From: Thermoleophilia bacterium
GTDB lineage: Bacteria > Actinomycetota > Thermoleophilia > Miltoncostaeales > Miltoncostaeaceae
Direction: 5' to 3'
DNA: 43,364 bases
Assembly: GCA_028285405.1 (NCBI GenBank)
Contig: JANQPH010000009.1
Location: 1 to 43,364, forward strand
This document shows positions 1 to 43,364 of this stretch, in pieces. The stretch's first letter is position 1. The number at the start of each line of letters is the position of its first letter. The notes under the pieces are model-generated. The model did not search any database and was not told the DNA's origin. It saw nothing but the letters and a program-made list of their open reading frames with translations. A program made the translations under genes and the position numbers.

Positions 1-385
<385 letters not shown>

Positions 386-436
386 CTTTTCACGCCGGCG
401 TGTCGCTATGCAGTCTTGAGGGTATGCCCTCGAGGG

Positions 437-556
437 TTCCCGGTGGTCATAGCGAGGGGGAAACACCTCTTCCCATTCCGAACAGAGCAGTTAAGCTCCT
501 CTGCGCCGATGGTACTCCGGACGAGGGTCCGCGGGAGAGTAGGTCGCCGCCGGGAT
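437..556 (+). rRNA. rrf: 5S ribosomal RNA
   Basis: The 5' strand TCCCGGTGGT (438-447) pairs with GCCGCCGGGA (546-555) to form helix I, with G-U pairs only near its inner end. Between them are the conserved 5S segments GCGAGGGGGAAACACC and CATTCCGAACAGAG. The length of about 118 bases is normal. It is the last gene of the rRNA operon and is followed at once by an intrinsic terminator. Confidence 0.95.
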
Positions 557-566
557 TGAGTTTGAG

Positions 567-597
567 AAAGGCCGGACTTTGTGTCCGGCCTTTTTGC
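567..597 (+). terminator. Intrinsic terminator of the rRNA operon
   Basis: An 11-base stem, AAAGGCCGGAC / GTCCGGCCTTT, closes a 5-base loop (TTTGT) and runs into a T-rich tail at 591-595. It is the only textbook stem plus T-tract terminator I found in the window, and it lies 11 bases after the 5S gene. Confidence 0.92.
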
Positions 598-629
598 GTT
601 TCGGTGGCCGTTCGCTGGGTGGAGCGAGC

Positions 630-635
630 TAGGCT
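630..635 (+). promoter_or_regulatory. Probable -10 element for the SDR gene
   Basis: TAGGCT lies 27 bases before the ATG at 663. It leaves a leader of about 20 bases containing the Shine-Dalgarno GGGAGGA at 653-659. It follows the rRNA terminator, so the SDR gene needs its own promoter. No convincing -35 hexamer is visible. Confidence 0.5.
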
Positions 636-662
636 GAATCTCGGCGAACTCCGGGAGGACTG

Positions 663-1361
663 ATGGCGGCGGCACGGGCGGTTGTGGTGACGGGCGCGAC
701 CGGAGGGCTCGGCGCCGGCGTGGTCGAGGCGCTGCTGGACGCGGGGTACCGGGTCATCGGCACGTGGATCGTCCCCGAGGAGCGAGACCGGGCGGTCGAG
801 CGGTTCGGCGATCGCGCGGAGTGGATTCAGCTGGACGTGGGCGCTCCCGAGTCCGTGGGGGCCCTGGCGGCCGAGCTCGGCCGGGACGGCGCGCCGTGGG
901 GGGTCGCCCACCTGGTCGGGGGCTTTCACGCCGGCGATCCGGTTCCCGGGATGGATCTCACGGCGCTCGACACGCAGGTCGCGCTCAACTTGCGGACGGC
1001 GGCGGTGGTGATGCGCGGCTTCCTTCCGGGGCTCGTGGAACGCGGTGGCGGGCGGCTGGTGGCCATCTCGAGTCGGGCCGCCGTGCGGCCGTTCGGCGGG
1101 GGTGGCGCCTACGCGGCGTCGAAGGCCGCGCTCATCGCACTGACCGGCGCCGCGTCCGAGGACGTGAAGGCATCCGGGGTCACGGTGAACTGCCTCCTTC
1201 CCAGCGTCATCGACACGCCCGGGAACCGGGCGGCGATGCCCGACGCGGACCCGTCCGACTGGGTCGCCCCGACGCAGATCGGCGAGCTGATCGCCTATCT
1301 CATGAGCGATGGCGGTGCCGCCGTCACGGGCGCCGCGCTGCCGGTCGACGGGCGGGTCTGA
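663..1361 (+). CDS. SDR family NAD(P)-dependent oxidoreductase
   Basis: The 232-residue protein is a classical short-chain dehydrogenase, predicted to oxidise or reduce a hydroxyl/carbonyl substrate with NAD(P)H in the cytosol. The N-terminal TGATGGLGAG motif (residues 10-19) binds the dinucleotide. An ISS segment supplies the catalytic Ser, and AYAASK supplies the Tyr-x3-Lys pair. Length is typical. The ATG has a good Shine-Dalgarno (GGGAGGA, 653-659). The substrate cannot be told from sequence. It sits alone between the rRNA operon and an FAD oxidoreductase gene 29 bases downstream, which has its own -10 element, so joint function is not implied. Confidence 0.9.
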   Translation: MAAARAVVVTGATGGLGAGVVEALLDAGYRVIGTWIVPEERDRAVERFGDRAEWIQLDVGAPESVGALAAELGRDGAPWGVAHLVGGFHAGDPVPGMDLTALDTQVALNLRTAAVVMRGFLPGLVERGGGRLVAISSRAAVRPFGGGGAYAASKAALIALTGAASEDVKASGVTVNCLLPSVIDTPGNRAAMPDADPSDWVAPTQIGELIAYLMSDGGAAVTGAALPVDGRV

Positions 1362-1378
1362 GCGACCAGCGCTGCGGG

Positions 1379-1384
1379 TAGGAT
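1379..1384 (+). promoter_or_regulatory. -10 element of a probable leaderless promoter
   Basis: TAGGAT ends 6 bases before the GTG at 1391, with no Shine-Dalgarno between. Transcription would start at or within a base of the start codon. It would drive the FAD oxidoreductase-xseA-xseB operon. Confidence 0.6.
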
Positions 1385-1390
1385 CGCCGG

Positions 1391-2713
1391 GTGAGCACGA
1401 GTGATGGGGCTCCAGACTGCGTCGTGATCGGGGGAGGCCTGTCGGGCCTCGCGGCCGCGCACGCGCTGCTTCGGGCGGGGCGGACCGTCCACCTCGTCGA
1501 GGCCGCCGACGAACTCGGGGGCCGGGCGCGGACGTCGTGGCATCGGGGACGGCCCGTCGACGAGGGCTTCCAGGTGCTCCTGCGTGGCTATCGCGAGGTC
1601 CGGGCCCTCGCCGGTGCCGTCGGCATGCCGCGGCACGACATGCGGCCGATCTCGGGCGGCGCGGTCTTCCAGCACGGCGACCGCCGGCACCAGCTCGCCG
1701 GCGGCCCCGCCGGTATTGCCCGGTTTTCCGGGTTGTCGGGTGGCGAGCGGCTTCGGTTCGCGCGCTTTGCCGCGGAGGTGCTGCGCCGACCCGAGGCGGC
1801 GCTCGCGGAGCCCGCCACGGAGGCGCAGACCGCTGCCGAGCTGCTGGTCGAGCTCGGCTTCTCCCGCGAGGCGATCGACGGGGTCTTCCGCCCGCTGTTC
1901 GGGCCGATCCTGCTGGACCGCACGCTGTCCACCGACCCTGGCTACTTCCGCTGGCTGGTGGCGATGCTGGCCCGCGGGCCGGCGATGATCCCGAGCGACG
2001 GCCTCGGCATGGTCTCGGACTGGACCGCATCGTCGGCGCGCCAGCTCGGCGCGACCATCGAGACGGGGACCCGGGCCACCGGCTTCGGGCTGGACGCGAC
2101 CGCGACGCGTGTCGCGCAGGTGCGCCTGGAGGGCGGGCGGACGCTTCGGCCCGCGTACACCGTGCTGGCCGTCGACCCGCCGGCCGCCGAGGCGCTGCTC
2201 GCCGAGCACGACCCCGGGACGGTGCGCCGGCTGCCCCGTGATCCGGCCGGCACCGTCACAGCGGCGTTCGCGCTCAGCGAGCCGCTCTACCGCGGCAAGG
2301 CGATCGTCCTGGACTGCGACCCGCCCGCGGACGAGCGCGATCGCGTCGACCTGGTCTGCCAGACGACGAACATCACCCGCCCGAACGTCCCGGGAGGCCC
2401 TCACATCCTCCTGGCCATGCGCGTCACGACGGGAGGCGGTCCGACCGACGGCATCGAGGACGCGACCGAGCGGGTGGTCCGGCGCTGGTCGCCTCGCTAC
2501 GACTGGATGCGCGGCGCCACGCACATCGGCACCTACGCGCACCCCTTCGCCCAGTTCCGGCTGTCGCCGGAGGTTCGACGCGAGCTGCCGGGCCCGCGCA
2601 CCGCGCTCGACAACGTGATCTTGGCCGGAGACCTCACGCGGCATCCCTCGGCCGAAGGCGCGGTGGGCAGCGGCCACCAGGCGGCGCGAATCGTGGACGC
2701 GCTCCTGCCGTGA
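1391..2713 (+). CDS. FAD-dependent amine oxidase-like oxidoreductase (phytoene desaturase / protoporphyrinogen oxidase superfamily)
   Basis: The 440-residue flavoprotein begins with a dinucleotide-binding fold: VIGGGLSGLAAA (residues 12-23), the ribose-binding Glu about 20 residues on (LVEAADELGG) and the GGRA motif at 43-46. The C terminus carries the second FAD contact (ILAGDLTRHPS ... EGAVGSGHQAA), typical of amine oxidase and carotenoid desaturase relatives. The substrate is unknown; carotenoid, porphyrin and amine oxidation are all possible. GTG start, leaderless by the -10 position. Its TGA overlaps the GTG of xseA, so the two are translationally coupled, though a functional link is not evident. 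Confidence 0.85.
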   Translation: MSTSDGAPDCVVIGGGLSGLAAAHALLRAGRTVHLVEAADELGGRARTSWHRGRPVDEGFQVLLRGYREVRALAGAVGMPRHDMRPISGGAVFQHGDRRHQLAGGPAGIARFSGLSGGERLRFARFAAEVLRRPEAALAEPATEAQTAAELLVELGFSREAIDGVFRPLFGPILLDRTLSTDPGYFRWLVAMLARGPAMIPSDGLGMVSDWTASSARQLGATIETGTRATGFGLDATATRVAQVRLEGGRTLRPAYTVLAVDPPAAEALLAEHDPGTVRRLPRDPAGTVTAAFALSEPLYRGKAIVLDCDPPADERDRVDLVCQTTNITRPNVPGGPHILLAMRVTTGGGPTDGIEDATERVVRRWSPRYDWMRGATHIGTYAHPFAQFRLSPEVRRELPGPRTALDNVILAGDLTRHPSAEGAVGSGHQAARIVDALLP

Positions 2714-3975
2714 AGCTCGTCGGCGGCCGTCGGGTCTTCAGCCTGGCGGAGGTGTCGTCGGCGATCGCGCGCCGCTTCGAGGACGTGCCCTCGTTCTGGC
2801 TCGAGGGCGAGATGCGCGACCTGCGCCCACGCCGCGGGCAGGTCTTCTTCCGCCTGGCGGAGGGGGAGGAGTCGATCGCCGCGTCGATGAACGCCATCGT
2901 GTTCGAGCGTCTCGCGCGGCGACCTGAGGACGGCACGAGGGTGCACGCCTACGGGCGGGTCTCCTTCTACCGGCGCCGCAACGAGCTGAGCCTGCGGATC
3001 GAGCGCCTCGAGGAGACCGGTGAAGGGCTGCTGCGAGCGCGGATCGCGGAGCTGCGCGGGAGGCTCGAGGCCGACGGCCTGCTGGATCCCGCTCGAAAGC
3101 GACGGCTGCCGCTGCTCCCGCGCCGCGTCGGCCTGGTCGCGAGCGCCGACGGCTCGGCGTGGCACGACGTGCTCGTGAACGTCGCGGCGCGGTTCCCGGG
3201 CGCGGACGTGGTCGCCGCCGATGCGCTCGTGCAGGGTGACGCGGCCCCGGCGTCGATCGTCGCCGCACTCGAGCAGATCGTCGCGCTGCCGCGCGTCGAT
3301 GTCGTGATCCTCGCGCGCGGGGGCGGCTCCCTCGAGGACCTGATGGCCTTCAACTCCGAGTTGGTGTGCCGAGCGGTCGCCGCGGCGCCGGTGCCCGTCG
3401 TCTCGGCCATCGGGCACGAGGACGACGTCACGCTGTGCGACGAGGTCGCGGACCTGCGCGTCTCGACCCCGACCAAGGCGGCCGAGGCCGTGGTGCCCGA
3501 CCGGGAGGCCCTCGAGGTCCGCCTCGATGCGGCGGATGCGGCGATGCGCCGTGCGCTCGCCCGGGGCGCGGCTGATGCGAGATCGGCGCTGGAGCACGGA
3601 TCGGGACGCCTGGCGCGCGGACTCCGGTCCCGTGGCAGGCGCGCCGAGGACCTCCTCGGGAGCCTCGACGGGCGGATGCGGTCCGGTCTTGCCAGGAACG
3701 CGGTCAGCGCGGCCGAGGGCCTCGCTCGCGCCGAGCGGGGGCTGGTGGCCGGAGCACAGGGCGTCGCCCGCAACGCCGGGCGCGACGTCGATCGGCTGGG
3801 GCGCATGCTCGAGCTGCTCTCGCCCGAGCGGACCGTGTCGCGCGGGTATGCGATCGTCCGGGGGGAGGGCGACCGCGTCGTTGCGGGCGTCGAGGGGATC
3901 GTGGCGGGGTCGTCGGTCTCGGTGGAGATGCGCGACGGCCGCCTGACAGCGGATGTCACGGGGGTCGAGCGGTGA
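2710..3975 (+). CDS. xseA: Exodeoxyribonuclease VII large subunit
   Basis: XseA is the catalytic subunit of exonuclease VII, which degrades single-stranded DNA from both ends to short oligonucleotides during repair. The N-terminal OB fold (about residues 1-105) is followed by the nuclease core, with RRVGLVAS, ARGGGSLEDLMAFN (about 202-215) and the IGHEDDVTLCDEVADLR segment (about 234-250), then a long Arg/Ala-rich coiled region and the ERTVSRGYAIVR end domain. At 421 residues it matches the family. The GTG start overlaps the upstream TGA (GTGA, 2710-2713), and its own stop overlaps the xseB start in the same way. Confidence 0.97.
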   Translation: MKLVGGRRVFSLAEVSSAIARRFEDVPSFWLEGEMRDLRPRRGQVFFRLAEGEESIAASMNAIVFERLARRPEDGTRVHAYGRVSFYRRRNELSLRIERLEETGEGLLRARIAELRGRLEADGLLDPARKRRLPLLPRRVGLVASADGSAWHDVLVNVAARFPGADVVAADALVQGDAAPASIVAALEQIVALPRVDVVILARGGGSLEDLMAFNSELVCRAVAAAPVPVVSAIGHEDDVTLCDEVADLRVSTPTKAAEAVVPDREALEVRLDAADAAMRRALARGAADARSALEHGSGRLARGLRSRGRRAEDLLGSLDGRMRSGLARNAVSAAEGLARAERGLVAGAQGVARNAGRDVDRLGRMLELLSPERTVSRGYAIVRGEGDRVVAGVEGIVAGSSVSVEMRDGRLTADVTGVER

Positions 3976-4271
3976 GCGACGAGGCGAGGCCCGCGGCGGG
4001 CGACGATCCGCACACGTTCGAGCGGTCGCTCAAGGCGCTCGAGGCGATCGTCGTCCGATTGGAGCAGGGCGAGGTCGGTCTCGAGGAGGCCGTCTCGCTC
4101 TTCGAGCAGGGCCGCGAGCACCTCGAGCACTGCCGGGAGCGGCTGGCGCTCGCACAGGCACGGATCGAGGAGCTCACGGGTGCGCCCGACAGCCCCCCCG
4201 CCGACCCGCTGGAGGGCGGCGGGGTGGGGTCGCGCGGACCGCTGGATCAGGAGGGAAGCGGCCCGAGGTAG
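3972..4271 (+). CDS. xseB: Exodeoxyribonuclease VII small subunit
   Basis: XseB is the small helical subunit that decorates the coiled region of XseA and activates it. The family signature is clear: FERSLKALEAIVVRLEQGEV followed by LEEAVSLFEQG (residues 17-47). The 99-residue length includes a C-terminal tail of about 28 residues rich in Gly and Pro that lies outside the family core. GTG start at the GTGA overlap with xseA. The last 25 bases overlap, tail to tail, the end of the secreted collagen-like gene on the other strand. Confidence 0.95.
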   Translation: MSDEARPAAGDDPHTFERSLKALEAIVVRLEQGEVGLEEAVSLFEQGREHLEHCRERLALAQARIEELTGAPDSPPADPLEGGGVGSRGPLDQEGSGPR

Positions 4272-5206
4272 ACGATCGACAGGTTGTCGAGCGTCGCGTT
4301 GTCGGGTGGATCGGCGGTCCTCGCCTGAACGATGAACCGGTCGCCGGCCTGGGCCGTGAACTGCGTCGCTCCGGTGAGCGCGTGGGCGACGACGTTCGTA
4401 TCCGAGTTGCCCCCCGCGACGATCGCCGTGAGCGGCGTGCTGCCGCGCAGGCGCACGATCTCGACGAGACGCTGCTTGTCGTTTGGCGGGGCAACTCCGG
4501 GAAACTGGACCGACACCGAGATGGCGTAGACGCCGTCACGGGGGACGTCGACACCGAGCTGGTCGGCGCCGTTGAAGAACGGGCCGGTGTCGTACCCGCC
4601 GTTGATCGCCGACCCCGGGTTCACGTCGAGCGGGAACGGGGTCCCCGCGGGCGCGGTGCTCAGGCTGGTCTGGGCTCCGCGCCCCTGGAACCCGAGCGGG
4701 GCCGCCAGCTCGGGTGCCCCGACCGTGCCCGGCCCGAGCGTCGGGTTGGGGTAGGTGCCGGCGAGATCGCCGCCCGCGGCGACGCCGTTGATCGTGGCGT
4801 TCGACCCGGCGGGCCCTGCTGGCCCCTGTGGTCCGGGCGTTCCGGCGGCCTCGATCACCGCCCGGTATGCCGGGTCGACCTTCGACGCGTCGATCGCGCC
4901 GTCCGCGATCGTCTCGCGGGGCAGCCCCCCGCCCACGGCCCGCTGCTGGACGATCGGCCCGCTCTTGGCGCCGACCTGCTCGCCGTTCTCGCCCAGATAG
5001 ACGCCGAGCAGGTTCCAGACGCGCTTGCCCATGTTGATTCCGGCGCTTGCACGTGTGCTCGCCGCCTTCGCCTCGGCGCTGGCCTCGGCCGCGCTCGGAC
5101 CTGCCTGCGCTCCCGCCTCGCCGGTTCCGGCGTCGATGGCGAGGATGCCGCCGGCACCGAGCGCCGCGCCCACGGCGATGCCGGCGAGGATCGGACTCCT
5201 CCGCAT
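4247..5206 (-). CDS. Secreted protein with a short collagen-like segment and a C1q/TNF-like C-terminal domain
   Basis: The 319-residue protein has an N-terminal export signal (two Arg, then a hydrophobic stretch over residues 5-24). An Ala-rich helical region follows, then four Gly-X-Y triplets (GTPGPQGPAGPAG, 122-134), then GGDLAGTYPNP (145-155), a motif common in phage tail fibres and actinobacterial surface proteins. The C-terminal 135 residues alternate beta-strand patterns (DGVYAISVSVQFPG ... IVAGGNSDTNVV ... AGDRFIVQA) like the trimeric C1q/TNF jelly roll. Such proteins usually form exported trimers; ligand unknown. ATG start with GAGGGGG Shine-Dalgarno upstream. Domain calls rest on pattern, not on a search. 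Confidence 0.75.
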   Translation of the reverse strand: MRRSPILAGIAVGAALGAGGILAIDAGTGEAGAQAGPSAAEASAEAKAASTRASAGINMGKRVWNLLGVYLGENGEQVGAKSGPIVQQRAVGGGLPRETIADGAIDASKVDPAYRAVIEAAGTPGPQGPAGPAGSNATINGVAAGGDLAGTYPNPTLGPGTVGAPELAAPLGFQGRGAQTSLSTAPAGTPFPLDVNPGSAINGGYDTGPFFNGADQLGVDVPRDGVYAISVSVQFPGVAPPNDKQRLVEIVRLRGSTPLTAIVAGGNSDTNVVAHALTGATQFTAQAGDRFIVQARTADPPDNATLDNLSIVYLGPLPS

Positions 5207-5359
5207 TGACTCCCCCTCATTGATGAGTTTCGGCGAAGAAGCCTGGTGCAGGCGTCCGGCGTTGCCAATGCGGATCCGGCCCCGACGACGGCCTCGGTCG
5301 CGGGGCGTCCGACAGCGCTCCCGGAGGGGGCACGACCTCGCCGAACCCTCTCGTCGTGC

Positions 5360-5959
5360 TCAGGCCGCCCGTGCTGCGGCGCGTGGGCTGCCCGCTACCC
5401 GCGCCCGGCGCCATCGCTCGAGCCGCTTCAGGTCGCGCTCGATCTGCCCCATGGGGACCTGGCAGTCGACGCTCGAGACGTTCGCGAACGCCAGCAGCTG
5501 CTCCTCGTCGGAGCGGAGCGTCATCCACTTGGCGAGCATGTCGTCACCCGCCGGCAGCATCTCGACCTCGCCGTTCGGGCGCCGCTCTGGGAACTCGATG
5601 CAGTACTCGCGCACCGGCGCCATCGAGCGCGGCAGCAGCGCCACGACGGGCAGGTTGGGGTAGATGAGGTAGCGGTACCTGGGCCCCGGGGCCTGCGCGC
5701 GATCGGGCCGGAGCGGGCGCCGACCGTCGACGCACATGAACCCCAGGTCGCGGTACATCTCCCACTCCTCGCGGTTCACGACCGATCGAAGGAGCTTCAG
5801 CGAGCGCTGCTCGGCGTGGGCGCGGCTGAGGCGGGGCTCACCGACCCATGAGCGCGCCCTGCGGCGCCTGGCCCGGCGCCGCGACACGGCCACATGGCGC
5901 GCGACGGCAGCGACGATGGCGAGGCAGCTGACGAGGAGGAGGACCCAGAGGCCGGTCAC
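5360..5959 (-). CDS. Uncharacterised protein with one N-terminal membrane segment
   Basis: I do not recognise a named family. The 199-residue protein has one membrane helix (residues 4-20), a very basic Arg stretch (27-37) marking the cytosolic side, and a soluble domain of about 150 residues. That domain contains LLRSVVNREEWEMYRDLGF, then RYRYLIYPNLPVVALLP, REYCIEFPE, and DDMLAKWMTLRSDEEQLLAFAN. The last segment resembles a motif I recall from uncharacterised actinobacterial proteins (inference). The GTG start is set by the GTGA overlap with the upstream gene's stop at 5956-5959; the reading frame continues further upstream but lacks support there. Confidence 0.7.
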   Translation of the reverse strand: MTGLWVLLLVSCLAIVAAVARHVAVSRRRARRRRARSWVGEPRLSRAHAEQRSLKLLRSVVNREEWEMYRDLGFMCVDGRRPLRPDRAQAPGPRYRYLIYPNLPVVALLPRSMAPVREYCIEFPERRPNGEVEMLPAGDDMLAKWMTLRSDEEQLLAFANVSSVDCQVPMGQIERDLKRLERWRRARVAGSPRAAARAA

Positions 5960-6228
5960 GACCGCGGCCGGTGCGCGCCGGGCGCACCGCCCATCGCCCG
6001 TGGCCAGAACAGCACGCGATCGGCTCCGGCGGGGATCTGGTCGAAGTCCGTCACCAGGAGCGCCTCGCGCCGGCCTCCCTGCTCCTGGAGCGGAACGCCC
6101 GCCCACATGCCCTCGTCCAGCTGGCGGCGAAACTCTCGGACGAGCTGCTCGCGCTCGTCGTCGAGCCGCGGATCGCCCTCGGTGATGACCGTCTCACCGT
6201 ACCCGGGCATCATGCGCAGGAACTTCAT
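5956..6228 (-). CDS. Small uncharacterised soluble protein
   Basis: The 90-residue protein has no signal peptide or membrane segment. It opens with MKFLRMMPGYGETVI, continues with an acidic/basic helix (DDEREQLVREFRRQLDEG) and ends in a strand pattern (VTDFDQIPAGADRVLFWPRAMGG) plus a short Pro/Arg tail. The alpha/beta order suggests a small compact fold, but I cannot name it. ATG with GGAGGG Shine-Dalgarno. It is the first gene of a two-gene operon, joined by a 4-base overlap to the membrane-anchored protein downstream, so the two probably act together. Confidence 0.65.
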   Translation of the reverse strand: MKFLRMMPGYGETVITEGDPRLDDEREQLVREFRRQLDEGMWAGVPLQEQGGRREALLVTDFDQIPAGADRVLFWPRAMGGAPGAHRPRS

Positions 6229-6266
6229 CGACCCTCCGGCCCCGCGGGGCGCCGCCGAGGCATGCG

Positions 6267-6272
6267 GTTATA
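6267..6272 (-). promoter_or_regulatory. Probable -10 element of the two-gene unknown operon
   Basis: TATAAC on the minus strand lies 38 bases before the ATG at 6228, leaving a leader that contains the GGAGGG Shine-Dalgarno. No clear -35 hexamer was found. Confidence 0.4.
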
Positions 6273-6324
6273 CCGGCAGCTCACGAGGCCCGCAATCCGC
6301 CCAGGCCTCGGCCGCAAGGACCGC

Positions 6325-6543
6325 CTACTCCGCAGATTCCGGAACGGCAGCCTCGGCGGCGGCGAACCCGATCTTCGAGTGGGTGCCGTCGCATAACGGC
6401 TTGTTCTCCGATGCGCCGCAGCGGCAGAGGGCGATCATGTCCTTCTCCGCCGTCTGCGTGTTGCCGTCTGCATCGACCAGCTCGATCGGGCCTGAGACGA
6501 GGTACGGTCCGTTCTTCGTGACCCGGATCTCGACGTCGGACAT
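6325..6543 (-). CDS. CDGSH-type iron-sulfur domain protein
   Basis: The 72-residue protein is built around CRCGASENKPLCDGTHSKIGF (residues 40-60, written as two overlapping motifs CRCGASENKPLC and CDGTH). This matches the family pattern C-x-C-x2-S-x3-P-x-C-D-G-[STA]-H, in which three Cys and one His hold a labile [2Fe-2S] cluster. Roles in the family include electron or cluster transfer and redox sensing; no membrane anchor is present here. ATG start with an AAGGAG Shine-Dalgarno 5 bases away. It is divergent from a class V aminotransferase-fold gene, 18 bases apart. Confidence 0.93.
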   Translation of the reverse strand: MSDVEIRVTKNGPYLVSGPIELVDADGNTQTAEKDMIALCRCGASENKPLCDGTHSKIGFAAAEAAVPESAE

Positions 6544-6561
6544 GACGCTCCTTCCGCTCTC

Positions 6562-7740
6562 GTGACGACCGCCACGGATCCTACGCCCGACGGGCGGGAT
6601 CTGACCACCGTCAGAGCCCAGCTGCCGAGCCTGGCGGAGGGTCCCTACCTCAACACGGGCGGCGCGGGGCCGATGCCGCGCGTTGCCGCAGAGGCGATCG
6701 CCCGTTCCGCCATGCGGTCCGCGTCGACGGGCCGCATGGGCCTGCCGGCCATCCTGGCCCTCGACGAGCACATGGCCGACCTGAGAACGGCGGTCGCGCG
6801 CGTGCTCCGAACGCAGGCGGAGCGCATCGCGATCGTCCAGAACACCACGCACGCGGTGAACGTCGTCGTGTGGGGGCTGGACTGGCACGCCGGTGACGAG
6901 GTGATCACCACCGCGCTCGAGCATCCGGGCGTCGGTGCCCCGCTGTTCGTGCTCGCAGCGCGCCACGGGGTCCGGGTCCAGGCGATTCCCCAGGACGAGG
7001 CGCACGACGATCTCGCCGGCGCTGTGGAGCGGCGCCTCGGCCCGCGCACGCGGCTCGTCGCGTTGTCGCATGTCGCGTATACAACTGGCGCGGCGCTGGA
7101 CGTCGCCGGCGCCGCCGCGGCGGCCGGGTCCTCGGGTGCGCTGACTCTGGTCGACGGTGCGCAGTCCGTCGGGGCGATCCCGGTCGATCCGCATGCGCTC
7201 GGGGTCGATGCCTATGCGGTTCCCGCCCAGAAGTGGCTGCTCGGGCCGGAGGGCCTCGGCGCGCTCTGGATCAGCGAGTCGGCCCAGGAGCGCGTCGCGC
7301 TGACGTTCGCGAGCTACGAGAGCGGCGACGGCCATCTTCCCGGCGGGGAGTTCCAGCCGCACTCGGCCGCCAGGCGCTACGAGCTGTCGACCCCGCCGGC
7401 GGACCTGGTCGCGGGGTGGAGGGCATCGCTCGACTGGCTCGAGGAGATCGGCTGGCCGTTCATCCACGCCCGTACGCTGGAGGTCACCAACCGCACGCGC
7501 GCCCTGCTGGAGCAGATCCCTGGTGTCACCGTCCTGACACCACCCGGCCCGCACGCGGGCCTCGTGTCCTTCTCGCTCGCCGGCCACGAGCCCAGCGCCA
7601 CGAATGCCGCGCTGGCCCGCATCGGCGTGATCATCCGGCCGATCGACCACCCCCCGTGTCTGCGCGCCTCGACGGGCTTCTTCACGAGCGACGACGACCT
7701 CGAGCGCCTGGCCGCCGAGATCGCCGCGCTCGCAGGCTGA
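6562..7740 (+). CDS. Class V aminotransferase-fold PLP enzyme (cysteine desulfurase / isopenicillin-N epimerase-like)
   Basis: The 392-residue fold-type I PLP enzyme has its Schiff-base Lys in AVPAQKWLLGPEGLG (Lys224), the pyridine-contacting Asp in VDGAQSVGAIPVD (Asp198), and TTALEHPGV and LSHVAYTTG around the cofactor. The C-terminal region runs straight into HPPCLRASTGFF without the His-His-Cys persulfide loop of SufS/IscS. Cys366 is adjacent to the Arg substrate site rather than on that loop, so true desulfurase activity is doubtful; an epimerase, C-S lyase or related role is as likely. GTG start, 18 bases from the divergent CDGSH gene; no Shine-Dalgarno. Confidence 0.85.
   Translation: MTTATDPTPDGRDLTTVRAQLPSLAEGPYLNTGGAGPMPRVAAEAIARSAMRSASTGRMGLPAILALDEHMADLRTAVARVLRTQAERIAIVQNTTHAVNVVVWGLDWHAGDEVITTALEHPGVGAPLFVLAARHGVRVQAIPQDEAHDDLAGAVERRLGPRTRLVALSHVAYTTGAALDVAGAAAAAGSSGALTLVDGAQSVGAIPVDPHALGVDAYAVPAQKWLLGPEGLGALWISESAQERVALTFASYESGDGHLPGGEFQPHSAARRYELSTPPADLVAGWRASLDWLEEIGWPFIHARTLEVTNRTRALLEQIPGVTVLTPPGPHAGLVSFSLAGHEPSATNAALARIGVIIRPIDHPPCLRASTGFFTSDDDLERLAAEIAALAG
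6578..6583 (-). promoter_or_regulatory. Probable -10 element of the CDGSH gene
   Basis: TAGGAT on the minus strand lies 34 bases before the ATG at 6543, inside the first codons of the divergent aminotransferase-fold gene. It gives a leader of about 28 bases carrying the AAGGAG Shine-Dalgarno. Confidence 0.5.
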
Positions 7741-7746
7741 TACCGT
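7741..7746 (+). promoter_or_regulatory. -10 element of a probable leaderless promoter for murA and the his operon
   Basis: TACCGT begins directly after the upstream stop codon and ends 7 bases before the murA GTG at 7754, with no Shine-Dalgarno. Since hisZ overlaps murA, this promoter may feed the whole murA-his-ridA run. Confidence 0.55.
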
Positions 7747-7753
7747 CATCGCG

Positions 7754-9040
7754 GTGAGCGAACGTCTCGTGATCGAAGGCGGGCGTCCGCTCTCGGGCGT
7801 CATCGTCCCGAGCGGCAACAAGAACGCCGCGTTGCCCATCCTTGCGGCCAGTCTCCTGACCGACGAGGAAGTGGTCATCGAGAACGTCCCCGACATCGTG
7901 GACGTCCACACGATGCTCGCGCTCCTCGACGACCTCGGAGTGACGATCCGCGAGGATGGCGACAACGCGGTGGCGCTTCGGGCTGCCGACGTACGGCGCA
8001 CCGACCTCGACGCCGAGCTGTGCGGCCGCCTGCGCGCCTCGCTCCTGCTCGCGGGCCCGATGCTCGCCCGGTGCGGAGGCGTCCAGGTGCCGCTGTCCGG
8101 CGGGGACTTCATCGGCCGCCGGCGCGTCGACACCCACCTCCTGGCGTTCCAGGCGCTCGGCGCCGACTTCGAGGTCGATCGGGGCTACTCGCTGCGGGCG
8201 CCCTCCGGGCTCAGCGGCACCGAGATCTTCCTCGACGAGGCGTCGGTGACCGCGACCGAGAACACGCTGATGGCCGCGGTGCTCGCGCCGGGCCAGACGA
8301 CGGTCCTGAACGCGGCCAGCGAGCCCCACGTGCAGGACCTCGCGCGCTTCCTGGTCGCCATCGGCGCGCGCATCGACGGGATCGGGACCAACCAGATGGT
8401 CGTGCACGGCGTCGACCGCCTCGGCGGGGGGCGTTTCGCGATCGGCCCGGATCACATCGAGATCGCCTCGTTCATCGGCCTCAGCGCCATCACCGGCTCG
8501 GACATCACGATCGCGCCGGTACGCCCGGCGGACCTGCGGATGATCCTGCTCACCTTCGAGCGGCTCGGCATCCAGGTCGAGATCGACGGCGACAGCCTGC
8601 GCGTCCCGCCGACGCAGTCGCTCGAGGTCGTGGCGGACGCCGGCAACGCGATCCCGAAGATCGACGACGGGATCTGGCCGGCGTTCCCGGCCGACCTCAC
8701 GAGCATCGCCACCGCCGTCGCGACGCAGACGCACGGCGAGGTGATGATCTTCGAGAAGATGTTCGAGAACCGCCTGTTCTTCGTGGACAAGCTGGTGGCG
8801 ATGGGCGCGCGGATCATCCTGTGCGACCCGCACCGCGCCGTCGTGAGCGGGCCGAGCCGGCTCTACGGGGCGCGCGTCGAGAGCCCGGACATCCGGGCCG
8901 GGATGGCCATCCTGATCGCGAGCCTGGCGGCGACCGGCCAGAGCGAGATCGGCAACGTGCTGCAGATCGACCGCGGGTACGAGCGCATCGACGAGCGCCT
9001 GCGCGCGGTCGGGGCCCAGATCGAGCGGATCGATGACTGA
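7754..9040 (+). CDS. murA: UDP-N-acetylglucosamine 1-carboxyvinyltransferase, Asp-type
   Basis: MurA transfers enolpyruvate from PEP to UDP-GlcNAc, the first committed cytosolic step of peptidoglycan synthesis. The protein has 428 residues with the SGNKNAALP motif (Lys23, Asn24 region), RLRASLLLAGP, FPADLTS (catalytic Asp) and MFENRLFFVDKL. In the active-site loop the usual Cys of GGCTIG is Asp118 (PLSGGDFIGRRRVDTH). In mycobacterial and chlamydial MurA this change gives intrinsic fosfomycin insensitivity, since the drug alkylates the Cys. GTG start, leaderless by -10 position. The hisZ ATG overlaps its last 8 bases. Confidence 0.92.
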   Translation: MSERLVIEGGRPLSGVIVPSGNKNAALPILAASLLTDEEVVIENVPDIVDVHTMLALLDDLGVTIREDGDNAVALRAADVRRTDLDAELCGRLRASLLLAGPMLARCGGVQVPLSGGDFIGRRRVDTHLLAFQALGADFEVDRGYSLRAPSGLSGTEIFLDEASVTATENTLMAAVLAPGQTTVLNAASEPHVQDLARFLVAIGARIDGIGTNQMVVHGVDRLGGGRFAIGPDHIEIASFIGLSAITGSDITIAPVRPADLRMILLTFERLGIQVEIDGDSLRVPPTQSLEVVADAGNAIPKIDDGIWPAFPADLTSIATAVATQTHGEVMIFEKMFENRLFFVDKLVAMGARIILCDPHRAVVSGPSRLYGARVESPDIRAGMAILIASLAATGQSEIGNVLQIDRGYERIDERLRAVGAQIERIDD

Positions 9041-10283
9041 GCGGGAGCGATCGAGCCAGCCCGCGGGCCTGCCCGGCGGCGTTCGCGACGTCCTTCCCGT
9101 CGAGGCGGCCGAGCTGCGCCAGCTCGAGGAGGCGCTCGGCGAGTGCTACGGGCGGCGCGGGTACCGCGAGGTCATGACGCCGGTGCTGGAGCTCGCCGAG
9201 GTGATGGATCGCGCCCAGGAGGGCGAGCCGACCCCGGCGTTTCGCATGTTCGACGACCACGGTCGCGTGCTCGTCCTGCGCCCGGACCTGACGATCCCGG
9301 TCTCGCGGCTGATCGCCACGCGCATGGGCGAGCGCGAGTCGCCGGTTCGCGTGTCGTACGTGGCCCGTGCGTTCCGGCCGCCTCCGCCGGGACGTCCCCG
9401 GGCGGCCGAGCAGCGCCAGAGCGGCGTCGAGCTGGTGGGCCTGGGCGGGCCGGACGCGGACGCGGAGGTCATCTCGCTGCTCGCCGAGGCCCTTCGGGCG
9501 ACCGGGCTGCGCGGCGCTCGGATCGCGATCGGGGACGTCGCGGTCACCGAGGCCGTGCTCGCCGCGCTCGATGTCGCCGGAGCGCCCGCGGCGCGCCTGC
9601 GATCGGCGATCGGCATGCGCAACTTCGTCGCCTGGCGGCGTGGCGTCACGGCGCTCGGGATCGCCGGGGAGGAGGGGAGCCTGCTCGCCGATCTGCCGAG
9701 CATGCGCGGCGAGGAGGAGCTGCTCTCGCGCATCCGCGAGGTCGTCCCGGGCGCCGCTGACGCCTGCGATCGGCTCGTCCGGCTCCTCGAGCTGGTGCGC
9801 GCGCAGGGCGCGGCCGATGCGGTCACCATCGACTTCGGCGTCCTTCGCGACTGGCCCTACTACTCGGGAGTGGTCTTCGAGGCCTACGCCGACGGTGTCG
9901 GCGAGCCGGTTGCGATGGGCGGTCGCTACGACGACCTGGCCGGTCGGTTCGGCCGTCCTCGGCCAGCCGTCGGGTTCGCGGTGGGCCTCGAGCTGCTGCA
10001 CCGCGCCCTGGCGGACGTCCGGGGGGCGGGCGCGAGGCTGCGCGGCGTGGTCCTCGCGGGCGCGCTCGACACCGAGATCGAGACGGCGGCGGCGATCAGG
10101 GCCTCGGGGTGGCGGGTGATCGCCGCGACCGGCGGTCAGGCAGGCGCCGAGCGCCTCGCCGACGAGGACGGCTGGCGGTATGCGGCCTGGCGTGACGGCT
10201 CGGGATACTCGGTGAGCGATCGCGAGCAGGGCGAGCTCATTCGGGGCGGCCGGCTCGAGGAGGTCGTCCCATCGCTCGGCTGA
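9033..10283 (+). CDS. hisZ: ATP phosphoribosyltransferase regulatory subunit
   Basis: HisZ is a catalytically inactive histidyl-tRNA synthetase paralogue that partners the short form of HisG to make the first enzyme of histidine synthesis feedback-responsive. The 416-residue protein has class II synthetase motifs: PGGVRDVLP near the N terminus, VLRPDLTIPVSRLIATRM (motif 2 region), EQRQSGVELVG and GGRYDDLAGRFGRPRPAVGFAVGLE (motif 3 region). The absence of a C-terminal anticodon-binding domain of normal length and the adjacent short hisG distinguish it from HisS. ATG start within the end of murA. Confidence 0.93.
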   Translation: MTERERSSQPAGLPGGVRDVLPVEAAELRQLEEALGECYGRRGYREVMTPVLELAEVMDRAQEGEPTPAFRMFDDHGRVLVLRPDLTIPVSRLIATRMGERESPVRVSYVARAFRPPPPGRPRAAEQRQSGVELVGLGGPDADAEVISLLAEALRATGLRGARIAIGDVAVTEAVLAALDVAGAPAARLRSAIGMRNFVAWRRGVTALGIAGEEGSLLADLPSMRGEEELLSRIREVVPGAADACDRLVRLLELVRAQGAADAVTIDFGVLRDWPYYSGVVFEAYADGVGEPVAMGGRYDDLAGRFGRPRPAVGFAVGLELLHRALADVRGAGARLRGVVLAGALDTEIETAAAIRASGWRVIAATGGQAGAERLADEDGWRYAAWRDGSGYSVSDREQGELIRGGRLEEVVPSLG

Positions 10284-10915
10284 CCATCTGCGTCCCGCTC
10301 GGGGCGTTGCTCGCCGACTCGCTCGACGCGCTCGAGGCCGCCGGGCTGCCCGTCGAGCCGCTGCGCGAGGCCGGTCGGCGGCTGGTGATCGACGGCCCGG
10401 ACGGGACTCGCTTCGTGACCACCCGTCCCAGCGACGTCCCGACGTACGTCGAGGCCGGCGCGGCGGACATCGGGATCGTGGGCCGGGACGTGCTGATCGA
10501 GCAGAACCCCGATCTGTACCAGCTGCTCGACCTCGCGTTCGGTCAGTGCCGGATGGCATACGCGACCCCCGGGGGCCAGGATCAGACGGCCGACGTGATC
10601 GATCGCCTGGGCGCGGTCCGAGTCGCCACGAAGTATCCGCGCTCGGCGGCCGCCCACTTCGCGCGCACCGGCCGTCACGCCGAGGTGATCAAGGTGAACG
10701 GCTCGGTCGAGCTGGCGCCGCTGGTGGGGCTCGCGGACGGGATCGTGGATCTGGTCCAGACCGGCACGACGCTGCGGGAGAACGGGCTCGTCGAGCGCGA
10801 GCACATCTTCACGTCCTCCGCGCGCCTGGTCGCGAACCGCGTCAGCCACAAGCTCCGCGCCGAGGAGATCGACAACGTCACGAGCCGGCTCGAGCGGCTG
10901 CCCGACGCGCCATGA
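10280..10915 (+). CDS. hisG: ATP phosphoribosyltransferase, short form
   Basis: HisG joins ATP and PRPP to form phosphoribosyl-ATP, the first step of histidine synthesis. The short form (about 211 residues) lacks the C-terminal regulatory domain and depends on HisZ, encoded just upstream. VRVATKYPRSAAAHF, VIKVNGSVELAPLVGLADGIVDLVQTG and the PRPP loop region are clear. The start is unusual: no ATG, GTG or TTG gives the first strand LTICVPLGALL, but CTG at 10280 does, and it overlaps the hisZ TGA (CTGA), as at most junctions here. The alternative TTG at 10307 would delete that strand. The usual PKGR of this strand reads PLGA. Confidence 0.88.
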   Translation: MTICVPLGALLADSLDALEAAGLPVEPLREAGRRLVIDGPDGTRFVTTRPSDVPTYVEAGAADIGIVGRDVLIEQNPDLYQLLDLAFGQCRMAYATPGGQDQTADVIDRLGAVRVATKYPRSAAAHFARTGRHAEVIKVNGSVELAPLVGLADGIVDLVQTGTTLRENGLVEREHIFTSSARLVANRVSHKLRAEEIDNVTSRLERLPDAP

Positions 10916-12195
10916 GCGAGTCGTCCCCGAGCGCTGCGGGACGGGTGGAGCGCGTGTCCGTGACGGCGGGCGAGGAGGCGAGCCTGGCCGGATCGATGCG
11001 CGAGCCGATCGAGACCGGGGTCGCGTCGACCGTCGCCGAGGCGATCGCCGACGTGCGCCGGCGCGGGGACGCCGCGTTGGTGGACCATGCGCGCCGCTTC
11101 GGCGCACCCGACTTCGGTCGCGAGCAGCTGCGCGTGCCGCCGGACGCGATCGCACGCGCGACCGCGGCCGCGGCGCCGTCCCTGCGCGATGCCATCGAGG
11201 CGGCGGCGACACAGGTCCGTGAGGTCGCCCGCGCGCTCGTCCCGGGCGGGGCCGAGCTCGAGCTGGCGCACGGGCAGCGCATCGCGGTCCGCACGGTCCC
11301 GGTCGCGGGGGTCGGCTGCTACGTGCCGGGAGGCCGGGCGCCGTACCCCTCGAGCCTCGTCATGAGCGCAGTTCCGGCCCAGGTCGCCGGCGTGGAGCGC
11401 GTCGTGGCCGCGAGCCCGCCGGGGCCCGACGGCACGGTGGACGCGGGGATCCTGGCCGCCGCAGGGATGCTCGGAATCGACGAGGTGTTCGCCGTCGGGG
11501 GCCCGGCCGCCGTCGCCGCGCTGGCGTTCGGGACCGAGACGATCAGCCCCGTCGCGGTCGTGTCGGGCCCCGGGAGCTCGTGGGTGCAGGAGGCAAAGCG
11601 GCAGGTGCTCGGCCAGGTCGGCATCGACGGCCTGGCCGGCCCGAGCGAGGTCCTCGTGATCGCCGACGGCGACGCCGACCCGGTCGCGGCGGCGCTGGAT
11701 CTGCTCGCCCAAGCCGAGCACGGCCCGGACTCGATCGCCGTGCTGGCCTGCGTCGGTCCCGCGATCGGCGAGTCCGTCACCGCGGTCCTCGACGAGGAGG
11801 AGCCGCCGATCGGGCGTGTCGTCATCGCGCAGTGTCCCGACCTCGACAGCGCGGTGGCGCTCGCCGACGCGTTCGCGCCCGAGCACCTGGAGCTGATGGT
11901 TCGCGACCCACATGACGTCGCCGCGCGCATTCGTCACGCCGGCGCCGTCTTCGTCGGCCCGAACGCCGCCACCGCGTTCGGCGACTACGTCGCCGGATCG
12001 AACCACGTCCTGCCGACGGGGGGCGCGGCCCGGTACGCGTCGGCGCTCGGTCCGGCCACATACACTCGGCGTATGGCCGTGGTGGAGATGACCGACGACG
12101 CGGTCTCGGGCCTCGTCGGCCACCTCGCGGTGCTCGCCGACGCGGAGGGGTTTCCGCTACACAGAAGGTCGGCGGAGGCAAGGAGAACCGAATGA
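10912..12195 (+). CDS. hisD: Histidinol dehydrogenase
   Basis: HisD is a zinc enzyme that oxidises L-histidinol to L-histidine in two NAD+-dependent steps, the last of the pathway. The 427-residue protein has the hallmark segments VAGVGCYVPGGRAPYPSS (split as GCYVPGGRAPYPSS), GIDGLAGPSEVLVIADG, LLAQAEHGPDS (Zn-binding Gln/His) and APEHLEL (catalytic Glu-His) before GSNHVLPTGG. The ATG at 10912 overlaps the hisG stop (ATGA); the reading frame is open much further upstream but has no support. Its own stop overlaps the hisB ATG. Confidence 0.97.
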   Translation: MSESSPSAAGRVERVSVTAGEEASLAGSMREPIETGVASTVAEAIADVRRRGDAALVDHARRFGAPDFGREQLRVPPDAIARATAAAAPSLRDAIEAAATQVREVARALVPGGAELELAHGQRIAVRTVPVAGVGCYVPGGRAPYPSSLVMSAVPAQVAGVERVVAASPPGPDGTVDAGILAAAGMLGIDEVFAVGGPAAVAALAFGTETISPVAVVSGPGSSWVQEAKRQVLGQVGIDGLAGPSEVLVIADGDADPVAAALDLLAQAEHGPDSIAVLACVGPAIGESVTAVLDEEEPPIGRVVIAQCPDLDSAVALADAFAPEHLELMVRDPHDVAARIRHAGAVFVGPNAATAFGDYVAGSNHVLPTGGAARYASALGPATYTRRMAVVEMTDDAVSGLVGHLAVLADAEGFPLHRRSAEARRTE

Positions 12196-12779
12196 GCCGA
12201 GCGGGCGAGCGAACCAGGACGACGGGCGAGACGGACGTGCGCGTGCGCGTCGACGTCGACGGCCGCGGGCAGGTCTCGGCAAGCACGGGGGTCGGGTTCT
12301 TCGACCACCTGCTGGAGCTCCTCGGCCGCCACGCGCTGCTCGACCTGGACGTGCAGGCGACGGGCGATCTGGAGACCGGGAGCCACCACACGGTCGAGGA
12401 CGTCGGCATCACGTTCGGCCTCGCACTCGACGACGCGCTCGGTGACCGTGCCGGGATCGAGCGGTACGGGTGGGCGATCGTGCCGATGGACGAGTGCCTC
12501 GTGCGGGCCGCGCTCGACCTGTCCGGCCGTGCCTACATGCGGGCGAACGTCCCGCTGCCGGCCACGGTCATCGGCGGATTCGAGACCGACCTGCTCGAGG
12601 AGTTCCTGCGCGCGGTTGCCTTCAACTCGCGGATGACCCTGCACGTGACGGCGCTCGAGACCGGAAATCCCCACCACCTGATCGAGGCGAGCGTCAAGGC
12701 GCTCGCGCGCGCCATCCGCATGGCCGTGGCGCCCAGCGCTCGTGAGCCGGGCGTGCCCTCGACCAAGGGGACGCTTTGA
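12192..12779 (+). CDS. hisB: Imidazoleglycerol-phosphate dehydratase
   Basis: HisB dehydrates imidazole glycerol phosphate to imidazole acetol phosphate, using two Mn ions. The 195-residue protein is the monofunctional type, with GVGFFDHLLELLGRH (29-47 region), the two metal-binding motifs GSHHTVEDVG and NPHHLIEASVKALARA, and FNSRMTLHV. There is no fused histidinol-phosphate phosphatase domain. ATG overlaps the hisD stop. HisC, which normally follows hisD in actinobacteria, is absent here. Confidence 0.97.
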   Translation: MSRAGERTRTTGETDVRVRVDVDGRGQVSASTGVGFFDHLLELLGRHALLDLDVQATGDLETGSHHTVEDVGITFGLALDDALGDRAGIERYGWAIVPMDECLVRAALDLSGRAYMRANVPLPATVIGGFETDLLEEFLRAVAFNSRMTLHVTALETGNPHHLIEASVKALARAIRMAVAPSAREPGVPSTKGTL

Positions 12780-13459
12780 GCGAGCAGAACGGCGGGCCCC
12801 CGGGGGAGGGGCTCGACGTCGCGGTCCTCGACTACCGGATGAGCAACCTCGCAAGCGCGACCAAGGCGCTCGAGTCGCTCGGTGCCGACGTGCGCGTCGT
12901 CGACGACGGGGAGCAGCTCGGCACTCCCGACGCCGTGGTCCTGCCTGGGGTCGGCCACTTCGGCGAGGCGATGGCCCGGATGCGAGCCCGGCGCCTCGAC
13001 GTCGCCGCTCGGCGCGCCGCCGAGGACGGGCGACCGCTGCTCGGCATCTGCCTGGGGCTGCAGCTGCTCTTCGAGCAGAGCGACGAGAGTCCGGGGGTCG
13101 ACGGCCTGGGGTTGCTCCCGGGCGCGGTCCGGCGTCTCGAGACCGAGGAGAAGGTCCCGCACATCGGGTGGAGCCAGGTCGAGTGGCGGCCCGGGGTCCC
13201 GTTCGCGCCGGAGCCGGGAGACCCGCACTCGTCGATCTACTACTTCGTCCACTCCTACGTCTGCGAGCCCGAGGCGCCAGAAATGGTGCTGGGGACGGCA
13301 TCGCACGGCGCATCGTTCGTCGCCTCGGCAGGCTGGGGAGTCGTGCACGGAGTGCAGTTCCACCCCGAGAAGTCGAGCGACGCCGGCCTCGGGCTCCTCA
13401 CCCGCTGGCTGAGGGGCGTGAGCGCCCGCGACGGCGTCCAGGCGGAGGCGCGAGAGTGA
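12776..13459 (+). CDS. hisH: Imidazole glycerol phosphate synthase, glutaminase subunit
   Basis: HisH hydrolyses glutamine and channels ammonia to HisF. The 227-residue class I amidotransferase has its nucleophile in LLGICLGLQLLFEQS (Cys92) and the His-Glu pair in QFHPEKS (His196, Glu198), plus the oxyanion strand PGVGHFGEAM. The TTG start at 12776 overlaps the hisB TGA (TTGA) and adds about 13 residues before the first strand LDVAVLDYRMSN. A 12-residue tail follows the catalytic domain. Confidence 0.95.
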   Translation: MSEQNGGPPGEGLDVAVLDYRMSNLASATKALESLGADVRVVDDGEQLGTPDAVVLPGVGHFGEAMARMRARRLDVAARRAAEDGRPLLGICLGLQLLFEQSDESPGVDGLGLLPGAVRRLETEEKVPHIGWSQVEWRPGVPFAPEPGDPHSSIYYFVHSYVCEPEAPEMVLGTASHGASFVASAGWGVVHGVQFHPEKSSDAGLGLLTRWLRGVSARDGVQAEARE

Positions 13460-14196
13460 TCACCCTCTATCCGGCCATCGATCTCAAGGACGGGCGGGCC
13501 GTCCGCCTCGTGAAGGGCGACTTCGACCAGTCGATGGTCTTCAACGAGGACCCGGTCGCCCAGGCGCGCGCCTTTGCCGAGGCCGGCGCGACCTCGCTCC
13601 ACGTCGTGGATCTGGATGGGGCGCGTACCGGCGAGCCGGTGCACGCGCCGGTCGTGGCCGAGATCGCCGCCGCGTTCGGCGGGACCGTCCACTTCGGCGG
13701 CGGCCTCCGCTCGCGAGCCGCGATCGAGACCGCGCTCGCGGCCGGCGCCGAGCGACTCGTCGTTGGCACGGCAGTGGTCGTCGACCAGGAGCTGCTGCGC
13801 TGGGCGATCGACCGGCTCGGTGACGGCCTGGTCATCGCGCTCGACGCGAGGGACGGGAAGGTCGCGACCCACGGCTGGACCCAGGTCAGTGAGCTCGAGG
13901 CCGAGGAGGTCGCGCGCGACCTGGTCCGGACGGGTGTTCGGCACCTGCTCTACACCGACATTGACCGCGACGGCATGCTCGATGGGCCGAACCTGGCCTC
14001 CCTCAGGCGTGTCGCCAGGTCCGCTCCGCCGCTCACGGTGATCGCATCCGGCGGCGTCTCGTCCCTGGACGACATCCGGCGCCTGCGGCAGCTCGGGATC
14101 GACAACCTGCGCGGTGTCGTGGTCGGCCGAGCGCTGTACGAGGGTCGCTTCACGATCCCGGAGGCGCTCCACGAGCTGCAGGCGGCCAACACGTGA
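13456..14196 (+). CDS. hisA: 1-(5-phosphoribosyl)-5-[(5-phosphoribosylamino)methylideneamino]imidazole-4-carboxamide isomerase
   Basis: HisA is a TIM barrel that isomerises ProFAR to PRFAR (an Amadori rearrangement). The 246-residue protein opens with [20 protein letters not shown], with the first catalytic Asp in AIDLKDG and the second in [16 protein letters not shown]. Phosphate-binding loops are GGGLRS and [11 protein letters not shown]. In some actinobacteria the same protein (PriA) also serves tryptophan synthesis; whether that holds here depends on whether a trpF gene exists elsewhere. GTG start at a GTGA overlap with hisH. Confidence 0.95.
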
Positions 14197-14966
14197 TCCG
14201 CCTCATTCCCTGCCTCGACGTGGATCGGGGGCGGGTGGTGAAGGGCGTCAACTTCGTCGGCCTGCGCGACGCCGGCGACCCCGTCGAGCTCGCGGCCAGG
14301 TACGACCGCGAGGGCGCCGACGAGCTCGTGTTCCTCGACATCACGGCGAGCCACGAGGGCCGCGGCACCATCGTCGAGCTGGCGGAGCGGACCGCGAACG
14401 AGGTCTTCATCCCCTTCACGATCGGGGGTGGGCTCCGGACCGAGGAGGACATCCGCGCGGTTCTCGCGGCCGGCGCCGACAAGGTGTCGCTGAACTCCGC
14501 CGCCGTCCGCGACCCCGAGCTGATCGAGCGTGCGTCGGCCCGGTTCGGCAGCCAGTGCATCGTGGTCGCGATCGACGCGAAGCGCCGCGACGACGGGACC
14601 GGGTGGGAGGTCTACCTGAACGGCGGCCGCGTCCCGACGGGGCTCGAGGCCGTCGCCTGGGCCCGGGAGGCGGTCGAGCGCGGAGCCGGCGAGATCCTCC
14701 TGACCAGCATGGACCGGGACGGCACCGGCGACGGGTTCGACGTGGAGCTGCTCGCCGCCGTCGACGCCGCGACGTCGGTTCCGATCATCGCCTCGGGTGG
14801 CGCCGGGAGCCTCGGGCACTTCGCGGAAGCGGTCGCGGCGGGCAATGCGGACGCCGTGCTCGCAGCGTCGGTCTTCCACGACGGGGTGTACTCCATCGCC
14901 GAGGTGAAGGAGGCGATGGCCGGGGCGGGCGTGCCCGTGAGGCCGGTGAGAGGAGCGAGCGAATGA
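14193..14966 (+). CDS. hisF: Imidazole glycerol phosphate synthase, cyclase subunit
   Basis: HisF uses the ammonia delivered by HisH to cyclise PRFAR into imidazole glycerol phosphate and AICAR. The 257-residue TIM barrel has [17 protein letters not shown] (first catalytic Asp), [36 protein letters not shown], and [15 protein letters not shown] (second catalytic Asp). GTG start overlaps the hisA stop; its TGA overlaps the ATG of ridA. Confidence 0.97.
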
Positions 14967-15361
14967 GGGCGGTCACCAGTCCCGACGCGCCTGCTCCCGT
15001 TGCGGGGGCGCCCTACAGTCCCTGCGTGGTCGCGGGACCGGGCGAGCTCGTGTTCGTCTCCGGCCAGCTCGGCATCGACGTCGCGACCGGTGCCCTGGTC
15101 GAGGGCGGGGTCGGGGCGCAGGCGCGCAAGGCGCTCGAGAACCTGGGCGCGCTGCTCGACGCCGCGGGCTGCGGTGTCGGGGATCTCGCGAGCGTGACGC
15201 TCTACCTGACGGACCTCGCCGGGGATTTCACCGACGTCAACGCCGTCTACGCGGATGTCCTGGGCGAGGCGCGACCAGCTCGCGCGGCGGTCGGCGTCGC
15301 GGCCCTTCCGCTCGGGGCGAGCATCGAGGTGCAGGCGATCGCGGTTCGGGCGACGGGCTGA
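14963..15361 (+). CDS. ridA: RidA family reactive imine deaminase
   Basis: RidA-type proteins hydrolyse reactive enamine/imine intermediates, such as 2-aminoacrylate released by PLP enzymes, and so protect those enzymes. The 132-residue protein has the family start [23 protein letters not shown], then [19 protein letters not shown] and [25 protein letters not shown], whose Arg corresponds to the substrate-binding Arg of RidA. ATG overlaps the hisF stop, so it is co-translated with the histidine genes. hisI and hisE, which often occupy this place, are not in the window. Confidence 0.92.
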
Positions 15362-15400
15362 GGGCGGGGCCCGAGGGGGCCTATCTGAGTGGCCCCGTCC
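15362..15400 (+). terminator. GC-rich hairpin after the his operon, possible bidirectional terminator
   Basis: GGGCGGGGCC (15362-15371) pairs with GGCCCCGTCC (15391-15400), with one G-U pair, around a 19-base loop. It directly follows the ridA stop and precedes the end of the convergent small gene. There is no T-tract, so termination is inferred from position only. Confidence 0.5.
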
Positions 15401-15401
15401 C

Positions 15402-15426
15402 GAGTCGCCCTGCCCTGAGTCGCCCT
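15402..15426. repeat. Short direct repeat
   Basis: GAGTCGCCCT occurs at 15402-15411 and again at 15417-15426, separated by 5 bases. It fills the space between the hairpin and the stop codon of the convergent gene at 15425. Function unknown. Confidence 0.6.
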
Positions 15427-15679
15427 ATTCCTGCCAGGTGCGCCGCTCGATCAGGCTGTCGATCGCGATCCGGTCGATGTAGTCGGGCGCGTCCGAGAGC
15501 GGCCGGCCCGCGTTTGCAGGATCCTCGACCCAGGCGCGGAAGCGAGCCGTCACCGTGTCGAACTCCTCGTGGAGCTCTGTGATGGTGAGGGCCTCGTACC
15601 GCGCGAACGCGGCGATGAGCGCGTCGTCGGCGATCGGGGCGTTGCGGGGAAGCTTCTCGGAGAGCGGATCGTGAGCCAC
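15425..15679 (-). CDS. Small uncharacterised acidic protein
   Basis: I do not recognise this 84-residue protein. It has no membrane segment; it looks all-helical (PIADDALIAAFARYEALTIT, then ELHEEFDTVTARFRAWV) and ends in DAPDYIDRIAIDSLIERRTW. The GTG start at 15679 has a TAGACT -10 hexamer exactly 7 bases upstream (15687-15692, minus), matching the leaderless pattern seen elsewhere in the window, which is the best evidence that the gene is real. Its first codons overlap head-to-head with the start of the nucleotidyltransferase gene on the other strand. Confidence 0.6.
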   Translation of the reverse strand: MAHDPLSEKLPRNAPIADDALIAAFARYEALTITELHEEFDTVTARFRAWVEDPANAGRPLSDAPDYIDRIAIDSLIERRTWQE

Positions 15680-16864
15680 GACAACCAGTCTATGCAGGTG
15701 CTCGAGCGGGTCCTTGCGCACCCTGCGCTGGCCGGCGCCGCGGGGGCGATCCCCGAGGACGTGCTGGCGGTCGGTGGGGTCGTGCGTGATGCGCTGCTCG
15801 ATCGGCCGGCCGGCCCCGATGTCGACCTGGTGGTCGACGGCGACCCTGGTCCGGTCGCGGAGTCGCTCGCGGCGCGCCTCGATGGCCGGCTGACCACCCA
15901 TCCGGAGTTCCGGACCGCTGAGATCCGGCGAGTGGACGGTCGCGTCGTCGACCTGGTCGGGGCGCGGGCGGAGCGCTACCCCGAGCCGGGCGCCCTGCCC
16001 GAGGTGCGCGCCGGCACCCTCGCCGAGGATCTCGCCCGTCGCGACTTCTCGATCAACGCCATGGCGCTGCGGCTGGCCGGGTCCGAGGCGGGCACGATCG
16101 TCGACTCGCACGACGGGGGAGCCGATCTCGCCGCCGGGGTGATCAGGGTGCTGCACGCGGTCTCGTTCACCGACGATCCGAGCCGGGTCGTGCGGGCCGC
16201 CCGATACGGGGCCCGGCTCGGCTTCGTGCTCGAGCCCGACACCGAGCGGCTCGCGCGCGCGGCCGCCGGAGCCGTCGATCCGGAGAACGCTCGCGTTCAG
16301 GCCGAGCTGCTGCGGCTGCTCGACGAGCCCGAGATCGCCGAGGGGCTCGCCCGGCTGAGCGACCTCGGCGTGGGGTGGCTGGCGCCTCGCGGAGCGCTGG
16401 TGCCGGCGGTCGGCGCCGTGCTGGAGGCCTCGCGCCAGCTCCGGGTGTCGAGCGAGGACCGCGCGGCGGCGATCCTCGCGGGCGCGGCAGACGCGACGCC
16501 CGAGGCCCTCGGGCTGCCGGGGCCGTTGGATCGGGCGCTCCGGGACGCGCGGGCCGGGGCCCAGGCGGCGGACGCCCTGGGGGTCGGGCCGAGGCTGTCC
16601 CAGGTCGACCGCCTGCTGGATGGTCTGGGCGCCGCGGGAGCGGTCGGCGCTCTCGGCGCCGGCTGTCCCCTGGTGGCCGAGTGGTGGCCGAAGCGCGGTG
16701 GCGCGACGCTCGAGATCACGGGGGACGATCTGATCGACGCGGGGGTCGCCCCGGGGCCCGCCCTCGGGCGAGGCCTCATGGCCGCGCGCGCGGCCTCACT
16801 CGACGGCGAGGCGGCGGACCGGGGCTCGCAGCTCGAGCTCGCGGTCCGGGTCGCGGGCCGGTGA
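15671..16864 (+). CDS. CCA tRNA nucleotidyltransferase / poly(A) polymerase family protein
   Basis: This class II nucleotidyltransferase adds or repairs the CCA end of tRNAs or adds A residues. LAVGGVVRDALLDRPAGPD carries the GG-x-VRD motif, DVDLVVDGDPG the catalytic Asp pair, and RRDFSINAMAL the RRDF[ST]xNA motif, followed by a helical nucleotide-recognition domain (DDPSRVVRAARYGARLGF). A C-terminal HD domain is not evident. I chose GTG at 15671 (397 residues) because GGAG sits 8 bases upstream; ATG at 15692 (390 residues) has no ribosome site. With the GTG, this gene and the minus-strand gene overlap head-to-head by 9 bases. Confidence 0.88.
   Translation: MSHDNQSMQVLERVLAHPALAGAAGAIPEDVLAVGGVVRDALLDRPAGPDVDLVVDGDPGPVAESLAARLDGRLTTHPEFRTAEIRRVDGRVVDLVGARAERYPEPGALPEVRAGTLAEDLARRDFSINAMALRLAGSEAGTIVDSHDGGADLAAGVIRVLHAVSFTDDPSRVVRAARYGARLGFVLEPDTERLARAAAGAVDPENARVQAELLRLLDEPEIAEGLARLSDLGVGWLAPRGALVPAVGAVLEASRQLRVSSEDRAAAILAGAADATPEALGLPGPLDRALRDARAGAQAADALGVGPRLSQVDRLLDGLGAAGAVGALGAGCPLVAEWWPKRGGATLEITGDDLIDAGVAPGPALGRGLMAARAASLDGEAADRGSQLELAVRVAGR
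15687..15692 (-). promoter_or_regulatory. -10 element of a probable leaderless promoter (small minus-strand gene)
   Basis: TAGACT on the minus strand ends 7 bases before the GTG at 15679. It lies inside the first codons of the divergent nucleotidyltransferase gene. Confidence 0.5.
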
Positions 16865-17616
16865 GCGGGCCCGAGGTCCTCCGCGTCGAGACCGACTCGG
16901 CCGCCGCGCTCGCGTTCACGACCCGACGCGAGGGAGTGAGCACGGGCGGCTTTGCGAGCCTCAACCTCGGCGGGAGCACCGGCGACGCCGCCGCCGCGGT
17001 GCGCGACAACCGGCTCGCGGTCTGCGAGCACCTCGGGATCCCGGCGGACCGCGTCTCGATGTGCCGGCAGATCCACGGCGCTCGCGTGCACGAGGTGGTG
17101 CGACCGCTCCGCCGGGGTCGCTTTGCCGGCGGGCTCGTCGGATGGCCCCACGGCGACGCGCTCGTGGCCCGCGCTGGGGCGCTTCCCCTGGCCGTTCTCG
17201 GCGCGGACTGCCTGCCGATCCTCATGTGGCGCCGGGACGGGTCGGGAGTCGCCGCGGCGCACGCCGGGTGGCGCGGGCTGGTGGACGGCGTGGTCGAGGC
17301 GGCAGTGGAAGCGCTCGGCCAGCCCGCTCGCGTCGGCGTCGCGATCGGTCCGGGCATCGGCCCTGCCCGCTACGAGGTCTCGCAGGAGCTCGCGGATCGG
17401 TTCGCGGCCCGTTTCGGCGCCCGTGTTGTCCGGAAGCGCCACGTGGACCTGGCCGGAGCCGCCAAACTTGCGCTGATGGGCAGTGGCGTTCCCGCAGCGC
17501 ACATCCAGACGATCGACGCGTGCACGTACGACGAGCCGGACCGGTGGTTCTCGCACCGGCGGGACGGCCCCGGATGCGGCCGCCAGGCCGGGCTGATCTG
17601 GCTGGAGGACGCATGA
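16861..17616 (+). CDS. pgeF: Peptidoglycan editing factor PgeF (YfiH, CNF1-fold laccase-like)
   Basis: PgeF-family proteins remove wrongly incorporated residues from muropeptide precursors; older annotations call them polyphenol oxidases. The 251-residue protein has the metal/catalytic triad positions: His72 in RQIHGARVHEV, Cys117 in LGADCLPIL and His134 in AAHAGWRGLVDG, followed by GPGIGPARYEV and the C-terminal FSHRRDGPGCGRQ. GTG start at a GTGA overlap with the nucleotidyltransferase gene. It begins the pgeF-yggS-sepF-proC-yggT block typical of the region after the division/cell wall cluster. Confidence 0.94.
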   Translation: MSGPEVLRVETDSAAALAFTTRREGVSTGGFASLNLGGSTGDAAAAVRDNRLAVCEHLGIPADRVSMCRQIHGARVHEVVRPLRRGRFAGGLVGWPHGDALVARAGALPLAVLGADCLPILMWRRDGSGVAAAHAGWRGLVDGVVEAAVEALGQPARVGVAIGPGIGPARYEVSQELADRFAARFGARVVRKRHVDLAGAAKLALMGSGVPAAHIQTIDACTYDEPDRWFSHRRDGPGCGRQAGLIWLEDA

Positions 17617-18293
17617 TCGATGTCGAGATCCTGCGCGAGCGGGTCGCGGCGACGACCGGCGCGCTCGCGGATGCGGCGCCGGGCGCGCCGCCTGAGCTCC
17701 TGGTCGCCGGCAAGTACGTGGACGCGGGGGAGATCTCGGCGCTCGAGGCCGCGGGGGTCACGCTCGTCGGCGAGAACCGGCTGCAGGACCTTCAGGCCAA
17801 GCGTGCGGTCGGGACCAGCATCACGTTCGACTTCATCGGCCATCTGCAGCGGCGGAAGGTCAAGGACGTGCTGCCGTCCGTCCGGCTCGTCCACTCGGTG
17901 GACTCGGAGCGATTGGCGCAAGAGATCGCCAAGCGCTCGGAAGGGGAGACCCGCGTTCTGGTCGAAGTCAACGTCGCCGAGGAGGAAACGAAAGGTGGTA
18001 TCGTGCCCGGACGACTCGACGAGTTCGTCGAGGGATTGTCGGAGCTGCAGCAGATCGTGATCGGAGGCTTGATGGCGATGCCCCCGTTCAGCGACGAACC
18101 GGACCGCAGCAGGCGGTACTTCAGTGACCTGCGCGAGCTCCGCGACCGGCTCCAGCAGAGATACGACGGCAGGCACGACTTTCGCGAGCTGTCGATGGGG
18201 ACGAGTCAGGACCACATCGTCGCCGCCGAGGAGGGTGCGACCATCGTTCGGATCGGTCGAGGCCTCGTCGAGCCAGCCAGAGTGGGAGCGTAG
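17613..18293 (+). CDS. YggS family PLP homeostasis protein
   Basis: PLPHP (YggS) binds pyridoxal phosphate on a single-domain alanine-racemase-type barrel and balances vitamin B6 and amino acid pools; no catalytic activity is established. The 226-residue protein has the PLP Lys in LLVAGKYVDAGE (Lys34, where many homologues read VSKTKP), GENRLQD, FIGHLQRRKVKD, the LVEVNVAEEETKGG strand and the phosphate-binding end MGTSQDHIVAA...GATIVRIGRGL. ATG start overlaps the pgeF stop. sepF starts on the very next base after its stop. Confidence 0.94.
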   Translation: MIDVEILRERVAATTGALADAAPGAPPELLVAGKYVDAGEISALEAAGVTLVGENRLQDLQAKRAVGTSITFDFIGHLQRRKVKDVLPSVRLVHSVDSERLAQEIAKRSEGETRVLVEVNVAEEETKGGIVPGRLDEFVEGLSELQQIVIGGLMAMPPFSDEPDRSRRYFSDLRELRDRLQQRYDGRHDFRELSMGTSQDHIVAAEEGATIVRIGRGLVEPARVGA

Positions 18294-18860
18294 ATGGCCG
18301 TCAGGGACATGTGGCATCGGACCCTCGTGTACTTCGGGATGGCGGACGAGCCCGAGGACTACGAGGACGAGTTCGACGACGAATACGACGACGACGCCTA
18401 CACGCGGCGCGGGACGGCGCAGGACGATCTCGAGCGCACCTACAAGGAGCGCCCGAACGTCAGGCGGCTCGGTCCCCGGCGTGGCGACGAGGAGTTCGAC
18501 GACATCTTCGCCGACGACTCCTCCGGCGGCCGGGGCGGAACCGCGACCGCCGTTCGCCCGGTGCAGACGCGGACCCGCGAGACGGCCGAGGTCCACCTCG
18601 TCATCCCGAAGAGCTTCAACGACGCCCAGCAGATCGCGGACAAGTTCAAGACCACGGTGCCGGTCATCCTCAACCTCCAGGGGGCCGACACCGATCTCGC
18701 CAAGCGGTTGATCGACTTCTCGAGTGGCCTGACCTACGCGCTCGACGGCGGCATGCAGCGGGTCGCGGACAAGGTGTTCATGCTGACGCCCCGCAACGTC
18801 GACGTCTCGGCCGAGGAGCGGGCGCGACTGCTCGAGAAGGGCTTCTTCAACCAGTATTGA
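18294..18860 (+). CDS. sepF: Cell division protein SepF
   Basis: SepF tethers FtsZ polymers to the membrane and, in actinobacteria, replaces FtsA/ZipA. The 188-residue protein has a short amphipathic N-terminal helix (MAVRDMWHRTLVYFGM) for membrane binding, a very acidic linker (residues 19-35, mostly Asp/Glu), a variable middle, and the conserved C-terminal domain from VHLVIPKSFNDAQQIADKF to the VFMLTPRNVDVS strand. ATG directly follows the yggS stop codon. Confidence 0.96.
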   Translation: MAVRDMWHRTLVYFGMADEPEDYEDEFDDEYDDDAYTRRGTAQDDLERTYKERPNVRRLGPRRGDEEFDDIFADDSSGGRGGTATAVRPVQTRTRETAEVHLVIPKSFNDAQQIADKFKTTVPVILNLQGADTDLAKRLIDFSSGLTYALDGGMQRVADKVFMLTPRNVDVSAEERARLLEKGFFNQY

Positions 18861-19681
18861 GCGACTCGGCGACCGAGCCGGCCGACGCCGGGCGTGGGGG
18901 CTGGCCCGCTCGGGTGGCCGTGATCGGTACCGGGGCGATGGGTGGTGCCATCGCCGCCGGGCTCGCCAGGGGCCCGCGCGCCTCGGCGGGACTCGAGGTC
19001 ACGGACGCCCTCCCTGACGTCGCCGGGGCCGTCGCCGCGCAGACGGGGGCGACGGTCGTCGGGCTCGCCGACGCGGCGAGCGCCGATGTGGTGGTGCTGG
19101 CCGTCAAGCCCAAGGACGCCGCCGCCGCGCTCGAGTCGGTGGCGTCGCACCTCGGCGAGCACTCCGTCGTCGTCAGCGTGGTCGCCGGCCTCGCGATCGA
19201 GCGCATCCGTGGCCTGGTGCGCGCACCCGTGGTTCGCCTGATGCCGAGCCTCGCCGTCCGCTTCGGGACCGGCCTGGTCGTTGCCGCGGTGAGCGCGGAT
19301 CAGGAGGAGGCCTTGACACGTGTCAGGCCGACGCTGGAGCACCTCGGCGAGTTGGTGCAGGCGCCGGAGGCCCTGTTCGGCGCGGCGACCGCGCTGGTCG
19401 GAAGCGGCCCCGGGCTGCTCGCGCTGGTGGCCGAGGGGCTCGAGGACGGCGCGGTCGCCTGCGGGTTCTCTCGCGGCGATGCGAGGGAGATGGTGGCGGC
19501 CACGATCGCCGGCACCGCGGCCCTGCTGGCGGACGGCACGGATCCGTCCGACCTGCGCCAGCGCGTGAGCTCGCCGGCCGGGACGACCGTCGCCGGGCTG
19601 TCGGTGCTCGAGCGTGGCGCCGTGCGCGCCCACGTGGCCGATGCGGTCGCCGCGGCGGCCAGCCGGGCGTCGGAGCTCTGA
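18857..19681 (+). CDS. proC: Pyrroline-5-carboxylate reductase
   Basis: ProC reduces 1-pyrroline-5-carboxylate to proline with NAD(P)H. The 274-residue protein has the Rossmann motif AVIGTGAMGGAIA (residues 21-33), VVLAVKPKD, the VRLMPSLAVRFGTG strand (usually RxMPNxP), GSGPGLLALV and the C-terminal RVSSPAGTTVAGL motif typical of the family. TTG start at a TTGA overlap with sepF; residues 1-17 precede the first strand and are likely disordered. Its place between sepF and yggT is conserved across actinobacteria and firmicutes. Confidence 0.94.
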   Translation: MSDSATEPADAGRGGWPARVAVIGTGAMGGAIAAGLARGPRASAGLEVTDALPDVAGAVAAQTGATVVGLADAASADVVVLAVKPKDAAAALESVASHLGEHSVVVSVVAGLAIERIRGLVRAPVVRLMPSLAVRFGTGLVVAAVSADQEEALTRVRPTLEHLGELVQAPEALFGAATALVGSGPGLLALVAEGLEDGAVACGFSRGDAREMVAATIAGTAALLADGTDPSDLRQRVSSPAGTTVAGLSVLERGAVRAHVADAVAAAASRASEL

Positions 19682-19684
19682 CGC

Positions 19685-19957
19685 GTGGAGATCGTGACCG
19701 ACTACGTCGAGGCGCTGTTCCTCGTCTACACGATCGTGATCTTCGTCCGGATCATCATGTCGTGGATCCAACGTCCCCCGATCCAGCCCGCCTGGCGGGC
19801 GATCTGGGACTTCTTCTTCCAGAGCACCGAGTGGTACCTCAGCATCTTCCGTCGCGTGATCCCGCCGATCGGGATGTTCGACCTGTCGCCGATCGTCGCG
19901 CTGATCGTGCTGTTCATCCTCCGTGGCCTCGTGGTCTCCCTGCTCGGGAGCTTCTGA
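19685..19957 (+). CDS. YggT family membrane protein
   Basis: The 90-residue protein has two membrane helices (about residues 8-26 and 67-86) flanking the family motif FFFQSTEWYLSIFRRVIPPIGMFDLSP. YggT proteins are encoded beside sepF/proC and are linked to division or osmotic tolerance; the mechanism is unknown. GTG start 3 bases after proC, and its stop shares one base with the next ATG (TGATG). Confidence 0.9.
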   Translation: MEIVTDYVEALFLVYTIVIFVRIIMSWIQRPPIQPAWRAIWDFFFQSTEWYLSIFRRVIPPIGMFDLSPIVALIVLFILRGLVVSLLGSF

Positions 19958-20274
19958 TGGGTGCGCGCGCGCCGGACCCGGAGTGGCTGACCCGGAGTCA
20001 GCGCGGCGTGACGGTCGAGGTCAAGGCGGTGCCCCGGGCCCGGGCGACGGCCGTGGCCGGCGTCCACGCGGGGGCGCTGCGGGTCCAGATCGCCGCGCCG
20101 CCCCACAAGGGGCAGTCGAATGCGGCGCTCTGCGCCTTCCTGGCGGAGGCGGCGGGCTGTCGCAAGAGCGCCGCGCGGATGCGCCGGGGGTCCGGCGGGT
20201 CGCGCAAGCTCGTCGAGATCGACGGCGACCCCGACGTGATCGCGGCCCGCCTGGCGGCGATCGCCGGGCCGTGA
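19957..20274 (+). CDS. DUF167 family protein (YggU)
   Basis: The 105-residue protein matches the DUF167 pattern: VTVEVKAVPRARATAVAG, then LRVQIAAPPHKGQSNAALCAFLAEAAGC and GSGGSRKLVEIDGD. The function of this small alpha/beta protein is not established. The ATG at 19957 is fixed by the TGATG junction with yggT; the frame is open further upstream inside yggT. Its stop overlaps the lspA GTG. Confidence 0.9.
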   Translation: MGARAPDPEWLTRSQRGVTVEVKAVPRARATAVAGVHAGALRVQIAAPPHKGQSNAALCAFLAEAAGCRKSAARMRRGSGGSRKLVEIDGDPDVIAARLAAIAGP

Positions 20275-20819
20275 CGAGCGACTCGGGCCTCGGGACGCGC
20301 GAGGCGCTCGCGCGCGCCGTCGGCCGGCGTCAGCGACGCGAGTCGCGGGCGCGCTGGCAGCTCGCCGGGCTGCTGGCCCTCAGCGTCTTCGTGCTCGACC
20401 AGATCACGAAGATCGTGATCCGCGCGACGCTCGAGCCACGCGAGTCGATCCCGATCTTCCCGGGCTTCGACATCTCGCGATTCCGGAACGAGGGCATCGC
20501 CTTCTCGCTGTTTCCGGGTCGCCAGACCGTGATCGCGACCTTGACCGTGATCGCGCTCATCGGGATCGGTCTCGCGCTGATCCGGCTGGTCGGTCGGAAC
20601 TCGTTCGTGGCGGCGGGCGCCGGCCTGCTGATCGGCGGCAGCCTGGGCAATCTGGTCGATCGGATCTGGCGCGGCGGGGTGACGGACTTCCTCGACCCGA
20701 TGAAGTGGCCGGCGTTCAACGTGGCCGACATCGGCATCGTCTGCGGCGCCGCGTTGATCGTCCTCGGGCTGCTGCGCGAGGCGGACGAGCCGTCCGGTGA
20801 CGAGCGAGCAGACGAGTAG
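20271..20819 (+). CDS. lspA: Lipoprotein signal peptidase (signal peptidase II)
   Basis: LspA cleaves the signal peptide of diacylglyceryl-modified prolipoproteins in the inner membrane; two such lipoproteins are encoded at 40571-42065. The 182-residue protein has four membrane segments, VFVLDQITKIVIR, the NEGIAFSLF motif, GGSLGNLVDRIWRGGVTDFLD (Asp130) and WPAFNVADIGIV (Asp153), the two Asp being the catalytic dyad. A basic N-terminal extension of about 28 residues precedes the first helix. GTG start at the GTGA overlap; rluD begins inside its last 23 bases. Confidence 0.96.
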   Translation: MTSDSGLGTREALARAVGRRQRRESRARWQLAGLLALSVFVLDQITKIVIRATLEPRESIPIFPGFDISRFRNEGIAFSLFPGRQTVIATLTVIALIGIGLALIRLVGRNSFVAAGAGLLIGGSLGNLVDRIWRGGVTDFLDPMKWPAFNVADIGIVCGAALIVLGLLREADEPSGDERADE

Positions 20820-21732
20820 CTCCGAGCGGTTCACGCTCGTCGTGGACGCGAGCGCCGAGGGGATGCGCCTCGACGCCCTGCTCGGGCGGATGGACGAGGT
20901 CGGAAGCCGCGCCGAGGCGCAGCGCCTGATCGAGCGCGGCGCCGTCACGGTCGACGGAGCAGCGCGACCGAAGCGACACCCGGTGCGAGCGGGGGAGCGG
21001 ATCGAGGTCGAGGTCGACGTCCAGGCGAGCGAGCCGTTGCGGATCACCCCCGAGGCCGTGCCGTTCGAGGTGCGGTACGAGGACGAGCAGATCCTGATCG
21101 TCGACAAGCCGCCCGGAGTCGTCGTCCACCCCTCGAAGGGGCACGCCGCCGGGACCCTCGTGCACGGCCTCGCCGCGCTCGGCGTCGCGGGCGGCGACCC
21201 CGAGCGTCCCGGGATCGTGCACCGTCTCGATCGGGACACGAGCGGGCTGCTCGTGGTCGCTCGCTCCCCGCGGGCGCATCGTCGGCTCGGTCAGGCGATG
21301 CGCCGCCGCGAGATCGAGCGGACCTACACGGCGCTCGTGCACGGCAGCCCGCCACCGGCGCTCACGATCGACCTTCCCGTGGGTCGGGATCGGCGCCGCA
21401 GGACGCGGATGGCCGCCGGTCCGGACGCCGGTCGAGACGCCGTGACCCACTTCCGCGTCCTCGAGCCGCTGGCCGGGGTGGCGCTGGTCGAGGCGCGCCT
21501 CGAGACCGGCCGGACCCACCAGATCCGGGTGCACGCGGAGTCGGCGGGCCATCAGATCGTCGGCGACCCCCTGTACGGGCGCCCCGGCGCGCCGACCTTC
21601 GGTCTGACACGTCAGTTCCTCCACGCCTCGCGGCTCGAGCTACCCCACCCCGAGTCCGGCGAGCCGGTCGCGGTCGAGAGCCCGCTGCCGCCGGATCTCG
21701 CAGAGGCGCTCACCCGCGCCCGGGGGCGCTAA
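20797..21732 (+). CDS. rluD: RluA/RluD family pseudouridine synthase
   Basis: The enzyme isomerises uridines in large subunit rRNA, in the RluD case in helix 69. The 311-residue protein has an N-terminal S4 RNA-binding domain (about 22-75: MRLDALLG...SRAEAQRLIERGAV) and the synthase domain with IVDKPPGVVVHPSKG, the catalytic VHRLDRDTSGLLVVA (Asp145) and RLETGRTHQIRVH. GTG start lies 23 bases inside lspA, a conserved lspA-rluD arrangement. RluD is the likely member, though other RluA paralogues cannot be excluded. Confidence 0.93.
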   Translation: MTSEQTSSSERFTLVVDASAEGMRLDALLGRMDEVGSRAEAQRLIERGAVTVDGAARPKRHPVRAGERIEVEVDVQASEPLRITPEAVPFEVRYEDEQILIVDKPPGVVVHPSKGHAAGTLVHGLAALGVAGGDPERPGIVHRLDRDTSGLLVVARSPRAHRRLGQAMRRREIERTYTALVHGSPPPALTIDLPVGRDRRRRTRMAAGPDAGRDAVTHFRVLEPLAGVALVEARLETGRTHQIRVHAESAGHQIVGDPLYGRPGAPTFGLTRQFLHASRLELPHPESGEPVAVESPLPPDLAEALTRARGR

Positions 21733-21735
21733 CAT
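21730..21735 (+). promoter_or_regulatory. Probable -10 element of the rpsB-tsf operon
   Basis: TAACAT overlaps the rluD stop codon (TAA, 21730-21732). It would start a transcript near 21742 and give a leader of about 135 bases before rpsB. Confidence 0.4.
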
Positions 21736-21741
21736 CCACCG

Positions 21742-21762
21742 GCTCGGGAAATCCGCCCGGGC
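21742..21762 (+). promoter_or_regulatory. Hairpin at the start of the rpsB leader
   Basis: GCTCGGG (21742-21748) pairs with CCCGGGC (21756-21762), with one G-U pair, around the loop AAATCCG. The rest of the leader to 21865 has no gene and is GC-rich. Ribosomal protein S2 leaders bind S2 in some bacteria; whether this one does is unknown. Confidence 0.3.
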
Positions 21763-21878
21763 ACAAACCAGACCGGTCAACAACCCCGGCATGGCGCGAA
21801 TGAATGGCGGTGCTCGGCCCGGGGCCGGGTCACCTCGCGCAGCCGGCGCTCGTCCAACCGCCACCAAGGAGAATCGCC

Positions 21879-22775
21879 CTGTCTGCCGTCACCATGAAGC
21901 AGCTGCTCGAGTCCGGCGTGCACTTCGGCCACCAGACTCGCCGCTGGAACCCCAAGATGCGCCGATACATCTTCGGCGAGCGCGGGGGCATCTACATCAT
22001 CGACCTCCAGCAGACGATCGTGCTGCTCGAGCGCGCCCGCACCGAGGTCCGCGAGATCGCCGAGCGCAACGGGACGGTGCTCTTCGTGGGCACCAAGAAG
22101 CAGTGCCAGGAGTCCATCCAGGCCGAGGCCGTGCGCTGCGGCATGCCGTACGTGTCACATCGCTGGCTCGGTGGGCTCCTCACCAACTGGGACACGATCT
22201 CCAGCCGGATCAAGCGCCTGCACGAGCTGCGACGCCAGAAGAAGGAGGGGCAGCTCGACCTGCTCCCGACGCGTGAGCGCCTCACCCGAGAGGCCGAGCT
22301 CACCAAGCTCGAGACGAACCTGGGCGGCGTCGCCGACATGGAGCGGCTCCCGGACGCGGTCGTGATCATCGACCTGAAGAAGGAGTCCATCGCGGTTCGC
22401 GAGGCGAATCGGCTCGGCCTCGAGGTGATCGGCCTGGTCGACACCAACTGCGACCCGGACGAGGCCACCCTCGTGGTCCCGGGCAACGACGACGCGATTC
22501 GCTCCTGCGGGCTCGTGCTGCGGACGCTGGCGGACGCGATCATCGAGGGTCGGGGCGGGGTGCCGTCGGACGCGGCCGCGAGCAACGGCCACGCCGGGGC
22601 AGACGGCGCGACTTCCGCCGAGGCACCTCCCGCGCCGGCGGGCGGTGCAACCGATGCTGACGCGGCGCCGACCGGACCGGCAGACTCCGGGGCGGGCCCG
22701 GACGCACCAGCGGGTGAGCAGACCGCGCCGGCGCAGGAGCCGGCGGCCGACGCGACGGAGGGCGACAGCCAGTGA
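21879..22775 (+). CDS. rpsB: 30S ribosomal protein S2
   Basis: S2 binds late to the 30S head/body junction. The core from [19 protein letters not shown] through [24 protein letters not shown] and WLGGLLTNW to [11 protein letters not shown] is standard. The start is best placed at CTG 21879: the Shine-Dalgarno AAGGAG (21866-21871) is 7 bases upstream, and the resulting N terminus ([11 protein letters not shown]) matches the usual [14 protein letters not shown] at 21894 would be 22 bases away, and upstream starts add residues S2 does not have. After residue 225 comes a tail of about 70 Ala/Pro/Gly/Asp residues. 298 residues in all. Confidence 0.97.
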
Positions 22776-23380
22776 GCACCACGATCAGCGCACAGGCGGT
22801 CAAGGAGCTTCGCGAGAAGACCGGCGCCGGGATGATGGACTGCAAGCGCGCCCTCGAGGAGGCCGGTGGCGACATGGAGGCCGCCACCACGGCGCTGCGC
22901 AAGAAGGGGTTGGCGGATGCGGCGAAGCGGGCGGGGCGAGCAGTGAACGAAGGCCTGATCCACTCCTACATCCACAACGATCGGGTCGGCGTCCTGGTCG
23001 AGGTCAACACCGAGACCGACTTCGTCGCGCGCAACGACGAGTTCCGTGAGTTCGTGCACGACTTGGCGCTGCACATCGCAGCGATGCGTCCGATGTGGGT
23101 CAGCGCCGAGGACGTGCCCGAGGAGTACAAGGACTCCGAGCGCGCCATCTACGCCGAGCAGGTGAAGAAGGACGGCGTTCCCGAGCAGGCGCGCGAGAAG
23201 GCGATCGAGGGCAAGCTGAGCAAGCAGCTTCGCCAGGTCGTCCTGCTCGACCAGGAGTTCGTTCGCGATCAAGCGGAGAAGAAGCCGCGCACGATCGAGG
23301 AGCTGAGAGCCGAGACGGCGGCCAAGGTGGGCGAGAACGTCACCATCCGTCGCTTCGCGCTCTTCGAGCTTGGCCAGTAG
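22772..23380 (+). CDS. tsf: Elongation factor Ts
   Basis: EF-Ts exchanges GDP for GTP on EF-Tu. The 202-residue protein has the N-terminal UBA-like domain ([20 protein letters not shown]), the TDFVARND motif that inserts into the EF-Tu nucleotide site and one core domain. It is the short form, about 80-100 residues less than E. coli EF-Ts, lacking a full second core subdomain, as in several actinobacteria and thermophiles. GTG start overlaps the rpsB stop (GTGA). Confidence 0.96.
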
Positions 23381-24179
23381 CCGCAGCCCAGGACCCGCCT
23401 CGATCGGGAGCCCCGTCTTCGAGCGGGTCCTCCTGAAGCTGTCCGGTGAGGCCCTGATGGGCGAGCAGGCCTACGGGATCGACCCCGAGCGCATCTCGGC
23501 CATCGCTCGTCAGGTCGACTCGACCGCCCGGGCCGGTGTCGAGGTCGCCATCGTCGTCGGCGCCGGGAACATCTTCCGAGGGCTCGAGGGCACCTCGATG
23601 GGCATGGACCGGGCGACAGCCGACTACATGGGCATGATCGCAACCGTGCTCAACGCACTGGCCATCCAGGATGCGCTCGAGAAGCGCGATCTGGCGACGC
23701 GGGTGCAGTCAGCGATCGAGATGCAGGAGGTCGCCGAGCCCTACATTCGCCGGCGCGCGATGCGCCACCTCGAGCGGGGGCGGGTCGTGATCTTCGCCGG
23801 TGGGACCGGAAACCCGTTCTTCACCACGGACACCACCGCCGCGCTCCGGGCGCTCGAGATCGGCGCCGAGTGCATCCTGATGGCGAAGAACCGCGTGGAG
23901 GGCGTCATGGACGCCGATCCGCGAGAGGACCCCGGCGCCAAGCTGATCCCGAGGATCAGTCACCGGGCCGCGATCGAGCGGGGTCTGCGGGTCATGGACA
24001 CGACGGCGCTGACGCTGTGCATGGACAACGACCTGCCCATCTTCGTCTTCAATATGGCCGACGAGCAGAACATCGCCAGGATCCTCTCGGGAGAGAGCGT
24101 CGGAACCAGGGTCGAGAGCGACTCGGCCGGGTCCTCCGACGCGGGGTCGCGGGCGGCGAGCGAGGGGGGAGAGCGATGA
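23370..24179 (+). CDS. pyrH: UMP kinase
   Basis: PyrH phosphorylates UMP to UDP, feeding nucleotide and UDP-sugar pools including the MurA substrate. The amino-acid-kinase fold shows [50 protein letters not shown] and a DADPREDP segment. The 269 residues include a 15-residue N-terminal extension and a Ser/Gly/Glu-rich tail of about 25 residues after ILSGE. TTG start lies 11 bases inside tsf; the next in-frame candidates would cut into the first strand. Its stop overlaps the frr ATG. Confidence 0.94.
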
Positions 24180-24730
24180 AGGAGCAGATCGCCGACGCCA
24201 AGCGCCGGATGCAGGGCGCGGTCGCGGCGTTCCAGGGCGAGCTCGCGAGCGTGCGGACCGGGCGGGCGACCACCGCGCTGCTCGACCGGGTCAACGTCGA
24301 CGCCTACGGCACGACGACCCCGCTCAAGCAGCTCGCTGGGGTGAACGTCCCCGAGCCCCGGCTGATCACGGTCCAGCCGTACGACCCGTCGATCTTCGAC
24401 GCCATCGAGAAGGCGCTGCTCGAGTCCGACATCGGGCTGAACCCCTCCAACGACGGGCAGATCATTCGCCTGGCCGTGCCCGAGCTCACCGAGGAGCGGC
24501 GCAAGGAGCTGACCCGGCTCGTCAGCAAGATGGCCGAGGAGGCCCGCGTCGCGGTCCGGAACGTCCGCAAGGACGTCAACAACGAGATCAAGCGCGCCGA
24601 GAAGGACGGGGAGATCTCAAAGAACGAGCTGTCGAGGTATCAGGACGACGTTCAGAAGCTCACCGACGCCGAGGTCAAGGCGATCGACGAGCTGATGGAG
24701 CGCAAAGAGGCTGAGATCCTCGAAGTCTGA
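24176..24730 (+). CDS. frr: Ribosome recycling factor
   Basis: RRF splits the post-termination ribosome together with EF-G. The 184-residue protein has the expected three-helix/beta-sandwich layout: a long first helix with [60 protein letters not shown] split across the hinge, and the final helices [19 protein letters not shown] and [15 protein letters not shown] overlaps the pyrH stop, continuing the conserved rpsB-tsf-pyrH-frr order. Confidence 0.98.
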
Positions 24731-24753
24731 GCGCTTCGGCCGGCGACGAGCTC

Positions 24754-25527
<774 letters not shown>

Positions 25528-26402
25528 ACCGCCGGCCGAGGAGCCTGGCCAGGAGCCACCGCCGCGACGACTGCGGCGCAGGCGTCTGGCGGGGCTTCGC
25601 AGCCGCCTGCTCGTCGCGATCCCGGGCGTCGTCGTCGCGATCGCCGTCGTGGCGCTCGGCGGGCCGATCTTCGCCGCCGCCGTGGCCGTGCTGGCGATGC
25701 TCGGGCTGTATGAGCTCTACAGCCTGACCGCCGCGTCGCGGCCGCTGCGGTGGGCCGGCTACCTCAGCGTACTCACGATCATCGGGCTGGCGGCGTCCCT
25801 GGCGAGCCCGGAGCGAGGCATCGTCCTCGGTGTCGCCGTCTCGCTCGGGTTGGTCGCGCTGGCCGGCCTCTGGCTGAAGCGGCGGGACGACCTGGTCGGC
25901 CGGGTGTCGGCGACGCTGTTCGGCGTCATCTACATCGGGGTGCCGCTCGGTCTCCTGGTCGCCATGCGTGAGCTGCCCGACGGCGCCGGTGTGGTCGTGA
26001 ACGTCCTGGTCGGCACTTGGGTCTTCGACTCGGCGAGCTACCTGGGCGGGCGCCAGTGGGGTCGGACCCCGATCGCGCCGCGGACCTCCCCGGGGAAGAC
26101 CGTCGAGGGCTTCGTGATCGGGCTGGTGGCCGGCGTCTTCGCCGTCTGGGTGGCGGGCCTCTACATGGACTGGATCTCGGCGCCCGAGTCGCTTCTGATC
26201 GGCCTGGTCGCGTGCATCGGCGCCTATTTCGGCGATCTGTTCGAGTCGATGATCAAGCGCGATGTGGGCGCGAAGGACGCCGGCAAGCTCCTGCTCGGTC
26301 ATGGCGGCGTGCTGGACCGGTTCGACGCGCTGCTGTTCAGCGCCCCGCTGGTCTACTTCGTCACGGTCTTCGCCCTCATATAGGGCGCCCGCGCTCGCGA
26401 GG

Positions 26403-27698
26403 TCACAGGCCTGAGTCGTGCGCTGGCTCGCGCCACCAGCCACGGCCCCGGTACCGGAGCAGCGCGAGCAACACCCCGGCTCCGACGACCGCCACTCCTG
26501 GGATCAACGAGGACGCGGGCAGCGAGGTCGCCAGCACCAGGCATCCGACCAGGCCCACGATCGGCACGACGAGCGGCTGGAGGCGCATGCGGCGCGGAAG
26601 GCGCATCGCGCTCCCGTTGGCGATCGCGTAGTAGGTCAGCACCAGGACGCTCGAGAACCCGATCGCCGCGCGCAGGTCACCGACCGAGATGACGATCAGC
26701 ACCCCGACGGCCGCGGCGATCTCGGCCCGGTGGGGCACCTTGGCCCGACTCGAGACCGCGGCGAGGACGGGCGGCAGGTCCCGGTTTGCGGCCATGGCGA
26801 ACGTCGTGCGCCCGATGCCGGCCAGCAGGGCGAGCAGGACCCCGAGCGATGCCACGGCCGCACCGACCCGAGCGACCGGCTCGAGCGAGGACAGGTCGCT
26901 GGCGCTGACGGCCGCCTCGAGGGGTGCGTCGGTCGCCGCGAGCGCCGGCGCGCCCACAGCCGCCAACACCGTGACGGCGACGATCGCGTAGATCACCAAC
27001 ACGATCCCCAGGGCGATCGGGATCGCGCGCGGGATCGTCCGGCGCGGCTCGCGAACCTCCTCGCCCAGCGTCGCGATGCGGGCGTAGCCCGCGAAGGCGA
27101 AGAACAGGATCGCTCCGGAGGCGAGGATCTCGCGCGGTCCCGCGTCGGCGCCGATGGGATCGACCCGGCCTCCATCGAGGCCTCCGCCCGCGAGCACCGC
27201 GATCACGATGATCGCCAGCGCGGCGAGGGTGATGGCGACGATCACGGCCGTGACCGAGACCGTCTTTCGCACCCCCGCGAGGTTGACGAGCAAGACGCCG
27301 ATGACGACCGCCGCGGCGATCGGGCGGGCGTAGTCCGGGGCGACGTACGCGGCAAAGGTGAACGCGATGGCCCCCGCGCTCGCGACCTTCCCCGAGATGA
27401 ACGCCCAGCCGGCGAGGAACCCCCAGGAGTCGCCCAGCTGGCGGCGACCGTACGCGTAGGTGCCACCGGACTCCGGGTAGTTGGCGGCCAGATCCGCCGA
27501 GGAGGCGGCGTTGCAGTACGCGACCACCGCCGCGACGCCCAGTCCGATGAGGAGCGCCGAGCCGGCCTGGCTGGCGGCCGGACCGAAGGCGGAGAAGACG
27601 CCGGCGCCGAGCATCGAGCCGAGGCCGATGAGCACGGCGTCGCGAAGCCCCAGGCGGCGGGCGAGGCGGCTGGGTGCCGTCTCGGCGGTCTCAGCCAC
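26403..27698 (-). CDS. APC family amino acid permease
   Basis: The 431-residue membrane protein belongs to the amino acid-polyamine-cation superfamily, with about twelve hydrophobic helices. Residues 8-30 carry the unwound helix 1 signature GLGSMLGAGVFSAFGPAAS, and ELAANYPESGG is represented by ADLAANYPESGGTYAYGR, both typical of the cationic amino acid transporter group. ILFFAFAGYARIATLGEEV forms helix 6 with the common GEE motif. The substrate is unknown. GTG start at 27698 with GGGAGG 6 bases upstream; the frame is open further upstream without support. It is divergent from the M42 peptidase gene (16 bases). Confidence 0.88.
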   Translation of the reverse strand: MAETAETAPSRLARRLGLRDAVLIGLGSMLGAGVFSAFGPAASQAGSALLIGLGVAAVVAYCNAASSADLAANYPESGGTYAYGRRQLGDSWGFLAGWAFISGKVASAGAIAFTFAAYVAPDYARPIAAAVVIGVLLVNLAGVRKTVSVTAVIVAITLAALAIIVIAVLAGGGLDGGRVDPIGADAGPREILASGAILFFAFAGYARIATLGEEVREPRRTIPRAIPIALGIVLVIYAIVAVTVLAAVGAPALAATDAPLEAAVSASDLSSLEPVARVGAAVASLGVLLALLAGIGRTTFAMAANRDLPPVLAAVSSRAKVPHRAEIAAAVGVLIVISVGDLRAAIGFSSVLVLTYYAIANGSAMRLPRRMRLQPLVVPIVGLVGCLVLATSLPASSLIPGVAVVGAGVLLALLRYRGRGWWREPAHDSGL

Positions 27699-27701
27699 CG
27701 G

Positions 27702-27707
27702 TAGCCT
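27702..27707 (+). promoter_or_regulatory. -10 element of a probable leaderless promoter (M42 peptidase)
   Basis: TAGCCT ends 7 bases before the ATG at 27715. Read on the other strand the same segment holds the Shine-Dalgarno of the APC permease gene, so the 16-base gap serves both genes. Confidence 0.55.
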
Positions 27708-27714
27708 CCCGGGA

Positions 27715-28734
27715 ATGGACTGGGACCTGCTCGAACGGCTGACCGCGGCGCCGGGCCCCTCGGGACACGAGGGCCCGATCCGGGAGGTCGTGGCCACCGA
27801 GCTGCGCGACGTCGCCGAGGAGATCAGCGTCGACCCGGTCGGCAACCTGGTGGCACGCCGGCCCGGCCCCGGGCCGCGCGTCGTGCTCGCGGCGCACATG
27901 GACGAGCTCGGCTTCATCGTGAGCCATGTCGAGGAGGACGGCTTCCTGCGCGTCGTCACCGTCGGCGGTCACGACCCCAGGGCGCTGGTCGCCGCGCGGG
28001 TGGTCGTGCACGGCCGGGAGGATCTGCCCGGTGTGATCGGCGGCAAGCCGGTGCACCTGATGGAGCGGGCCGAGCGCGAGAAGGCGCCCAAGGAGAAGGA
28101 CCTCTACATCGACATCGGCCTCGACGGGGAGCGGGCGCGCGAGCTCGTCCGGCCGGGCGACCCGGTGACGCGCGCGGCCCAGATCACCCGGCTCGGTGAC
28201 CTGGTGAGCAGCCCGGGCCTCGACGACCGCGCCGGGCTCTACGTGATGCTCGAAGCCATGAGGACGCTCGGCGAGCATCGGTGCGATCTGCATGCGGTGG
28301 CGACGGTACAAGAGGAGGTCGGCCTGCGCGGGGCCCGCGTGGCCGCCTCACGGATACGTCCGGAGCTGGGGCTGGCGATCGACGTGACGCTCGCCAACGA
28401 CGGCCCCGGCGTGCCCGCCCGCGAGCGCGTCACCGAGCTCGGCGAGGGGGCGGCCATCAAGGTGCTCGACAGCTCGGTCATCGTCCCCACGGACATGGTC
28501 GATGCGCTGGTCGGGTTGGCCGAGGAGCACGAGATCCCGCACCAGCTCGAGGTGATGCCGCGAGGCGGCACGGACACGCGTGAGCTCGCCCTCGGAGGCG
28601 ACGGGGCACGTGCGGGCGGGGTCTCGATACCGCTTCGTTACACCCACCAGATCACCGAGGCGGCTCACCCCGACGACCTGGATGCCTCGGTGGCGCTCGT
28701 GCGGGCGTTCTGCGAGCACGCCCACGAGGTCTAG
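27715..28734 (+). CDS. M42 family metallopeptidase (glutamyl aminopeptidase / FrvX-like)
   Basis: M42 enzymes are cytosolic di-zinc aminopeptidases, often dodecameric, that finish peptide breakdown. The 339-residue protein has all expected ligands: VVLAAHMDELGF (His, Asp), VSSPGLDDRAG (bridging Asp), VQEEVGLRGA (catalytic Glu and Glu ligand), AIDVT (Asp) and PLRYTHQITE (His). The PDZ-like lid domain inserted after the first metal motif is visible as GGHDPRALVAARVVVHG to TRLGDLV. ATG start, probably leaderless. Its TAG stop shares the palindrome CTAG with the stop of the convergent EAL gene. Confidence 0.93.
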   Translation: MDWDLLERLTAAPGPSGHEGPIREVVATELRDVAEEISVDPVGNLVARRPGPGPRVVLAAHMDELGFIVSHVEEDGFLRVVTVGGHDPRALVAARVVVHGREDLPGVIGGKPVHLMERAEREKAPKEKDLYIDIGLDGERARELVRPGDPVTRAAQITRLGDLVSSPGLDDRAGLYVMLEAMRTLGEHRCDLHAVATVQEEVGLRGARVAASRIRPELGLAIDVTLANDGPGVPARERVTELGEGAAIKVLDSSVIVPTDMVDALVGLAEEHEIPHQLEVMPRGGTDTRELALGGDGARAGGVSIPLRYTHQITEAAHPDDLDASVALVRAFCEHAHEV

Positions 28735-29642
28735 CCGGGCGGTCGTCTCCTCGGGCGCAGCGTCCGGGGGGTGCCAGCCAGGATCGTCAGCAGGTCGTCG
28801 ATCGTCGCCAGTGGGGTCGCCAGGGCCCGGGCCGCGGCGACGCCGCGGTCGACGACACTCGAGCGGGTGATGGTCGAGGCGGTCGTGCTGTCGACCTGCG
28901 GGTACCCCTGCGACGGTCGGGCGATCCGGAATCCCTGCGCCATGTGCGCGCCGGCCCGCTTGACCGCGGTCAGCTCGCGGATCGTCTCGATGCCCTCGGC
29001 GATCACCCTCGGGCCCAGGGCGACGCAGAAGGTGGTCAGGATCCTCACGATCTCGAGCAGGTGGAAGCTCTGGTCGCAGCCGCGCACGAGCGACTGGTCG
29101 AGCTTCACGTAGTCCGGTCTCAGCAGCGTGATGCGCTCGAGGCTGTTGTTGCCGGTCCCGGTGTCGTCCAGGGCCACGCCGACCCCGGCACGTTGCAGGG
29201 CGCCGGTCGCGTCGGCGAGTGCCGCCAGGTCGTCGACGTCGGCGTGCTCGGTCAGCTCGATGACGACGGACTCGGGGGAGCCGCCGCGGGCGCGGATCGC
29301 GTCGGTCAGCCACTGCGTGGTGAGGGTGCCGTCGAGCAGCGTCGTCGGCGACGCGTTCACGAACAGCCGGGCCCCGGTCGGAACGTCCGGGAGGGAGTCG
29401 AGGGCGCTCTCGACGCAGGCGTGATCGAGCTGGCTTCCCAGGCCCGCTCCCTCCGCGGCGCGGAATGCGTCGAGGGGATCGTCGAACGCGGCGACCATCG
29501 GGCGCATCAGCGCTTCGTACGCGTGTGTCCTCGCGTCGTCGAGGCACACCACGGGCTGATGGTGGATGGTGATCGCCTGCGGCCCGAGCAGCGTGCGGGC
29601 CTCGGCGTCCCGACGCATCACGGCCGGGTCGCTGGTGCTCAT
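28731..29642 (-). CDS. EAL domain protein, probable c-di-GMP phosphodiesterase
   Basis: EAL enzymes linearise cyclic di-GMP. The 303-residue cytosolic protein is a single EAL domain (about residues 20-250) with no sensor domain and a tail of about 50 residues. Catalytic positions look intact: YEALMRP, LFVNASP (Asn), VIELTEH (Glu), VALDDTGTGNNSLERI (Asp-Asp; the usual DDFG Phe is Thr), YVKLDQSLV (Lys), VIAEGIET (Glu) and AQGFRIARP (Gln). Activity is therefore plausible. ATG at 29642 chosen because the N-terminal domain begins soon after; no strong Shine-Dalgarno or -10 is visible. It is divergent from dxr across 112 bases. Confidence 0.88.
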   Translation of the reverse strand: MSTSDPAVMRRDAEARTLLGPQAITIHHQPVVCLDDARTHAYEALMRPMVAAFDDPLDAFRAAEGAGLGSQLDHACVESALDSLPDVPTGARLFVNASPTTLLDGTLTTQWLTDAIRARGGSPESVVIELTEHADVDDLAALADATGALQRAGVGVALDDTGTGNNSLERITLLRPDYVKLDQSLVRGCDQSFHLLEIVRILTTFCVALGPRVIAEGIETIRELTAVKRAGAHMAQGFRIARPSQGYPQVDSTTASTITRSSVVDRGVAAARALATPLATIDDLLTILAGTPRTLRPRRRPPG

Positions 29643-29741
29643 GCGCACAGGTTTCAACGCGGACGGCCGACGTCCTTCGGTCCGCGCGGCCCGCGATGTC
29701 GAGCGCGGGCTCGCTCTCGCGGTGGCCTCGGCGACCGGCGC

Positions 29742-29747
29742 TACCCT
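29742..29747 (+). promoter_or_regulatory. -10 element of a probable leaderless promoter for dxr-rseP
   Basis: TACCCT ends 7 bases before the ATG at 29755. A GGAGGG directly abuts the ATG, too close to act as a Shine-Dalgarno, which favours leaderless initiation. Confidence 0.55.
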
Positions 29748-29754
29748 TGGAGGG

Positions 29755-30897
29755 ATGCGGCGCGTTCTGGTGCTGGGGTCAACGGGGTCGATCGGCGTGC
29801 AGGCGCTCGAGGTGATCGAGCGCGAGCCCGACCTCGAGCTGGCGGGGTTGAGCTGTGGGTCGCGGGTGGACGAGATGCTCGCCCAGGCCCGTGCCGCCGG
29901 CGTCACCCACACCGCCGCGGCCGTCGGCGGCGGCACGGTCGGCTTCGACGCGGAGCTGGCCGGCCTGATGGACGCGACCGCGCCGGACGTGGTGGTCAAC
30001 GCGATCGTCGGGGCCGCGGGGCTGCGCCCGACGCTCGCCGCGCTCGAGCGGGGGCTCCCGGTCGCGCTGGCCAACAAGGAGAGCCTGGTCGTCGGGGGTG
30101 AGCTCGTTCGCGCGCTGCGGGAGCGCACCGGGGCCGATCTGCACCCGATCGACAGCGAGCACTCGGCCCTCTGGCAGCTGCTCGAGGGGATTCCGCCCGA
30201 GCGCGTCGCGAGCGTGGCCATCACGGCATCCGGTGGGCCGTTTCGAGGCAGGACGGCGGACGAGCTCTCGGATGTCGGCGTCGACGACGCGCTGGCGCAC
30301 CCGACGTGGTCGATGGGGGCGAAGATCACGATCGACTCGGCGACGCTCATGAACAAGGGGCTCGAGGTGATCGAGGCCCGGCACCTGTTCGACCTGGACG
30401 ACGAGCAGATCGAGGTCGTCGTGCATCCCCAGTCGATCGTGCACGCCCTGGCGCGCCTCACCGACGGAGCGCTGCTCGCTCACCTCGGCGCCCCCGACAT
30501 GCGGGCTCCGATCGCGCACGCGCTCGCGTGGCCGCGGCCGCCGGTACCGAGCCTTTCGCCGTTCGACCTCGTGGGTCGGGAGCTCACGTTCGAGGAGCCC
30601 GACACCGAGTGCTTCCGGTGCCTCGCGCTGGCGCGCCAGGCTGGTCGGGATGGCGGCACCGCGCCGGCGGTGCTGAACGCGGCGAACGAGGTGGCGGTCG
30701 AGGCCTTCCTGGCCGGCCGTGTGAGGTTCCTCGACATCGGCGCGCTCGTCGAGCGGGCCCTCGCCTCGGTCCCCGGCGAGCCGGCGGACAGCCTCGAGGC
30801 CGTGGAACGGGCGGATGCGGCTGCGAGGGACGTCGTCCGCGATGCCGTGGACGGCCGGCGCCCCGGCGCCCCGTCGACCGCGGGGGTGGGCGCGTGA
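29755..30897 (+). CDS. dxr: 1-deoxy-D-xylulose 5-phosphate reductoisomerase
   Basis: Dxr converts DXP to 2-C-methylerythritol 4-phosphate with NADPH, the committed MEP-pathway step that supplies IPP to uppS. The 380-residue protein has LVLGSTGSIGVQALEV (NADPH), ALANKESLVVGG, IDSEHSALWQLL (metal and substrate), ITASGGPFRG, SMGAKITIDSATLMNKG and PTWSMG. Length is normal. ATG start; the frame is open upstream, but the -10 position argues for this start. GTGA overlap with rseP. Confidence 0.96.
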   Translation: MRRVLVLGSTGSIGVQALEVIEREPDLELAGLSCGSRVDEMLAQARAAGVTHTAAAVGGGTVGFDAELAGLMDATAPDVVVNAIVGAAGLRPTLAALERGLPVALANKESLVVGGELVRALRERTGADLHPIDSEHSALWQLLEGIPPERVASVAITASGGPFRGRTADELSDVGVDDALAHPTWSMGAKITIDSATLMNKGLEVIEARHLFDLDDEQIEVVVHPQSIVHALARLTDGALLAHLGAPDMRAPIAHALAWPRPPVPSLSPFDLVGRELTFEEPDTECFRCLALARQAGRDGGTAPAVLNAANEVAVEAFLAGRVRFLDIGALVERALASVPGEPADSLEAVERADAAARDVVRDAVDGRRPGAPSTAGVGA

Positions 30898-31967
30898 TCG
30901 ATTTCCTCGACTCGCCGCTTCGGATCCTCCTCTTCGTCCTGATCCTGATCGCGCTCGTGATCGTCCACGAGCTCGGCCACCTGCTGGTGGCCAAGTGGAC
31001 CGGGATGCGCGCCGAGCGGTTCTCGGTCTTCTTCGGCCGCCCCATCTGGTCGGTCACCAGGGGAGAGACCGAATACGCCGTCGGATGGATCCCGCTCGGG
31101 GGCTACGTGAAGATCACGGGGATGGTGCGCGGCGAGGACGTGCCTCCCGAGGCCGAGCACCGCGCGTACTACAACCAGGCGACCTGGAAGAAGCTCGCGA
31201 CGATCTTCGCCGGGCCGGCGGTGAACATCCTGCTGGCCTTCGTGCTCTTCTGCATGGTCTTCTGGATCGGGTTCCCGTCGGCGTCCGCGACCAACAGCGT
31301 CGCCCAGGTGCCCGAGACGGACTCGCCCGCGGCGGTCATCGGCCTGACCGAAGGCGACGAGATCGTCGCCGTGCAGGGTCAGCCGACGCCGGACTTCGAG
31401 GAGGTCCGGGACGCGCTGCAGGCGCGGCCCGGCGAGGTCACCTCGATCACCTACGTGACCGAGTCCGGCGAGGAGGTCACGCGGACGGTCCGCCTGCGCG
31501 ATGACGGCACGCTCGGGTTCCGCCCGGACATCGAGCTCGGCCCCACCCAGCGCGCGGGACCGATCGAGGGCGTCGTCGAGGGCTCGGATCGCACGGCATT
31601 CGTGATCACCGAGACCGGGAAGGTCATCGGGTCGGCGTTCGTCGACTCCGAGGCGCGCAGCCAGGTCAACTCGGTCGTCGGGATCGGGGCGTTCTCGACC
31701 CAAATCAGCGGCGTGGCGCAGTGGATCCAGTTCGCGGCGCTGCTGTCGCTCGCGCTCGGGATCTTCAACCTGATCCCGATCCTTCCGCTGGACGGAGGGC
31801 ACATCCTGTTCGCGCTGGTCGAGGCGGTGCGGCGCAAGCCCATCTCGCGCGCCGTGTTCGAGCGGGTCTCCATCGTCGGGTTCGCGGTGATCATGGTGAT
31901 CTTCTTCGTGGCGCTCTCGAACGACGTCAGTCTGATCAGCGACCTCCGCAACGGGACCGGTCCGTAG
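30894..31967 (+). CDS. rseP: RIP metalloprotease, RseP/site-2 protease family
   Basis: Site-2 proteases cut membrane-spanning anti-sigma factors or signal peptide remnants inside the bilayer. The 357-residue protein has the zinc motif [14 protein letters not shown] (His25, Glu26, His29), [14 protein letters not shown], one periplasmic PDZ domain (about 135-200) and the second active-site motif [15 protein letters not shown]. At least four membrane helices. A single PDZ domain is usual outside proteobacteria. GTG start overlaps the dxr stop; ispG follows under its own -10. Confidence 0.94.
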
Positions 31968-31994
31968 CGGCAACCGATCGCCGCGCCCCCGGTC

Positions 31995-32000
31995 TAGAGT
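31995..32000 (+). promoter_or_regulatory. -10 element of a probable leaderless promoter (ispG)
   Basis: TAGAGT ends 7 bases before the ispG GTG at 32008, with no Shine-Dalgarno in the interval. Confidence 0.6.
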
Positions 32001-32007
32001 TAGGGCC

Positions 32008-33240
<1,233 letters not shown>

Positions 33241-33258
33241 CCAACTCGAGGTGAGGAC

Positions 33259-34995
33259 ATGACGGTTCCCGACGGCTGGCGCATGCCCGACGCACCCCTC
33301 GGCGATTCATGGCGTCTGTCGGGGCGCCTGTGGCCGACGCTTCGCGACGATCCGTCGGACGCGGAGGCAATCAGCCACAAGCTGATGATCCGCTCCGGGC
33401 TCGTGCGCCAGCTGGCGGCCGGGCTCTACTCCTTCATGCCCATGGGCTGGCGCGTGATCAGGCGCGTCGAGGCCATCATCCGCGAGGAGATGGACCGCAT
33501 CGGGGCCCAGGAGGTCCATCTTCCCGTGATGCACCCGGCGGAGATCTGGGAGGCGACGGGTCGCTACGGGCTCGACGAGCAGTTCTGCCTCGAGGACCGG
33601 GGTGGGCGCCCGATGGTCCTCGGCATGACCCACGAGGAGATCATCACCTGGCACGCGGCGCGGGAGCTGCGCTCGTACCGGGACCTACCGCAGTCCTGGT
33701 ACCAGATCCAGGTGAAGCTGCGCGACGAGCCCCGTCCCAAGAGCGGGCTGCTCCGCGTCCGGGAGTTCTCGATGAAGGACTCGTACTCGATGGACCGGGA
33801 CGACGCCGGGCTCGACGCGTCGTACGAGGCCCACACGGAGGCTTACGCACGGATCTTCGACCGCTGCGGCCTCGATTGGTTCCGAGTCGAGAGCGACGTG
33901 GGGATGATGGGTGGGCGCGGCGCGCACGAGTACATGGCGCCGAGCCCAGCGGGGGAGGACGTGATCGCGCTCGGCGACGGCTATGCCGCCAACGTCGAGC
34001 TTGCGCGCTCGACACCGATCGACCCTGACTTCGGCGACGTTCCGGACGCCCCCGAGGAGTTCGACACCCCGGGGGTGGGCACGATCGACGAGCTGGTCGA
34101 GTTCACGGGGCTCCCCGCCGGCCGTCTGGCGAAGTCGGTCGTTGTCGTCGCCGACGACGGCCCCGTTCTCGTGGTGCTGCGCGGGGAGCACCAGGTCAAC
34201 GAGGCGAAGCTGAATCGCGTCGTGGGACCACACCGCCCGGCTCAGGAGGACGAGATCCGCGGATGGTTCGGTGCCGGGCCGGGTTCCCTCGGACCCGTCG
34301 GGGTCTCGGACGTCCGCATCGTCGCGGACGAGACGATCGCGGTCGGGCACTACGTGACCGGCGCCAATCGCGACGGGGCCCACCTGCGGGGCGTCGTTCA
34401 CGGCCGGGACTTCTCGGCAGAGCTGGCGGACGTGCGCGAGGTGCGGGAGGGCGAGCTCGACGCGACCGGCGCGCCGCTCCGGCTCGAGCGCGTGATCGAG
34501 ATCGGGAACATCTTCAAGCTCGGCACCAAGTACTCCGAGCCGCTCGGCGCCACCTACCTCGATCCGGACGGCGTCGAGCAGCCGATCGTGATGGGCTCCT
34601 ACGGGATCGGGCCAGCGCGGATCGCTGCCGCCGCGGTCGAGCAGGGCAACGACGAGGCGGGGATCGTCTGGCCTCGGGCGATCGCGCCATTCGACGTCCA
34701 TCTGGTGCTGATCGGCGCCGCCGGGACACCCCAGGCCGAGCTCGCCGAGCGGCTCTTCGGCGAGCTGACCGAGCTGGGGCTGGCCGTGCTCCTCGACGAC
34801 CGTGAGGACAAGAAGCCCGGCGAGAAGTTCGTCGAGGCCGAGCTGCTCGGCTGCCCGGTCCGAGTGACCATCGGCAAGCGGACGCTTCCGGACGGTCCGC
34901 TGGAGGTGCAGGTCCGGCGCGGACGCGAGGTGCACGAGATCCCGCTCGCACACGCGGCAACGGGTGTCCGCGAGGTCTGGGAGGGCCTTCGCTGA
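33259..34995 (+). CDS. proS: Proline--tRNA ligase, bacterial type
   Basis: ProRS charges tRNA-Pro. The 578-residue protein is the bacterial form with an editing insertion. Class II motif 1 (LAAGLYSFMPMGWRVIRRVE), motif 2 (RDEPRPKSGLLRVREFSMKD) and motif 3 (GSYGIGPARIAAAAVEQ) flank a YbaK-like INS domain (about 235-385) with LPAGRLAKSVVVVADDG and its conserved Lys, which clears Ala-tRNA-Pro. The C-terminal anticodon-binding domain starts near FDVHLVLIG. ATG with GAGGTGAGG upstream. A tRNA-Pro(GGG) gene follows 56 bases downstream. Confidence 0.97.
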   Translation: MTVPDGWRMPDAPLGDSWRLSGRLWPTLRDDPSDAEAISHKLMIRSGLVRQLAAGLYSFMPMGWRVIRRVEAIIREEMDRIGAQEVHLPVMHPAEIWEATGRYGLDEQFCLEDRGGRPMVLGMTHEEIITWHAARELRSYRDLPQSWYQIQVKLRDEPRPKSGLLRVREFSMKDSYSMDRDDAGLDASYEAHTEAYARIFDRCGLDWFRVESDVGMMGGRGAHEYMAPSPAGEDVIALGDGYAANVELARSTPIDPDFGDVPDAPEEFDTPGVGTIDELVEFTGLPAGRLAKSVVVVADDGPVLVVLRGEHQVNEAKLNRVVGPHRPAQEDEIRGWFGAGPGSLGPVGVSDVRIVADETIAVGHYVTGANRDGAHLRGVVHGRDFSAELADVREVREGELDATGAPLRLERVIEIGNIFKLGTKYSEPLGATYLDPDGVEQPIVMGSYGIGPARIAAAAVEQGNDEAGIVWPRAIAPFDVHLVLIGAAGTPQAELAERLFGELTELGLAVLLDDREDKKPGEKFVEAELLGCPVRVTIGKRTLPDGPLEVQVRRGREVHEIPLAHAATGVREVWEGLR

Positions 34996-35034
34996 GTCGC
35001 CTCGGCGTCGGGCTGCCGGCGCCAAGGCCTGTGG

Positions 35035-35040
35035 TACCGT
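35035..35040 (+). promoter_or_regulatory. Probable -10 element of the tRNA-Pro gene
   Basis: TACCGT lies 11 bases before the tRNA 5' end at 35052, the expected spacing for a transcript starting a few bases upstream of the mature tRNA. Confidence 0.5.
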
Positions 35041-35051
35041 GATCCGGCGTT

Positions 35052-35125
35052 CGGGGCGTGGCGCAGTCTGGTAGCGCACCCGGCTGGGGGCCGGGCGGTC
35101 GCAGGTTCAAATCCTGCCGCCCCGA
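35052..35125 (+). tRNA. tRNA-Pro (anticodon GGG)
   Basis: A full cloverleaf folds: acceptor CGGGGCG/CGCCCCG, D stem GCGC/GCGC, anticodon stem CCCGG/CCGGG with loop CTGGGGG (anticodon GGG, reading CCC and CCU), T stem GCAGG/CCTGC with TTCAAAT, discriminator A at 35125. CCA is not encoded, so the CCA-adding enzyme is needed. It follows proS, the gene for its own synthetase. Confidence 0.96.
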
Positions 35126-35131
35126 TTTCGT

Positions 35132-35146
35132 GTGGCCGGTGGCCAC
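35132..35146 (+). terminator. Hairpin after tRNA-Pro, possible weak terminator
   Basis: GTGGCC/GGCCAC with a 3-base loop lies 6 bases after the tRNA. No T-tract follows, so the role in termination or processing is only suggested by position. Confidence 0.3.
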
Positions 35147-35169
35147 GAACCCGCGAATCGCTCATCGCG

Positions 35170-35175
35170 TACGGT
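35170..35175 (+). promoter_or_regulatory. -10 element of a probable leaderless promoter (CDP-alcohol phosphatidyltransferase)
   Basis: TACGGT ends 8 bases before the GTG at 35184, and no Shine-Dalgarno lies between. Confidence 0.45.
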
Positions 35176-35183
35176 GTTCCGCC

Positions 35184-35810
35184 GTGAGCGCGAACGGCAA
35201 GGTCGACATCGGTCGGGCGGCGCCCAGAGGCGGCGTGACTCGGCGCCTCCGCTGGCTGCCGAACGCCGTCACGGCTGCCCGGCTCGTCGGGGTCCCGGTC
35301 GTCTCGGCCGTCGCCCATCGGGCCCGGAGCCGCACGTCCCCGCCCGCGGCGCTTCTCTTCGGCGCGGTTGCCGCCACCGACTACGTGGACGGGGCGCTCG
35401 CCCGGCGACTGGACGCCAAGACCCGGTTCGGGCAGATCGCCGACCCCGCGGTCGATCGGCTCCTCAACCTCGCCGGGATCGTCGCCCTGCTCCAGGTCAG
35501 GCGCCTCCACGCCGCGGGCCCGGCGCTGCTCATCACGCGGGAGCTGCTCGCGGTGACCGGGTTCATCGTCGCCGCTCGGCGGGGGGTCCTGCTCGAGGTC
35601 GACCTCGCCGGCAAGGGCTCGTCGGCCCTCACGATGATCGCGACGGGCCTCGCGCTGCTCACCGACGACCCGGTGGCCGACGTGGTCTTCTGGATCGCGG
35701 TCGTGGCGGCGATCGGCACGTTCGTGCACTACGCGTTGCACGCGCGGCGCCTGCTCGCCGAGGCGAACGGGGCTGAGGTCGAGGCACACTCAACCTCGAG
35801 CCAAGCTTGA
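35184..35810 (+). CDS. CDP-alcohol phosphatidyltransferase family membrane protein
   Basis: These enzymes swap CMP of CDP-diacylglycerol for an alcohol head group (glycerol phosphate, inositol phosphate and others). The 208-residue protein carries the full signature D-x2-DG-x2-AR-x8-G-x3-D-x3-D as DYVDGALARRLD then AKTRFGQIADPAVDR (about residues 67-93), with four to five membrane helices. The length fits PgsA-like members, but the head group cannot be assigned. It would use CDP-DAG from CdsA. GTG start fixed by the N terminus of the domain and the -10; the frame is open further upstream through the tRNA gene. Confidence 0.9.
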   Translation: MSANGKVDIGRAAPRGGVTRRLRWLPNAVTAARLVGVPVVSAVAHRARSRTSPPAALLFGAVAATDYVDGALARRLDAKTRFGQIADPAVDRLLNLAGIVALLQVRRLHAAGPALLITRELLAVTGFIVAARRGVLLEVDLAGKGSSALTMIATGLALLTDDPVADVVFWIAVVAAIGTFVHYALHARRLLAEANGAEVEAHSTSSQA

Positions 35811-35834
35811 GGGCGCCGACCCCTTGGCTATTCT
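35807..35834 (+). promoter_or_regulatory. Sigma70-type promoter of the RsiG-like gene
   Basis: TTGAGG (35807-35812) and TATTCT (35829-35834) are separated by 16 bases. This is the best two-hexamer promoter in the window. It gives a leader of about 25 bases with the Shine-Dalgarno AGGAG at 35855-35859, 6 bases before the ATG. Confidence 0.65.
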
Positions 35835-35865
35835 GTTGAAAGACCGGAACCTCCAGGAGCGGTGA

Positions 35866-36135
35866 ATGGAAGTCAGCCCCGACCTCACCACGCTGTCGGA
35901 TGACGAGCTCAAGGCGCTGATCCACGAGCTCACCGAGCAGGAGCGGGACATCTCGTATCAGCGGCGGGTCCTGCACGGGCGCATCGAGCTGCTGAAGAAC
36001 GAGCTGGTGAAGCGGCTTCAGGGCCAGGACGAGAGCGTCCTGGGGGACGTCGACGTCGAAGAGCTCAGCCGCATCCTCGCCGGCAGGCTCCCCGATGTCG
36101 TTCGCCTCGAGGGTGACGACGAGCCTCGCGGGTAG
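35866..36135 (+). CDS. RsiG-like small coiled-coil protein, possible c-di-GMP-responsive anti-sigma factor
   Basis: The 89-residue protein is a helical hairpin/coiled coil with no membrane segment. Residues 27-45, ERDISYQRRVLHGRIE, fit E-x3-S-x2-R-x3-H-x3-E. The c-di-GMP signature of the Streptomyces anti-sigma factor RsiG, which holds the sporulation sigma factor WhiG, is E-x3-S-x2-R-x3-Q-x3-D, present twice; a Rubrobacter homologue is known with a single copy that works as a homodimer. This protein therefore resembles the single-copy type with two conservative changes (Q to H, D to E). Its sigma partner is not in the window. ATG with AGGAG; followed by the FHA gene 27 bases on. Confidence 0.72.
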   Translation: MEVSPDLTTLSDDELKALIHELTEQERDISYQRRVLHGRIELLKNELVKRLQGQDESVLGDVDVEELSRILAGRLPDVVRLEGDDEPRG

Positions 36136-36162
36136 ACCGCTGGCCGGCGGGCGAGCATCGAG

Positions 36163-36618
36163 ATGACGTTCTGTCCGGAATGCGGTCTGCAGCAGAGCCA
36201 GGGGAACCGGTTCTGCGTTCGGTGCGGGACCGAGCTCGCCACCGAGGGCCAGCCCACCGATGTCACGGGGCCGATCCCGATCGAGGAGATCCGCGGCGAC
36301 GCCCCGCCGGCGGCGCTGCGCGCGGGCGACGTTCCGTCGCTCTCGGTCCGATCGGGCGAGCCCGCGGGCACGGTCTTCCTGCTCCACGGCGACCTGATCA
36401 CGATCGGGCGGAGCCCGGAGTCGGACATCTTCCTCGACGACATCACGGTCTCGCGCGAGCACGCGCAGCTGCATCGGGCAGGCCCGCACTATGAGCTGCG
36501 TGACCTCGGCAGCCTGAACGGGACCTACGTGAACCGCGACCGGATCGAGATCGGCTCCGTGCTGCGCGACGGCGACGAGGTCCAGATCGGCAAGTTCCGG
36601 CTGGTGTACTTCGGATGA
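36163..36618 (+). CDS. FHA domain protein with N-terminal zinc ribbon (GarA-neighbourhood type)
   Basis: FHA domains bind phosphothreonine, so the protein probably reads Ser/Thr kinase signals. Residues 4-22 form a zinc ribbon (CPECGLQQ ... RFCVRCG). A Pro-rich linker follows, and the FHA domain (about 58-150) has TIGRSPESDIFLDD, SREHAQLH and LGSLNGTYVNRDRI, with the phosphothreonine-binding Arg, Ser and Asn in place. The position before a MerR regulator matches mycobacterial garA (Rv1827)-Rv1828, but GarA has no zinc ribbon and the ETTS kinase site is not seen here. Its stop overlaps the next ATG. Confidence 0.9.
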   Translation: MTFCPECGLQQSQGNRFCVRCGTELATEGQPTDVTGPIPIEEIRGDAPPAALRAGDVPSLSVRSGEPAGTVFLLHGDLITIGRSPESDIFLDDITVSREHAQLHRAGPHYELRDLGSLNGTYVNRDRIEIGSVLRDGDEVQIGKFRLVYFG

Positions 36619-37367
36619 GAGAGGCGATCGAGGAGCCGACTCCCGAGCCCGCCGGCGAGCCGGCCGGCAACGGCGAGTCCATGACGATCGGTGCGGTCTG
36701 CACGCTGCTGCAGGCCGACTTCCCGACCCTCAGCATCTCGAAGATCAGGTACCTGGAGGACCAGGGCCTGATCTCGCCCGAGCGCACGCCGGGCGGCTAC
36801 CGCAAGTTCCCGCCGCGCGAGGTCGAGCGCCTGCGGACGATCCTGCGACTGCAGCGGGACGAGTTCCTCCCGTTGCGCGTGATTCGCCAGGAGCTCGAGA
36901 GCTCGGCGACCGGCGCCTTCAGCGTGGCCGAGCAGGCCCGGCAGATGAAGCGCGCGCAGCTGAGCGAGCCGGCGCCGACGCGGCGCTACAGCGCCGACGA
37001 GGTCGCCGAGAGCACGGGGGCCGACCACGACCTCGTGCGTGCGCTTCGCGAGTACGGCCTGGCCGGGACCGACGCCGGTTTCGACGAGACCGATCGCGAG
37101 ATCGCCAAGACCGCGGCCGAGCTGGCCGGGTACGGGGTGGAGCCCCGCCACATCCGTCTGTTCCGGGTCGCGGCGGAGCGCGAGGCGGGTCTGCTGGAGC
37201 AGCTGGTCGCGACGGGCCTGCGCTCGAGACATCCTGATCGGCGACGCGAGGCGCTCGAGCGCCTGGAGGCGCTGGCGGCGCTGGCCTCGCACATGCGCCA
37301 GCTCATGTTGATCGCCGAGCTGCGCGAGTTCGTCGGGACCGACGGTCGGGGAAGTCCCGGCAGGTAG
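36615..37367 (+). CDS. ftsR: MerR family regulator, FtsR-like
   Basis: The 250-residue protein has an N-terminal MerR winged helix (about 22-95): SISKIRYLEDQGLI, SPERTPGGYRKF and VERLRTILRLQRDEFLPLRVI. A linker follows, then a second helical domain (about 120-200: RYSADEVAESTGADHDLVRALREYGL) that looks like a second MerR-type helix-turn-helix, as in Corynebacterium FtsR, which activates ftsZ. The garA-ftsR gene order supports this call; the ftsZ link here is inferred. ATGA overlap with the FHA gene. The stop TAG is part of the TAGGCT -10 of apt. Confidence 0.85.
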   Translation: MREAIEEPTPEPAGEPAGNGESMTIGAVCTLLQADFPTLSISKIRYLEDQGLISPERTPGGYRKFPPREVERLRTILRLQRDEFLPLRVIRQELESSATGAFSVAEQARQMKRAQLSEPAPTRRYSADEVAESTGADHDLVRALREYGLAGTDAGFDETDREIAKTAAELAGYGVEPRHIRLFRVAAEREAGLLEQLVATGLRSRHPDRRREALERLEALAALASHMRQLMLIAELREFVGTDGRGSPGR

Positions 37368-37370
37368 GCT
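37365..37370 (+). promoter_or_regulatory. Probable -10 element of apt
   Basis: TAGGCT includes the ftsR stop codon and lies 36 bases before the apt GTG. The leader contains GGGAGG at 37398-37403. Confidence 0.45.
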
Positions 37371-37406
37371 CGCGCGAGCGGCCGGCGGCCGATCGACGGG
37401 AGGCCA

Positions 37407-37946
37407 GTGCAGTTCGACATCGACTCGGCGATCCGCAGGATCCCGAACCATCCGAAGCGGGGCATCCTCTTCTACGACGTGATGCCGCTGTTCGAGGATC
37501 CGGCCGGGCTTGCGTCCTGCGTGGATCGGATCGTCGGCTGGGCGGCGCCCCGTGGCGTGGACATGGTGCTCGGCGCCGAGGCGCGTGGGCTGATCCTCGG
37601 GGGCGCGATCTCGCGTGCCCTGGGCACGGGTTTCGCAACGGCTCGCAAACCCGGAAAGCTCCCGGGTGAGGTGATCTCACGGGCCTACGCGCTCGAGTAC
37701 GGCGAGGATCTGCTCGAGCTGCATCGCAACGCGATCCGACCCGGCCAGCGGGTGCTCGTGCACGACGACCTGCTCGCGACGGGCGGGACCGCTGAAGCGC
37801 TCTGCGGCCTGGTCGACGACATGGGCGGCGAGGTCGTCGGCGTCGCGGTCGTCGTCGAGCTGACGTTCCTTCCGGGTCGCGCCCGACTCGCCGAGCAGGA
37901 TGTGTTCTCGTTGGTGGCGTTCGACAGTGAGGCGGTGCCCGCATGA
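37407..37946 (+). CDS. apt: Adenine phosphoribosyltransferase
   Basis: Apt salvages adenine to AMP with PRPP. The 179-residue protein has the family start IPNHPKRGILFYDVMPLF, VLGAEARGLILGGAI, RKPGKLPGEVISRAYALEYG and the PRPP-binding loop VLVHDDLLATGGTAEAL (two Asp before ATGGT). Length is normal. GTG start with GGGAGG 3 bases upstream of CCA-GTG. ATGA overlap with ppgK. Confidence 0.95.
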   Translation: MQFDIDSAIRRIPNHPKRGILFYDVMPLFEDPAGLASCVDRIVGWAAPRGVDMVLGAEARGLILGGAISRALGTGFATARKPGKLPGEVISRAYALEYGEDLLELHRNAIRPGQRVLVHDDLLATGGTAEALCGLVDDMGGEVVGVAVVVELTFLPGRARLAEQDVFSLVAFDSEAVPA

Positions 37947-38749
37947 GCGATGGATGGATCGGCGTCGACATCGGCGGCACGGGCATCAAGGTGGGGTTGG
38001 TCGACCCGGTTGCCGGCGACATGACCAGCGATCGCGTCAAGCTGCCGACGCCGCATCCGGCGACGCCTGAGCGCGTCATCGCGACGCTCGAGGAGGCGGC
38101 GGGACAGCTCGAGTCGCAGAATCCGATCGGCATCGGCTTCCCGGCGGCGATCGTCAACGGTGTCGCGACGATGGCGACCCACATGGATCCGGCCTGGATC
38201 GGCCGGGACGTGATCGAGGAGTTCTCCTCGGCGCTCGGCCGTCAGGTCACCGTGATCAACGACGCCGACTCGGCCGGCCTCGCCGAGGTGCGCTTCGGAG
38301 CCGGCAAGGGGCAGAAGGGCGTCGTGCTGATGCTGACGCTCGGGACCGGCATCGGCTCGGCGCTCTTCATCGACGGCCAGCTGGTCCCGAACACCGAGCT
38401 CGGGCACATCAAGATCAAGGGCAGGCCCGCCGAGCAGCGCGCCGCCGCGAGCGCGCGGGAGCGCAAGGGCCTGAGCTGGGAGCACTGGGTCAAGCGTCGC
38501 GTGAACGAGTACCTGCAGGAAGTCGACGGCCTGATCTGGCCGGACCTGATCATCCTCGGCGGCGGCGTCTCGCGTCACTCGCACAAGTGGGCGAAGTACC
38601 TCGACGTGCGGGCTCCTGTGGCGATCGCCTCGCTCCAGAACAACGCCGGCATCGTCGGCGCCGCCGTGCGCGCCTACGAGACGTACGGCTCGAGCGCCGA
38701 GACGCCCAAGCGGACGACCGCTCAGCGCACCCGCGAGGGAGCGTCCTAG
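37943..38749 (+). CDS. ppgK: Polyphosphate glucokinase
   Basis: PPGK phosphorylates glucose with polyphosphate (and often ATP), a trait of actinobacteria. The 268-residue ROK-fold protein has WIGVDIGGTGIKVGLVD (phosphate loop), INDADSAGLAEVRFGAGKG (catalytic Asp), TLGTGIGSALFIDGQLVPNT, and the PPGK-specific ELGHIKIKG and SWEHWVKRRVNEYL segments. ATG overlaps the apt stop. The TAG stop at 38747-38749 shares CTAG with the stop of the convergent carboxypeptidase gene. Confidence 0.95.
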   Translation: MSDGWIGVDIGGTGIKVGLVDPVAGDMTSDRVKLPTPHPATPERVIATLEEAAGQLESQNPIGIGFPAAIVNGVATMATHMDPAWIGRDVIEEFSSALGRQVTVINDADSAGLAEVRFGAGKGQKGVVLMLTLGTGIGSALFIDGQLVPNTELGHIKIKGRPAEQRAAASARERKGLSWEHWVKRRVNEYLQEVDGLIWPDLIILGGGVSRHSHKWAKYLDVRAPVAIASLQNNAGIVGAAVRAYETYGSSAETPKRTTAQRTREGAS

Positions 38750-40236
38750 GCCACGAGGTAGGTCTCTCGGAGGTGCCGGACGAGCGGCTCCTCCGACAGC
38801 TCGCGGCCGGTGGCGCGTCGCATCAGCTCGGCGGTCTCGTATCGCGAGCCGTGCCGGTGCACGCGATCGCGGAGGAACTCGAGGAGCTCTGGCAGCTGGC
38901 CGGCCTCGGTGAGCTCGGCGACGGGCGCCAGATCGGCGGCGATGGTGTCCGACAGCTGCGCCGCGTACAGGTTGCCGAGCGTGTAGGTGGGGAAGTAGCC
39001 GACGAGCCCCGCGTGCCAGTGGATGTCCTGCATCGCGCCGTCGGCGGGACCGGGTGGCCGCACGCCGAGGAGTGACTCCATGCGCTCGTCCCACGCGCCG
39101 GGCAGGTCGGCGACCTCGAGGTCGCCCCGGATGAGGGCCAGCTCGAGCTCGAAGCGCAGCACGATGTGGAGGTCGTACGTGACCTCGTCGGCCTCCACGC
39201 GGATCAGCGATGGCTGTGAGCGGCGAGACGCCCGGGCGAGGTCCGCGCCGGCCAGGCCGCGCATCTGTGACGGAAAGAGCTCGCGCAGCGTCGGGTCGAG
39301 CGCAGTCCAGAACTCGTCCGAGCGGCCGACGTAGTTCTCCCAGAGCCGCGACTGCGACTCGTGGGCGCCGAGCGAGGGAGCCTCCCGCGCCGGGGTGCCG
39401 GCGGGCTCGAGCGGAAGACCCTGCTCGTAGAGCGCGTGCCCGAGCTCGTGCATGCTCGCGAGCGCCCCGGGTAGCGGGCTCGTCGGATCGATTCGGGTGG
39501 TGAACCGGACGTCACCGGCGCCGGGGCTCGCGGTGAACGGATGGGCCGACTCGGAGACCAGTCCACGCGTGTCGTCGAAGCCGACCTCACGCGCGAGCAC
39601 CGCGGTCAGCTCGAGCTGCGCGCCCTTCGGCCAGTCGAGGTCCGGCGGCAGCTCCGGCGGCTGGGCGTCGGCGGCGGGCCCGACCAGTGGCTCGACGCCC
39701 GCCCGCACCTTCGCGAACAGGGGCTCGAGCCACGCCGTTCGCGCTCCGGGCTCGAAGCCCTCGAGCAGGGCGTCGTAGGCCTCGCCCATGTCCGGCTCTC
39801 GCAGGGCCTCGGCTTCCTCTCGCTTCAGCGCGATCACGCGCTGCAGCTCTGGCGCGAGGCGGGTGAAGTCGCCGGTCGGCCGGGCATCGGCCCAGACCGA
39901 CACGCAGCGCGAGCTGGCCTCTGACGACTCGCGGACGAGCCGCTCCGGAACGGCGAGGGCGCGCGTGCGGCGCCGCTGGGCGAGCCGGACCGCGGCGGCT
40001 CGGGCAGGATCGAGGTCCGCCGCGCGCAGCTCCTCCAGAGCGTCCGCGATCTCCGGGCGGGTGAGCTCGCGGTGGCTGAGCGCCGCGAGCGTCCCGAGCG
40101 CACGGGCACGGGTCTCGGCGCCGCCGACCGGCATGTGCGTCTCGCGGTCCCATCCGAGCACCGACGAGGCGCTCTCGATGTCGGCGAGCGTCCCCGACCA
40201 CTCGCTGAACGCTTGCCACGTTGCCGATTCGCTCAC
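38746..40236 (-). CDS. M32 family carboxypeptidase (Taq carboxypeptidase type)
   Basis: M32 enzymes are cytosolic zinc carboxypeptidases with broad specificity. The 496-residue protein is mostly helical and has the HExxH motif in ASMHELGHALYEQGLP, the third-ligand Glu in HESQSRLWENYVGRS, and the family motifs VRFTTRID and IHWHAGLVGYFPTYTLGNLYAAQL (split as IHWHAGLVGYFPTYTLGN). I place the start at GTG 40236: a TATGAT -10 lies exactly 7 bases upstream. ATG 40248 is possible but sits inside that hexamer. Upstream extensions are not family-like. Confidence 0.93.
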   Translation of the reverse strand: MSESATWQAFSEWSGTLADIESASSVLGWDRETHMPVGGAETRARALGTLAALSHRELTRPEIADALEELRAADLDPARAAAVRLAQRRRTRALAVPERLVRESSEASSRCVSVWADARPTGDFTRLAPELQRVIALKREEAEALREPDMGEAYDALLEGFEPGARTAWLEPLFAKVRAGVEPLVGPAADAQPPELPPDLDWPKGAQLELTAVLAREVGFDDTRGLVSESAHPFTASPGAGDVRFTTRIDPTSPLPGALASMHELGHALYEQGLPLEPAGTPAREAPSLGAHESQSRLWENYVGRSDEFWTALDPTLRELFPSQMRGLAGADLARASRRSQPSLIRVEADEVTYDLHIVLRFELELALIRGDLEVADLPGAWDERMESLLGVRPPGPADGAMQDIHWHAGLVGYFPTYTLGNLYAAQLSDTIAADLAPVAELTEAGQLPELLEFLRDRVHRHGSRYETAELMRRATGRELSEEPLVRHLRETYLVA

Positions 40237-40243
40237 CTGCCGG

Positions 40244-40249
40244 ATCATA
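40244..40249 (-). promoter_or_regulatory. -10 element of a probable leaderless promoter (M32 carboxypeptidase)
   Basis: TATGAT on the minus strand is the best consensus -10 in the window and ends 7 bases before the GTG at 40236. Confidence 0.6.
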
Positions 40250-40296
40250 TGGCCCCGGTGCGGCCGACCGAGGACCGCTCGTGGCTGCGGGAGAGC

Positions 40297-40302
40297 TATC
40301 CT
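40297..40302 (+). promoter_or_regulatory. -10 element of a probable leaderless promoter (small membrane protein)
   Basis: TATCCT ends 7 bases before the ATG at 40310; no Shine-Dalgarno. Confidence 0.55.
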
Positions 40303-40309
40303 CGGCGCA

Positions 40310-40579
40310 ATGGCCAGCACCGCGCAACGTCCCTCGCTGGTCCGGCGATGGGAAGACCTCCCGTCGCGCGCACAGCTCGCGATCGCGCTTCCGGTCGCGA
40401 TCATCGTGCTCTTCGTGATCCACGTGACGCTGCTGAACCAGCCGCTCTGGCGCGGGTTCGGCTACGGCGTGTTCTGGGGGGTCCTCGCCGCCGCCGTGAT
40501 CCTCGTCGCGACACGGACCGAGAAGGCCAAGCGCGATCAGCAGGCGCGAGGGCGCTCGCGCTCGCCCGGATCAGGCTGA
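40310..40579 (+). CDS. Small uncharacterised membrane protein
   Basis: The 89-residue protein has two predicted membrane helices (about residues 22-43 and 50-67) joined by a short loop (NQPLWRGFG), a basic N-terminal segment, and a basic, Ser/Arg-rich C-terminal tail. I do not recognise a family. The -10 spacing supports the ATG. It is divergent from the M32 gene (73 bases between starts) and overlaps the end of the first lipoprotein gene by 9 bases, tail to tail. Confidence 0.65.
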   Translation: MASTAQRPSLVRRWEDLPSRAQLAIALPVAIIVLFVIHVTLLNQPLWRGFGYGVFWGVLAAAVILVATRTEKAKRDQQARGRSRSPGSG

Positions 40580-41062
40580 GCCCACCGCCGGCTCGCCTCC
40601 GGCGCAGTCCACCAGCCCCAGCTCGAGGGCGACCTCATCGAGCCGCTCCTCGTTTCGCTGGATCTCGGGACCCAGTGTCGTGATCACCGCGACCGGGTCG
40701 CCGCCGCCCTCGATGTCGTCGAGCGCCTGCTGGCCGAGCGATCGCTGCTCGCTCAGCAGCGCGAGCGCATCGCTGTAGCGCTCGGTGAGCTCCTCCGGGG
40801 CATCGACGTCGCGCAGGTCGTCGATCAGCTCCTCCTGCAGCGGGAGCGCCATCTCCAGCGACGTGACGAACTCGTCGGGGTTGCTCGGCATGGTGATGTC
40901 GGCGAGCGTCATCCGCGCCTCTCGACACACCGCGTTCGCCTCGTTGCGAAACTCGGCGGGGCTGGGTGGCTCCGAGTCCGATCCGCCGCCACAGCCGGCC
41001 GCGAGCGCCACGGTCGCGACGACGGCAACGCCAGCCAGGCTGCGCGCGCGTGGTGCTGGCAA
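40571..41062 (-). CDS. Secreted lipoprotein, paralogue A
   Basis: The 163-residue protein has a lipoprotein signal peptide ending in the lipobox LAAG-Cys24, so it should be diacylated, cut by LspA and held on the outer face of the membrane. The mature part is acidic and helical, with NAVCREARMTLADI and RNEERLDEVALELGLVDC; the two Cys are kept in the neighbouring paralogue and may form a disulfide. Function unknown. TTG 41062 was chosen because GGAAGGAG ends 5 bases upstream; GTG 41068 would overlap that site. Confidence 0.75.
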   Translation of the reverse strand: MPAPRARSLAGVAVVATVALAAGCGGGSDSEPPSPAEFRNEANAVCREARMTLADITMPSNPDEFVTSLEMALPLQEELIDDLRDVDAPEELTERYSDALALLSEQRSLGQQALDDIEGGGDPVAVITTLGPEIQRNEERLDEVALELGLVDCAGGEPAVGSA

Positions 41063-41123
41063 CCGCACTCCTTCCGGCGAGGCGCGGATCTCGCCGACCC
41101 GCGCCGATCGCCCTCGCGGGCCG

Positions 41124-41129
41124 ACCCTA
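41124..41129 (-). promoter_or_regulatory. Possible -10 element of lipoprotein A
   Basis: TAGGGT on the minus strand includes the TAG stop codon of lipoprotein B and lies 61 bases before the lipoprotein A start. Confidence 0.3.
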
Positions 41130-42065
41130 GGGGCTCGAGACGTCCGCCGCCTGCTGGAAGTTCGTGAGTGCCGTCGTCACCTCGGGCAGCAGGCTCTGGA
41201 TTGCGCCGACATCGCCGGCGGCAGCGGCGTCGACGAAGCGCCGAAGCGTGTCCGAGACGTCGGGCGCGGCCGCCACGAGCCCCGATCGCTGCTCCTCGAG
41301 CTGCGCGTCGTCGAGGGTGTACCCGTCGAGCTGGGCGATCGCGGCGTCGAACTCGTCGATCTGCGCCTGGGCCTCGTCCGCCGATGCCTCGAGCTCGGCC
41401 GGGCTGCTGACGCTCTGCAGTACCTCGCCGAACGAGATCAGCGCCTGCGAGGCGGCCCCGACATCGGTCAGGTACTGCTGGACGTCCCCGGTCGGTCCCG
41501 GTGTGCTGGCCGGCTCGGAGGTCGTGTCCGTGTCGCTGTTGAGCGTGTCATCGGTCGTGGTGTCGGTGGCCGGGCCGTCGTCCCCGGCATCGGCGCCGCA
41601 CTCGGTGAGGCCGATGTCGGCGGCGATCTCGTCGAGCCGCTCCTCGTTGCGCTCGAGCCCTTCGGTGAACTCGACCACGACGTCGTTCGGGTCCGCGCCG
41701 CCCTCGAGGTCGTCGATGGACTGCTGGATGACCGCCACCTGGGCGTCGATGAGCGCCAGTGCCTCGTCGTACTGCGCCTCGAGCTCGGGCGGCGGCTCGA
41801 TCGCGCGCAGATCCTCTGCCTGCTGCTCTTGAATCGGAATCGCCGTCTGGAGCGCGGGCAGGAACTCCTCGGCGGACTCGGGCTCGTCGATCGCGTCCAG
41901 CTGCTCCCGGGACTCCCGGCAGACCTGGTCGACCTCTGCGAGGAAGTCCTCGGTGCTGGCCGGGCTGGAGTCGTCGCTGTCGCCGCCGCCACCGCATGCG
42001 GCGGCGAACGCCACGGCCGCGACAACGGCGACTCCAAGAACGTTTCGACGGCGGAGGACTCGCAT
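41127..42065 (-). CDS. Secreted lipoprotein, paralogue B, with extra C-terminal helical domain
   Basis: The 312-residue protein has a signal peptide and lipobox AAA-Cys24. Residues about 38-155 align by eye with lipoprotein A: QVCRESREQLDAI, EEFLPALQTAIPIQEQQAEDLR, IDDLEGGADP and RNEERLDEIAADIGLTEC. After an Asp/Thr-rich linker (about 160-190) comes a second helical domain (about 193-312) that A lacks. Both are cell-surface proteins of unknown role; helical bundle folds of this kind can bind ligands or other proteins. ATG with AGGAG 8 bases upstream; the longer open frame upstream lacks a ribosome site. Confidence 0.75.
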   Translation of the reverse strand: MRVLRRRNVLGVAVVAAVAFAAACGGGGDSDDSSPASTEDFLAEVDQVCRESREQLDAIDEPESAEEFLPALQTAIPIQEQQAEDLRAIEPPPELEAQYDEALALIDAQVAVIQQSIDDLEGGADPNDVVVEFTEGLERNEERLDEIAADIGLTECGADAGDDGPATDTTTDDTLNSDTDTTSEPASTPGPTGDVQQYLTDVGAASQALISFGEVLQSVSSPAELEASADEAQAQIDEFDAAIAQLDGYTLDDAQLEEQRSGLVAAAPDVSDTLRRFVDAAAAGDVGAIQSLLPEVTTALTNFQQAADVSSP

Positions 42066-42120
42066 CCCAGGCTCCTGTTCCGGGTTCTGCGGCCCGGGCG
42101 CCCCGGGCCGGATGCGGGCC

Positions 42121-42126
42121 AGCCTA
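42121..42126 (-). promoter_or_regulatory. Probable -10 element of lipoprotein B
   Basis: TAGGCT on the minus strand lies 55 bases before the ATG at 42065, directly downstream of an inverted repeat. Confidence 0.4.
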
Positions 42127-42128
42127 CC

Positions 42129-42145
42129 TGCTGTGTGTAACAGCA
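42129..42145. promoter_or_regulatory. Inverted repeat, possible operator
   Basis: TGCTGT and ACAGCA form a perfect 6-base inverted repeat around a 5-base centre (GTGTA). It covers the spacer and -35 region of the putative lipoprotein B promoter, as expected for a repressor site. It could also be an RNA hairpin after the K+ channel gene (ends at 42173). Confidence 0.35.
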
Positions 42146-42172
42146 ACCTGGTCGAGAGTGCAGGGTGGAGGG

Positions 42173-43267
42173 CTAGATCGGATCGTTGCCGTACATGTAG
42201 ATGATCCGGTCGCCCTGCTCCAGCGACGTCGTGCGGGGGTCGTCGAAACGCAGGACTTCGTGCTCGCGAACCACCGCGACGACCAGATGGTGGGGATCGA
42301 GGTCCGCTCGCGCGCCGATCTCCGCATCGGTGACGTGGCGCTCGGCGATGTCGAGTCCGACACCGGTCGCGAGCAGGTCCTCGAGCACCCTCACCAGCCG
42401 TGGGGCCTCCGTCGCGAGCCCGAGCAGCCGGCCAGCCGCCTCCGAGGACGTGATCACCGAGTCGGCGCCGCTCTGGCGCAGCAGCAGGGCGTTCTCCTCC
42501 TCGCGAGAGGCCGCGACGATCGTCGTCCCCTTCGAGCAGAGCTGGCGCGCGGTCAGCGTGATCAGCACCGCGGCATCGTCTCGTTCCGGGGCGACGACGA
42601 CCGCCTGCGCCCGCTCGATGCCGGCCTCGTCCAGTACCGACGTCGACGCCGCGCTACCGAGGATCGCCACGAGGCCGGCCGCGTTGGCCTCCTCGACGGC
42701 GCGCCGGTTCTGATCGATCACCACGATCTTCTCGCGCGGCACCCCTCGTCCCAGCAGGACGCGGACCGCGCTTTTTCCCTTGGTGCCGAATCCGGCGATG
42801 ATGAAGTGTTCGTTCATGCGGGCTCTCCAGCGCTGCTTTCGCAAGCTCTCGCGCGTGCGGTCGGTGAGCACCTCGAGGGTGGTGCTCACGAGAAGGATCA
42901 GAAAGAGGACTCGCGCCGGCGTGACGAAGAAGGCGTTGATCGCGCGGGCGGTGTCGGTGACCGGGACGATGTCGCCGTACCCGGTGGTCGTGACGCTGAC
43001 GGTGGCGTAGTAGAAGGCGTCGAGGAGATTGACCCCGTCGCCGTTGACCTGGTCCTCGTAGCCGCTTCGGTCGATGAAGACGACCAGGGTCACGAACAGG
43101 ATCAACCCGGCGGCGATCGCGACGCGGCCGAGGATCGCCCGAATCGGGCTCTCGTGGTGTCTCGGGATGAAGACCGGGACGGCGCGAGCCCGGATCGGCA
43201 CCCCGAAACGCGTGCGCTCGGCCAGGGCGGCCGCTCGCTGACGCGCGGATTCTGCGCCGAGTGGCAT
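42173..43267 (-). CDS. Two-helix potassium channel with RCK (TrkA-N/TrkA-C) domain
   Basis: The 364-residue protein has an N-terminal cytosolic tail of about 45 residues, helix 1 (about 47-65), a pore helix and selectivity filter SVTTTGYGDIVP (filter TTGYGD, 94-99), and helix 2 (about 110-132). The Rossmann RCK domain follows with IIAGFGTKGKSAVRVL (159-172) and Asp in VVIDQNRRAVEEA, and the C-terminal TrkA-C-like part starts near AERHVTDAEI. Such channels are gated by ligand or ions at the RCK ring, as in MthK. ATG start; a TAACCT -10 lies 9 bases upstream. Confidence 0.93.
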   Translation of the reverse strand: MPLGAESARQRAAALAERTRFGVPIRARAVPVFIPRHHESPIRAILGRVAIAAGLILFVTLVVFIDRSGYEDQVNGDGVNLLDAFYYATVSVTTTGYGDIVPVTDTARAINAFFVTPARVLFLILLVSTTLEVLTDRTRESLRKQRWRARMNEHFIIAGFGTKGKSAVRVLLGRGVPREKIVVIDQNRRAVEEANAAGLVAILGSAASTSVLDEAGIERAQAVVVAPERDDAAVLITLTARQLCSKGTTIVAASREEENALLLRQSGADSVITSSEAAGRLLGLATEAPRLVRVLEDLLATGVGLDIAERHVTDAEIGARADLDPHHLVVAVVREHEVLRFDDPRTTSLEQGDRIIYMYGNDPI

Positions 43268-43276
43268 CCAGCCGGC

Positions 43277-43282
43277 AGGTTA
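43277..43282 (-). promoter_or_regulatory. -10 element of a probable near-leaderless promoter (K+ channel)
   Basis: TAACCT on the minus strand ends 9 bases before the ATG at 43267. An AGGAG overlaps it 15 bases from the start, too far to act well as a Shine-Dalgarno. Confidence 0.4.
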
Positions 43283-43354
43283 CTCCTGTGAGCCGGACCG
43301 GAGAGCAATCGACGCCCTGTGTCGATACATCGCAGCTGTCCGCCGAGAGGACGC

Positions 43355-43364
43355 ATGCCGGGTC
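43355..43364 (+). CDS. Possible start of a gene that runs out of the window
   Basis: An ATG at 43355 follows GAGAGG (43345-43350) at 4 bases. Only three codons are in view, so the call rests on the ribosome site and on the divergent position relative to the K+ channel gene. Confidence 0.2.

What the first reader, a model, noticed from the sequence alone, without database searches (positions are those of the whole stretch)
35866..36135. Single-motif RsiG-like protein: a candidate c-di-GMP-controlled anti-sigma factor
The sequence shows one copy of E-x3-S-x2-R-x3-H-x3-E in a small coiled-coil protein. The known Streptomyces RsiG has E-x3-S-x2-R-x3-Q-x3-D twice, and a single-copy homodimeric homologue has been described in Rubrobacter. 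The two substitutions (Gln to His, Asp to Glu) fall on nucleotide-contacting positions, so binding may be altered or preserved by similar chemistry. The gene has its own good promoter and sits beside a phosphothreonine reader and an FtsR-like regulator, in a window that also encodes an EAL phosphodiesterase.
Basis: partly seen in the sequence, partly recalled or inferred. Interest (0 to 1): 0.75.

Follow-up and report, generated by a model that had tools for sequence, protein, structure and literature searches.

The report
Single-motif RsiG anti-sigma factor, FtsR-linked
The gene encodes a small RsiG-type protein, very probably one that uses the signal molecule c-di-GMP to hold a sigma factor inactive; the type was already known, but this one has an unusual residue at a signal-reading position and appears to be controlled by the cell-division regulator encoded next to it.

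Summary
The 89-aa ORF (35866-36135, +) is a single-motif RsiG: Pfam RsiG 67.7 bits (cut-off 27), best solved relatives Rubrobacter RsiG, motif E26-S30-R33-H37-E41. Across 149 class genomes RsiG and WhiG co-occur (115 both, 24 neither, 10 one only).

Two corrections. Gln-to-His is ordinary: 66 of 68 class members have His, and a His-type RsiG binds c-di-GMP in published assays. Single-motif RsiG was already described in Thermoleophilia. Asp-to-Glu is the real oddity: it ends the first motif only within this family, switching several times. The WhiG ortholog also carries a rare Gly-to-Ala at a c-di-GMP contact.

New here: rsiG opens an rsiG-FHA-ftsR operon conserved class-wide, and its promoter holds a palindrome matching the FtsR binding motif. 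Such sites occur in 43 of 68 rsiG promoters against 3 of 2894 other windows, and twice before this genome's ftsZ, suggesting that FtsR ties RsiG supply to cell division. The host lacks flagellin and PilM; WhiG's targets are unknown. Nothing was tested biochemically.

The parts
35866..36135 (+). rsiG, single-motif RsiG anti-sigma factor (89 aa); motif E26, S30, R33, H37, E41; predicted long helix 12-53 and C-terminal helix 61-71
   Evidence: Pfam PF22802 67.7 bits; PDB 7lq2/7lq3/7lq4; AlphaFold2 pLDDT 81, top Foldseek PDB match 7lq4 RsiG chain, E 0.17, prob 0.95
35986..35988 (+). GAG codon of E41, the position that is Asp (guanine-reading D74 of Rubrobacter RsiG) elsewhere
35791..35815 (.). FtsR-type operator, CAACCTCGA-gccaagc-TTGAGGGCG (consensus AACCCTCAA-N7-TTGAGGGTT); overlaps the pgsA stop codon and the -35 element
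   Evidence: C. glutamicum FtsR motif AACCCTAAAGTAAAGGTTGAGGGTA (PMC6683498)
35807..35834 (+). promoter, -35 TTGAGG (35807-35812), 16-nt spacer, -10 TATTCT (35829-35834)
   Evidence: phylogenetic footprint in relatives; not listed by the generic scan
36163..36618 (+). FHA protein (Zn-ribbon + FHA, OdhI/GarA-like), second gene of the operon, 27 nt after rsiG
   Evidence: FHA downstream of rsiG in 61 of 69 loci
36615..37367 (+). ftsR, MerR-family regulator, overlaps the FHA gene by 4 nt
   Evidence: NF050798 222.9 bits; ftsR downstream of rsiG in 65 of 69 loci
35058..35810 (+). pgsA-like CDP-alcohol phosphatidyltransferase, conserved upstream neighbour
   Evidence: PF01066 89 bits; detected upstream in 40 of 69 loci
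28731..29612 (-). EAL-domain protein (candidate c-di-GMP phosphodiesterase), elsewhere in the window; start codon not settled
   Evidence: PF00563 145 bits

Best explanation
The gene encodes a single-motif RsiG. Two copies form an antiparallel coiled coil that holds a c-di-GMP dimer through E26, S30, R33, H37 and E41 of each chain. The loaded dimer then clamps a WhiG-type sigma factor and keeps it from RNA polymerase; a fall in c-di-GMP frees the sigma factor. Glu in place of Asp at position 41 most likely still pairs with the Watson-Crick edge of the outer guanine. The gene is the first of an rsiG-FHA-ftsR operon whose promoter carries an FtsR operator, so FtsR probably sets the supply of RsiG together with FtsZ. 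Shown here: family, motif, operon, operator sequence, presence of WhiG and c-di-GMP enzymes, co-occurrence. Inferred: dimerisation, ligand binding, sigma binding, FtsR binding and the direction of its effect.
For: Pfam RsiG 67.7 bits; PDB hits only to RsiG proteins; top fold match is the RsiG chain of the Rubrobacter complex. Residues that touch WhiG in Rubrobacter RsiG are kept or conservative: D39=D6, R72=R39, R77=K44, E91=E65 (read off the alignment; contacts). The own genome has two FliA/WhiG sigma factors over cut-off, 260.7 and 240.5 bits, and eight GGDEF domains. RsiG and WhiG co-occur in 115 of 149 class genomes, are both absent in 24 and discordant in 10 (Fisher p 2e-18, ignoring relatedness); genus g4 of the same family lacks both and keeps only 0-3 GGDEF. 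E, S, R and H of the motif are invariant in 26 aligned homologs while position 41 varies D/E/Q. Operator: sites scoring 13 or more of 18 in 43 of 68 rsiG upstream regions against 3 of 2894 other windows; in the whole own genome 7 sites against 2 for the control pattern, of which two precede ftsZ and one is the rsiG promoter, while three of the other four lie inside likely coding ORFs.
Against: No binding or structure experiment. The last motif residue is Glu, not reported for any tested RsiG in the paper read. The WhiG ortholog has Ala where Gly61 contacts c-di-GMP, and an unusually long branch (1.18), so the switch could be drifting. The flagellar-type promoter TAAA-N15-GCCGATAA is not enriched in the genome (13 against 12 control), and flagellin and PilM are absent, so no target process is identified. 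The window's own operator is one of the weaker sites (13 of 18; 7% of shuffles as good).
Confidence: 0.8

Rival explanations
1. A degraded or ligand-altered RsiG: the Asp-to-Glu change and the Gly-to-Ala change in its WhiG weaken or abolish c-di-GMP control, leaving a constitutive or non-functional anti-sigma factor in a lineage that lacks flagella and PilM-type pili.
For: Both changes fall on c-di-GMP contacts; long branch of the WhiG ortholog; no flagellin or PilM.
Against: Glu is kept in seven further family genomes of the sample, several of which have a canonical K-G-R WhiG, flagellin and PilM (G067, G105, G119). E26, S30, R33 and H37 are all intact. The Asp/Glu/Gln state changes about four times on the tree, as expected of a tolerated exchange. 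The genome keeps eight GGDEF domains.
Confidence: 0.12
2. RsiG here mainly serves the second sigma factor (contig C47), which keeps K-G-R, instead of the diverged WhiG ortholog (C34).
For: C47 sigma has K57, G61 and R62 equivalents and belongs to a paralogous clade shared with G055, G146 and G049 (100/99).
Against: Most class genomes have one RsiG and one FliA/WhiG sigma factor, and those placed on the tree group with C34, so that is the likely ancestral partner. K-A-R is a conservative change.
Confidence: 0.25
3. The palindrome is the binding site of another MerR-type or promoter-binding protein, or only a conserved -35 region, and FtsR does not control rsiG.
For: The right half overlaps the -35 hexamer; binding was not tested.
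Against: The left half (AACCCTCAA, upstream of the -35) is conserved as well, with spacing fixed at 7; the same architecture is the published FtsR motif in Corynebacterium; two copies precede this genome's ftsZ, the main FtsR target elsewhere.
Confidence: 0.25

Closest known systems
RsiG of Rubrobacter radiotolerans, (RsiG)2-(c-di-GMP)2-WhiG complex (PDB 7lq4; PMC8325347)
   Same: Single-motif small protein, one coiled-coil helix, same spacing of motif residues, partner WhiG in the genome, closest in the PDB by sequence and fold. In a Rubrobacter taiwanensis genome rsiG is also followed by FHA and ftsR (L180).
   Different: Motif ends Q...D there and H...E here; R. radiotolerans WhiG is thought to drive type IV pili, whereas this genome has no PilM.
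RsiG of Conexibacter woesei (Thermoleophilia; PMC8325347)
   Same: Single motif with His at position four; binds c-di-GMP (Kd 25 uM alone, 1.7 uM with WhiG).
   Different: Ends in Asp, not Glu.
RsiG of Streptomyces venezuelae (PDB 6pfj, 6pfv)
   Same: Same family and motif chemistry, same sigma partner family.
   Different: Twin motif, monomeric, controls sporulation; in Streptomyces loci rsiG is not linked to FHA-ftsR.
FtsR of Corynebacterium glutamicum (PMC6683498)
   Same: MerR-type FtsR encoded directly after an OdhI/GarA-type FHA gene; 25-bp inverted-repeat motif with 7-nt spacing; ftsZ as target.
   Different: No RsiG was found in the C. glutamicum control genome; here rsiG heads the operon.

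Membership tests
RsiG family (Pfam PF22802) | Score over the curated cut-off | tested here: met
   67.7 bits against 27
RsiG family (Pfam PF22802) | Motif residues E, S, R and Q/H at spacing 3-2-3 | tested here: met
   E26, S30, R33, H37
RsiG family (Pfam PF22802) | Long coiled-coil helix with flexible N- and C-terminal extensions | tested here: met
   AlphaFold2 helices 12-53 and 61-71, disordered tail; best PDB match 7lq4 RsiG
Canonical c-di-GMP motif E(X)3S(X)2R(X)3[Q/H](X)3D | Final motif residue Asp, which reads the outer guanine | tested here: not met
   Glu41; conservative, shared by eight of 68 class sequences, all in this family
Single-motif homodimeric RsiG | One motif only; homodimer | tested here: inconclusive
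   One motif confirmed; the dimer could not be modelled or measured here
c-di-GMP-dependent anti-sigma switch | WhiG-type sigma factor in the same genome with K57, G61, R62 contacts | tested here: inconclusive
   Two sigma factors present; C47 has K-G-R, the ortholog C34 has K-A-R
c-di-GMP-dependent anti-sigma switch | Genome makes and degrades c-di-GMP | tested here: met
   Eight GGDEF domains; GGDEF-EAL protein and in-window EAL protein
c-di-GMP-dependent anti-sigma switch | Binding of c-di-GMP and of WhiG | not testable with these tools
   Needs purified proteins
FtsR regulon | FtsR palindrome in the promoter | tested here: met
   13 of 18 positions in the window; class-wide enrichment
FtsR regulon | FtsR binds and alters transcription | not testable with these tools
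   Needs gel shift or reporter assay

The most novel reading that the evidence does not exclude
In Thermoleophilia the c-di-GMP/WhiG switch is wired into cell-division control: FtsR autoregulates an rsiG-FHA-ftsR operon through the same operator it uses at ftsZ, so that the amount of anti-sigma factor follows division or nutrient state, while c-di-GMP sets its activity. In this lineage the switch, with a Glu-ending motif, governs a process other than flagella, type IV pili or spores.
Probability: 0.5. Interest if true: 0.65.

Novelty: new variant of a known kind. Interest (0 to 1): 0.5.

Why it matters
RsiG-WhiG was described as the only known sigma/anti-sigma pair run by c-di-GMP, and no paper found here addresses how rsiG is transcribed in the basal Actinobacteria. 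A conserved FtsR operator in front of rsiG across a whole class gives a direct, cheap test of a link between c-di-GMP signalling and cell division. The Glu variant, with an altered WhiG, tests how strictly the guanine-reading residue is fixed. A genome with RsiG and two WhiG-type sigma factors but neither flagellin nor PilM also asks what else this switch controls.

Tried and rejected
Gln-to-His as an unusual change: rejected, 66 of 68 class members have His and it is published as functional. WhiG targets by flagellar promoter: TAAA-N15-GCCGATAA with up to 2 mismatches gives 13 hits against 12 in the control; a TCAA variant gives 18 against 6, but many hits look coding and no coherent function appears downstream. 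Flagella and PilM-type pili as output: not found in this genome; its only type II/IV secretion ATPase lies in a Tad-like cluster, not shown to be WhiG-controlled. Correlation of Asp/Glu with the second sigma factor: no, Glu also occurs in genomes with one WhiG (G067, G105, G119). First relatives scan failed for lack of conserved stretches and was repeated with closer sequences. A first alignment (A1) held a faulty reference and was replaced by A2.

Full report
What is there. The ORF at 35866-36135 (+) encodes 89 aa and starts with ATG behind AGGAG. It matches Pfam RsiG at 67.7 bits, cut-off 27, and among solved structures only RsiG proteins: Rubrobacter 7lq2/7lq3/7lq4 at about 5e-10 and Streptomyces 6pfj/6pfv at 3e-9. 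The motif is E26-x3-S30-x2-R33-x3-H37-x3-E41, once. AlphaFold2 gives one long helix (12-53), a short one (61-71) and a loose tail, mean pLDDT 81; the best PDB fold match is the RsiG chain of the Rubrobacter complex, 42% identical over 71 columns (E 0.17, so weak alone, as expected of a single helix, but consistent).

Where it comes from. The window lies in a 2.4-Mb draft genome, 97.6% complete. Named relatives of the protein are Miltoncostaeaceae and other Thermoleophilia.

What is known. Schumacher et al. 2021 (PMC8325347) described single-motif RsiG in two Rubrobacter and three Thermoleophilia species, showed that it forms homodimers that bind a c-di-GMP dimer and WhiG, and that His at position four is common and works (Conexibacter: Kd 25 uM alone, 1.7 uM with WhiG). 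So neither the single motif nor His is new.

What is unusual. In 68 class sequences the fourth residue is His in 66 and Gln in 2; the fifth is Asp in 59, Glu in 8, Gln in 1, and the Glu and Gln cases are all in this family. Among 80 named loci Glu ends the first motif only in close relatives of this protein (one second motif of a twin form also ends in Glu). On a tree of FtsR, PgsA and WhiG the Asp/Glu/Gln state needs four changes. Asp74 reads the Watson-Crick edge of the splayed guanine in Rubrobacter; Glu can make the same pair, so the likeliest reading is a tolerated exchange that keeps binding. That is inference.

The partner. Two FliA/WhiG sigma factors exceed the curated cut-off: contig C34 (260.7 bits) and C47 (240.5 bits). 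C34 groups with the single WhiG of its relatives, on a long branch; C47 belongs to a separate clade with G055, G146 and G049. The c-di-GMP contacts K57, G61, R62 (Streptomyces numbering, confirmed on the alignment) are K-A-R in C34 and K-G-R in C47; Ala at 61 was seen in no other sigma factor of the set. Either could be the partner.

Signal and loss pattern. The genome has eight GGDEF domains, a GGDEF-EAL protein and the in-window EAL protein. Across the same 149 genomes of the class, RsiG and WhiG occur together in 115, both are missing in 24, and 10 have one only. Genus g4 of the same family lacks both and keeps 0-3 GGDEF domains. Related genomes are not independent, so the Fisher p of 2e-18 overstates the case, but the pattern is clear.

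Output unknown. No flagellin and no PilM were found in this genome, though relatives have them. A Tad-like cluster is present. The flagellar-type promoter is not enriched.

The operon and its operator. rsiG is followed after 27 nt by an FHA gene, which overlaps ftsR by 4 nt. ftsR lies downstream of rsiG in 65 of 69 class loci and the FHA gene in 61; the arrangement is also seen in Rubrobacter and, for ftsR, in Coriobacteriia, but not in Streptomyces or Pseudonocardiaceae. Upstream of rsiG a palindrome AACCCTCAA-N7-TTGAGGGTT is conserved: 43 of 68 upstream regions score at least 13 of 18 against 3 of 2894 other windows of the same loci, and in 55 of 68 loci the best site of the whole locus is the one before rsiG. 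In the window it reads CAACCTCGA-gccaagc-TTGAGGGCG at 35791-35815 and is the only site of that strength in 43 kb. The published FtsR motif of C. glutamicum is AACCCTAAA-GTAAAGG-TTGAGGGTA (PMC6683498), near-identical halves with the same spacing. In this genome two further sites lie just before ftsZ. Genome-wide, 7 sites with up to 3 mismatches were found against 2 for the control pattern: two at ftsZ, one at rsiG, three inside likely coding ORFs, one (C7:404) not assigned. The conclusion that FtsR controls the rsiG operon is therefore well supported by sequence but not shown by binding. No paper in the library holds both the words RsiG and FtsR.

Limits. No binding, no dimer model, no expression data. 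The motif score was set by hand from the published motif made symmetrical; the window's own site is among the weaker ones. Relatives are mostly metagenome-assembled genomes, so absences carry some risk.

Noticed in passing
L105 (G127), L103 (G003), L104 (G141), L102 (G015), L190, L191, L195: Twin-motif RsiG proteins occur inside Thermoleophilia at the same rsiG-FHA-ftsR locus; in G127 the halves are 72% and 78% identical to a single-motif relative, which suggests duplications in place, independent of the Streptomyces one (the 2021 paper reports only single-motif forms in this class). The 50-column tree cannot settle it.
   Followed up: partly
G000 contigs C52:52095-53048 and C14:42073-43005 (L255, L256): Two FtsZ-family genes over the curated cut-off in one genome; only the C52 copy has FtsR-type sites upstream.
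   Followed up: partly
L182, L183, L186, L188, L189, L196, L209: RsiG homologs in Coriobacteriia genomes, a class not mentioned in the 2021 paper, also with ftsR downstream.
   Followed up: partly
L085 (G119), L086 (G122), L090 (G078): Diverged RsiG paralogs or variants in the same family, including one ending in Gln and one with a degenerate motif.
   Followed up: no
G000 contig C52, L152:7649-12728: Tad-like pilus cluster (RcpC/CpaB-like, TadZ-like and T2SSE ATPases) with the only T2SSE ATPase in the genome; a candidate target of the WhiG switch, untested.
   Followed up: partly
window 28731-29612 (-): EAL protein without a GGDEF domain; signatures EALMR, DDTGTG and EGIET are present, so it may be an active phosphodiesterase.
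   Followed up: no
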